IMG/VR virus record: IMGVR_UViG_3300022690_000489
Location: 1 to 37,884 of that record
From: a virus
Strand: one strand, 5' to 3'
Length of the DNA: 37,884 nucleotides
Shown here: piece after piece, positions 1-37,884 of the stretch
Numbering within the stretch: the stretch's first letter is position 1
How the letters are laid out: each line of letters starts with the position of its first letter
Made by a program: the position numbers and the translations under genes
Notes under the pieces: generated by a model
Database searches by the model: none
Seen by the model: only the letters and a program-made list of their open reading frames with translations
What the model was told of the DNA's origin: nothing

Positions 1-144
1 ATCAAGTATTTTTTGAATGCTTTTGATGTTCACAAAATATGCAAAGGTAGAAAAAGCACCGTAAGTCTTAACAAATCGTGGTTCCGGCTTGAAATTTAGA
101 TCACCTAACCATTCGCAGTCCTGGCCCAATTGAGCACTGCAATT
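1..144. repeat. Terminal direct repeat, left copy (circle junction)
   Basis: These 144 bases are identical to the last 144 of the window. The repeat lies inside an open reading frame that continues unbroken from position 1 to position 37740, so this is the overlap of a circular or circularly permuted assembly and the true unique length is 37740 bp. It need not be the physical end of the packaged DNA. Confidence 0.97.
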
Positions 145-576
145 AGGCATCATTCCAGAGCTTCCGACGCGGTGCCAAAAGGCGGGCACGTGAAAAGTTC
201 CGCCTAAAAAGAAAACGTCCCACACACGAGGGCTTAAAAAGTCAGAAATCATATCTATCCGCTCGTTGAAATCCTGACAAAAAATAATATCATCTTCCAT
301 TACCAGCGCGTGACGGTTTAATGTTAAAGCCCGCTCCATTATTTTAACCTGGGAAAAGTGGCAACCAACGGCGCCGGGCGTTCGGTCCATCATGGTTTTA
401 ATTCCTGGCTTATCTCTTAGTTCGCCTGGTAACATTCCGCGAATTCTATCGGCATTTAAGTTCATGCCCGGCATTCCAAACCCAAGTCTTTTTAATTGCT
501 TTTCCATATGTTCAAGCCGATCGGTGCGGTGGTCCAAGTTGATAAAAGCACTGTAAGAATCTTCTAAAATGTTCAT
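1..576 (-). CDS. Glycosyltransferase family 25 (N-terminal 192 codons; gene spans the circle junction)
   Basis: Predicted sugar transferase of the LPS-type GT25 family, acting on surface or virion glycans. Reading starts at the ATG at 576 and runs off the left edge; the last 81 codons and stop are at 37740-37495, giving a 273-aa protein. FINLDHRTDR at residues 11-20 is the family's N-terminal donor-site signature, and EDD at residues 94-96 (in LVMEDDIIF) is the expected metal/nucleotide-sugar motif. The start is 2 nt after the stop of the methyltransferase gene at 579, so the two are probably co-translated within the glycan block. The acceptor sugar cannot be read from sequence. Family call is firm, substrate unknown. 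Confidence 0.85.
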   Translation of the reverse strand, partial: MNILEDSYSAFINLDHRTDRLEHMEKQLKRLGFGMPGMNLNADRIRGMLPGELRDKPGIKTMMDRTPGAVGCHFSQVKIMERALTLNRHALVMEDDIIFCQDFNERIDMISDFLSPRVWDVFFLGGTFHVPAFWHRVGSSGMMPNCSAQLGQDCEWLGDLNFKPEPRFVKTYGAFSTFAYFVNIKSIQKILD

Positions 577-578
577 TT

Positions 579-1847
579 TTAATAAATTTTGTTTCTTGCC
601 CGGTATGCTTCTAGGTCGGCAACATCACAAATTTTTTGAATCATTACCTGGTAACCCTTGAAACTTATAATCAAATAATCTTCGTGCTCAATTAAAAATT
701 TATTGATTCCCTCTCTAGTTTCCGGTCGCCACTCATAATCATCAAACAACATATGGCCGCCAACGGCTAAAAGTGTAAAACATTCTTTGCCATCGTTGTA
801 AACCTCGGCGCGCCGGTGGTCGCCATCTATATAAATGAAATCAAAGCGTAATTCCGCTAACTGCTTGAACGCCTTGCGACTTGTTTTCCTGATTAACTCA
901 ATCGGGCGCCCTTTTATATTTCTTTTGAATCGTTTATATTGACCCCTAAACATAGATTCAAGTTCTTTGTTTAATGTCTTTGCTTCGCGGGTTAATTCGG
1001 TAACCAAATATTGATCTTTGAGCGGGTCCACGGCAATCATCCGGCCGCCTTCATTCAAAAGATTGTCGCAAATGTAGCAACTAGTAAGACCCTCGAAAAC
1101 TCCTATTTCCAAAGCGAAATCAAAGCGCATACCCTCGGTATTCTTTTTAAATTCACTATTCCAATTTTCGGTAATTTCCATATTTTTGATAATAAAGTTT
1201 TCCAGTCTGTAATCTTCCACAAAATTTTCAGGTGTCATTTCAAGCCCTTCAACATCACACGAAAAAACCCTGTAACCGTAACCGTTCACAAATTCAATCA
1301 AGCGCCTAAAAGTATAATCATTTAATTGATAGTGCGGGCTATATTCGATTTGAATATACTTGATTGCCTTGCGTTCCAGCATCTTTTCAGTGCCCTGGAT
1401 TACATCCCACTCGGCGCCTTCGACATCAATTTTAATAAAGTCGATTTCTTTTATATTGTTTACTTCGGCGTAAGTATCAATGGTAATCGTATAAACAGAA
1501 CCCGTTTTCATCGGGAGATTATCCCATTTTGGATTGTGGTACAGGCTTGAAAGACCGTTGTTTTCATTAATGAAGTAGTAAAAATTTAATTTTAAAATAT
1601 CGCTTAAATTATCTTGATTATACACCGCCATTTCACAATATTTCACATTCTTACGGTCACAATATTTCACAGATGTGTAGATTAATAACCTTTCATTAGG
1701 TTCGAATAGGTGAATTTCTGCGGCGTTATCGATTAGCAAATCTGTAAACTCTCCTTTGTTCGATCCAATATCAAATACAACCGGCTCACTTGAAAAATAA
1801 GGCAGACAATTTAAAACACTTCTTTTTTCACTTGGGGATAAGCTCAT
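579..1847 (-). CDS. Two-domain methyltransferase: FkbM domain fused to class I SAM methyltransferase
   Basis: 422 aa with two methyltransferase domains in series. Residues about 20-220 are FkbM-like: SAM-binding VVFDIGSNKG at 23-32 and DFIKIDVEGAEWDVIQG at 136-152, the motif typical of FkbM sugar O-methyltransferases. Residues about 240-400 are a second class I fold of the Methyltransf_24 type: FALEIGVFEG at 244-253, IAVDP at 271-275, FDFIYIDGDH at 335-344 and GGHMLFDD at 363-370. Probable role is O-methylation of sugars in the glycan made by the neighbouring transferases. It overlaps the end of the upstream 99-aa gene by 20 nt and is followed within 2 nt by the GT25 gene. The same two domain types occur as separate genes at 36208-37379. 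Confidence 0.85.
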   Translation of the reverse strand: MSLSPSEKRSVLNCLPYFSSEPVVFDIGSNKGEFTDLLIDNAAEIHLFEPNERLLIYTSVKYCDRKNVKYCEMAVYNQDNLSDILKLNFYYFINENNGLSSLYHNPKWDNLPMKTGSVYTITIDTYAEVNNIKEIDFIKIDVEGAEWDVIQGTEKMLERKAIKYIQIEYSPHYQLNDYTFRRLIEFVNGYGYRVFSCDVEGLEMTPENFVEDYRLENFIIKNMEITENWNSEFKKNTEGMRFDFALEIGVFEGLTSCYICDNLLNEGGRMIAVDPLKDQYLVTELTREAKTLNKELESMFRGQYKRFKRNIKGRPIELIRKTSRKAFKQLAELRFDFIYIDGDHRRAEVYNDGKECFTLLAVGGHMLFDDYEWRPETREGINKFLIEHEDYLIISFKGYQVMIQKICDVADLEAYRARNKIY

Positions 1848-2127
1848 TATTGATTCGGGTTATCAATCTTGAATTAATACAAACACAAGTGCCGTATATG
1901 CTATCTGTTTTAATTCTAATATATGCGCTCTCATTGTTGTGAATATAAGGCGTGCCAGTTACTCTATATTCATTTCCACTAGTTAAAATTTTAGTGTCTT
2001 TACCTGCATATACGACAAAATCATTTCTTTCTATTTTAGAAATTCTATTTAGATATATTGTTTTTTCCTGATTATTATAATCTTTTATTAACTTTGTAGC
2101 CCCTTCATATTGCGCTTTAGTAATCAT
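1828..2127 (-). CDS. Hypothetical 99-aa protein in the glycan block
   Basis: I do not recognise this protein. It starts with ATG at 2127, overlapping the stop of the GDP-mannose epimerase gene by 4 nt (ATGA), and its 3' end overlaps the methyltransferase start by 20 nt, so it sits inside the carbohydrate operon. The sequence is rich in alternating hydrophobic and polar residues, suggesting a small beta-rich domain, and has two Cys close together (CVC, residues 82-84). No signal peptide or membrane segment is apparent. Confidence 0.65.
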   Translation of the reverse strand: MITKAQYEGATKLIKDYNNQEKTIYLNRISKIERNDFVVYAGKDTKILTSGNEYRVTGTPYIHNNESAYIRIKTDSIYGTCVCINSRLITRINNELIPK

Positions 2128-3128
2128 TTTGTTTGTGATTTAATCCAGTTATATAAAATTGCAATTCCTATTTCAAGTGGTTGTCCGGGCGCCCAATCTA
2201 ATACGCTCTTAATCAGCGTGTTATCCGAATTTCGTCCTTCGACGCCGACCGGGCCGCTAATGTTTTTTATCTTTAATTCTTTGCCCGATATTTTTAAAAC
2301 CATTTGCGTCAAATCATTAATACTGATTTGCTCGTCGCTGCCAATATTCAAAGGGTATTTATAATCCGATTTCATAAGCAGGCGAACGCCCTCAATGCAC
2401 TCGCTGATATAAAGGAATGAACGCCTTTGAAGTCCCGTGCCCCAAACTTCAACTTCATTTTCAGATTCAATAACCTTTCGGCATATCGCTGCCGGCACCT
2501 TTTCGCGCCCGCCTTTATAAGTTCCTTCGGGTCCAAAAATATTATGAAATCTTGCAATGCAAATATTCAAACCATAATTTTTTTGAAACGCCAAATACAA
2601 CCGTTCAGAAAACAATTTTTCCCATCCATAATTTGAATCCGGGTTGGCCGGGTACGCGTCCGCCTCGGCTAATCCCGCACTATCATAATTCAACTGCAGT
2701 TCCTCGGGATAGATACAGGCTGACGAAGAATAAAATATTTTACCGGCAAAATCTAAATATCGTAACGAGACTAAAACGTTTAAATTTATTTGTGCAGAAT
2801 TATACATAATATTAGCATCATTCTCGCCGGTGAACACATAGCCAGCGCCGCCCATATCAGCCGCTAATTGGTAAACCTCGTCGAAAGCCCTTTCTTGATA
2901 ATAGGGCTCTTGCCATTCATCAACCAAAACAGCCGGGTAAACATTATCAAACGCAAGATTTCTAATTACAAATTCATCAGCCTGCGTTTTGGAAAACTCT
3001 GGGTATTTTAAATCCACGCCGCGAACATAATAACCCTCTTTTTTTAATCGCTTTACAAGGTGCGAACCAATGAAACCACCAGCCCCAAGTACAACCGCCG
3101 TTTTTTGTTTTAGGTTTTCGAATCTCAT
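2124..3128 (-). CDS. GDP-mannose 3,5-epimerase-like NAD-dependent epimerase
   Basis: 334-aa extended short-chain dehydrogenase/epimerase. The Rossmann motif GAGGFIG is at residues 15-21. The catalytic region matches GDP-D-mannose 3,5-epimerase (GME), the plant and bacterial enzyme that converts GDP-D-mannose to GDP-L-galactose (and GDP-L-gulose): SSAC-IYPE with the catalytic Cys at 138, YGWEK with Tyr167 and Lys171, RFHNIFGP at 193-200, and KGGREK at 205-210 with the second acid/base Lys. WGTGLQRRSF at 229-238 and the C-terminal GRNSDNTLIKSVLDWAP at 298-314 are also GME hallmarks. Length is close to other GMEs without the plant N-terminal extension. It is linked by ATGA overlaps to the GT2 gene upstream and the 99-aa gene downstream. 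The assignment rests on remembered family motifs; other NDP-sugar epimerases are less likely. Confidence 0.85.
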   Translation of the reverse strand: MRFENLKQKTAVVLGAGGFIGSHLVKRLKKEGYYVRGVDLKYPEFSKTQADEFVIRNLAFDNVYPAVLVDEWQEPYYQERAFDEVYQLAADMGGAGYVFTGENDANIMYNSAQINLNVLVSLRYLDFAGKIFYSSSACIYPEELQLNYDSAGLAEADAYPANPDSNYGWEKLFSERLYLAFQKNYGLNICIARFHNIFGPEGTYKGGREKVPAAICRKVIESENEVEVWGTGLQRRSFLYISECIEGVRLLMKSDYKYPLNIGSDEQISINDLTQMVLKISGKELKIKNISGPVGVEGRNSDNTLIKSVLDWAPGQPLEIGIAILYNWIKSQTK

Positions 3129-3910
3129 AATCTTCTAAGTTTATTCATCAGTTCGTTTGCGAAATCCCCGGTTTTATTTACATTGTGTTTATAGTGTGAG
3201 CCATCATGAACCAAATGATCGTATTGCATACCCCCGACAACATAAATTTTATTGCCCGCGTCTAACCAATTGTAATTCATGAAAAGAGTATCCGCCGTCC
3301 AAGGCTCGGGGTGGTCCTTCCAAACGCTTAGAAATGTTTCACGGTGAAAGAAATAATTACACGTATTTATAAGGCAGTCGAATTTATCAATGTTTGAAAA
3401 TGACTTTACATTGCCGCGGGTTATTGTGTGCCCTGTAAACTTTGTATAATCGAAATGAGGCCGTGCAAATTCAGGAGCATAGATTGTATCCTTTGAAAGT
3501 GTATGATTAAATATTGGGCCTACATAATGTTTTGAATCAATTACATTATCAGAATCTAAAAGAATTACCCACTCGTTGGAGGCTTGTTCAATTGCTTTGT
3601 GCTTGTTGTGATAACATCCAAGATTTCTATTATTTCTTTGAATGTTAATTTTTGGAACACAGTTGCAAAGTTCTTTTAACCTGGCAAAGTTAGACCAATT
3701 TGAATAATCATCTATTATCAAAATTTCATTTATACGGTCGTCGCCAATGACTTTTTCAAAAGATTTGAAAGTCATTTCCGGGCGTTCGAAAGTTGTTATA
3801 CACAAACTTATCATTGTCTTTCCTTGTTTTTTATAATATGCTTTATTCCAATTCTCATACAGTCTTCTAATTGTTGAAACATCTGGCTTCCGTGTTTCTT
3901 TTTCAATCAT
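3125..3910 (-). CDS. Glycosyltransferase family 2
   Basis: 261 aa, GT-A fold. ISLCITTFERP at residues 34-44 is the GT2 start strand, EILIIDDYS the following nucleotide-binding strand, and WVILLDSDN carries the DxD metal motif. The N-terminal 32 residues precede the GT core; an internal ATG at 3814 could be an alternative start, but the first ATG at 3910 lies sensibly just after the small membrane gene at 3925. There is no membrane segment, so it is probably cytoplasmic. The stop overlaps the epimerase start (ATGA), placing it directly in the sugar operon. Substrate unknown. Confidence 0.85.
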   Translation of the reverse strand: MIEKETRKPDVSTIRRLYENWNKAYYKKQGKTMISLCITTFERPEMTFKSFEKVIGDDRINEILIIDDYSNWSNFARLKELCNCVPKINIQRNNRNLGCYHNKHKAIEQASNEWVILLDSDNVIDSKHYVGPIFNHTLSKDTIYAPEFARPHFDYTKFTGHTITRGNVKSFSNIDKFDCLINTCNYFFHRETFLSVWKDHPEPWTADTLFMNYNWLDAGNKIYVVGGMQYDHLVHDGSHYKHNVNKTGDFANELMNKLRRL

Positions 3911-3924
3911 AATATAAAGTCATT

Positions 3925-4062
3925 TTATTCAATTATATCGTATAATATTGACCCAAACCACCCGACAAGAAATGACATAATAACTTTAAAAAAATAGGGC
4001 GCAAATAAAATTATTAAAATCAAAAATATAATAATAACAAATCCAAATATTATAGGTTTCAT
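3925..4062 (-). CDS. Small hydrophobic membrane protein, 45 aa
   Basis: ATG at 4062 begins 3 nt after the stop of the GT11 gene and the frame stays open to TAA at 3925. Residues 4-20 are almost entirely Ile, Phe, Leu and Val, followed by a second hydrophobic stretch around residues 23-42, so one or two membrane spans are expected. I recognise no family. It fills what would otherwise be a gap between two glycosyltransferase genes; a membrane anchor or adaptor for the glycan enzymes is possible but unproven. Confidence 0.55.
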   Translation of the reverse strand: MKPIIFGFVIIIFLILIILFAPYFFKVIMSFLVGWFGSILYDIIE

Positions 4063-4065
4063 AAT

Positions 4066-4821
4066 TTACAAATCTATTTGTTGCCATTCCTTTGGGATTA
4101 TATCTTTTGGCGTACCTAGCGCCTGGACCACTCCATTTTTTTTACCGAACCAAGTTTTATGCGACGGTGCAATAATATGCCTGTTATGGTTCTTTCCAAG
4201 ATACGCCGCCCACCAACTAAAAGATGAGTTGGCGATAATGTGATTTGAACAATTCGCCATGACTGTCATATCTTCAAACGGGTTACGTCCTTCGGATAGC
4301 CCAATACCAGGCAACATTTTTTTGCACCAATTCAAATCATCGGAAAAAATCATAAATCTTTTGTGGCCTCGCTCCTTCATTTCTTTTATCGCCGTGTGAA
4401 TGTATCGAATTGTAACCGGCGGAAAGTCGCTTGCGTGTGTTACATAATCACCACGCCTCACGTGTATCGAACAGTATTTTTTAAACTCATCACCAAGATC
4501 AGGGATGCTAAACACATTTTTAATTTCATCTTCGCAATTTTCAAAAAACTTTTTGCTCTGAAAAAACCCTTGCAAATAAACGACGCCCATATTTGGGATT
4601 GGCTTGAAATCATAATCACATGGCGCAAGGGTTGAGTATGTCCTTTGTAAAATCGGACCCCTGGGCAAGTGCGGAAAGTAGTCAAACCATTCGGGCACCT
4701 CTATATTTTTGTCTAGGCTTGCCCACTCATAACCGTATCGCCGGGCGTAACCAATTGCGGCCGCTAGTTGAAACATATTATTTCCTAACCTTCCGACATA
4801 TCGACTAGTTACATATTTCAT
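4066..4821 (-). CDS. Glycosyltransferase family 11 (alpha-1,2-fucosyltransferase-like)
   Basis: 251 aa. GRLGNNMFQLAAA at residues 10-22 is the GT11 N-terminal motif, HVRRGDY at 120-126 is the signature HxRRxDY (GDP-sugar binding), and NSSFSWWAAYLG at 198-209 is the C-terminal motif. GT11 enzymes transfer L-fucose from GDP-L-fucose to a galactose 2-OH. No GDP-fucose synthase or GDP-mannose dehydratase is present here, but a GDP-mannose 3,5-epimerase is two genes downstream; L-galactose differs from L-fucose only by its 6-OH, so GDP-L-galactose is a plausible donor (inference). The start ATG overlaps the TGA of the upstream 46-aa gene. Confidence 0.9.
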   Translation of the reverse strand: MKYVTSRYVGRLGNNMFQLAAAIGYARRYGYEWASLDKNIEVPEWFDYFPHLPRGPILQRTYSTLAPCDYDFKPIPNMGVVYLQGFFQSKKFFENCEDEIKNVFSIPDLGDEFKKYCSIHVRRGDYVTHASDFPPVTIRYIHTAIKEMKERGHKRFMIFSDDLNWCKKMLPGIGLSEGRNPFEDMTVMANCSNHIIANSSFSWWAAYLGKNHNRHIIAPSHKTWFGKKNGVVQALGTPKDIIPKEWQQIDL

Positions 4822-4958
4822 TTTATCATTCTTCTTTGTCTTCGATTGGGTGATTTACCAGTAATCAAAAGTTTGTATTCTTTATTATCTTTAAAATATT
4901 GCACTTGTTCTTTTGTTACTGGTTTATTTTTTGGTTTTTGATTTTTCTTTGACTTCAT
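4818..4958 (-). CDS. Small basic protein, 46 aa
   Basis: ATG at 4958, TGA at 4818-4820 overlapping the GT11 start as ATGA. The peptide is very Lys/Arg/Gln-rich with a KEQVQYFKDN helix in the middle and a C-terminal ITGKSPNRRQRRM segment. The 35-nt overlap with the gene upstream and the coupled stop/start support translation. Function unknown; a nucleic-acid-binding tail is conceivable. Confidence 0.5.
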   Translation of the reverse strand: MKSKKNQKPKNKPVTKEQVQYFKDNKEYKLLITGKSPNRRQRRMIK

Positions 4959-5187
4959 TATATAACCTAATTGGTATGTCCTCTATATTAATAAATACAT
5001 GGTCTTCGCTCCGCTCTACCGTTTCAAATCCCGTTAAATCAATGGAATAATTAATCCTTGTATTTATCTTTTTTTTATCGCCGCGCTTGGATGTAAAACA
5101 AATTTCAGTGATTAACCCATAATGCAATTGCTCTGCTCTTAATATCAATACAATATCTGATATTGAATATTTGGTTTTGATATTCAT
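4924..5187 (-). CDS. Hypothetical 87-aa protein
   Basis: No family recognised. It starts at the ATG at 5187, which shares a base with the stop of the upstream 229-aa gene (TAATG), and ends overlapping the 46-aa gene. Basic and Lys-rich, with ISDIVLILRAEQLHYGLITEICF near the start (residues 8-30) looking like a beta-rich core. No membrane segment. Position in the glycan block is the only functional clue. Confidence 0.6.
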   Translation of the reverse strand: MNIKTKYSISDIVLILRAEQLHYGLITEICFTSKRGDKKKINTRINYSIDLTGFETVERSEDHVFINIEDIPIRLYNEVKEKSKTKK

Positions 5188-5876
5188 TAAAATATATGTT
5201 TAAATGATGGCTTATATTTCTGAACAAAAACGGATGGCAACCGCTCCAACAAAAACGGATGATAAGGATAATAAGGCTTTCCGAAAGCCTCTGTAAACCT
5301 TCCAATCGTTTCGGTATTTAGCTTTTTGTATGTCGTTGCCTTCATGGCTTCTGGCATAGTTTCAAGCACTTGCATTGCCGGTAATAGTAGCTCTGTGACA
5401 TACGCCTCGTAAACGTCAGCAGTGGCAATAAAATAATTAAACAAAATGATATGGTCCAACTTGTGCGGTATCTCACAAAATCCGGTTTCCTGTAAGATTT
5501 TTTCCATCATTTTTACAAATCCGGGGTGGTAGTTTTCGGCCTGTAAAATTATATTTTCCTGTTTGCGTCTTCCTTCAAATCCGAAAACCTCAATATTTTC
5601 ATTCTGTTCTATGGTCTTTTTTAATGCGTTGGGTGTGAATTGTGCGTTCGTTTCGGTGTCTTTAAATACTAAATCCTTTCGTAAGTCATGTGAAAAAACC
5701 CCAAAATATTTAGCCTTCCGGTGTTCGTGGTTTTGAATTAGTTCAGCGATCACACTGTTTTCAAAAAACTTTGTGAGATTTTTAGAGTTGTCGTAATGAT
5801 TGAATTCGGGATAGCAATTCTTTCGCCCGTTCTCGTCGAAATAAATTTGCCATATGTTTAGAAGAGGTTCAGGCAT
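5187..5876 (-). CDS. Probable carbohydrate-associated protein, 229 aa
   Basis: Soluble protein opening with NIWQIYFDENGR (residues 7-18), then KYFGVFSHDLRKD at 56-68 and YHPGF around residues 116-120. I associate this combination with poorly characterised proteins in polysaccharide and O-antigen loci that resemble glycosyltransferases, but I cannot name the family with certainty. It overlaps the upstream 64-aa gene by 8 nt and is joined to the following 87-aa gene as TAATG. Being the second gene after the terminator at 6093-6123, it belongs with the glycan block rather than the capsid operon. Confidence 0.7.
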   Translation of the reverse strand: MPEPLLNIWQIYFDENGRKNCYPEFNHYDNSKNLTKFFENSVIAELIQNHEHRKAKYFGVFSHDLRKDLVFKDTETNAQFTPNALKKTIEQNENIEVFGFEGRRKQENIILQAENYHPGFVKMMEKILQETGFCEIPHKLDHIILFNYFIATADVYEAYVTELLLPAMQVLETMPEAMKATTYKKLNTETIGRFTEAFGKPYYPYHPFLLERLPSVFVQKYKPSFKHIF

Positions 5877-6063
5877 TTACTTTGAGCCAATCATAAATAA
5901 CCTTAATGCAAGATTCGCAACCCTTTCGCACCCGGTTGCGTGGATTTTCACGGCGATATAAAACAAGCGCCGCATTCCATAAACTTACGTTGGATTTTAA
6001 TTTATACGAATCTAATCCGCCCGCTTCGTCGATTGACTTTAACAGTTGGCCCGCTCTATCCAT
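5869..6063 (-). CDS. Hypothetical 64-aa protein, first gene of the glycan block
   Basis: Short mostly helical protein: an amphipathic N-terminal helix (RAGQLLKSIDEAGG), then a basic region RRENPRNRVRKGCESC with two Cys three apart. It starts about 30 nt downstream of the terminator that closes the capsid operon and overlaps the 229-aa gene by 8 nt. A weak promoter-like pair, TTTG (6095-6092) and TATATTTA (6076-6069), lies directly upstream but its spacing of 15 is shorter than usual. Function not recognised. Confidence 0.6.
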   Translation of the reverse strand: MDRAGQLLKSIDEAGGLDSYKLKSNVSLWNAALVLYRRENPRNRVRKGCESCIKVIYDWLKVNA

Positions 6064-6092
6064 GAGTGTAAATATATAAAAAAATAAAGGAC

Positions 6093-6123
6093 AAAAAAAG
6101 TGCCCTTCGTTTAGAGCACTTTT
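6093..6123 (-). terminator. Rho-independent terminator after the capsid operon
   Basis: An 8-bp stem pairs AAAAGTGC (6096-6103) with GCACTTTT (6116-6123) around a 12-nt loop. Read on the minus strand the stem is followed by a run of seven T, the expected terminator form, and it stands 46 nt after the stop of the last capsid-region gene. The plus-strand reading also has a short T tract. Confidence 0.8.
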
Positions 6124-6168
6124 ATTGTCATTAATTCAAATAGAACTTAACCAACCAACTTAAATATT

Positions 6169-6723
6169 TTAAACTACCAAAGAATTGATATACGCTTTCG
6201 TAGTATTGAAATCAGTATCCAAAATCCTTTTCGGTAAATCTCTTTCATTGCCTTGAAAAATTAAAGTATCGGCAATATCTGACGCTTGAACCTGGCCGGT
6301 ATTTTGTCCGCCCCCTTCTATTTGGTCCATCCCGTTAAACCCGCCAAACAATTTGAATTCTTCATTATTGGTTTCTAAAATTATCCCGACGCACGCGACC
6401 AATAATTCCTCAATTATTTGATCTTCGTCGCAATCATCAGAAAACAATTTTATCTGTACATCGTGAGTGTAAAACTTGTTTCCACCCTCGCCGCCAATCG
6501 CTGGCGCATAGCCCCCCGAGTGTGCCTGTTTTCGTGAACTGAACAGGAACAACCCTTTATATGCCATGAATCGAAGTTGATTAATACACCCGTTGGACCC
6601 GGTTGTGTATGGTGGTATTTGTAAATCAGCAATATTAAAAATCCATGCATCTTTACCAACGCCTCCAACGCGTTTTAACGCATCACAATCAATTCCAATT
6701 CCATCTGTTATTCCGCAAGGCAT
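6169..6723 (-). CDS. Structural protein following the major capsid gene (possible tail tube)
   Basis: 184 aa. The N-terminus MPCGITDGIGIDCDALKRVG has paired Cys and a GG-rich turn, a pattern I know from virion proteins of Bacteroidota phages and prophages, in which the gene often follows or accompanies capsid genes. The middle is rich in Gly and the C-terminus in mixed beta sequence. It is 3 nt downstream of the capsid gene and ends the operon at the terminator at 6093-6123. A major tail tube protein or a capsid-associated minor protein are both possible; no catalytic motif is seen. Confidence 0.55.
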   Translation of the reverse strand: MPCGITDGIGIDCDALKRVGGVGKDAWIFNIADLQIPPYTTGSNGCINQLRFMAYKGLFLFSSRKQAHSGGYAPAIGGEGGNKFYTHDVQIKLFSDDCDEDQIIEELLVACVGIILETNNEEFKLFGGFNGMDQIEGGGQNTGQVQASDIADTLIFQGNERDLPKRILDTDFNTTKAYINSLVV

Positions 6724-6726
6724 AAT

Positions 6727-7740
6727 CTAGTAGGCTATGGATTGAAGGTCGCAACAAATGTTCGTGTATCCCAAACGCTGGAATCCTTCGATATAAAATC
6801 TTCGATCCTTACGCTCGTACCACCCGCTAATTTTTTCCTGATCTGCTTCAACATCAACGCCAACAGCTTGGTTCGCCTTGGTAGTATAAAGTATCAAATT
6901 ATCCCTGCCGAATAGTGGACAAGTAGTATCGTTCAACGCGTCATCCCAAGCATAAATCGCCATAATTCGAATACCTCTATACGTTAAGTTTTGGGCACCG
7001 TCCATCAAAAGGGTGAATTGTCTTTCTGTTCCTTGTGAATTGGATTCATAAGAAGCCAACAGATTTTCAAAAACAGAGCCGGTAACCGCGAAATATTTCA
7101 TTTCATTTGGCAACTGTTTTAGAATTATTGCGCTGTCTTCAAACATAGTTCGCAGTGCAGTGAGCGCCGCCCCGTCTGCCAATACTCCAGCAATATCGGA
7201 AGTCCTTCGCACGCAATAGGCCGAGCCTGTTCCTGAATTAGCAATCAACTGCGTCCATAATCCATCCATTTGATTCCAGTCAGCATCAGCATCAAGAAGG
7301 TCTCCAAAACTTAGGATTCTGAAAGTGTCACGCCTTGCGCCGTCACTTACGTGCTCGTCAATGATTTGTTGAATTCGAGTCCCTTCCGGGTTAAATTCTT
7401 CTACCCCACTTCGAAGCCACTCTTCAGCTAGAACGTTGCCAACAAGTCCTTCGAAATCGTCCTTACACCACTCCATATTAATCTCAAGCTCTTTCAAGTC
7501 GAGTGTGGTATTCGTAATATCAATACCGTCCGTAAACGTACGGGCGCAACTGGTATACGCTTTTATGATTTTCGTCAACGGAAGTAATAAAGCGATTTGC
7601 TGCTTATACTTCAATTTCGGAAATATAGTAAACAGATCGCTAATTGCCGGGGTGTTTATGCTCGGACAAAATAAAACGTCTGTAGAAAGTTTTCCGTTAT
7701 AGGTGTAATTAAAATCTACACCAACTTCAATTTCAGCCAT
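6727..7740 (-). CDS. Major capsid protein (HK97-like)
   Basis: 337 aa, beginning MAEIEVGVDFNYTYNG and ending in a beta-rich segment FYIEGFQRLGYTNICC. The layout fits an HK97-fold shell protein: long N-arm with TLDLKELEINMEW (E-loop region, around residues 79-91), helical P-domain in the middle (LVGNVLAEEW; TLALRTMFEDSAIIL-type helices), and A-domain strands at the end. The strongest support is position: directly downstream of the ClpP-like prohead protease/scaffold gene, 11 nt apart. No separate decoration protein is evident. Assignment is by context plus general composition rather than a diagnostic motif. Confidence 0.75.
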   Translation of the reverse strand: MAEIEVGVDFNYTYNGKLSTDVLFCPSINTPAISDLFTIFPKLKYKQQIALLLPLTKIIKAYTSCARTFTDGIDITNTTLDLKELEINMEWCKDDFEGLVGNVLAEEWLRSGVEEFNPEGTRIQQIIDEHVSDGARRDTFRILSFGDLLDADADWNQMDGLWTQLIANSGTGSAYCVRRTSDIAGVLADGAALTALRTMFEDSAIILKQLPNEMKYFAVTGSVFENLLASYESNSQGTERQFTLLMDGAQNLTYRGIRIMAIYAWDDALNDTTCPLFGRDNLILYTTKANQAVGVDVEADQEKISGWYERKDRRFYIEGFQRLGYTNICCDLQSIAY

Positions 7741-7751
7741 TACTTAAATAT

Positions 7752-8918
7752 TTAAAGTTTCATAAAATCTTTAACCCATCCACTAAGCCCGATTTCTTTC
7801 GCAATTTGCGCCTGATTTGCTTTGTTAATAGGCTTAATGTTTCCTTTCGCAATTATCGGCGGCCCACCGACTGTCATTTTTTTGAGGTTGTTAATCTCTG
7901 TAATTACCGAAGCGGTGTTAGTTTTCATCACTTCCATTTCATCGGCCAATTTCTTTTCGTTGATTTTTTTGTCTTCCAACTTCGCTTTTAATTCGTCAAC
8001 CTCTTTATTGAGTGCCGCCGTTACTTCGGCCGCTTTGTCTTTCTGTTCGGCGTCCGCCTCTTGAACGCTTTCGATAATACCGTCCACGTTTATAGTTATG
8101 CTTCGACCATCGGCTAAAAGGTGCGTTCCTTCCGGTGCCTTGGTTTCGGTTTGATTCCCTTCCTCGTCAACGGTAAAGGCGGCTTTGCCTTCCAGCTCTC
8201 CATCATCGGAATCAATAAATATTTGCGAACCGTCTTCTAAATCAAGGATCATTCCGTGTTCGGCGCCGGTTATTTTTTGAATGTTTTTGACTATGTTATC
8301 TAATCCGTCAAGGAATTTTTTAGAAATACTTTCCATGTTCAATTCCTTGTCTTTGGTATCTTTAGTATCTTTCATTTTATGAATATTTTTTGTTTCCAGT
8401 TTTGCAACGGCCTTGGCGCCGGTTATAATTGAATCAATGAAACCCAATTCCTTGGCCTCTTTTGGAGTTAGCCAAGTTTCCTCGTCCATCATTTCAGAAA
8501 TCTTTTTATTAGATAGCTTAGTTTTGGTTTTGTATAAATTGACCAAATCGGTTTTTATGCTTTCTAATTGTTCGGCGGCGGCCTTCAAATCGGACGCATC
8601 ACCCTGAAGCATTATGGCGGGGTTGTGAATCATAAACCTTGCCGTTTCTGCCATCTGAACCTCGTCAGCTTGCAAAGCGATATAAGTAGCAATCGAAGCA
8701 CATAGCCCCTCAATTATTACTGTGATTTTTTTATCTGACCCTTTGAGAATATTACCTATTGTCCAGCCGGCGAACACGTCACCACCTGGCGAAGAAATAT
8801 GTATTATTAGTTCATCCGCATCCGGGATTTTATTGATTTCTGATTGTATTTCATCCGGCGAATTGCCAAAGGTTCCAATCTCGTTATAAATGAAAATGTG
8901 ATTTTCTTTGTGATCCAC
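7752..8918 (-). CDS. ClpP-like prohead protease fused to scaffold
   Basis: 388 aa. Residues 1-165 are an S14 (ClpP-type) serine peptidase: IIHISSPGGDVFAG at 38-51, catalytic Ser75 in GLCASIATY, His98 in MIHNP, and the acidic third residue in the DEETWLTPKEAKELGF region at 145-160. Residues about 180-370 are low-complexity acidic sequence with a coiled coil (AALNKEVDELKAKLEDKK, around residues 301-318), the pattern of a capsid scaffold. In-frame ATG codons at residue 182 and residue 195 (8336) could give a free scaffold as in lambda C/Nu3. The gene opens with GTG at 8918 just after a promoter-like motif, and the major capsid gene follows within 11 nt. Confidence 0.88.
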   Translation of the reverse strand: MDHKENHIFIYNEIGTFGNSPDEIQSEINKIPDADELIIHISSPGGDVFAGWTIGNILKGSDKKITVIIEGLCASIATYIALQADEVQMAETARFMIHNPAIMLQGDASDLKAAAEQLESIKTDLVNLYKTKTKLSNKKISEMMDEETWLTPKEAKELGFIDSIITGAKAVAKLETKNIHKMKDTKDTKDKELNMESISKKFLDGLDNIVKNIQKITGAEHGMILDLEDGSQIFIDSDDGELEGKAAFTVDEEGNQTETKAPEGTHLLADGRSITINVDGIIESVQEADAEQKDKAAEVTAALNKEVDELKAKLEDKKINEKKLADEMEVMKTNTASVITEINNLKKMTVGGPPIIAKGNIKPINKANQAQIAKEIGLSGWVKDFMKL

Positions 8919-8922
8919 ATAA

Positions 8923-8956
8923 CAAAAATATTTTTAATGCTATGGAATTAACCAAA
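8923..8956 (-). promoter_or_regulatory. Candidate Bacteroidota-type promoter for the capsid operon
   Basis: On the minus strand TTTG (8956-8953) is followed after 22 nt by TATTTTTG (8930-8923), an exact match to the TAnnTTTG -7 element of Bacteroidota. The gene's GTG start lies 4 nt beyond the motif, so transcripts would have almost no leader. The spacing is at the long end of the known range. Confidence 0.4.
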
Positions 8957-8977
8957 AGGACTTAAATTAGTGCCCCT

Positions 8978-9073
8978 ATGAAAAGAGTCAAAGAATTAGA
9001 AAAAATGATCGATCGTTTACACAAACGGTGTGAGGTTCTTTATGACCGCTTACCAAAAAAGAAGAAAGATTAG
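8978..9073 (+). CDS. Possible 31-aa peptide on the plus strand
   Basis: An ATG at 8978 opens a 31-codon frame ending TAG at 9071-9073, antisense to the gap between the capsid protease gene and the 81-aa gene. The peptide is a Lys/Arg/Glu-rich amphipathic helix (KRVKELEKMIDRLHKR) with a basic tail. It occupies the whole gap of about 150 bp that otherwise holds only a promoter, but it opposes all neighbouring genes and could be chance. Confidence 0.25.
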   Translation: MKRVKELEKMIDRLHKRCEVLYDRLPKKKKD

Positions 9074-9315
9074 CCATTATACTTTCTCATTATCTGTTTA
9101 AAGCTGGTCGAACTAATTTTGAATAATTGCATTGTGGTTTGCTTGGCCTCGCGGTGGGTTAGTGGTAATTTTCTAGCCTCTTGATAAAAGAAATAGATTT
9201 CGCGGTGCGAGTCTGATGTATATGTCAAGTCGCCACGGTTCATTAAAAATTTTACAATTCCCTCAATCGATTGGTCTGGGCAATTAAGTTTAATATCTTT
9301 TATCAGATTGAGCAT
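9070..9315 (-). CDS. Hypothetical 81-aa protein after the tape measure
   Basis: Small, soluble, mainly helical and basic protein beginning MLNLIKDIKLNCPDQ. The C-terminal half, HREAKQTTMQLFKISSTSFKQIMRKY, could form a helix-turn-helix-like unit. It starts 5 nt after the tape measure stop and is the last gene of the tail operon; a promoter-like motif for the capsid operon follows. I do not recognise a family. Confidence 0.6.
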   Translation of the reverse strand: MLNLIKDIKLNCPDQSIEGIVKFLMNRGDLTYTSDSHREIYFFYQEARKLPLTHREAKQTTMQLFKISSTSFKQIMRKYNG

Positions 9316-9320
9316 AAGTT

Positions 9321-11294
9321 TTATCCTGGCGCGCCACCCGTGCCACCCGCGCCGCCCAGTGTAGCTTCTCCGACTTTGGTATTAAGGTTGTTTTGTGCAT
9401 CCGTTATTTCAACAACGGAAACCTCAATATTTGCGTCCGCCAGTCCCGCGCTCGCTGCGTCTGCGTTTTCACTTGCGGCCCCTGGAGCCGTTGAGAATTG
9501 AGATAATAAAGAGGCATTGACCCCGAGCAATCCGCCGCTTATATCCGCCGCACTTGCTGATTGTGCACCCGCGCCGCCCGGACTAACGCCACCACCCGCA
9601 CTAGTAGAAGTACCAAGAAACTTTTTAGCCGAGGCGATATTAGCAAAAATTCTAATTAACCCCGCCGCAAATTGACCAGCCCCGGCAAGACCAAACGTCA
9701 CCGTGTTCGCCGGATTTCCTTCTGACGCGGCTGTTAAGTGTGAAATCGCTTTGCCTGTATCTATCCCTATTTCGGTTAGCGCGAACGCTTTTTGTAGGTT
9801 TTCGCCTTGGCCTAATATTGTGGCAACGTCGATTAACGCCTGTTTTTCTAATGACTTTTTGCTTTTGTTTAGTGCCGCATCGCGTTTTTTATCTTCGGCG
9901 GCGGCCTTGTCTTTTAGTTTTTTCTCGGCGGCCAGTTGTTTATTGGTAGCCGTTACAATTCCGGCCAACTTCTCATTTAAAAATTCTTCCTCTAATTTTA
10001 TCCGCTCATTATTGGCAGTTTGTTCAAGTATCTGACGGGCTAAAATATTGTTCCCAACCGCTTCTAATTCAATTGCTAAAACTTCATTTATGATTTGTTG
10101 TCTTAGTTCAAACTCTTTTCGTGACCCTTCTTCGACTGTGATTAATCCCTCTTCTAATTCCAGGCGCCTTAGTTCGCTGCGCTGTTGAGCGCCCTCACGT
10201 GACAATGCCAAATCATTTATAAGTGCCTCGGACCTGAAACCCTGGGCCTCTTCGCGAATGTCCGCAAGTTCAAACTCGGCTTGTTTTAATTGAAGTTGAA
10301 TTTCAATATTGTCTTGGTCAAGAGAGAGCAGGGTTTTTAAATTATCGATCCGTTTTTGTTGGGTTTCAAGGGACGCCGTTTCGCGCTCGTCAATTATTCG
10401 GCCAGCTTCTATATTAGCTCTAACCCTTTGGCCAAGTGTATTTCTTTCCTCGTCGCGGATTTGCCTTTGTATTTCTATTAAGTTTAATTGATCTTTTGCT
10501 AATTTGTCGGCCTCTAATTGAGCCAGTTCAAATTCTCTTATGGTTTCTTTTATAGCTAAAATTGCATTTGTTCCCGCCGTAGATGCAAGCCCAAAAAGTA
10601 ATTTTTGAAACCCCTCTAAAAGTTTATCAATTGGCCCCTTACCGCCCGAGCCTAAAAGATCAGCAATTGAATTGCCAACGGTGCTGAATGCTAGCGAAAG
10701 CCTATCTTGCGCCCTTGCCAAATCTTTCGATCCGCGCCCGGTTGATAGATAAGCCGCGCCGAGTGCGCCAACGACTCCGACCATTGCAGTAAATGGGTTG
10801 ATCGCTTTTGATAGTGTTGCGATAAGGCCGCCAATGCTCACGCCAAAAACATTGGTCCCGGCCGTGGCCTCGGATAATAATTCTGGATAGTTGCCGACGT
10901 TGCGCCGGAAGTCGCCCGCGTCTTCCTCAAATCCGCTTATTTCAGAACTTAGTTGCTTAATAGACTTTTGAAGTTCGGCAAATCTTTTAGCGCCCTCAAC
11001 GGTTGATTTGTTTAGATTATTTCTTTCCTTAACCTGGGCAACAAGCTGGCGCCGTAATTTATTTAAAGACCCTTGTTCGGCCTCACTGTCTTTTATTAGT
11101 TCACGCTTGGATGCGGATAAGTCTTTATTTTCCCGTTCTAGTTTGGCAATTGATTTGGCATTCTTGTCATAATCCTTTGAAAGTTCTTTGATTTCTTCAC
11201 GGTTCTTTTTTAATACCGTGTTTAAATCGCCAATCTCTTGGTCAATGTCGGTAACCTCTATGTCAATTATTATGGTCTTCTCTTCGTCCGCCAT
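9321..11294 (-). CDS. Tail tape measure protein
   Basis: 657 aa. Residues 15-130 are a continuous coiled coil with heptad Leu/Ile and many Lys/Glu; residues about 145-190 hold hydrophobic segments (GVSIGGLIATL; FTAMVGVVGALGAAYL); residues about 250-480 are a second long Glu/Arg/Gln helix (repeated RRLELEEG, RQILEQ-type blocks); another hydrophobic stretch follows near 500-560 and the C-terminus is Ala/Gly/Ser-rich. This is the standard architecture of a short tape measure protein, whose length sets the tail length (a fairly short tail would be expected). Start ATG at 11294 overlaps the 61-aa upstream gene by 25 nt. That small gene looks like a partial copy of residues 77-123. Confidence 0.88.
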   Translation of the reverse strand: MADEEKTIIIDIEVTDIDQEIGDLNTVLKKNREEIKELSKDYDKNAKSIAKLERENKDLSASKRELIKDSEAEQGSLNKLRRQLVAQVKERNNLNKSTVEGAKRFAELQKSIKQLSSEISGFEEDAGDFRRNVGNYPELLSEATAGTNVFGVSIGGLIATLSKAINPFTAMVGVVGALGAAYLSTGRGSKDLARAQDRLSLAFSTVGNSIADLLGSGGKGPIDKLLEGFQKLLFGLASTAGTNAILAIKETIREFELAQLEADKLAKDQLNLIEIQRQIRDEERNTLGQRVRANIEAGRIIDERETASLETQQKRIDNLKTLLSLDQDNIEIQLQLKQAEFELADIREEAQGFRSEALINDLALSREGAQQRSELRRLELEEGLITVEEGSRKEFELRQQIINEVLAIELEAVGNNILARQILEQTANNERIKLEEEFLNEKLAGIVTATNKQLAAEKKLKDKAAAEDKKRDAALNKSKKSLEKQALIDVATILGQGENLQKAFALTEIGIDTGKAISHLTAASEGNPANTVTFGLAGAGQFAAGLIRIFANIASAKKFLGTSTSAGGGVSPGGAGAQSASAADISGGLLGVNASLLSQFSTAPGAASENADAASAGLADANIEVSVVEITDAQNNLNTKVGEATLGGAGGTGGAPG

Positions 11295-11455
11295 GTATTA
11301 TAACTTATTATTTCAAATCTCAATCTATTAATTGACTTTTGAAGTTGAATGAATCTTTTAGTTGATACATTGATGCTCTTTATTTTTTTTATTAGTGTAA
11401 CTAGTTCGTATCGCAAATCATTTAATGAACGTGCTAGAATCTTTTCTTTACCCAT
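11270..11455 (-). CDS. Small coiled-coil protein resembling a fragment of the tape measure
   Basis: 61 aa from the ATG at 11455 (a TTG two codons earlier is less likely). Residues 11-52 align with tape measure residues 77-123: LNDLRYELV against LNKLRRQLV, and KRFIQLQKSINRL against KRFAELQKSIKQL, with a 3-residue gap. The DNA also shares the 13-mer gacttttgaagtt at the equivalent point. It overlaps the upstream 670-aa gene by 8 nt and the tape measure start by 25 nt. It may be a duplicated and degenerating tape-measure segment or a dedicated partner; the basic C-terminus WRTKRRP diverges. Confidence 0.6.
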   Translation of the reverse strand: MGKEKILARSLNDLRYELVTLIKKIKSINVSTKRFIQLQKSINRLRFEIISYNTWRTKRRP

Positions 11456-13460
11456 TGCCAATTCGTATTAATTCAACTTCGGTACTAATCTTTGAACCTC
11501 TATAATTTTTAATTTTGTTTCTGTAAAAATACGATTTATACTTATTAACATAAACGGGTATCATAAAATCAAGATTAATTATATCTACTTCCGTAAGTCT
11601 GAAAAACGCACTAATAAATTTCATTTCGTTTAGAACATCTTCATAGTCCTGTAAATATTCATCCTTCAACGGTTGTCCGATCACATTTGGAAATTTGATT
11701 TGACCGAAGACAAGAGAATCTAAAAATCCGTCAACCTCGGGTATGTATTGGGTTTTTGCAAACCATGTGAATGGGATGTTTGTTTGATTAGATATATTGC
11801 CGCCATCGTCCGGGTCGGTAATTGCCAATGTGGTTGCCTGTTGAATTGATAAATCAGCTAGTGAGATATTACTTGACATAATCGCAACCTTGGGAACGGG
11901 TTCGAACTCCTTTAAAAATGTGCCGGGAATGTCGGGGTCTTCAATAAAAAATTTAATTTGAGGAATATAAAGACCGCTGGCAAAGGATAAAATATTAATC
12001 ATTGGAAAATATGGCGCCGTGTATATTTCTTTGATCGGGTCCAAGTGCTCATTATTAATATCAAATTGTCCTTGCCCGAAATTTTCTTCCGTTTCGGCTT
12101 TGTATGCCGATAGCTCCGGGTCGTCGTCGTCTTCCTGATAATTTATAATTGATACTCTTGAGTATTTATTAAGCAGTTTTGTAAAATCCGTTGTGGTCTT
12201 TTTAGACGTGTCTAATTTATCGCTCCAGTCTAACGCGCTAGGAATATTGTCTTCTATAGTTTTGAATAAATCAAGCGTTAATAATTTGCTATAGTTGTCC
12301 GGTTGTGGTACCACGCCAAAACAAAAGAATATATATTTCACAAAATCAGTTTGAAGCATATCTGGCATGGTTGAAGCCATTGTTATTTGGGTGTTTACCG
12401 TAATTTCCTGAACGGGTATAATAGCAATATTTCCAGAAGTGACCGTAAACGTGCCTGACCCTGGCGAATTAATGCCAATTTGAACGCTTATATCTTCAGT
12501 TGTTAGAAACGTTTCGGGCAATGTCAAATGAATTTCCAGTTCATTGGTTCCAATAGTCACGCCCACTTGTCTAGTAGTAAGAATTGCGGCATCCTTTTTT
12601 ATCTCGACTAAAATTTGGTTTGCCGTCACGTCGTCCCATTCGCCGATTAAAAATGCCTGTACACTATATTGATGATTAGCCCCGACATTTATGTTATTAC
12701 CTCCAACCCAACCGACTTCGGTTGTCACGGTGCCGCCGTTTGAAATTGGTATCGTAAAGTTTTCTAATAGTTCTATCGTTTGGTCTATAATAAATTGATT
12801 AGTGACTACAAAATCAGGGGCCGAAAACGGTTGAATCATTCTAAAATATGGATCATTTGCCGAATAGCTGACAAGCTCACCGCCAAGTGTCCATCCGATT
12901 TCATTGAATATTGTTGTCATTAAAGTATGAATAAACATTGCCGGGAACATTTGATCACTGTCTATCGCGGTGGTCGTTGCTAGTGCTTGATTTACAAAGT
13001 GTCCGTAATCAATTAGAGGGTAAACAAAACCGCTCGTTTTATTGTCTGCAATTGAATCGCCAATCGTTGAATAGTCCCAGTTATGATTGAATGCCGACAA
13101 GTCAAGCTCTGACATTTTTTTGTCTTTCAATAGATTAAACCATTCGGTATTGCCTTCGAAAAATGCACATTTGATTGTTTTGTCTTCTATCTTTTTGTAT
13201 CTCAAATATCCAATGGCAACTATTGCGCCCACATCCACTAGTTGAGCGTCTACTTTTTCGTATGGCTCACGTGTTGATATATTCAAATCGGACGGAAAGC
13301 CCAACGCGTTTTCGTTTTTGGTTGTGAGCGGCAAAGTAAAGTCATTACTAAACCCACCGGTCCGGGTGGACAAATCCCCGAATTCGTTGACCTCGTAATT
13401 TTGGGCAATAATTGTATTATTGAATTGATCTAAAACAATGTCGCCGACTTTAATTCTCAT
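11448..13460 (-). CDS. Large tail protein (distal tail/baseplate-like), 670 aa
   Basis: Begins MRIKVGDIVLDQFNNTII and contains TGGFSNDFTLPLTTKNENAL around residues 35-54, a pattern I associate with large tail proteins of Bacteroidota siphoviruses encoded beside the tape measure. The rest is long, beta-rich and low in Cys, with a Thr/Val-rich middle (residues about 240-380) that looks like an immunoglobulin-like or jelly-roll insert. It lies immediately before the tape measure, an unusual side for a distal tail protein in canonical gene orders. It joins the 137-aa gene by an ATGA overlap. Role in tail tip or receptor contact is inferred. Confidence 0.65.
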   Translation of the reverse strand: MRIKVGDIVLDQFNNTIIAQNYEVNEFGDLSTRTGGFSNDFTLPLTTKNENALGFPSDLNISTREPYEKVDAQLVDVGAIVAIGYLRYKKIEDKTIKCAFFEGNTEWFNLLKDKKMSELDLSAFNHNWDYSTIGDSIADNKTSGFVYPLIDYGHFVNQALATTTAIDSDQMFPAMFIHTLMTTIFNEIGWTLGGELVSYSANDPYFRMIQPFSAPDFVVTNQFIIDQTIELLENFTIPISNGGTVTTEVGWVGGNNINVGANHQYSVQAFLIGEWDDVTANQILVEIKKDAAILTTRQVGVTIGTNELEIHLTLPETFLTTEDISVQIGINSPGSGTFTVTSGNIAIIPVQEITVNTQITMASTMPDMLQTDFVKYIFFCFGVVPQPDNYSKLLTLDLFKTIEDNIPSALDWSDKLDTSKKTTTDFTKLLNKYSRVSIINYQEDDDDPELSAYKAETEENFGQGQFDINNEHLDPIKEIYTAPYFPMINILSFASGLYIPQIKFFIEDPDIPGTFLKEFEPVPKVAIMSSNISLADLSIQQATTLAITDPDDGGNISNQTNIPFTWFAKTQYIPEVDGFLDSLVFGQIKFPNVIGQPLKDEYLQDYEDVLNEMKFISAFFRLTEVDIINLDFMIPVYVNKYKSYFYRNKIKNYRGSKISTEVELIRIGNG

Positions 13461-13870
13461 AATGTAGGAATTATCAAATCGGGATATGTCAAGATGAATG
13501 AAATTTCATGGCGCTTGTCGCCGTCCGTTCTGTAGTTGAAGGACTTGCGATCGATTGACACCTGTAAGCCCTGGTCAACATCATTGACCACCGGTGAAAC
13601 TTTGATTTGAGCAATGGCAGTTATTTGTTGCTCGGTTAAATCTTGGCTTCTAACTATAATCGTTTCGTTTGCGGGAATATCTAAAACGTCTATTTCGACT
13701 TCGGCATCCAAAAAATCATTATCCCAATCGTTGAATACGTCACGTTTTGCCTTGGTCACTTTTCCTATTGTATAACCGTAAGACTTTTGAGCCACAAATG
13801 AGAATAGTTCTATTCCGCCCAATAGATTATACCATGATAGATTGATCGAATATTTACCGCTTCGTGCCAT
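13457..13870 (-). CDS. Probable tail protein, 137 aa
   Basis: Soluble beta-rich protein, MARSGKYSINLSWYN... with IDVLDIPANETIIV (residues 61-74) and a C-terminal HEISFILTYPDL. Size and location between a gp10-like tail completion protein and the large tail protein suggest a tail tube or tail terminator role; no specific family can be named. The first 17 nt overlap the 39-aa gene, and the region around its ATG shares a 13-mer with the previous junction (minus-strand AAGATGGCACGAA). Confidence 0.6.
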   Translation of the reverse strand: MARSGKYSINLSWYNLLGGIELFSFVAQKSYGYTIGKVTKAKRDVFNDWDNDFLDAEVEIDVLDIPANETIIVRSQDLTEQQITAIAQIKVSPVVNDVDQGLQVSIDRKSFNYRTDGDKRHEISFILTYPDLIIPTL

Positions 13871-13973
13871 CTTTCCATTTTTTAACCTTCATTTCTGCAA
13901 TTACGAATTCGTTTTCGTCGATTAAATAAAAGGTATAATTAAATTTGATCCATTTAATTTGGTTTCGTGCCAT
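13854..13973 (-). CDS. Small 39-aa protein between tail genes
   Basis: ATG at 13973, TAA at 13854-13856; fills the 83-nt gap between the two neighbouring tail genes, overlapping the first by 20 nt and the second by 17 nt. The peptide MARNQIKWIKFNYTFYLIDE continues into a basic tail ending KDGTKR. Its start (MAR) and end (DGTK) repeat the end and start of the flanking genes, as the same 13-nt DNA string occurs at both junctions. Function unknown. Confidence 0.55.
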   Translation of the reverse strand: MARNQIKWIKFNYTFYLIDENEFVIAEMKVKKWKDGTKR

Positions 13974-14412
13974 CTTCAATTGCTTTAAAATAAAAACTTA
14001 AACTAATGTCGGCAACATCGGCAACCAGCTTATTAACCCGCTCGTCGGATATGGCCGGGGTAATAATATCTTTCCGGCCGCCCTTTCTAAATAATCGACT
14101 GCCTAATTTTGCAATGGTCCGCGAAATAGCCCAAGCGAATTGTATCTTCGATCCTGAAAAAGACGGTTTACCGGTTTCAATCCAGCTTAATATCTTTGAT
14201 ACTGGTGGCATCTTTCCTGCCTTACGTCCGGTTTCGACCACATAGATAAAAGGTTTGCCGCTAACCTGAACTCTGTTCGGCTTAATCATGTCGTGCCTTA
14301 GGCTTGCCGAAGTCCGCCCGCTGGCATCGGTTCCTGTGTTCCGCATATTATCCCGAATGATTGTCACGGTGTTTTCGCCGAACTCGTTTAAAACTTCTGT
14401 CAATGCGCCCAT
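13954..14412 (-). CDS. HK97 gp10-like tail/neck completion protein
   Basis: 152 aa. N-terminal helix with ENTVTIIRDNMRNTG, then TDASGRTSASLRHDM (residues about 27-42) and FIYVVETGRKAG (54-65); AWAISRTIAKLGSRLFRKGGR (93-113) precedes a C-terminal helix. The order helix, 'TGxxxxSLR' strand, 'ETGR' turn and Arg/Gly-rich helix resembles the HK97-gp10 family that joins head or neck to tail. It shares one base with the stop/start of the upstream 76-aa gene and sits in a run of tail-assembly genes. Confidence 0.65.
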   Translation of the reverse strand: MGALTEVLNEFGENTVTIIRDNMRNTGTDASGRTSASLRHDMIKPNRVQVSGKPFIYVVETGRKAGKMPPVSKILSWIETGKPSFSGSKIQFAWAISRTIAKLGSRLFRKGGRKDIITPAISDERVNKLVADVADISLSFYFKAIEDGTKPN

Positions 14413-14642
14413 TATGATGTTATATTAAAAGTTACATATTGTGATTCCGGCGGAAGTGTCACTATGATACCCGAATATTTCATCATCATTTCGTGCATAT
14501 TTTTACTTTTTCTTTCTGCGAATAGCTGATATTTTGATAAAAGCGCATCACACCCAAGTCTATCAAAAGTGGCAGCGACTTGGTCAAAGTAAAGCAAACC
14601 TGGTTCTGGTATTTTCATTATGTCAGCGTGCTTAATGAACAA
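14412..14642 (-). CDS. Hypothetical 76-aa protein in the tail module
   Basis: Starts ATG at 14642, overlapping the upstream 165-aa gene by 25 nt, and ends at the start base of the gp10-like gene. N-terminal half helical (LLYFDQVAATFDRLGCDALLSKYQLFAERK), C-terminal half with a VTLPPESQYVTFNIT beta segment. Not recognised; its tight packing between tail genes suggests a minor virion or assembly role. Confidence 0.6.
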   Translation of the reverse strand: MFIKHADIMKIPEPGLLYFDQVAATFDRLGCDALLSKYQLFAERKSKNMHEMMMKYSGIIVTLPPESQYVTFNITS

Positions 14643-15115
14643 TAGTTGAAAGCATCATCAAATAAAACCGTGAGTGTTACGAGCGTTCCGGTCAAAAGAC
14701 TTGCGGTGTCCCTAATCACCGGTTCGGTGGTCCCGCTCACAACGCTTAATTTTTGGCTTGCCTTGTCCAACTCGTCGTTGATGTCGTTAGATTCGAATAA
14801 CCGGATAAACAAATTTACTGCCCGGTCCGTGATCGCCAATGTCCGAATAGATTCCTGCATTTTTTCAGTATCATTTTGGTCCAAATTAGAATCCGGATCA
14901 TCTTGTTGATAGAATACAAAACGAAGCGTCCAAGTCCGGTTAAAATTAGGGGTGAAATTAAACGTGCTTGGAAATGGTAGCGACCAGCACGTCAACCCCT
15001 CGTCAATATCTGGCACCAAGTTGAGCCACTGTTTGTCAGCGTGGACCCACTTGACCGAAACGCCAAGATTTTGACTTATGTCGTTTGAATAATCATATAT
15101 CGCTTGGTAATCCAT
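14618..15115 (-). CDS. Tail-module protein, 165 aa
   Basis: MDYQAIYDYSNDISQ... then a central segment with aromatic-rich strands FNFTPNFNRTWTLRFVFY (residues about 51-68), DxD-rich acidic loop, helical IRTLAITDRAVNLFIRLFE and a beta C-terminus. The WTLRFVF motif is familiar from proteins next to gp10-like genes in Bacteroidota phages, where they are probably minor tail or tail-terminator proteins. No membrane segments. Function otherwise unassigned. Confidence 0.6.
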   Translation of the reverse strand: MDYQAIYDYSNDISQNLGVSVKWVHADKQWLNLVPDIDEGLTCWSLPFPSTFNFTPNFNRTWTLRFVFYQQDDPDSNLDQNDTEKMQESIRTLAITDRAVNLFIRLFESNDINDELDKASQKLSVVSGTTEPVIRDTASLLTGTLVTLTVLFDDAFNYCSLSTLT

Positions 15116-15119
15116 AATT

Positions 15120-15404
15120 TTATTGAATCATTTTTTCAAGTTCATCGAATAGTATTGTTAGCGTGGTGGTATTGACCCCACCAACGCTGTCTACAATTCC
15201 AATATCTTTGTTTGTGTTTGAGTGGTTAGACGTGTACATTCTTTTAGCGCCATTGCTGAATTCAATCATAACATTATTGGCGTGGTGGTGCAGTTCTGCG
15301 ATATTATTAACGCGGTAAATTGCCCTTGAATATGGGTATTGCGTTTCATTATTGAATACTAAATTTATTGCATTGCCGGTTTTTGTGATTACTATATTTG
15401 CCAT
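15120..15404 (-). CDS. Hypothetical 94-aa protein in the tail module
   Basis: Small beta-rich protein with a HHHANNVMIEFSNGAKRMY stretch (residues about 39-57) and a helical C-terminus. It is packed 4 nt from genes on both sides. No known motif; likely a minor structural protein by position. Confidence 0.6.
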   Translation of the reverse strand: MANIVITKTGNAINLVFNNETQYPYSRAIYRVNNIAELHHHANNVMIEFSNGAKRMYTSNHSNTNKDIGIVDSVGGVNTTTLTILFDELEKMIQ

Positions 15405-15408
15405 ATTA

Positions 15409-16464
15409 TTACCATTCCATACATTTAATAAGACTCGTTTGTGATCCCATCGTGTCTGATCTTATTGCGCTGATTTCACCATCCCAATTAGACTTGTGAA
15501 ATATTTCGGTTTTACCAGCTTCTAAGATATACCCATCTAAATTATTATCGCTTGCCGCCGTTTTATATCTAATTAGAACGTTTTTTAATCCCGTGTTCGA
15601 TACCGAATAACCCTCACGAAGTGTATTCTCACTTAATAGAGTTATGGCCACCTGGCCCACTGTTATATTAACAAGCGAAGCCGTATCATTACGCACCCTT
15701 AAAAGATTGTTTGTTGCTTCCTGTTTATCAATAAAATTAAATGATCCCTGAAGAGATTGAACACTAGATAACGCTGCCGCTCCTGTTGTTGCTGACTCTA
15801 TCCCTTGTAAAATAACGAATCCGGTGGTAATGTTGGCGGTGTTGTTTACTATTGGAAACTTTGATGATGGAATAATAAATATAAATTCGGTTTCATTCGA
15901 GTAGTTATTCTGTGGCGACATGATAGTTTCGTCGATCAATTCAACAAAGTTCAAACCAGCCGCATTGTCAGCATATCCAAGGCTCATACTTAACCTTCTG
16001 TCTGTGGCAAAAGACGTTATTGAAACCACATAGTCTCTATCCGAAGGAACTTGATATTCTCCTGAAGATGTCACAAACGTTGTAAAATCATTGGTGGAAG
16101 TACCGTCCAAATCCGCATTCATTCTTCTAACGTCAGATAGTTGATCGAACGGTATAATTAATGACCCTAGAATAATGCTGTCTTGTGGACTGACTGGTAA
16201 TGGCTCCTTTATGCCTTCAAATAGAAATAGATTCAAGTCATTCAATAGAAAAACAACACTAGAATAAGTAGCATTATTTACATCAGTCCATGTACTAAAC
16301 TCTGTTTGGTATAACCTTTCAACGCGGCGCTGAATTTGATCCGATGCCATACAATATCGAATCGTTATTGTACCATTCTTTTCAAGAATTGGTTTTATTT
16401 CATTTTTTAAATATGGTATTCCGTCGATTTCTACGCGGTTAAAAAAGTTTACTAATTTTGGCAT
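15409..16464 (-). CDS. Structural protein, 351 aa (tail module)
   Basis: Begins MPKLVNFFNRVEIDGIPYLK, with a long Ser/Thr/Asn-rich and beta-rich body and a C-terminal LEAGKTEIFHKSNWDGEI segment that resembles the 'position-independent' strand found in tail fibre-like proteins. No enzyme motif. It lies 10 nt after the tail chaperone frameshift product. It may be a tail shaft or appendage protein; its abundance in the virion would help decide. Confidence 0.6.
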   Translation of the reverse strand: MPKLVNFFNRVEIDGIPYLKNEIKPILEKNGTITIRYCMASDQIQRRVERLYQTEFSTWTDVNNATYSSVVFLLNDLNLFLFEGIKEPLPVSPQDSIILGSLIIPFDQLSDVRRMNADLDGTSTNDFTTFVTSSGEYQVPSDRDYVVSITSFATDRRLSMSLGYADNAAGLNFVELIDETIMSPQNNYSNETEFIFIIPSSKFPIVNNTANITTGFVILQGIESATTGAAALSSVQSLQGSFNFIDKQEATNNLLRVRNDTASLVNITVGQVAITLLSENTLREGYSVSNTGLKNVLIRYKTAASDNNLDGYILEAGKTEIFHKSNWDGEISAIRSDTMGSQTSLIKCMEW

Positions 16465-16474
16465 ATTCTCCCCC

Positions 16475-16750
16475 TTATATTCGTCGTGATATAATTTTGC
16501 TCAATCGCTTCTGATATGCGTTAATATGGGTAATGTAAAAAACTTTTGAGTAAAACGTATAAAAGGATTGTTTTAGAAGCCGTTCGTCGGATTGCCCTGT
16601 ATGGCTGGCAACCATGTCTAGGGTCGCGTAGAATCCAAAGTTCTTATTAATGTCCTGAATGCCTGCTTCGATTTCTTTCGCATCCAATTGAGCGGGTGCA
16701 ATCCCGTTTTCAACCCACTGGTTGAGGCGCCCAACTTCAGCAAAAAAAAA
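16475..16750 (-). CDS. Tail assembly chaperone, -1 frame extension
   Basis: A frame one base behind the 228-aa chaperone frame stays open from just upstream of a run of nine T (16750-16742, minus strand) to the stop at 16475. It codes FAEVGRLNQWVENGIAPAQ, then a helical segment DAKEIEAGIQDINKNFGFYA and a basic tail. It has no good start of its own: the first candidate is a TTG at 16687. A -1 shift on T_TTT_TTT in the upstream frame would create a 276-aa fusion (187 residues from the first frame), the classical way tail chaperones gpG/gpGT are made. A simple indel in the homopolymer would give the same fusion as the only product. Confidence 0.65.
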   Translation of the reverse strand, partial: FFFAEVGRLNQWVENGIAPAQLDAKEIEAGIQDINKNFGFYATLDMVASHTGQSDERLLKQSFYTFYSKVFYITHINAYQKRLSKIISRRI

Positions 16751-17304
16751 TTTCCCATGAAGATAATCTCTTTAAATGATAATTCCTTTTGAATATCATC
16801 GGCCAATTTCATTGCTCGTTTGTAGTTGTATTCCTGTTCGATAATGGGTTGAATGTATATGGCAACAACCGGCGGAAATAACTTCATTAATTCCAGGTTA
16901 TTTAATAGCCGGTCTTCGCCACCCGTAATCTCTTTCGTTTGGGTTACGATTATGGCCTTCATATCTTCGATTTGTCCAATGGTGCTATAGCCAAAATCAT
17001 ATTCATCATCCAAAAACACGTGCGGAAAATGATACCTGGACCCCTTGTAAATTAATGATCTTGGGATTTGCGGCGTTTGTTGAAGTGGTAATTTATTCAG
17101 AAACGGAAAGCCCTGTAAAAAATGTGATATGTCTTTTCGCTTGTTGAATTTGCGGACCGTGTTTTTATCTATGCCTGAAAATAGCGAGAATATTGAAACG
17201 GCATCTAAGTTGTTTTCAATGATATTTATAGCATCGTTGTATTTAACATCGTGCCAGCCGTCTGGCATTTGAATTGGCTTGCCGTTTATCTTGTATTTCT
17301 GCAC
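16618..17304 (-). CDS. Tail assembly chaperone, zero-frame product
   Basis: 228 aa from a GTG at 17304, immediately after the stop of the 47-aa gene. The N-terminal MQKYKINGKPIQMPDGWHDV (residues 1-20) matches the form of tail-chaperone-like proteins in Bacteroidota phages (a short 'kingkeyelPe.W.ev' strand pair), followed by helical domains with IGQIEDMKAIIV and LLNNLELMKLFPPVVAIYI. After residue 187 the reading frame crosses T9 and becomes Lys/Arg/Ser-rich with poor coding character, while the -1 frame carries on as good sequence. Both observations suggest frameshifting here. Function assigned by architecture and the frameshift, not by homology search. Confidence 0.6.
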   Translation of the reverse strand: MQKYKINGKPIQMPDGWHDVKYNDAINIIENNLDAVSIFSLFSGIDKNTVRKFNKRKDISHFLQGFPFLNKLPLQQTPQIPRSLIYKGSRYHFPHVFLDDEYDFGYSTIGQIEDMKAIIVTQTKEITGGEDRLLNNLELMKLFPPVVAIYIQPIIEQEYNYKRAMKLADDIQKELSFKEIIFMGNFFLLKLGASTSGLKTGLHPLNWMRKKSKQAFRTLIRTLDSTRP

Positions 17305-17448
17305 TTATTTTGGTAATATTTTGAACCGTAGAAAAATAAAGGGCGTCCATCTCCACCTATTAATATAAATGCGGTTGTAAATTCTTCTTAGTCTTCCGCA
17401 ACTTGCCGCGCAATCCCATTTTTCAAAATTAATTCCTATTAATACCAT
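17305..17448 (-). CDS. Small Arg/aromatic-rich protein, 47 aa
   Basis: ATG at 17448; TAA at 17305-17307 abuts the GTG of the chaperone gene. The peptide opens MVLIGINFEKWDCAASCGRL and ends with an Ile/Arg/Trp-rich stretch (RIYINRWRWTPFIFLRF). Exact abutment with the next gene and amino-acid make-up support a real gene that is too short for routine calling. Function unknown. Confidence 0.5.
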   Translation of the reverse strand: MVLIGINFEKWDCAASCGRLRRIYNRIYINRWRWTPFIFLRFKILPK

Positions 17449-17461
17449 ATTTCATTGATGT

Positions 17462-17489
17462 AAAAATGTCCGCCCACTGAGGAGCGGAC
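17462..17489 (-). terminator. Hairpin 3, terminator-like
   Basis: Six-bp stem GTCCGC/GCGGAC with a 10-nt loop; minus-strand reading continues ATTTTT. It lies 14 nt upstream of the 47-aa gene, so if it terminates it would limit read-through into the tail operon. Confidence 0.4.
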
Positions 17490-17538
17490 CCCGTAAACTA
17501 AATTGTTTGATGTGAAAACGCCCCGCCTGGGCGCACTG

Positions 17539-17570
17539 TAAATGTAATAATCAATTTTTTTAAAAGCAAA
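17539..17570 (-). promoter_or_regulatory. Candidate promoter for the tail operon
   Basis: Minus strand TTTG (17570-17567), 20-nt spacer, TACATTTA (17546-17539), one base from TAnnTTTG. Predicted transcription would begin about at the second hairpin, leaving hairpins 2 and 3 in the leader. Weak evidence by itself. Confidence 0.3.
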
Positions 17571-17648
17571 CGGACGGGGCAAGCACATAGCTACAACCAA
17601 ACGTCCGTTTTCATCAATGATTCAAAAATAATTGATTCGATAAAGATA

Positions 17649-17948
17649 CTAATAAAAGTCTCGGCACTCACAATCAACCGTTGCAAATCCTTTCGAACTT
17701 GCCGAAGATACCGTATGGTATGGATTGTTTAAGCAATTGACAAGGGGCCAAGGTTTGGTGCCTATGTCCTGGGCGTTGGTGCTGATCGGCGGGCGTTGAT
17801 AGATGCAAAAAGAATTTGGGTCCGGGTCAATGTCGTTGCCAGAACATCCGATTAAAAGCAGTAATATTAATAGGATAAAAAACCATGATAGCACGGCAAC
17901 GAAAAAGGGCGCTCGTTGAAATAGTTGTTTTTCTTGTTCTTCTGTCAT
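17649..17948 (-). CDS. Putative membrane-anchored lipoprotein, 99 aa
   Basis: Residues 14-34 are a strong hydrophobic segment (FFVAVLSWFFILLILLLLIG) ending LLIGC, with Cys35 followed by SGNDIDPDP, which looks like a lipobox and the acidic linker of Bacteroidota lipoproteins. The N-terminus MTEEQEKQLFQRA is not positively charged enough for an ideal signal peptide, so a single-pass inner membrane protein is the alternative. The exported part has six Cys besides Cys35. It lies 3 nt after the terminase large subunit and before the hairpin cluster. Superinfection exclusion or envelope roles are possible; unproven. Confidence 0.6.
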   Translation of the reverse strand: MTEEQEKQLFQRAPFFVAVLSWFFILLILLLLIGCSGNDIDPDPNSFCIYQRPPISTNAQDIGTKPWPLVNCLNNPYHTVSSASSKGFATVDCECRDFY

Positions 17949-17951
17949 AAT

Positions 17952-19157
17952 TTATCTATTTCTTCTTCCACCGCTATAACGGCCAACAGTTGTTTTACTT
18001 GCCTCGGCTTTGCCCGATAGCTTTTCGCCTGCAATATAACGCATTGCATCGATAGCGTGATTCCATAATTTAATTGGCTTGCCTGTTTTTGCCCCGCTTT
18101 TATCAGTATCCCACATATAAGACCGCAATTCCTTAATAATATTAACGCTCCTTTCGGTTACCAGGAACCGATACTGCTGTAATAACTGTATGCCGTGAAT
18201 GATTGAATCCGGTCCTTTGACGCACGGATAAATTGTCCATCCAAGCCGGCCTATTTCTTCAATGCTTTTCGGCTCGGCGCTATCTGCTATAATTTCAGCA
18301 AATCGAATGTCCATTTCGACCGCTTGCATTTCATTTGAAATATCCGGGTTAGTTAATCCGGTCCTGTAAATCAATTCATCAAATATGATCGTATCATTAT
18401 ACTTGAATAATTCAACAAGCGCGCTCGGATCGTTCGTATAGCCAAAATCAAGCCCGTAGCCCAACGATCTGGCGCCTTCAGGTATGTTAGGCACAATCTC
18501 ATAATCATCGAATATAACGCCTTGCAACGTGCCAAGCAATCCAAGCCCATACACCCGCCACCAATTGGCCCAATATGCCGACGTGTTCGATTTTTCCCTT
18601 GCCTTTTCAATATCATCTACAATCGATTGTTCAAGTGCTTCATTGTCGAGGTATGTTAATACTAATTCTTCAACGTCGCTTTCGCCTAGCAATTCGTCAT
18701 CAACCCAAAATTTATTGGCCGGGTTAAAGTCTAAAAATATGGTGCCGTTTGTTCTTATTGCATAATGGTGGTATTGTTCGAAGGTTATATAAATACACTC
18801 GTTGATAAATAGGATGTCACGCCGGGCGCCTCGCTCATCCTGGGCACTGAAAAACTCCATGTAAGCGCCATTTTTGAAGGTGTATTTTAATAGGGTTTTG
18901 TTGTATCTTTCTTCCTTATATCGAAGTGTAATTTTCATGATTTTTAGGAAGTCTTTCAATGCACCCCGGCGGAGGTGCGGAACGCTTTCCGATATGACTG
19001 AAATTTCAATGCCTGGATTCTCGCACGCCACGTCAATGAGTGTCGCAATAATACCAAATGTTTTAGCGGCCGAGGTGCCGCCCTTAATAACCCTTTTGCG
19101 CTTGGTTAATTCTAGTATTTTATCTATCGCGGTGGTGCGGACAAATTCACTGGTCAT
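17952..19157 (-). CDS. terL: Terminase large subunit
   Basis: 401 aa ATPase/nuclease that packages DNA into proheads. Walker A-type VIKGGTSAAKT at 23-33, Walker B DILFINE at 114-120, coupling motif region around 140, then the RNase H-like nuclease: YGLDFGYTNDPSAL at 234-247 (first Asp), IIADSAEPKSI at 289-299 (second) and HAIDAMRY at 367-374 (third). The GGTSAAKT and INE variants are normal for the PBSX/Terminase_6-like group. The ATG overlaps the stop of the 62-aa membrane gene by 4 nt. Confidence 0.95.
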   Translation of the reverse strand: MTSEFVRTTAIDKILELTKRKRVIKGGTSAAKTFGIIATLIDVACENPGIEISVISESVPHLRRGALKDFLKIMKITLRYKEERYNKTLLKYTFKNGAYMEFFSAQDERGARRDILFINECIYITFEQYHHYAIRTNGTIFLDFNPANKFWVDDELLGESDVEELVLTYLDNEALEQSIVDDIEKAREKSNTSAYWANWWRVYGLGLLGTLQGVIFDDYEIVPNIPEGARSLGYGLDFGYTNDPSALVELFKYNDTIIFDELIYRTGLTNPDISNEMQAVEMDIRFAEIIADSAEPKSIEEIGRLGWTIYPCVKGPDSIIHGIQLLQQYRFLVTERSVNIIKELRSYMWDTDKSGAKTGKPIKLWNHAIDAMRYIAGEKLSGKAEASKTTVGRYSGGRRNR

Positions 19158-19342
19158 GTTAGCGCCTTATACCAACAGAATCCAATAAATGCAGCTAATA
19201 TCAAATACAAAATTGTTCCATCATTACTTTTAAGTGCTCCCGGTGAAAAGGCCATAAATACCCATAAAATAGGATTCCAAAAAGTAAGTAGCAGAATCGT
19301 AATAATCAACCACCCTGGCATTTTGTCTATAATTTTTTCCAT
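19154..19342 (-). CDS. Small two-span membrane protein between terminase genes
   Basis: 62 aa with hydrophobic segments at about residues 9-31 (GWLIITILLLTFWNPILWVFMAF split by NP) and 45-60 (ILYLILAAFIGFCWYKAL). It starts one base after the terminase small subunit stop and overlaps the large subunit start (ATGA). A membrane protein between terS and terL is unusual; function unknown. Confidence 0.65.
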   Translation of the reverse strand: MEKIIDKMPGWLIITILLLTFWNPILWVFMAFSPGALKSNDGTILYLILAAFIGFCWYKALT

Positions 19343-19343
19343 A

Positions 19344-19787
19344 TCAATTTAGTTTTACTTGTTCGATTTCTTTTGGTTTATCCACCTTCGGAAACAACGG
19401 TTGTTCGGCTGCCTCTAAAACGGTGGTTTCTTTTAGATTATTCATGCGTTGGGTAATTGATGGATTAATCAAGTTTGAAAACCCTTTATCAAGTTGATCT
19501 TTTCTAATTTCTCGCCTTATTCGCGAACAGATAGAGTAAAAGTCTCCATAAGCATCATTTTTATCACTAAAATAAGCTGACAACTCCGGGTATGTTATCT
19601 CCGTATGATCCATTACATAACATTCAAACCCTTCCATGATAAGGCACCTGATATATTCCCTCTTTACTTCTGTGGCATCCTTGCCAACCCAGTCCTTTTG
19701 TTTGAAGGGGTTATCTTCAACCTCTTTTTTATAGCCATTAAACAAGGCCCACATTATTTCGGGCGTTTCAATTAGTTTTTTAGCCAT
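19344..19787 (-). CDS. terS: Terminase small subunit
   Basis: 147 aa from the ATG at 19787 (MAKKLIETPEIMWALF); the longer frame starts with GTG and overlaps another gene, so it is less likely. Helical N-terminal domain with ALFNGYKKEVEDNPFKQKDWVGKDAT is the pattern seen in DNA-packaging small subunits of Bacteroidota phages, where ETPE..W..F..Y is followed by 'NP....D..g'. The C-terminus is acidic/Pro-rich (FPKVDKPKEIEQ), as in large-subunit-binding tails. Position next to terL supports it. Confidence 0.8.
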   Translation of the reverse strand: MAKKLIETPEIMWALFNGYKKEVEDNPFKQKDWVGKDATEVKREYIRCLIMEGFECYVMDHTEITYPELSAYFSDKNDAYGDFYSICSRIRREIRKDQLDKGFSNLINPSITQRMNNLKETTVLEAAEQPLFPKVDKPKEIEQVKLN

Positions 19788-19789
19788 TT

Positions 19790-19957
19790 TTATATTGGTA
19801 TTATGGGCCAACACATTTTATTTTTCAGCCTGGTTATTTGTCTCATTACTTGACTTGGGGTTTTATTTGTTTGGCTTTCGGTTGTAATTTTTGCAACTGC
19901 AGCCAATAACATTTTACCATCTTCTGTTGAGGTGTTAATTTTGTTTATGTCATTCAT
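19790..19957 (-). CDS. Small protein, 55 aa, upstream of terminase
   Basis: ATG at 19957, TAA at 19790, ending 2 nt before the terminase small subunit ATG. Sequence MNDINKINTSTEDGKMLLAA... is polar and helical with a repeated Thr/Asn/Lys composition and a C-terminal CWPIIPI. Position and tight junction support expression; function unknown. Confidence 0.5.
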   Translation of the reverse strand: MNDINKINTSTEDGKMLLAAVAKITTESQTNKTPSQVMRQITRLKNKMCWPIIPI

Positions 19958-19979
19958 TATTTTTATTGTTTATTATATC

Positions 19980-20096
19980 TCAATTTTTATGTAACACTAT
20001 TGGAAAATCAAATATTTTCATGATTCTTTTGGTCCTGATTATCTCAATCATTTCAAACCGATGTAACGCGTAGCGATATAATTGCCCTTCATTCAT
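19980..20096 (-). CDS. Small basic protein, 38 aa
   Basis: I place the start at the ATG at 20096, which overlaps the TGA of the 36-aa membrane gene (ATGA); the longer 62-codon frame would begin with TTG inside that gene. MNEGQLYRYALHRFEMIEII is followed by RTKRIMKIFDFPIVLHKN. No family recognised. Confidence 0.45.
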   Translation of the reverse strand: MNEGQLYRYALHRFEMIEIIRTKRIMKIFDFPIVLHKN

Positions 20097-20203
20097 GGGT
20101 TTAAAGATACGTCCTTTAAGATTAGCCACATAAAATAGATAGTTATCCCTACTATTAAAATTAAGCAAAGGCAGACGAGCCGAATTGTTTGGTCTTGTTT
20201 CAT
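20093..20203 (-). CDS. Small membrane peptide, 36 aa
   Basis: ATG at 20203, directly after the repeated junction linker and the stop of the 163-aa gene; TGA overlaps the next ATG. Residues 9-29 (LVCLCLILIVGITIYFMWLIL) form one clear membrane span. Not recognised, probably a small inner-membrane early protein. Confidence 0.5.
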   Translation of the reverse strand: MKQDQTIRLVCLCLILIVGITIYFMWLILKDVSLNP

Positions 20204-20228
20204 GGTCACTTACTCTTTATAGTGTTTA
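20201..20228 (-). repeat. Junction linker repeat, copy 1
   Basis: Minus strand AAACACTATAAAGAGTAAGTGA then CCATG. One of four copies of a 22-27-nt string (consensus AAACACCATAAAGAGTAAGTGATATG) that ends one gene and starts the next. Confidence 0.75.
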
Positions 20229-20697
20229 AAAGCTTTTCGAAGGAGGCGTACTTTCCCTCACTATTTGTGATCTCCATTCCTTTAATAAGTAGCCACTCAA
20301 ATGATGATGGGTTTCTATTTATAATGTCTGCAATTTCTTTATCCGCTTTGTGGGATTGTTCTGACTCTTCGGTGGAGTTGTTGGCGTATGCCTGTGCAAA
20401 TTCTTTTAACGCAAATGGCGTCAGTGTACTTACGTTCTGATTGCCTCCAAAATAGGTTTCGAAAAATGTGTCTATGTCAACTTCGTGGGATTGTTCTGAT
20501 TTTTCAAGTTCCAGCAAATAGTAAAAGGCAGATTCTTTGGCATCTGCACCCTCATTTTTTACGCGTAGTTTTTTAATCTCTGTAACTTTGAATTTAGTAT
20601 TTTTACAATACGCCGAAAGTGCAGTCTCAATATTAAATTGGTTCAACCAATTTTTATCATCTGGTTTGTCCCATTCTATTTTCACTGTGATTTCCAT
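20206..20697 (-). CDS. Hypothetical early protein, 163 aa
   Basis: Soluble acidic/helical protein: EITVKIEWDKPDDKNWLNQF (residues 2-21) forms a strand plus turn, followed by long helical segments with two SEQSHE/SEQSHK repeats (around residues 89 and 137). The C-terminus LLNTIKSK is encoded by the junction linker. It has a TAATG junction with a 20-codon frame upstream. No family recognised. Confidence 0.65.
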   Translation of the reverse strand: MEITVKIEWDKPDDKNWLNQFNIETALSAYCKNTKFKVTEIKKLRVKNEGADAKESAFYYLLELEKSEQSHEVDIDTFFETYFGGNQNVSTLTPFALKEFAQAYANNSTEESEQSHKADKEIADIINRNPSSFEWLLIKGMEITNSEGKYASFEKLLNTIKSK

Positions 20698-20759
20698 TAT
20701 TTTTTTATTGTTTTAATAAATTCATCTACTTCCGATATGCTTAAGACTCCTTTACTCAT
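20697..20759 (-). CDS. Possible 20-aa coupled peptide
   Basis: ATG at 20759 inside the end of the 65-aa gene; TAA shares a base with the next start. The peptide MSKGVLSISEVDEFIKTIKK ends in TIKK, similar to the NTIKSK ends produced by the linker repeats, so it may be the displaced end of an earlier version of the 65-aa gene rather than an independent peptide. Confidence 0.3.
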   Translation of the reverse strand: MSKGVLSISEVDEFIKTIKK

Positions 20760-20949
20760 CGCATATAGGAGGATGGCGAGGAGACCCAAATCTTGGATCG
20801 GCTAATTTTTCCTCACTAATTTCAAGCAATTCTTCTGCTCCATTATCTGTATGCTCATTGCTAAAAGCATCAGTTAATAAATCTGGCATTTGAAGTAATT
20901 GATGAATAATCAATACAACTTCTTTTCTCGTAAATTCTTCTTTTTTCAT
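20752..20949 (-). CDS. Hypothetical early protein, 65 aa
   Basis: MKKEEFTRKEVVLIIHQLLQ begins a helical acidic protein (EELLEISEEKLADPRF follows). The last residues, GSPRHPPICDE, are Pro-rich and do not fit the rest, while another frame nearby encodes a helical end VDEFIKTIKK; a recent frameshift is possible. Start ATG comes straight after linker copy 2. Confidence 0.55.
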   Translation of the reverse strand: MKKEEFTRKEVVLIIHQLLQMPDLLTDAFSNEHTDNGAEELLEISEEKLADPRFGSPRHPPICDE

Positions 20950-20973
20950 ATCACTTACTCTTTATGGTGTTTT
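20947..20973 (-). repeat. Junction linker repeat, copy 2
   Basis: Minus strand AAACACCATAAAGAGTAAGTGATATG. In the upstream gene it is read NTIKSK-stop and it delivers the ATG of the 65-aa gene. Confidence 0.75.
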
Positions 20974-21196
20974 TAATTATACTGTCCAATTCCATTTGAT
21001 AATGATCTGCGCTACCCCCTATCGACAAAAGTTCTTTTGCTTTTTTCATCCCCTCAATAAAGTGTAGACTTACCTCCTCTTTGTTGGATTGTTCTAAATG
21101 GTCGATGTAGGTTTCAAATTCTGCGTTCATTGCTAACAATCCATCCCAATCACGACTATAATCTTTTTTATCTGGTCTTACTATTTCTGCCGTCAT
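20951..21196 (-). CDS. Hypothetical early protein, 81 aa
   Basis: Acidic helical protein (MTAEIVRPDKKDYSRDWDGL, then helical FETYIDHLEQSNKEEVSLHF) ending NTIKSK from the linker. Its start belongs to linker copy 3 and its stop to copy 2. No family recognised. Confidence 0.6.
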   Translation of the reverse strand: MTAEIVRPDKKDYSRDWDGLLAMNAEFETYIDHLEQSNKEEVSLHFIEGMKKAKELLSIGGSADHYQMELDSIIKNTIKSK

Positions 21197-21522
21197 ATTA
21201 CAAGCTCTTTACGGTGTTTAAAATAATGATTAATTCCACTTCCTTCTTTTTCAATTTGTCTATGAATATTAAATGCAACCGCAGCAATAGTAACCAGATG
21301 ATGTTTGTACTTGTCGGTATTTTTATCAAAGATATCAACTGCCAACTTACCAACTAGCTTACTAATTACCAGTGCGTAATCATGCGGATATTTAGATTGT
21401 TCTTTTTCAATTCCCCAGCGCTCGATTTGATGTGCAGATTCTAATTTTACACCTTTTAAAAAATCCTCAATTTCTGGGTTATTAATAAGATTCTCTAAAT
21501 ACTGTAACCTGGTTTCTGTCAT
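21193..21522 (-). CDS. MazG-like / nucleotide pyrophosphohydrolase-like protein
   Basis: 109 aa, all helical. ESAHQIERWGIEKEQSKYPHD (residues about 28-48) and VSKLVGKLAVDIFD...KYKHHLVTIAAVAFNIHRQ (about 53-90) resemble the all-alpha MazG-like family carried by phages: Glu in an 'ERWG' helix and a KxxHHLxTIAAxxxxxHR helix. MazG enzymes hydrolyse dNTPs or (p)ppGpp-like nucleotides; the full metal-binding set of acidic residues is not clear here. Its end is linker copy 3 read in a different frame (HRKELVI). Confidence 0.55.
   Translation of the reverse strand: MTETRLQYLENLINNPEIEDFLKGVKLESAHQIERWGIEKEQSKYPHDYALVISKLVGKLAVDIFDKNTDKYKHHLVTIAAVAFNIHRQIEKEGSGINHYFKHRKELVI
21194..21220 (-). repeat. 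Junction linker repeat, copy 3
   Basis: Minus strand AAACACCGTAAAGAGCTTGTAATATG. Similar DNA to the other copies but read in another frame by the gene upstream (HRKELVI-stop instead of NTIKSK-stop), so the conserved feature is the nucleotide sequence. Confidence 0.7.
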
Positions 21523-21546
21523 ATCACTTAGTCTTTATGGTGTTCA
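21520..21546 (-). repeat. Junction linker repeat, copy 4
   Basis: Minus strand AACACCATAAAGACTAAGTGATATG; read NTIKTK-stop by the DnaA-like gene and supplies the ATG of the MazG-like gene. Confidence 0.75.
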
Positions 21547-21913
21547 ATATGCGATTCTCATTTATTTTTGTCATAAACAAATACATTTGATCCGGATCAT
21601 CTTTTGATTGGCCCAAAAGAAACTTGGCTTTCTTTTCACAGTATTCGAACCCTAATTTTAATCTTGAATATATGGCAAGCCTTAAATTGATTTGTTTTCG
21701 TGCGTTCGAAATGGTCGAATGATCACGACCACTAAAGAATAATCCTATTGTTTCAAGTGTGTATTCTTCCAATAAAGTCATAATTAAAATGGCAATAAAT
21801 CGGGCGTCCACAATTTCACGCTTTCGCGAGTGGCCCCTTATCACTTCTTTTGAAATTTTAAAGTGATTAGAACAAACTCCCACCACCATATTAAAAAAAT
21901 TATCTTTGCTCAT
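21524..21913 (-). CDS. Stand-alone DnaA domain IV-like DNA-binding protein
   Basis: 129 aa. GRDHSTISNARKQI at residues 62-75 closely matches the DnaA signature GRDHTTVxHAxxKI in the basic helix-turn-helix that reads DnaA boxes; the preceding SRKREIVDARFIAILIMTLLEEYTLETIGLFF (residues 29-60) matches the upstream part of domain IV (R...V..RqiaMyL...). No AAA+ ATPase domain is present. It probably binds DNA in replication control or competes with host DnaA for its boxes. It lies just downstream of the replication genes and ends in linker copy 4. Confidence 0.8.
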   Translation of the reverse strand: MSKDNFFNMVVGVCSNHFKISKEVIRGHSRKREIVDARFIAILIMTLLEEYTLETIGLFFSGRDHSTISNARKQINLRLAIYSRLKLGFEYCEKKAKFLLGQSKDDPDQMYLFMTKINENRILNTIKTK

Positions 21914-21994
21914 TTCTTTCGGTTTAAGAGGTTTAAATTATTTTATATATCTATGTATCATTTTAATTAGATCGTTTCACCACGGCCGCACAAA

Positions 21995-22594
21995 CTATGT
22001 CCACTGCGATTTATCCACCTTTGATAGATATTTGTCACGCTCTTTTTTATATTTATCTTCATCATCCTTTGGGTTTTCTATTTTCGACCCAACCATTTTT
22101 TTGAACCCTGGCATTTCCAAAACTGATATGTTTCTTTCTGCTTCTTTCTTTTTTCTTTCGTCCCGACTTAGTTCCCACGATAAAATTAATTCTCCTGACA
22201 TTTCAAATTGTCTTATCCAATCGAACAAAACGGCCGCGTCTAAACGGTCAAGTATTTTTCCATAATGACACATTACACCCCGGTTTAAAATGTATTGGAA
22301 TTCTTCAAATTTTAGGTAGTACTTTTCGCTGATTAACTTTTGACAAAAAGCCACAACGCCGGGTTCATCCATTCGCCTTTTAACATTTACCATGCTGTAA
22401 AGTTTTTCAATTTCTACACTCATCATTAAAAGCAATTCATCTGGGGCAATCCTTTTTAGTTTGCTAAGTTGGTTGCCGTGTTTATTTATTTCAGTTATGT
22501 CAGTGCCAGTGAATAATTCAATTCCCTTGCTCTGAAATAATGTCAATATATTTTTGGACCGTTTCGGCGTTGTTACCTCTTCCGTTTTCTTCAT
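21995..22594 (-). CDS. Replication-associated protein, 199 aa
   Basis: Helical, highly charged protein overlapping the end of the initiator-like gene by 77 nt. Contains VVAFCQKLISEKYYLKFEEFQYILNRG (residues about 84-110) followed by a helical DRLDAAVLFDWIRQF and a long Lys/Glu C-terminal helix (ELSRDERKKKEAERN). I recall similar proteins in Bacteroidota phage replication modules beside initiator genes, perhaps as helicase loader-like partners, but no motif proves this. Confidence 0.55.
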   Translation of the reverse strand: MKKTEEVTTPKRSKNILTLFQSKGIELFTGTDITEINKHGNQLSKLKRIAPDELLLMMSVEIEKLYSMVNVKRRMDEPGVVAFCQKLISEKYYLKFEEFQYILNRGVMCHYGKILDRLDAAVLFDWIRQFEMSGELILSWELSRDERKKKEAERNISVLEMPGFKKMVGSKIENPKDDEDKYKKERDKYLSKVDKSQWT

Positions 22595-23207
22595 TTGTTA
22601 AAATTTCGTTTTCCCAATGTTGTTGGTTTAGATATGTTTCTGGGTTTTTTCTGAATTGTTTGTCCGGGGTTGATTTTACATACTTCTCAACATGGTGCAT
22701 AATAAATTCTTTACCAAGTTGGCCCAGCTTATTCCATTTTTTTAAACACTTTCTTTTATCACCGGACTTCTTATCGTAAAGAATCCAAAAATCTTCAAAG
22801 GTTGGCCAAACTTCTATTTCATTTTCACTTTCTTTTTCATTTAAATCTTCATTTATATTTTCATCTTCCATATGAGCTATCATATGACCTCTTGATTTTT
22901 TCTTTTTATTAAATTGATTTATACCTAATTTATTATTCTTACGGCTTTCTGAATAGGATTTTCGTTTGTTCTGCTCATCTTCCAATCGCTTGTTGTAGTA
23001 TAGACCTTTCGAATCTTTTAAAAATTTGTCCTGAATGTTGACCCAAAGTTGACCTATGCTTTGACCTATCATATGTTTGGTCATATGACCTCGATTAAAT
23101 TGAAGCATAAGTAATTCAATATAAGCGCCTTTTTCCTCAAAAGTCATTCCCATTGTACCGCCTATGTAGTCGTTCGGATAAAATAAAAAAGCGGGGTCTT
23201 TTGCCAT
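22518..23207 (-). CDS. Replication initiator-like protein (DUF1376-like N-terminus)
   Basis: 229 aa. The N-terminus MAKDPAFLFYPNDYIGGTMG (residues 1-20), then MTFEEKGAYIELLMLQFNRGHMTKH, is the winged-helix domain of phage replication organisers of the YdaU/DUF1376 kind. The middle is Lys/Asn/Glu-rich (linker) and the C-terminal part contains FEDFWILYDKKSGDKRKCLKKW (residues about 137-158), typical for these proteins. It would bind the origin and recruit the host replisome. Its ATG is 4 nt after a terminator-like hairpin and T tract, suggesting control by attenuation or antitermination. Confidence 0.75.
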   Translation of the reverse strand: MAKDPAFLFYPNDYIGGTMGMTFEEKGAYIELLMLQFNRGHMTKHMIGQSIGQLWVNIQDKFLKDSKGLYYNKRLEDEQNKRKSYSESRKNNKLGINQFNKKKKSRGHMIAHMEDENINEDLNEKESENEIEVWPTFEDFWILYDKKSGDKRKCLKKWNKLGQLGKEFIMHHVEKYVKSTPDKQFRKNPETYLNQQHWENEILTNEENGRGNNAETVQKYIDIISEQGN

Positions 23208-23210
23208 AAT

Positions 23211-23256
23211 AAAAAAGGCTCGGCCTCCAGGTCTAGGGAACCTTCGGGCAAAGCCT
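23211..23256 (-). terminator. Terminator-like hairpin in front of the replication gene
   Basis: Three co-axial stems: AGGCT/AGCCT (23216-23220 with 23252-23256), GCC/GGC (23223-23225 with 23247-23249) and AGGT/ACCT (23229-23232 with 23240-23243). Minus-strand reading ends in TTTTTT (23216-23211) then ATTATG, so the T tract sits immediately before the initiator-like gene. Also T-flanked on the plus strand. Acts as a terminator or attenuator (inference). Confidence 0.6.
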
Positions 23257-23263
23257 AAATTTT

Positions 23264-23320
23264 TTAGTTAGAATTACTGAAATCCCTAGTCAGCTTTTTA
23301 ACCTTATGCAATTTAATCAT
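23264..23320 (-). CDS. Possible 18-aa leader peptide
   Basis: ATG at 23320 overlaps the stop of the 68-aa gene (ATGA); TAA at 23264 is 8 nt before the hairpin. The peptide MIKLHKVKKLTRDFSNSN is short and Lys-rich. Its position just before a terminator-like hairpin is what a translated attenuator leader would look like. Confidence 0.3.
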   Translation of the reverse strand: MIKLHKVKKLTRDFSNSN

Positions 23321-23523
23321 TTTGCTTTCATTAATTCAAATATTGCTGAATGTTTTCGGTTGATTCTTAATGAATCTTGCCAAGTATTTGGACATTCTTG
23401 CATAAGACTAAAGGCGATTTTAATAGCCTCGCGATTGAGTTCCGAATAGGTCAACGATTTCAATTCTTCTTTGTACGCGTCTATTTCTTTGCGCTTCTTA
23501 GACTTTCTTTCTTTTGGTTTCAT
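23317..23523 (-). CDS. Hypothetical 68-aa early protein
   Basis: Start taken at the ATG at 23523 (MKPKERKSKKRKEIDAYKEE); a longer frame reaches 23562 but runs through the small membrane peptide gene. Basic N-terminus, then a helical domain with LNREAIKIAFSLMQECPNTW (residues about 29-48). No family recognised; probably DNA- or RNA-associated given its charge. Confidence 0.55.
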   Translation of the reverse strand: MKPKERKSKKRKEIDAYKEELKSLTYSELNREAIKIAFSLMQECPNTWQDSLRINRKHSAIFELMKAK

Positions 23524-23599
23524 TTCTTTTGTTTCTATAATACTGAATTGCCACCGGCACAACCAGCGCCAACAACGGGATGAATAATAGTTTTTTCAT
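23498..23599 (-). CDS. Small membrane or exported peptide, 33 aa
   Basis: ATG at 23599 overlaps the stop of the 126-aa gene (ATGA). MKKLLFIPLLALVVPVAIQY is a hydrophobic segment with a Lys-rich start, followed by a very basic tail (RNKRNETKRKK). One membrane span with a positive cytoplasmic end is likely. Function unknown. Confidence 0.5.
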   Translation of the reverse strand: MKKLLFIPLLALVVPVAIQYYRNKRNETKRKKV

Positions 23600-23976
23600 T
23601 TGATTATTAGCTCTTTTCCGGTTAATGCAAAGTATAGGTTTTGTAAGGAGTGGACGTAATCCCTTACTAATGTTACTGGCTGGCTTCCGTATCCTGTTTT
23701 AATAGAAAACCACCAATGAGGTTCTTTGTCAAGTGTTCCTGAAAATCCATTCATAGTAATAGATAATCTATATTCACCGCAATCAATCTGCCAATTAACA
23801 TCAATTTCATGTTCTTTCCCAAACCCAAACTTAACCAGCCATTCTTCGGTTAGTGGGATGGGATGAGGTCCAATATTCCCCCCATCTAATAATGATATTG
23901 TAATTGCTTTCGCCTGATATTGTTCTTTATTGTCATCTAATACCCAATTCCCGATTCTTAATTCTTTTGCTTCCAT
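23596..23976 (-). CDS. Conserved Bacteroidota phage protein (ELRIGNWV family), 126 aa
   Basis: Start at the ATG at 23976: MEAKELRIGNWVLDD, followed by PIPLTEEWLVKFGFG (residues about 39-53) and the C-terminal YVHSLQNLYFALTGKEL (about 106-122). These three blocks define a very common small protein of Bacteroidota phages and mobile elements with unknown function. An upstream extension of 17 residues in the same frame is Arg-rich and unlike the family, so it is not included. Supports host assignment. Confidence 0.85.
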   Translation of the reverse strand: MEAKELRIGNWVLDDNKEQYQAKAITISLLDGGNIGPHPIPLTEEWLVKFGFGKEHEIDVNWQIDCGEYRLSITMNGFSGTLDKEPHWWFSIKTGYGSQPVTLVRDYVHSLQNLYFALTGKELIIK

Positions 23977-24038
23977 AGTTCTTTTTTTAAAATAGGGGCG
24001 ACGAGTATTCCAGCGCACGCCGCCCACTAAACTAACAA

Positions 24039-24236
24039 CTAACTTTTCTTAATTTCATAATATGCAAAACGCTTTGTATCATGTTGCATCATCGTTGTTT
24101 TAATACTCATTCCTTCGTTTCTAAGCTCGTTAATCCTTGCGGCTAACCGGAAACATCCAAAAGTTTTTAATGCGAACAGGGGCGATATGCCGCGCCCCGA
24201 TAACAGCCTGGATTTGATTTGATTTTTTTCGCTCAT
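24039..24236 (-). CDS. Winged-helix DNA-binding protein
   Basis: 65 aa. LLSGRGISPLFALKTFGCFRL (residues about 11-31) and AARINELRNEGMSIKTTMM form the HTH of a small winged-helix family widely seen in phages ('l..G..ItplqAl..fG..RLaarI..LR..G..I.T'), and FAYYEIKKS is the wing strand. Its ATG overlaps the 68-aa gene stop by 4 nt. Possible early transcription or replication regulator. Confidence 0.75.
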   Translation of the reverse strand: MSEKNQIKSRLLSGRGISPLFALKTFGCFRLAARINELRNEGMSIKTTMMQHDTKRFAYYEIKKS

Positions 24237-24439
24237 AATATCAGCTTTTCAGGTTTGCCCGTTTTATTATTCCATAAATCAAATGTGATCGCGATTTGTA
24301 TGCCATCGTCACGGTTATAAAAAATCCGGTTCTCGTCGTAATCAATATTTTTAACGCCTTGCTTTACAAGGTCGCGGGTAATCGCCGGGGCGACCGCTTG
24401 CAATTCAAGATATTGGATTGAGTCTTTAAGTTTACCCAT
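24233..24439 (-). CDS. Hypothetical 68-aa protein next to RecT
   Basis: Compact alpha/beta protein (MGKLKDSIQYLELQAVAPAI, then GVKNIDYDENRIFYNRDDGI) overlapping the annealing protein gene by 8 nt. Not recognised; might act with RecT, but no motif supports this. Confidence 0.6.
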   Translation of the reverse strand: MGKLKDSIQYLELQAVAPAITRDLVKQGVKNIDYDENRIFYNRDDGIQIAITFDLWNNKTGKPEKLIL

Positions 24440-25409
24440 CTTCCATTGCTTTTTTGTGGGTCAAATTTTTAATCTCTGTTTCATTGCCCGGAAAAGATTC
24501 AACGCCAACTATCGGTTGATTATCTAGTAAATATTTAATCACATTCGACGCCTGATAAGCATAATCTAATGATACAATTTCAGATTGGATTTTTGATTTT
24601 TCGTCTTCGCTCAATATTGATGATATTATAAGCGCTTCAATATACTCTATTTGGTTATGACTCGTTGCTTCAGTTGACCCGCCGGCTATATTTGAAAGCT
24701 CTATAGCTTTTTCGAAGCGCTCACCCTCAATTGTTTCTTGTGCTGTTTTGGGCAAGTGCTTTGAGTGTCGCCTTAAAACTGTCTTTCTAGTCATTTCACC
24801 CTCATCAGTAAGCCAAGGACATGATTTTGTTTTATCTTTTTTATATGCTTTCCACGCGTCGGACCGCTCGCGTATTTCTTCTACGTCTTTCCATGACATT
24901 AATTCAGGATGAAAAGAATTATCATGTAAAATGGCTAATGAGTAAACGCCCTTGATTTCACCCTTCTCGTTTCCAGTTATAATGTATGGTATATGCTTGA
25001 TAATTTTCCGGTCGGTTGCAAGATCGATTTCTATTTCATCGCCTTGATAAATCAGTTGACATTGAATAGACTTAATCGAACCTGAATCGGTCAGTAATTT
25101 TATCAGTCCAATGTATGAGGGGTCTAAAATACATTCCCACTCTTTAAGAGCCTTGTTATATCTAGGAATAAGATAGCATAGTTTCAGAACTGGGTTTAAT
25201 GATAATCCGATTTGGGCAACATTTAAAACGGCTTTTAATATTGATGCTTTATTTGCTGTCTGTAGGAATTCGTTTTTCTCAAGTATCTGCATTGCAAAAG
25301 ACGCCTCTCTTTTAAATGCCGCCTCATCAAAATCACCCCTATCAATAAATTCCGCTCGGATAGGTGCGTAAAATTTTTCGCTTAATGGTGTTAGTTCTTT
25401 TGTGCTCAT
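24432..25409 (-). CDS. recT: RecT-family single-strand annealing protein
   Basis: 325 aa. AFKREASFAMQILEKNEFLQ (residues about 29-48), SILKAVLNVAQIGLSLNPVLKLCYLIPR (about 55-82) and ECILDPSYIGLIKLLTDSGSIKSI (about 93-115) are the conserved RecT core ('a.... a...gl.pnp..g..yliPy...... ...q.gYkGli.La'). It anneals complementary ssDNA in phage recombination. I see no adjacent RecE/lambda-type exonuclease; a partner may be one of the unknown genes upstream. It shares a base with the stop of the 137-aa gene. Confidence 0.9.
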   Translation of the reverse strand: MSTKELTPLSEKFYAPIRAEFIDRGDFDEAAFKREASFAMQILEKNEFLQTANKASILKAVLNVAQIGLSLNPVLKLCYLIPRYNKALKEWECILDPSYIGLIKLLTDSGSIKSIQCQLIYQGDEIEIDLATDRKIIKHIPYIITGNEKGEIKGVYSLAILHDNSFHPELMSWKDVEEIRERSDAWKAYKKDKTKSCPWLTDEGEMTRKTVLRRHSKHLPKTAQETIEGERFEKAIELSNIAGGSTEATSHNQIEYIEALIISSILSEDEKSKIQSEIVSLDYAYQASNVIKYLLDNQPIVGVESFPGNETEIKNLTHKKAMEDG

Positions 25410-25822
25410 TATTCAAATACGTTTATGTAAAATTCAATTACGTTTGGGTTGGGAGTTGGCCTTGTTCTTATAAAGTCTAATTTTACTAACTGTTCGGCCA
25501 ATGCTCTTGCCGCTTCGTTTTTCATAGTGTGTGCGGGAATGCCTTCGTAAAACACTGACCAAGGATTTACTATTTTAGATATTTCAGTAACCGTTGTCTT
25601 ATGGTCAATACCCCGTATGTGCTGACCATATAATCTAACCGTTCTCAATCCAGTATGATTACAAAGACCCTTCATTTCTGCATCGAAAACCAAGAAATCC
25701 AGCTTTTCAGTACATGACTTTTTGAAGTCCATTATTTCAGATACAATCTCTTTTTTATTCCTGAATAAGAACTTGTTATAATTAAAAATTATATCCCAAA
25801 TTAATTTAAATTTATCATTCAT
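25409..25822 (-). CDS. Hypothetical early protein, 137 aa
   Basis: MNDKFKLIWDIIFNYNKFLF begins a basic helical region; later GIPAHTMKNEAARALAEQLV (residues about 93-113) and a C-terminal beta strand. Two Cys lie far apart. Position immediately before recT suggests a recombination role but nothing diagnostic is visible. Its start ATG overlaps (ATGA) the stop of a remnant reading frame that resembles the end of the 111-aa gene at 26266. Confidence 0.55.
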   Translation of the reverse strand: MNDKFKLIWDIIFNYNKFLFRNKKEIVSEIMDFKKSCTEKLDFLVFDAEMKGLCNHTGLRTVRLYGQHIRGIDHKTTVTEISKIVNPWSVFYEGIPAHTMKNEAARALAEQLVKLDFIRTRPTPNPNVIEFYINVFE

Positions 25823-25863
25823 TGTTCTTTATTCATAGATGAAATATTACTCCTGATTGATCC
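25819..25863 (-). pseudogene. Remnant C-terminal tail (GSIRSNISSMNKEQ) of a 26266-type gene
   Basis: In frame from 25863 to the TGA at 25819, the DNA codes GSIRSNISSMNKEQ, almost the same as the C-terminus GSIRSNISTANKEN of the 111-aa protein encoded at 26266-26601. No start or upstream body remains; it follows directly on the stop of the 128-aa gene. It looks like a leftover end of a duplicated or interrupted gene. Confidence 0.6.
25843..25863 (-). repeat. 21-bp direct repeat, copy A
   Basis: GGATCAATCAGGAGTAATATT on the minus strand, identical to 26290-26310. After a 9-nt divergent stretch the two copies again share AATAAAGAA. The copies bracket the 128-aa gene. Confidence 0.9.
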
Positions 25864-26249
25864 TATACACTAGCCATTTGTTTCAATTTCATGAATGCCA
25901 CATTCATTTTAATTGATTCACCGTGTTCATTTGTATAATCAACAAATTCAAGTTGATTAATTATTTTTTGAAGAGTATCATATTTATCCATCGCAATTTC
26001 GGTTTGACTTTTGGGTTTTACTATTGGCTTGGCTTCTGCAAGAAAAAATAGTTTCCCCCTGCTACTTCCTTCAACTGTCATTTGCTCAAATCCATATTTA
26101 TCGGATAGCCCCTTCCAGTATTCATTGATGCGTTTCTGTAAATCCATTCCCGTAGTTACATTCCCGATTTTCATTACTGGCATTCTATTTTTATTAATGG
26201 CAATAATATCCTGCATTTCTTCTGATGTCATTTGAAATTCTTGTTTCAT
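25863..26249 (-). CDS. Hypothetical early protein, 128 aa, bracketed by repeats
   Basis: Helical protein with MTSEEMQDIIAINKNRMPVM at residues 7-26, a central DLQKRINEYWKGLSDKYGFEQMTVEG and RGKLFFLAEAKP at about 64-75. Possibly a DNA-metabolism accessory in the recT operon; I cannot name a family. Its 3' end meets the remnant tail, and the upstream gene's real end contains the matching repeat, so the gene looks like a cassette inserted into, or duplicated beside, the 111-aa gene. Confidence 0.6.
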   Translation of the reverse strand: MKQEFQMTSEEMQDIIAINKNRMPVMKIGNVTTGMDLQKRINEYWKGLSDKYGFEQMTVEGSSRGKLFFLAEAKPIVKPKSQTEIAMDKYDTLQKIINQLEFVDYTNEHGESIKMNVAFMKLKQMASV

Positions 26250-26265
26250 TATTTAATTATTTAGT

Positions 26266-26601
26266 TTAGTTTTCTTTATTGGCAGTACTAATATTACTCC
26301 TGATTGATCCGACAATTTGGTAACCGGCTTCCATAATCCGGCGTAACATATATAGCTCGGGTACATCGTGGTCCGCCTCAATGATTGCGCGGTTCACGGC
26401 GCCTTCGTAATTAAATACAATCTCGTTGTGCTTTTCGTGAGCGTTGGCCCGCTCGTGTTCTAATTGACTAAGCACAATCACAAATTTTTGAAGTAGGTTA
26501 TTGAGTTCTGGAAGTCTGTTCCACTTCATAGAATCATATTTTTGTGCTAACTCGTCGTAAACGGCAAGCCATTTTATAACATCCTTGTCGGTTGTTTTCA
26601 T
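26266..26601 (-). CDS. Conserved early phage protein, 111 aa
   Basis: Helical protein with LEHERANAHEKHNEIVFNYE (residues about 47-66) then GAVNRAIIEADHDVPELYML and an 'aiRtNIS'-like end (GSIRSNIS). I recall similar proteins from Bacteroidota phages, function unknown. The end is copied at 25819-25863. Confidence 0.6.
   Translation of the reverse strand: MKTTDKDVIKWLAVYDELAQKYDSMKWNRLPELNNLLQKFVIVLSQLEHERANAHEKHNEIVFNYEGAVNRAIIEADHDVPELYMLRRIMEAGYQIVGSIRSNISTANKEN
26290..26310 (-). repeat. 21-bp direct repeat, copy B
   Basis: Identical to 25843-25863; here it lies inside the coding 3' end of the 111-aa gene (GSIRSNI codons). Confidence 0.9.
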
Positions 26602-26819
26602 TCTGAAATCCGTTTAAAGGCATCAAATACAAGTGAGCTACTAATATGAGAATTTAAAACATAAGTGCAGAATTCACATCCGATAAGAAACGATAATTGA
26701 TGAACATACTGCACTTCTTTGAATTCCTTTCTTATTCCGGCAACAGTTGCTGGGCAAATTTTATTCGCGGCAATCAATTGCTTCTTAGCTTTGTTGGTTA
26801 GTCTTTGGTTTAGTGTCAT
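26598..26819 (-). CDS. Hypothetical early protein, 73 aa
   Basis: Basic N-terminus (MTLNQRLTNKAKKQLIAANK), then a helical core with three Cys (C22, C49, C52 approximately). ATGA overlaps on both sides place it firmly in the early operon. Function not recognised. Confidence 0.55.
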   Translation of the reverse strand: MTLNQRLTNKAKKQLIAANKICPATVAGIRKEFKEVQYVHQLSFLIGCEFCTYVLNSHISSSLVFDAFKRISE

Positions 26820-27109
26820 GACTGTACAAGTTTAACCGCTTCTTTATGTCCAATTTCTGCTTCCTCCCATGTAGAATATCTCCATTGATCTTCATCATGT
26901 TCACCACCAAATATCATAGTTTCAAATAATAATATATCTCCACCCCAATTATGATTCAGACCTAAAAATACAGTTGATACCCTAACGTCGCCAAATTTAT
27001 CATAGCCAACGTGTCTATTTTTATCGTTTTTTTGAAACCATTTGCCCCACTCTATTACATCATTGCATTTTTTTGTTTCGTGTCCGTCTAAAATATAATA
27101 ATCACTCAT
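26816..27109 (-). CDS. Conserved phage protein, 97 aa
   Basis: YYILDGHETKKCNDVIEWGKW (residues about 4-24), RVSTVFLGLNHNWGG (about 43-57), LLFETMIFGG and YSTWEEAEIGHKEAV form a pattern found in many phage early genes ('VSTvwLGldh.fg... LfETmvf....  ysT..eA..gH'). The role is unknown. Joined to neighbours by ATGA overlaps at both ends. Confidence 0.7.
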   Translation of the reverse strand: MSDYYILDGHETKKCNDVIEWGKWFQKNDKNRHVGYDKFGDVRVSTVFLGLNHNWGGDILLFETMIFGGEHDEDQWRYSTWEEAEIGHKEAVKLVQS

Positions 27110-27444
27110 ATCAAACTGGTTTTAAAATCTTCTAGTTGTGCCCTTTCGAGTAAGCCCTTAATCATTTGCGCCGAAAGGTCCGAAGCGTGTAAAACCGGCC
27201 TTTCTATTTCAGAATGACTCACGATAATATCAGTTATCCTATCACCTAAATCGATAGGGTCGCCAAGGCCCGTGCAAACCTCGGCCTTGGTTTCAAAATC
27301 AATTATAATGTGAGGGCTAACAAGCTCGAACATAGAAACGACACTACAAAAAGGGTCAGTGTATTTGTTTTGTAGTTGTGCAAACTCGTTTTTAAGAGTA
27401 ACTAGAATTACTGATTTGATTAGTTGTTTAGTTAAGGGTTTCAT
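27106..27444 (-). CDS. Hypothetical early protein, 112 aa
   Basis: Mixed alpha/beta protein beginning MKPLTKQLIKSVILVTLKNE. Linked to the genes on both sides by ATGA overlaps. No diagnostic motif. Confidence 0.55.
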   Translation of the reverse strand: MKPLTKQLIKSVILVTLKNEFAQLQNKYTDPFCSVVSMFELVSPHIIIDFETKAEVCTGLGDPIDLGDRITDIIVSHSEIERPVLHASDLSAQMIKGLLERAQLEDFKTSLI

Positions 27445-27776
27445 TCCGTTGCTTTTTTGATTGCTTCTCTTGAGTTTCTGATTTGCTGCAAAACCAATTC
27501 CCTTATTCTAGCGGGCATCTTTACCTCGTTGCTCATTAATTCAGAATACAACTCTTCAAAATTACAAGCCTCTAATAATTCTGGCGCTGCTGCGATTAGT
27601 TTAGCGTTGGCTTCTATATTACTATCTTCATATTCTCCATCTGTTTTCGGTAAAACAGTGTTGACTATCGCCTCCCAATAAGTTCCAGATAAGCTAATAT
27701 TTTCTTCTTTAATTCCAACGCCAGTAGCTATTCCGGAAACATAAATAACTTCCCATTTTCCTTTTGTGTGTTTCAT
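27441..27776 (-). CDS. Conserved phage protein (ANAKLIAAAPELLEA family), first leftward gene
   Basis: 111 aa. MKHTKGKWEV at the start and IEANAKLIAAAPELLEACNF around residues 54-73 are the hallmarks of a small protein found in many phages and prophages ('MKHTpGpWkv ... ANArLIAaAPeLLeaL'), function unknown. It is the first gene of the leftward operon; upstream lies the divergent control region with an inverted repeat over the likely promoter. Confidence 0.8.
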   Translation of the reverse strand: MKHTKGKWEVIYVSGIATGVGIKEENISLSGTYWEAIVNTVLPKTDGEYEDSNIEANAKLIAAAPELLEACNFEELYSELMSNEVKMPARIRELVLQQIRNSREAIKKATE

Positions 27777-27815
27777 CTTGTTAGTTGTTTAGTTGAATGC
27801 AATATAATACATTAT

Positions 27816-27829
27816 ACTATAAATATAGT
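27816..27829. promoter_or_regulatory. Operator candidate 1 (inverted repeat over leftward promoter)
   Basis: ACTATA-AA-TATAGT on the plus strand (7-bp arms if the outer T/A at 27815 and 27830 are counted). On the minus strand it reads ACTATATTTATAGT and contains TATATTTA, a near match to the -7 element for the leftward operon. Shares 12 of 14 bases with operator candidate 2 read in the other direction. Confidence 0.55.
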
Positions 27830-27863
27830 AAAAGGTTACAATTTTTTTAGTAAAGTTTAAAGA

Positions 27864-27877
27864 ACTACATTTGTAGT
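27864..27877. promoter_or_regulatory. Operator candidate 2 (inverted repeat over rightward promoter)
   Basis: ACTACA-TT-TGTAGT, a 6-bp inverted repeat with 2-bp spacer. It contains TACATTTG (27866-27873), an exact TAnnTTTG -7 element, and ends one base before the ATG at 27878, implying a leaderless transcript. No clear -33 TTTG is visible. Shared consensus with candidate 1 is ACTAYATTTRTAGT. Confidence 0.6.
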
Positions 27878-28057
27878 ATGTCAGATAATCAAAATGAATT
27901 AAGAAACCTGGTCAAAAAAAGGTTTGGTATCAAACAGAAGCAAGCGTGCGTGGAAATCCCTATTGAGAAAGTTTATTTTAACAAGTGGCTTAACAATAAA
28001 CTGAATTTGGGAGAAAGGAAAATCCAAGATATAAAGCAATGGTTAAATGATGAATGA
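27878..28057 (+). CDS. Small helix-turn-helix regulator, 59 aa
   Basis: Begins MSDNQNELRNLVKKRFGIKQ; the segment KRFGIKQKQACVEIPIEKVY then FNKWLNNKLNLGERKIQDIK fits a minimal XRE/Cro-type HTH (helix 2 'KQKQACVEI', recognition helix near 'EKVYFNKWL'). It is the first gene to the right of the divergent control region and may bind the two inverted repeats there. Its stop overlaps the HNH gene start. The assignment is from pattern only. Confidence 0.6.
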   Translation: MSDNQNELRNLVKKRFGIKQKQACVEIPIEKVYFNKWLNNKLNLGERKIQDIKQWLNDE

Positions 28058-28571
28058 GATTTTTAAGAATATAAAGGGTGAGGAATATTATCAGGTTTCA
28101 AATTTTGGAAATGTTAAAAGTTTAAAAAGACTAGTCAATAGCCGGCACCCGAAAGGGCGATTTTTAAAAGAAAGAATCCTAAAGCCGGTTCAAATCAGTT
28201 CGGGATATTTTCAGGTTGGTTTTAGTAAAAACAATTCAAGAAAATTACAATTGGTTCACCGATTAGTAGCGGCTAAATTTATTGCGAATCCTGAAAACAA
28301 ACACTGCATAAACCACAAAGATGGAAACAAGTCTAATAATAATTTAATTAATTTAGAGTGGGTTACATATCATGAAAACTCACTGCACGCAAGTGTCAGC
28401 GGCCTAATGCCTAGGGGTGAAAAACATTCGCTATCTAAACTAACCGATAAGGAGGTTTTTGCTATTAGAGATATTGAAAAACTCACGCTGGCGCGAATTG
28501 CTAAAATATATAATGTTACCGACACGACAATATCTAAAATTATTCTCCGGCGGACATGGGCGCACCTATAA
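28047..28571 (+). CDS. HNH homing endonuclease (NUMOD4-HNH-HTH)
   Basis: 174 aa. IFKNIKGEEYYQVSNFGNVK (residues about 5-24) is a NUMOD4 DNA-binding motif; LVHRLVAAKFIANP (about 68-81) and CINHKDGNKSNNNLINLEWV (about 87-106) are the HNH_3 core; the C-terminal LARIAKIYNVTDTTISKII is an HTH. It has the make-up of free-standing homing endonucleases of phages. Start could be either of two adjacent ATGs (28047 or 28050). Confidence 0.9.
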   Translation: MMNEIFKNIKGEEYYQVSNFGNVKSLKRLVNSRHPKGRFLKERILKPVQISSGYFQVGFSKNNSRKLQLVHRLVAAKFIANPENKHCINHKDGNKSNNNLINLEWVTYHENSLHASVSGLMPRGEKHSLSKLTDKEVFAIRDIEKLTLARIAKIYNVTDTTISKIILRRTWAHL

Positions 28572-28581
28572 AAAACAAAAA

Positions 28582-28740
28582 ATGGAAAAGAGTCTAAAAC
28601 CAATGGACGGGAAAACCTATCTAATCCACGATATTAAAGATTGGATAAACGGCCGGAAATATCGGCGCTTCTTTTTAATGGTGTTCGGCACGTTGCTAGC
28701 ACTCGCGCTGATTGCGTGGGTGGTTATTAAATTAGGATAA
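28582..28740 (+). CDS. Small membrane protein, 52 aa
   Basis: The start is taken at the ATG at 28582 (MEKSLKPMDGKTYLIHDIKD), because the longer frame overlaps the HNH gene. Soluble basic N-terminal half, then one membrane span FLMVFGTLLALALIAWVVIK at the end. Tail-anchored inner membrane protein likely; function unknown. It ends one base before the GTG of the next gene. Confidence 0.55.
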   Translation: MEKSLKPMDGKTYLIHDIKDWINGRKYRRFFLMVFGTLLALALIAWVVIKLG

Positions 28741-29196
28741 GTGATACACTGCAACGGAATTATAGAAAATGGATGGTGCAAATCATGTGGTAAGGCGGAA
28801 GCGCCAGCAAACGAAATTTGCTTTTTTGATGACCCCTTTTGGTTTAGTGATAAAAAAGAACAACCAATAAGAAGTAGAAATCTACCTTCATTCAGACCGC
28901 CAGAAGACCTTTCAAGCTTCTATCAGCGGAGATTAAAAAAATATAAAATTGAAAGGGCCAAATTCCTACCGATGAATAGTAGCACAAGGTCTTTTGTTTT
29001 TCACAGAGATAAACATCAGTGCTTAGCCTGTGGATCATTGGAAAATTTAACCCTTGATCATATAATTCCCAAAATTGCTGGCGGGGGTGGAGAGGCCACA
29101 AACCTTCAAACACTTTGTGAAAAATGTAACACAGAAAAAGGGTCAAGAACTCGGGATTATAGATTGATACAGTCCTGTATACTTAAATCAATATAA
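28741..29196 (+). CDS. HNH endonuclease with zinc-binding cysteines
   Basis: 151 aa from a GTG at 28741. CNGIIENGWCKSCG near the start is a Cys knuckle; FVFHRDKHQCLACGSLENLT (residues about 83-102), LDHIIPKIAGGGGEATNLQTL (about 103-123) and CEKCNTEKGSR (about 124-134) form the classic HNH fold with CxxC pairs. HNH enzymes of this kind can cut DNA in homing, defence or packaging. It is the last rightward gene and overlaps the end of the convergent spanin-like gene by 14 nt. Confidence 0.85.
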   Translation: MIHCNGIIENGWCKSCGKAEAPANEICFFDDPFWFSDKKEQPIRSRNLPSFRPPEDLSSFYQRRLKKYKIERAKFLPMNSSTRSFVFHRDKHQCLACGSLENLTLDHIIPKIAGGGGEATNLQTLCEKCNTEKGSRTRDYRLIQSCILKSI

Positions 29197-29581
29197 TTAA
29201 AACCACCCCGACAATTCCGATAATTATTTTTTGGCGCTTCTGGCGTTTGATTTCTTTGTCTTTGCTCCTTATCAATCGTTTTTGAATCGAATCAATGCTA
29301 TCATTGTTTACAATCATTTGATCTTGACTTGAAATAATCATTCTTAGGCCGGACCTAAGCTCAACAAGCTGGTTAATTTCGGCTTGTTTTAAAGCGATCT
29401 GACGAACTTTAATGGTTTGAACGTGTAAACACTCATCCAACCGGCTAAACATCACTAGGGCGCTATCAATTTGGCTCATATGAACAGTTACCAATGAATC
29501 AATATCCCGTCCTGCTGTTGAATAACTTGAGCCGACCAGTAGCATTAATGTCAGTAAATAATTTCTTACGATCATTTGCAT
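29183..29581 (-). CDS. Spanin-like protein, second partner (signal-like N-terminus, coiled coil, C-terminal span)
   Basis: 132 aa. N-terminal hydrophobic LLTLMLLVGSSYSTAG looks like a cleavable signal without a lipobox Cys; residues about 30-100 are Gln/Ile/Leu-rich coiled coil; the C-terminus RQKIIIGIVGVVLIILI is a membrane span. It overlaps the preceding 109-aa gene by 83 nt in another frame, as spanin genes often do. A two-membrane bridging role is inferred. Confidence 0.5.
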   Translation of the reverse strand: MQMIVRNYLLTLMLLVGSSYSTAGRDIDSLVTVHMSQIDSALVMFSRLDECLHVQTIKVRQIALKQAEINQLVELRSGLRMIISSQDQMIVNNDSIDSIQKRLIRSKDKEIKRQKRQKIIIGIVGVVLIILI

Positions 29582-29828
29582 AAAAAATATGTATTTTGTT
29601 TTCTCGTTGCACCATTGAATCGAATCGGTTTTGTATTTGTGATATTAATAAGTCCTTTTCCATATTCGATTCAATAACCGTTTCTACAACAGTTTTTAAA
29701 CTGTCATTCTGGCCCCTAAAATAATCCGTCCGGTCAATGATTTCAGGTGCGGGCCCGAACATATCGACAACCACGAAGCCAACCCCGACAATCAATATAA
29801 TAAAGCCAAGATTTTTAATCGCTGTCAT
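29499..29828 (-). CDS. Inner-membrane spanin-like protein
   Basis: 109 aa with an N-terminal membrane anchor (LGFIILIVGVGFVVVDMFG, residues 6-24) and a long periplasmic-type helix rich in Asp, Glu, Lys and Gln. This fits an i-spanin (Rz-like), acting with the overlapping 132-aa gene to disrupt the outer membrane at lysis. Starts within the end of a 35-aa gene. Confidence 0.55.
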   Translation of the reverse strand: MTAIKNLGFIILIVGVGFVVVDMFGPAPEIIDRTDYFRGQNDSLKTVVETVIESNMEKDLLISQIQNRFDSMVQRENKIHIFYANDRKKLFTDINATGRLKLFNSRTGY

Positions 29829-29922
29829 TCTTTTTTATGAACTTGTATCCATCTTTTGCGTAAAATACGGCAATTAATTGAGCCATTGAAATTTTGTTTC
29901 CTTTTACTTTTTTTACCTTCAT
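29815..29922 (-). CDS. Small basic protein in the lysis cassette, 35 aa
   Basis: ATG at 29922 overlaps the holin stop (ATGA) and the end overlaps the i-spanin-like start by 14 nt. MKVKKVKGNKISMAQLIAVF is followed by a Tyr/Lys-rich end. No obvious membrane span; function unknown. Confidence 0.5.
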   Translation of the reverse strand: MKVKKVKGNKISMAQLIAVFYAKDGYKFIKKNDSD

Positions 29923-30140
29923 TTCTTTTTATCCATCCACTTGAATAAGAAATCAACAAATCGATCCGGGGCCAATATCAATAGAAGCCCGGCAACAACT
30001 CCAATACCAACGGCATATTCATTCACGTGCCAAAGGTGTTTATCTGAAAAGTAAGGGGCCATGAAATAAAAGCCGTCCATTATCCAAACGGCGAAGCCCG
30101 CCAATGTCGTTTTAAGTTCTTTAAAATTTTTGGTGTCCAT
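29919..30140 (-). CDS. Holin-like protein, 73 aa
   Basis: Two hydrophobic segments, about residues 13-30 (LAGFAVWIMDGFYFMAPYF) and 40-57 (EYAVGIGVVAGLLLILAP), with a charged C-terminus FKWMDKKK. Size, two spans and position right after the putative lysis enzyme gene match holins of Bacteroidota phages. It would release or trigger the lysis enzyme. Confidence 0.65.
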   Translation of the reverse strand: MDTKNFKELKTTLAGFAVWIMDGFYFMAPYFSDKHLWHVNEYAVGIGVVAGLLLILAPDRFVDFLFKWMDKKK

Positions 30141-30152
30141 AATAATTAAATT

Positions 30153-30611
30153 TTATGCTCTGTAATCTTCAACGTCAATAGTAACCTCGTCGCCTGCTTT
30201 TAATGCGGTGAATACTTTTTTATAAAATCGCTCAAACGCCTGCGCAGAATTTCCTAAAAATCCATCTTGATACTGGTTGTTGGTTTGGCTATCGCCAACA
30301 AGCACACAACCACTGGTGTCGTCGTCATCGTTGCCAAGATGAATGTAAATATTTTCAAATCCTTTGACCTCTTTAATTTCCAGGTGATAAGTAAACCACG
30401 TGAAACGCTTTCGGTAGCGCTCTGTCATTGGCGTAATATTTTCATTAAATCCAACGTCGTAACGCTTTCCCGCCGGTATCCTGGTTTCATGTTTTACTTT
30501 GACGTTTTGGAATTGATCTTCTAACGTCATGGCCTCCGGCTTGCCGTCTATAAAAATCCAACCAAGGGTTGATTCTTTCGCTCCTGATATTCTTAATAAG
30601 TGCAATCTCAT
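30153..30611 (-). CDS. DUF5675-like protein, probable lysis enzyme
   Basis: 152 aa. LGWIFIDGKPEAMTLEDQ (residues about 17-34), RIPAGKRYDVGF (about 44-55), FENIYIHLGNDDDDTSGCVL (about 85-104) and the C-terminal FERFYKKV fit the DUF5675 family of Bacteroidota phages, and the order HxGN...TSGC resembles the L,D-transpeptidase-type catalytic His and Cys. It is followed by a holin and spanin-like genes, so a peptidoglycan-acting lysis enzyme is plausible. It is not formally shown that this family cuts peptidoglycan. Confidence 0.75.
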   Translation of the reverse strand: MRLHLLRISGAKESTLGWIFIDGKPEAMTLEDQFQNVKVKHETRIPAGKRYDVGFNENITPMTERYRKRFTWFTYHLEIKEVKGFENIYIHLGNDDDDTSGCVLVGDSQTNNQYQDGFLGNSAQAFERFYKKVFTALKAGDEVTIDVEDYRA

Positions 30612-30853
30612 AATTTGTACTTTATGTCTTCTGGAATAAGTCTTTTGTGCTCTATTTTAGGACAATCTTTTAACCAAAGAAATTCCTTTACATTCAAATC
30701 CACTAATCTATCTAAAACCGTTTCACTTTCAATCCAATTTTTATTATCATCTTGGACTGGATTAAATCTCTCATCAGGTGCAAATTCTTTCCCTAGTCCG
30801 TTTTTATCTAGCAATGAATTTTTTTCTGCTGCTGTTAATTTGATTACGTTCAT
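30608..30853 (-). CDS. Hypothetical 81-aa protein
   Basis: MNVIKLTAAEKNSLLDKNGL opens a helical acidic protein with EFAPDERFNPVQDDNKNW in the middle. ATGA overlap with the fibre gene upstream and the lysis gene downstream. Small tail-fibre accessory proteins occur in this position in many phages, but no motif confirms it. Confidence 0.55.
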   Translation of the reverse strand: MNVIKLTAAEKNSLLDKNGLGKEFAPDERFNPVQDDNKNWIESETVLDRLVDLNVKEFLWLKDCPKIEHKRLIPEDIKYKL

Positions 30854-32679
30854 GGGTCTATTGCTGTTCTAAAGGTTGTAACCGCATCTGTTAAATCATC
30901 CATTTCTTGAGTGGTTAAAGAAGTACCGCAGGCGTAAAGGCTAGTTTGGTTATTGTTAAATAATGCTGACCCCCTCGCCCATAGCGTAGTATCGTTGGTG
31001 GGTCCTGGGTTGGTTTCGGAGTTGGTATTAATAACATCGACTATAACCTTGTCTTTTCGCACCTCAAAATCTGTGCTACTTCTACGGCTTTGAACGTGTA
31101 CCCCTACCTGATCTGCTGCGCCATTTGTTTTAAGAATAAAATTTGCTGCCGTTGTACTTCCCATAGCATAAGAAGTTTGAGAGGGCGGCCCTGGACCACC
31201 ATCGTCCGGTTGCATTCCCATAAAGGCGGGATTATTAAAAGCCCCAAATGCAAACGTAACAGGATCAGGTTCAACCGTATCTCTTAAATAAATACAATAA
31301 AAAGCATCTTGACACGGCAAATCTGAATCACAATTTAAGAAGGTGTCAGCCTTTCCATTAATTCCGCCCGGTTTTACTCCGGTTGGGTTATGGGTAAGAC
31401 CACCGGAAAATAAAGCGCGGTGCGCCGCGTCTGTATCTTGAGGGTCTTTTAAATTAAATTTATGTTGTGAGGCTGAGCCACCAACAAAAAGATAAATAAT
31501 GATTGATTTAGTCCATACTCCTATGACTTTAACCGTTATTACAAAAACATTGATTGCATCTTTTTGAGTTTGAACCGTAATAACCGCATTTGTAATAAAT
31601 AGGCTTGCGTCGGCATCAAGGGTAAAAATATTCGCCGTATTAGAATAAGCACTCGGAAGGCCGCCCAGCGCGCGCACGCGATAAAAAAATTGAGCGCCGG
31701 CGGCTAATCCGGTATCTTCAAAAGTAACAACTCCCGTTTCTGTAGTTCCTATTGGTACAAAAAGTATTCCGTCGGTTCCGCGCTCAACTCCAAAGCCCGT
31801 TTCTTCACCATCACTATTAGAAGACCAAGATAAATCTACTTCTGTTGAGGGGTCACCACCGGCAACGGCAATAAGATTAGACGGCGCAAGCGGCGCAACT
31901 GCGCAATCTAGGTCAACATCAATATTAAATATTTCTGAAACGGCGGTGCCATAAGTGTCCGTTAAAATCTCAACGGTTAAATAACTAATATTATCAGCGT
32001 CAAAATTTGCGCCAGCTAAATCAATTCTATAAACGCCGATTCCTTCGTCCGGGATAGTTATTAATTCAGTTACCAAAAGACCTGCGTTAATATCAAACTG
32101 TTTTACTTCAATGTCGTATCCGGGCTCTTGCAAAATAAAAGAAAGCAAAAAGGCCGTAGAGTCAACGAGCTGGCCACGAATAAAAAATGTCATAAACTTA
32201 CCCAAATCCGCCTTGTTACGATCAATAATATAATCGTACATATTACCGCCACGGCTTCCGCCGAATGGCAACGCCGATAATGTGGCAAAATGCAAAACAC
32301 TTGGTCCGCCGCCGGTGATAGCGTTAGATTGTGACACGCTCGCGGCGTCTATATATTCTTCCGAACCGGTTATATAAATATTACAACTTGCGTTAGTGTC
32401 TCTAACCCCGGAAGACTGGACCAATTTAAGTGCGGTTTGCGCGTATTTTCTAACATCGACTTTAGTATTGTTGTTTGAATCCGGAATTTGTTTTATCGTT
32501 GCAACAAGTGAGCCGTTAATAAAAATCAATACCTGGGTAAAGTAATTTGTTACCGTTTCGCCGACCGGAAATTTATCATTGTTTATAGTGTATTGAATTG
32601 GAAGGCTTGACGCGTTCCATTTGCTCAAGAAAGTATTGATAATTTTTTCCGGGAATGCTGTTATACTAGGCGCGGCCAT
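30850..32679 (-). CDS. Tail appendage protein with fibronectin type III domain, 609 aa
   Basis: Residues about 270-355 are a fibronectin III domain: APLAPSNLIAVAGGDPSTEV, DLSWSSNSDGEETGFGVERG, and FYRVRALGGLPSAYSNTANI. The N-terminal part (about 1-265) is beta-rich and resembles a virion-anchoring domain; the C-terminal part (about 370-609) is a Gly/Pro/Asn-rich beta region, perhaps receptor binding, with Cys pairs near 453-468. It probably contacts host surface glycans. It sits between connector-like genes and the lysis cassette, far from the other tail genes on this circle. Confidence 0.7.
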   Translation of the reverse strand: MAAPSITAFPEKIINTFLSKWNASSLPIQYTINNDKFPVGETVTNYFTQVLIFINGSLVATIKQIPDSNNNTKVDVRKYAQTALKLVQSSGVRDTNASCNIYITGSEEYIDAASVSQSNAITGGGPSVLHFATLSALPFGGSRGGNMYDYIIDRNKADLGKFMTFFIRGQLVDSTAFLLSFILQEPGYDIEVKQFDINAGLLVTELITIPDEGIGVYRIDLAGANFDADNISYLTVEILTDTYGTAVSEIFNIDVDLDCAVAPLAPSNLIAVAGGDPSTEVDLSWSSNSDGEETGFGVERGTDGILFVPIGTTETGVVTFEDTGLAAGAQFFYRVRALGGLPSAYSNTANIFTLDADASLFITNAVITVQTQKDAINVFVITVKVIGVWTKSIIIYLFVGGSASQHKFNLKDPQDTDAAHRALFSGGLTHNPTGVKPGGINGKADTFLNCDSDLPCQDAFYCIYLRDTVEPDPVTFAFGAFNNPAFMGMQPDDGGPGPPSQTSYAMGSTTAANFILKTNGAADQVGVHVQSRRSSTDFEVRKDKVIVDVINTNSETNPGPTNDTTLWARGSALFNNNQTSLYACGTSLTTQEMDDLTDAVTTFRTAIDP

Positions 32680-33004
32680 TCACTTGATATTTAAATGATT
32701 CTAAAACAGTTGCCAGCGCCGGATTTGTGTTAACCGCGCTGGCTTGAAAGTGTAAAAGTATGGACCATGTTCCCTCGGTATCAAAAAAAACGTTTCCACT
32801 GTTCAAATCCTGGTATGATTCTACAACGCCGGTGATTGTCAATTGATAGAAATCGCCATCTTCTGAATTGGGAATTAATACGGTTTTAATTTCACCTCTT
32901 GGACCGGTAAACACGGCCAAAAATGTCGGGCTATCTATCGGGATTGCATAATTCACAATGATAGTATTAGCCCCGATCGGCTTGGCATTATATATCATGT
33001 CCAA
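32666..33004 (-). CDS. Small structural protein, 112 aa
   Basis: Beta-rich protein, IVNYAIPIDSPTFLAVFTG (residues about 16-34) with GTWSILLHFQASAV (about 76-89), suggesting an immunoglobulin-like sandwich. Overlaps genes on both sides (14 and 10 nt). It may be a fibre adaptor for the protein downstream. Confidence 0.55.
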   Translation of the reverse strand: MDMIYNAKPIGANTIIVNYAIPIDSPTFLAVFTGPRGEIKTVLIPNSEDGDFYQLTITGVVESYQDLNSGNVFFDTEGTWSILLHFQASAVNTNPALATVLESFKYQVNGRA

Positions 33005-33534
33005 TTAATTTTAACCTTGCCCTTACTTTGGCCGATTTTACTAAAACTATTCCCTTTTAGTGTTCTGTTTTGTCGCCTGCAATCGCAAATGGTATCTTCC
33101 CAAAGTGGGTAATCGGTTGAATTACAATCTAAAAAATCGGCTAGTTGGTCCTGATAAAAATTTGCGTCGTTGCCCGCCTGTCTCATAAGTTCCGCAACAA
33201 ATTTATCCGAAGCCGGATCGCTGGTCGCATCAACCTGGACCCGTATCCCGGCCGGCGTGCTCATTGCGTTGGCGTTTAATAAATATCTGGCGTAGGTTTT
33301 ATAAATTAGATAGTCTTTTACAAATGGAAGCAGTGCGGTATTTGCATCTGTCAAAGTATCCGCCGCAATCTCAACCAATAGTTGGTCGTATAGCGCCTTG
33401 CATAAAATTTTTAGCGCATATTGCTCCTGTATAACTCCCAAATAAGTTTTTAGCTTTTGGGTTTGAATGTTGGCCGTTATATCGGCCCGGTCGGTAAAAT
33501 CCGATATGTCTAAAATATATGTACTAACTGCCAT
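32995..33534 (-). CDS. Head-tail connector-like protein, 179 aa
   Basis: Mostly helical with a DFTDRADITANIQTQKLKTY N-terminal region (residues 11-30), LPFVKDYLIYKTYARYLLNA (about 68-87) and a C-terminal tail containing LEDTICDCRR-type Cys. Arrangement (two long helices, small alpha-helical adaptor) and location next to the portal gene fit head-tail connectors of Bacteroidota phages. It overlaps the end of the portal gene by 11 nt. Confidence 0.6.
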   Translation of the reverse strand: MAVSTYILDISDFTDRADITANIQTQKLKTYLGVIQEQYALKILCKALYDQLLVEIAADTLTDANTALLPFVKDYLIYKTYARYLLNANAMSTPAGIRVQVDATSDPASDKFVAELMRQAGNDANFYQDQLADFLDCNSTDYPLWEDTICDCRRQNRTLKGNSFSKIGQSKGKVKINWT

Positions 33535-34933
33535 TACTAGTAACTTTTAAAAGTTCTCTAATCTTATTCATAAAATTCATTTCTTCAATTTCTTTTAAAT
33601 CGTCGGCGGTCTTATCTTCGGGTTTAATAAAATCAATATTGAAATTTTCAGCAATATATTTATCCTTTTGTGATTGGCTCAAAGCATTGACAACCCAATC
33701 AGGCAGAATATCAAACGGGTTAACGTTCTGAATTGTGAAATCGGTTTCCTGATTTACATTTTCAAACCCCAAGAACAATTCACTATAAACACGCTTTAAT
33801 ATTTCACGCATCCTTTTGGTCCGCGCTTGCATAACCTTTACACTGTTTAAAATGTCCTGGGTGTCGCCTAGTTTTCCTGCCGTTGCTATGCCTAAAAGTA
33901 TCCGAGGCGTTTTTGTACCTATTGCGATTTGATCGGATACCAAATTTTGAAGCGTTAAGAATAGTGTATCGTTTGCATTGGTGGGAAAAGAGGTAATATC
34001 GGCCTTTTCTTCTAATCTTTTGTACCAATTTACTAGGGCCGCCCCGCCAGCATCAGCGCCAGCGAAACCCTTCATGTCCCGGGTAAATTCCTCGCCAGCC
34101 GTACTAGTAAAATTTTCTTTGTCGTCCTTTGGGCCGGCCGGTGTGTCCGGGTCGCCGTACTTGTTGATTAAAACAGATAACAAAAAGTTATTATCAATAT
34201 TGCGAGAATGAAATTTTTGAATAGCTGCGTCTACTTGAAACCATGAAATGGCCGAAAAGTAAAATGGTTGCGGGTAAATCCTTGCAAGTGGTCGCTCTAT
34301 TGAAAACCAATAGACTTGCCCCGGATAAGCAAAATCAACTTTTTTATCAATCCTTAATTGTTGGTGATCGGCCATTTGTTGTTTTACTTTTTCGGGTTCC
34401 GGGTCATAATCATAATACCATTGAGTAAACTTTTTGTCATAGTCCGGGGTTCCGTAATATGGATTATAATAAATCCTATCAGTGCGCCCGTTTTTATCTA
34501 ATATTCCAAGCCGTGCGCTTTCAAATGGTAGGTGCCTAAACTCTGTTCTTTCACCATTGGCGTTATATCCAACCTGGATAGATAGTCCCCACATCGACGC
34601 CAAATCAGCACTGACAAGCGCGTGCAAGTCGTTCGTGTCTTGGGCCTTGTTGACCTTTATTTTACCGGTATCATCAGAAACAAACCCGGCGCCCTCAACA
34701 AACTCTTGCCAAAGATCAATAGCCGCGCTTCCGACTGGTGAATTATAAACGTTTTGCAGTAATTGTTGAGGAAAATTATTATTGTTGTTAGCCCCTGACA
34801 ATTCCCAAACGGTGATTTTTTCGGACTTGTCTAGTTTGGATTCAGGAACGGCCGTTTTTTGGACTAGGTTAAAAGCATTTAAAGTCTGAAACGTTGACGT
34901 CGTTATCGGTTTCTGCTTGGAATTCTTAGCCAT
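33524..34933 (-). CDS. Portal protein
   Basis: 469 aa. N-terminal NSPVGSAAIDLWQEFVEGAGF (residues about 67-87), the FRHLPFESARLGILDKNGRTDRIYY strand region (about 132-156), PYYGTPDYDKKFTQWYYDYD, and the long C-terminal helical part with TKTPRILLGIATAGKLGDTQ (around 342-361) and a clip/crown-type end DDLKEIEEMNFMNKIRELL. The pattern matches portals of Bacteroidota siphoviruses. It starts about 90 nt after the Zn-binding gene; that gap has no gene but may contain a promoter. It is separated from terminase and capsid genes by the glycan block. Confidence 0.85.
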   Translation of the reverse strand: MAKNSKQKPITTSTFQTLNAFNLVQKTAVPESKLDKSEKITVWELSGANNNNNFPQQLLQNVYNSPVGSAAIDLWQEFVEGAGFVSDDTGKIKVNKAQDTNDLHALVSADLASMWGLSIQVGYNANGERTEFRHLPFESARLGILDKNGRTDRIYYNPYYGTPDYDKKFTQWYYDYDPEPEKVKQQMADHQQLRIDKKVDFAYPGQVYWFSIERPLARIYPQPFYFSAISWFQVDAAIQKFHSRNIDNNFLLSVLINKYGDPDTPAGPKDDKENFTSTAGEEFTRDMKGFAGADAGGAALVNWYKRLEEKADITSFPTNANDTLFLTLQNLVSDQIAIGTKTPRILLGIATAGKLGDTQDILNSVKVMQARTKRMREILKRVYSELFLGFENVNQETDFTIQNVNPFDILPDWVVNALSQSQKDKYIAENFNIDFIKPEDKTADDLKEIEEMNFMNKIRELLKVTSNGS

Positions 34934-35026
34934 AATATAGAAATTTTTACCAAAGTTTTATTTGTGGTAAAGTTCTTTCTAAATTAATGACACGCGTAAT
35001 TTAATCATTTAGACAATAAAGTAAAA

Positions 35027-35293
35027 TTATACTATCCACCGGTTGCCCTTTGGGTGCGGGCACGTTTCTTTTTTACTCCTGGTTTTAAATTCTAATATAC
35101 AGTTGCAGACCTTGCAAAAGTCTTCATTTATCTTTGAATCATGGCCTAATTTATCGCACTTCCCGCACGCTTCCATACGGATGGCGCTTATCTTTTCATT
35201 GAATCTGAACAAACGGTTTAAAATCCCGGTCAATATCGAAATTGCGCGCCCTATTATATTGTTCGTTCCAGTCTTTTTCTCTTCTGTCATCAT
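35027..35293 (-). CDS. Small zinc-ribbon-like protein, 88 aa
   Basis: Start taken at the first of two adjacent ATGs at 35293 (MMTEEKKTGTNNIIGRAISI); the longer frame upstream lies inside the GT gene. RMEACGKCDKLG, EDFCKVCNCILEFK and ETCPHPKGNRW contain CxxC, CxxCxC and CP with basic residues, a pattern of small zinc-binding phage proteins of the 'R..aC..C....... C..CgC.l..K.....CP.gkW' type. It overlaps the GT gene by 98 nt; a start at 35176 would shorten the overlap. Function unknown. Confidence 0.55.
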   Translation of the reverse strand: MMTEEKKTGTNNIIGRAISILTGILNRLFRFNEKISAIRMEACGKCDKLGHDSKINEDFCKVCNCILEFKTRSKKETCPHPKGNRWIV

Positions 35294-35936
35294 CGTAAGT
35301 GTAATGAATACCCAAACCGTACTGTATATTTTTCTTTGACATTCGCGGCCTGTAAATAGCGTGCCGGTCAACGAGCCTTTGCGCCCCGCCAATGTTTCTG
35401 TAATGAAATAATAATAGCTTTTGACCGCAATATCTAACATTACCAACGGGGTCGGCTACGTGACAGCCCCAAACGTAATTTATTGATTTTATCTTTGGCG
35501 AAAAGACCGCCAGCTTCGAATAATTTTCCGACGCTATCCCGTTGGTGATTTCAAAAAAAGAATTGTTCGGCATTTCATTACTAAATATATCCCAGCCGAC
35601 CGATTTAAAAACGGTGTTTCCAGCGTGTAATTCGACCATTAAAACCGTTTTAATAATAGGATGCCAAATTATTTCATCGCAATCACAAACCACAACCCAA
35701 TCAGCATTTGAATCTTTCCAGCAAGTGTTTTTAATATGCTTGTACTGCTCATCTTCTAATTTTCCTTTGGTGCCAAACGGGACTAACTGGCAACCGCTTT
35801 TTAAAATAGCCTGCGGGGTTCCATCGTCGCTATAATTATCATAAAATGTGATTTTATCGCACCATGTTTTATAGTGATCTATTGTAAGTTGAATAGTTTC
35901 GATTTCATTCCAGCAAATTATGAAGGCTTCAATCAT
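35196..35936 (-). CDS. Glycosyltransferase (GT2/GT92-like), 246 aa
   Basis: MIEAFIICWNEIETIQLTID (residues 1-20) and ITFYDNYSDDGTPQAI (about 29-44), then ADWVVVCDCDEIIWHP (about 78-93) with a DxD metal motif. Later FEITNGIASENYSK and LLFHYRNIGG match the Glyco_tranf_2_4/GT92-like group that transfers sugars in surface polysaccharide synthesis. ATGA-linked to the 92-aa membrane gene upstream. Substrate unknown. Confidence 0.8.
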   Translation of the reverse strand: MIEAFIICWNEIETIQLTIDHYKTWCDKITFYDNYSDDGTPQAILKSGCQLVPFGTKGKLEDEQYKHIKNTCWKDSNADWVVVCDCDEIIWHPIIKTVLMVELHAGNTVFKSVGWDIFSNEMPNNSFFEITNGIASENYSKLAVFSPKIKSINYVWGCHVADPVGNVRYCGQKLLLFHYRNIGGAQRLVDRHAIYRPRMSKKNIQYGLGIHYTYDDDRREKDWNEQYNRARNFDIDRDFKPFVQIQ

Positions 35937-36211
35937 GGATTAATTAGTTCTATGCCACAAATTCCCTTCATGTGTTCTGATTTTTTCACCCCCTTCATAT
36001 TGGTATAATGTATAAAATTATTTGAATCAATTTTATATTCATTTGTCATTGTCCACCAAGAAACCACACTACCACATCCATGAATTTTATATTTCCATGT
36101 ACGATCATAATAATTTCTATGTTCATATTCATAATTAATAAAAAATAAAACAATAAACGTGAAAAACGTAATCCAAAAAACATAAGATGCAAAGTCGTTA
36201 AAATATTTCAT
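35933..36211 (-). CDS. Small membrane protein in the glycan block, 92 aa
   Basis: One membrane span near residues 8-26 (ASYVFWITFFTFIVLFFIN), then a periplasm/cytoplasm domain with Tyr-rich and Gly/Cys features (KIHGCGSVVSWW). ATGA overlaps at both ends tie it to FkbM and GT genes. Possibly an anchor or a glycan carrier; not recognised. Confidence 0.6.
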   Translation of the reverse strand: MKYFNDFASYVFWITFFTFIVLFFINYEYEHRNYYDRTWKYKIHGCGSVVSWWTMTNEYKIDSNNFIHYTNMKGVKKSEHMKGICGIELINP

Positions 36212-36837
36212 ATCAACTTAATTATCCTTATGTAAAAAGCATCACCCCAAGTACATGACCCGGGCCAAAGTGTTTCGACTCGCTTGAATTCATGTAAAAA
36301 TTCATCTATCTGCTCGACTTGCATACACCCCTTGTAAACTTCGGTTTTATTGACCTCTAAATAAAGATAATTGAATTGATCTAATAGCGAGCCAAGCCCA
36401 CGCAGCGCGTGACCCTCAGCGCCCTGTATGTCCATATTCAAAAAATCATACTCTTTATCAAGTCCATTTAAAAGGGTATCTAATCGCGTTGTTTTTAACA
36501 TTAAATCTTTAATGAATTTAACATCGGGGTGCATTTGCAAATGTGTTCCAAGTTCAAGAAATGAACTACTTTGACCGTCGTTATTGGCTACATGAAAAGT
36601 AATCAATTCATTATCAACAGCGCCGATACACTCATTAAAACAAAGAACTTCCGGGTATGGCTCACAATGTTTGACAAGGCGCGTATAAATTTCAGGCAAC
36701 GCCTCTATAAATATCATTTTTTCAACGCCAATTTTATGATATTCGTTTAATTCCTGTCCTTCGTGTGCTCCTACATGGACCACCCCACGGGGCGTGAATT
36801 TATATTTTTGGTGTAATTGTGTAAATGGTATCAACAT
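36208..36837 (-). CDS. FkbM family methyltransferase, 209 aa
   Basis: Start at the ATG at 36837 (MLIPFTQLHQKYKFTPRG), since the longer frame overlaps the upstream gene. VVHVGAHEGQELNEY (residues about 19-33) is the SAM-binding motif, SSSFLELGTHL an FkbM insertion, TTRLDTLL and DFLNMDIQGAEGHALRG (about 130-146) the FkbM core. O-methylates sugars in other systems. ATGA overlap with the membrane gene downstream. Confidence 0.9.
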   Translation of the reverse strand: MLIPFTQLHQKYKFTPRGVVHVGAHEGQELNEYHKIGVEKMIFIEALPEIYTRLVKHCEPYPEVLCFNECIGAVDNELITFHVANNDGQSSSFLELGTHLQMHPDVKFIKDLMLKTTRLDTLLNGLDKEYDFLNMDIQGAEGHALRGLGSLLDQFNYLYLEVNKTEVYKGCMQVEQIDEFLHEFKRVETLWPGSCTWGDAFYIRIIKLI

Positions 36838-36842
36838 AATTT

Positions 36843-37379
36843 TTAAGTCTTTATAAAATAAAATCCCGCGTCTTCGTCTTTGTGCTCGGGTATTAAAATA
36901 GGCTTGTAACAAAATTCGCAAAAATCATGTACCGCTTGATTTACTCCGTATGCCACATTTAAATAATCGTGTCCGGCAATCAATCCGCCATCCTTCAATT
37001 TCGGAAACCACGCCATTAAATCAGCCAATACACCCTCGTAACTGTGATCGGCGTCAAGATAAACGAAGTCCAAAGATTGATCTTTAATTTTTACCGCCAT
37101 ATCAACGGAAAAGCCTGCCAAAATGATAGCTTTCTTATTGTGATTTGCCATAATTCGCCGCATACTTTCAAAGTTGAATTTGTGCCATGCTTGCGGCGCG
37201 GACGCATCGCCCTTTTGAAACGGAATACACCGCCAAACGTCCACTAAATAGAGGGTTTCAATTTTCCAATTCATCAACATATCATTGGCGAACAAACCAC
37301 TAGCAACTCCTACTTCAACGCCGGTTAGTTTCCGCTTTGGCATAAGTCTGTTTAATTGTATTCTATGTTTTATTTGCAT
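36843..37379 (-). CDS. Class I SAM methyltransferase (Methyltransf_24-like), 178 aa
   Basis: LTGVEVGVASGLFANDML (residues about 18-35) is motif I, LYLVDVWR the second strand, SLDFVYLDADHSYEGVLADL (about 101-120) the family's DxDH/motif region and LKDGGLIAGHDY the following strand. Alone here, but the same type is fused to FkbM in the 422-aa protein at 579-1847. It is followed 5 nt later by the separate FkbM gene. Confidence 0.85.
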   Translation of the reverse strand: MQIKHRIQLNRLMPKRKLTGVEVGVASGLFANDMLMNWKIETLYLVDVWRCIPFQKGDASAPQAWHKFNFESMRRIMANHNKKAIILAGFSVDMAVKIKDQSLDFVYLDADHSYEGVLADLMAWFPKLKDGGLIAGHDYLNVAYGVNQAVHDFCEFCYKPILIPEHKDEDAGFYFIKT

Positions 37380-37498
37380 TTTAAAATATTAAATCCTACT
37401 ATTTTGTCAATTTCTTTGCATTCTTTGAGTTTCTTTTTATAAAACGATAGCCTTTTTTTATGAAACTTAATTTTCTTTTTTGCGTCTTCCTTTTTCAT
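37370..37498 (-). CDS. Small Lys-rich coiled-coil protein, 42 aa
   Basis: ATG at 37498 overlaps the GT25 stop (ATGA) and TAA at 37370 overlaps the methyltransferase start by 10 nt. The sequence is roughly 40% Lys with heptad-like spacing (KKEDAKKKIKFHKKRLSFY). It fills the only gap between GT25 and methyltransferase genes. Function unknown; an adaptor is possible. Confidence 0.5.
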   Translation of the reverse strand: MKKEDAKKKIKFHKKRLSFYKKKLKECKEIDKIVGFNILKCK

Positions 37499-37884
37499 TT
37501 CCATCTGAAGGTTTGGGGGTTAAAATCGTTCATGTTTTCTTGATACCAATATCTGGAATTTTCAAGCGTTCCGTTAAGTTTAGAAAACCCTGAAAATATT
37601 GTCATTCCGTCGCCAATATCGCTTTTATTATCCATTTGTTTAACGCATCCGGGCACAAAAGCGAAGCATTGAAGCTGAGGTTGCAATTTTATAAATAGCC
37701 AATCAATCCCTATGCTAGTGTGTAGGTGCTCGTTGAATAAATCAAGTATTTTTTGAATGCTTTTGATGTTCACAAAATATGCAAAGGTAGAAAAAGCACC
37801 GTAAGTCTTAACAAATCGTGGTTCCGGCTTGAAATTTAGATCACCTAACCATTCGCAGTCCTGGCCCAATTGAGCACTGCAATT
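37495..37884 (-). CDS. Glycosyltransferase family 25 (C-terminal part; continues at 576)
   Basis: Contains the last part of the GT25 gene, with stop at 37495. Bases 37741-37884 duplicate 1-144. In the circle the frame runs uninterrupted: the segment VKTYGAFSTFAYFVN and later IGIDWLFIKLQPQLQ carry the family C-terminal features (gG..yl, DW). The apparent start within the window is only the edge. See the other entry for function. Confidence 0.85.
   Translation of the reverse strand, partial: NCSAQLGQDCEWLGDLNFKPEPRFVKTYGAFSTFAYFVNIKSIQKILDLFNEHLHTSIGIDWLFIKLQPQLQCFAFVPGCVKQMDNKSDIGDGMTIFSGFSKLNGTLENSRYWYQENMNDFNPQTFRWK
37741..37884. repeat. Terminal direct repeat, right copy (circle junction)
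   Basis: Exact copy of 1-144. Marks the assembly overlap of a circular map of 37740 bp. Confidence 0.97.

Follow-up and report, generated by a model that had tools for sequence, protein, structure and literature searches.

A start-associated linker at four gene junctions of a virus genome, with candidate roles in translation and gene exchange

Four near-identical copies of a 21-28-bp sequence lie at gene junctions on the minus strand of a Bacteroidota phage, an IMG/VR virus record of 37,884 bp, the whole of which was analysed and is called here the window, and each copy ends in the ATG of the next gene. We put at roughly 55% the probability that this repeat is a start-associated linker, which would supply stop codons and a start of the non-Shine-Dalgarno type and would double as a seam for the exchange of gene cassettes, functions that we infer from sequence. 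Acting as nucleotide sequence, a linker copy would give the stop codons that close the frame arriving from upstream. It would also give the next small gene an A-rich, Shine-Dalgarno-free translation start, with TAAA some 12-16 nt ahead of the ATG. With one and the same sequence at all seams, a gene and its linker would together form a portable cassette. Annealing at the linkers, probably by the phage's own recombinase (RecT in the window, ERF in many relatives), could then drop, add or swap a gene while the stop and start of its neighbours stay intact.

Linker copies and surrounding genes in the window

The array is located on the minus strand between replication genes, which encode a DnaA C-terminal-domain protein and primosomal-type proteins, and the terminase gene. 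The linker ATGs start at 20203, 20949, 21196 and 21522. The copies and the genes to which the argument refers are the following:

17952-19157, minus strand: terminase large subunit, the basis for finding relatives and for placing their linker arrays
20201-20228, minus strand: linker copy 1, AACACTATAAAGAGTAAGTGACC-ATG; closes the 163-aa gene as NTIKSK-stop and opens a 36-aa membrane-like ORF (20093-20203)
20206-20697, minus strand: uncharacterised 163-aa gene, closed by linker copy 1
20752-20949, minus strand: uncharacterised 65-aa gene, which starts at linker copy 2
20947-20973, minus strand: linker copy 2, AACACCATAAAGAGTAAGTGAT-ATG; closes the 81-aa gene as NTIKSK-stop and opens the 65-aa gene
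20951-21196, minus strand: uncharacterised 81-aa gene, flanked by linker copies 3 and 2
21193-21522, minus strand: 109-aa gene, PHROG 25267-like, of unknown function, between linker copies 4 and 3
21194-21220, minus strand: linker copy 3, AACACCGTAAAGAGCTTGTAAT-ATG; closes the 109-aa gene in another frame as FKHRKELVI-stop and opens the 81-aa gene
21520-21546, minus strand: linker copy 4, AACACCATAAAGACTAAGTGAT-ATG; closes the 129-aa DnaA C-terminal-domain gene as NTIKTK-stop and opens the 109-aa gene
21524-21913, minus strand: gene for a 129-aa protein with the helix-turn-helix domain of the DnaA C-terminus; linker copy 4 closes it, and no linker stands at its own start
24432-25409, minus strand: RecT-family annealing recombinase, candidate enzyme for exchange at linkers

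The initial annotation had placed these four copies on the minus strand with coordinates that are right to within a base or two. It had also described each copy as the end of one gene and the start of the next, which holds at all four junctions, copy 1 opening only the 36-aa ORF. The tails that it had read are likewise as described, NTIK(S/T)K-stop in copies 1, 2 and 4 and a different frame in copy 3. TGA stands directly before the ATG in copies 1, 2 and 4, copy 1 having one additional base ahead of its ATG, and in copy 3 TGA overlaps the start as ATGA. The genes that flank the four linkers are mutually unrelated, with similarity stopping at the linker, and no copy was found within a gene of the window.

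Counted against chance, as had been proposed earlier, the recurrence stands out clearly. A degenerate pattern of the linker has four matches in the window and none in 100 dinucleotide shuffles. When a weight matrix built from the 21-nt cores of the four copies was scored over the whole window, exactly four sites emerged, at 31.9, 30.7, 29.9 and 26.1 bits, followed by a fifth-best at 14.1 bits, which falls within the range of top scores from ten randomised windows (7.9-14.5 bits). Since the matrix was made from the same four copies, their own scores are high by construction, and the informative quantity is the gap to the fifth site. Among the 48 gene-start contexts of the window, three pairs agree at 21 of 26 positions, whereas the best pair in 500 column-wise shuffles reached 20 (mean of maxima 17.0).

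Several other features of this genome were observed alongside the array. At the junction at 20697 (minus strand), a 20-aa ORF (20694-20759) ends as FIKTIKK-stop directly before the 163-aa gene and resembles a decayed linker tail, with a weight-matrix score not above noise. A second direct repeat, encoding (S)EQSHKxD on the minus strand, occurs at 20336-20370 and 20471-20505 within the 163-aa gene and, more weakly, at 21069-21103 within the 81-aa gene. The 129-aa protein is a stand-alone DnaA C-terminal helix-turn-helix domain without the ATPase domain. On the plus strand, opposite to most of the genome, positions 28047-28571 encode a NUMOD4-HNH endonuclease-like protein with a sigma-70 region 4-like C-terminus.

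The window linker and linkers A and B in related phages

The terminase of the window shares about 50% identity with its counterpart in Flavobacterium phage FpV9 and 54-58% with those of 80 environmental contigs. Arrays of the window's own linker were not found in any other IMG/VR contig. The strict string matched a single IMG/VR contig, antisense inside a 692-aa gene, and this match was taken as chance. A looser, shorter core matched 22 IMG/VR contigs, each with a single copy and without arrays, before unrelated genes and mostly before one recurring 213-aa gene. Close relatives were likewise not detected for the 109-aa gene in IMG/VR, for the window's early genes in 396 Flavobacteriales genomes, or for the array in a DNA search of isolate phages. 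In ten contigs (L315-L327) of a different phage group, with a GC content of about 45%, AAAGAGTAAGTGATATG stands once, ahead of a conserved 213-aa gene.

Phages with terminases 54-58% identical to that of the window carry arrays of other linkers, designated A (TTTAAATCAGAATAAG-ATG) and B (TTTAAACAACAAGAACA-ATG). The initial annotation had held that absence of the string from relatives would count against its proposal; the exact string is indeed absent, but the phenomenon is present in relatives with different strings. These strings emerged when the stretches ahead of ATGs were compared de novo among relatives selected by terminase: 139 start pairs were similar, against 24 in controls placed 60 nt downstream. 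Under a strict rule for a start-associated repeat (at least 3 starts, with no more than 3 of 18 positions mismatched), 7 of the 88 loci selected by terminase pass, as against none of the controls. Two sequences, A and B, dominate among the relatives. Window linker and linker A are alike codon by codon (T-x-K-S-x-stop), but only about 9 of 20 bases match, and homology between them is not claimed. A third candidate, from a Flavobacterium MAG (L007), was dropped after it matched 6 contigs without arrays. A possible further start-associated repeat, AAAGAAAAGTT-ATG, stands before 3 to 7 genes in large phage contigs (L210, L299 and L304).

At least 120 IMG/VR contigs carry linker A and at least 120 carry linker B; these contigs range from about 4 kb to 224 kb, and neither linker is present on both strands of one contig. 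About 90% of the linkers open ORFs of at least 30 aa, compared with 39% of random ATGs. Successive copies are mostly 150-450 bp apart, and the ORFs are small (median 65 aa). Relative to the terminase (TerL) match, the arrays of the relatives lie 2.1-5.5 kb upstream and that of the window 1.0-2.4 kb upstream, a matching place that makes the window's array their positional equivalent. Linker A was found in only 1 of the 396 Flavobacteriales genomes, which marks it as a phage feature rather than a start signal of the host. Most frequent behind both A and B is a gene for small proteins starting M(K)xTAVEWL, of which 81 were seen in IMG/VR contigs (loci L016-L313), several per phage in some; this family was not found in isolate phages.

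What is conserved at these junctions is the nucleotide sequence and not a peptide, as copy 3, read in another frame, indicates. The genes upstream of linker A have their stops at -4, -14, -21 and -29 and those upstream of linker B at +1, -15 and -22, so that all three frames are covered. Unrelated upstream proteins end in KQQEQ if their frame passes through linker B, and otherwise at the TAA of the linker itself. Tails read in the commonest frame are alike (TFKSE, TFKQQEQ and NTIKSK), but the changing frames rule out a peptide-tail function as the main cause. The frame change in the window and the use of three frames in relatives thus bear out the earlier statement that the conserved entity is DNA or RNA.

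Translation starts, gene exchange and rival readings

Start regions in Bacteroidota are Kozak-like and free of Shine-Dalgarno sequences, with loose genome-wide preferences, and translation in F. johnsoniae increases with adenines at -3, -6, -12 and -13 (PMC6847099). Linkers A and B have all four of these adenines. In the window, copies 2 and 4 have A-6, A-12 and A-13 but G at -3, copy 3 has A at -3, -12 and -13, and a TAAA box is common to the window copies. In A and B contigs the mismatch distribution is bimodal: most copies are perfect, a few have 1-3 changes, and then background follows. Among unique copies with 1-2 changes, A-12, A-11, A-6 and A-3 of linker A are never altered and -1, -2, -7 and -9 vary; in linker B, A-13, A-10, A-6 and A-4 are never altered and -2, -5, -8 and -11 vary. 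Overall, adenines at -6 and at about -13 to -11 hardly ever change in imperfect copies, in line with the F. johnsoniae determinants. Starts in general in these phages have A peaks at -13 to -11, and because A-rich starts are the background, the constancy of the adenines supports a role in starting translation without proving it. The translational element suggested in the initial annotation therefore gains indirect support as to its start role: the linkers always end at a start codon, sit in an A-rich Bacteroidota context and, in relatives, vary least at key adenines. Linkers would direct translation, and the closeness of stop and start, only a few bases apart in most copies, is compatible with translational coupling. 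The Bacteroidota -7 element TAHHTTTG occurs in no linker copy (41 in the window against 38 expected), and neither a terminator-like site nor a matching Rfam family was found at the copies; readings as promoter, terminator or RNA family were rejected on these grounds.

Evidence for exchange comes from the relatives. Proteins that follow A and B fall into about 168 families, and 21 of the 53 multi-member families follow both linkers. Among gene pairs with at least 80% nucleotide identity, the upstream DNA is unrelated in 106 of 120 BB, 16 of 26 AA and 17 of 20 AB pairs; these pairs are not independent, and exact duplicates were taken out before counting, which raises the share of pairs with unrelated flanks. 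In 37 BB pairs the gene is shared and the flanks are unrelated on both sides. Where Blast aligns contigs that are otherwise unrelated, 22-23% of the matches stop at a linker in both contigs, compared with 0.7% at random points. In one example, a 174-kb contig matches two others at 94% over 250 bp; the match starts 26-27 nt ahead of a linker ATG and ends 4 nt past the following one. Random points were judged too weak a control for breakpoints and were replaced by other gene junctions in the same arrays, against which homology breaks at 94% of linker junctions versus 81% of the others. Breaks at 81% of non-linker junctions imply that most of this signal is gene-by-gene mosaicism, with a modest excess at linkers. 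The same gene is also found behind A in one phage and behind B in another; the sole route is therefore not homology at linkers, and selection or homogenisation toward the phage's own linker is also needed.

For phages with linkers A and B, sequence comparison strongly supports the view that linkers mark seams where single genes were swapped between viruses. The suggestion of cassette boundaries in the initial annotation is thereby supported for these phages, through gene exchange between copies; no close relative carries the window's own linker. We infer further that recombination uses linker homology rather than merely falling at gene boundaries, and the translation and recombination roles would extend to the window's own linker. 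Candidate recombinases are at hand: the window encodes RecT, and ERF genes are present in 15 of 24 records that carry linkers. Relatives selected by terminase and not by linker have ERF at about the same rate (8 of 13), and it was rejected as a mark of linker phages. Rad52-like recombinases act on short or diverged homology, and the minimal pairing segment of Red-beta, 23-27 bp (PMC3945230), is close to the length of these linkers.

Start regions could be kept alike simply because selection favours an initiation or termination-reinitiation sequence that the phage prefers, exchange then being ordinary gene-by-gene mosaicism. Such a purely translational signal, unlikely but deserving serious weight, would account for linkers that always end at ATG, for the low variation at key adenine positions, for genes that carry whichever linker their phage uses and for the frequent homology breaks at non-linker junctions. 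It accords poorly with near-identity over 16-28 nt, which goes beyond loose start preferences, with mismatches that are bimodal and dominated by perfect copies, with host genomes that do not use the linker sequence and with breaks somewhat commoner at linker junctions than elsewhere. Repeated exchange might, on the other hand, homogenise a stretch of homology that has no translation role, and the exchange seams in relatives, the same bimodal distribution and the recombinase genes would all be expected of a site of this kind. The fixed place at ATG, the single orientation and the non-random variation around translation determinants would not, and genes pass between A and B contexts; we regard a pure recombination site as very improbable.

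The linkers may also be remnants, functionless tails shared because gene ends were copied as small genes duplicated or inserted in the recent past. Three window copies do share frame and tail (NTIKSK/TK), and an 18-residue tail common to genes 67 and 68 of mycobacteriophage Island3 has been explained by recombination (PMC3029335). However, the flanking genes are unrelated and their similarity ends at the linker, copy 3 retains the sequence in another frame, and the linkers of relatives recur over hundreds of contigs and many gene families, which makes a duplication fossil improbable. Some repeated asymmetric sites in phages act as operators; the stoperators of cluster A, which have been contrasted with Start-Associated Sequences, or SAS (PMC3203893), are an example. 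Yet an operator, stoperator or internal promoter that happens to lie at gene starts is scarcely plausible for sites that are locked to start codons and to one strand and that show no -7 element, terminator-like site or Rfam family.

The start-associated linker with a second role in exchange, which we prefer to these alternatives, admits a wider and more tentative generalisation, to which we give somewhat less than even odds. Bacteroidota phages may have an integrase-free gene-cassette system, in which lineage-specific linkers combine a stop, a Shine-Dalgarno-free start and a short-homology recombination site, and by which small accessory genes circulate among otherwise unrelated phages with contigs of up to 224 kb. 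The role of short conserved boundary sequences in phage mosaicism has long been debated, with few examples on which to test it. Because the linkers are numerous, near-identical and located at seams where the same gene entered different phages, they open this question to statistics and experiment. They also suggest how an accessory gene could enter an operon and find immediate expression in hosts whose translation does without Shine-Dalgarno sequences.

Comparison with known systems

Within a limited collection of papers, no description of the window linker, A or B was found. The closest known kind appears to be the SAS of cluster K mycobacteriophages, with consensus GGGATAGGAGCCC and an AGGAG Shine-Dalgarno core (PMC3203893). 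These short asymmetric repeats precede the starts of small non-structural genes, nearly always in one orientation, stand before different gene families in different phages, sometimes include the upstream stop and are rare in host genomes; a role in translation was proposed but is unproven (PMC3203893). Similarly, the window, A and B linkers stand directly before start codons, in one orientation and in a non-structural region. A and B precede different gene families in different phages, and the four genes of the window are mutually unrelated. In contrast to the cluster K repeats, the linkers lack the GGGATAGGAGCCC consensus and the AGGAG core, reach the ATG and belong to phages of a host group that does not use Shine-Dalgarno sequences, and gene exchange at the linker sites is documented here, for the relatives.

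Short conserved boundary sequences have been proposed for phage mosaicism and were said to be unidentifiable at most mosaic boundaries (PMC3029335). The linkers resemble them as short homology at gene seams that would allow precise recombination of modules. They differ in that a single linker, start codon included, is found at numerous seams of a genome and in many phages. The arrays may also resemble the ninR region of lambda, where small early genes are chained and overlapping and both the stop-start overlap and segments of the ribosome site are conserved. With the Kozak-like starts of F. johnsoniae, linkers A and B share an A-rich composition and adenines around -12/-13, -6 and -3; unlike those starts, the linkers are near-identical to one another and confined to the early-gene array of the phage.
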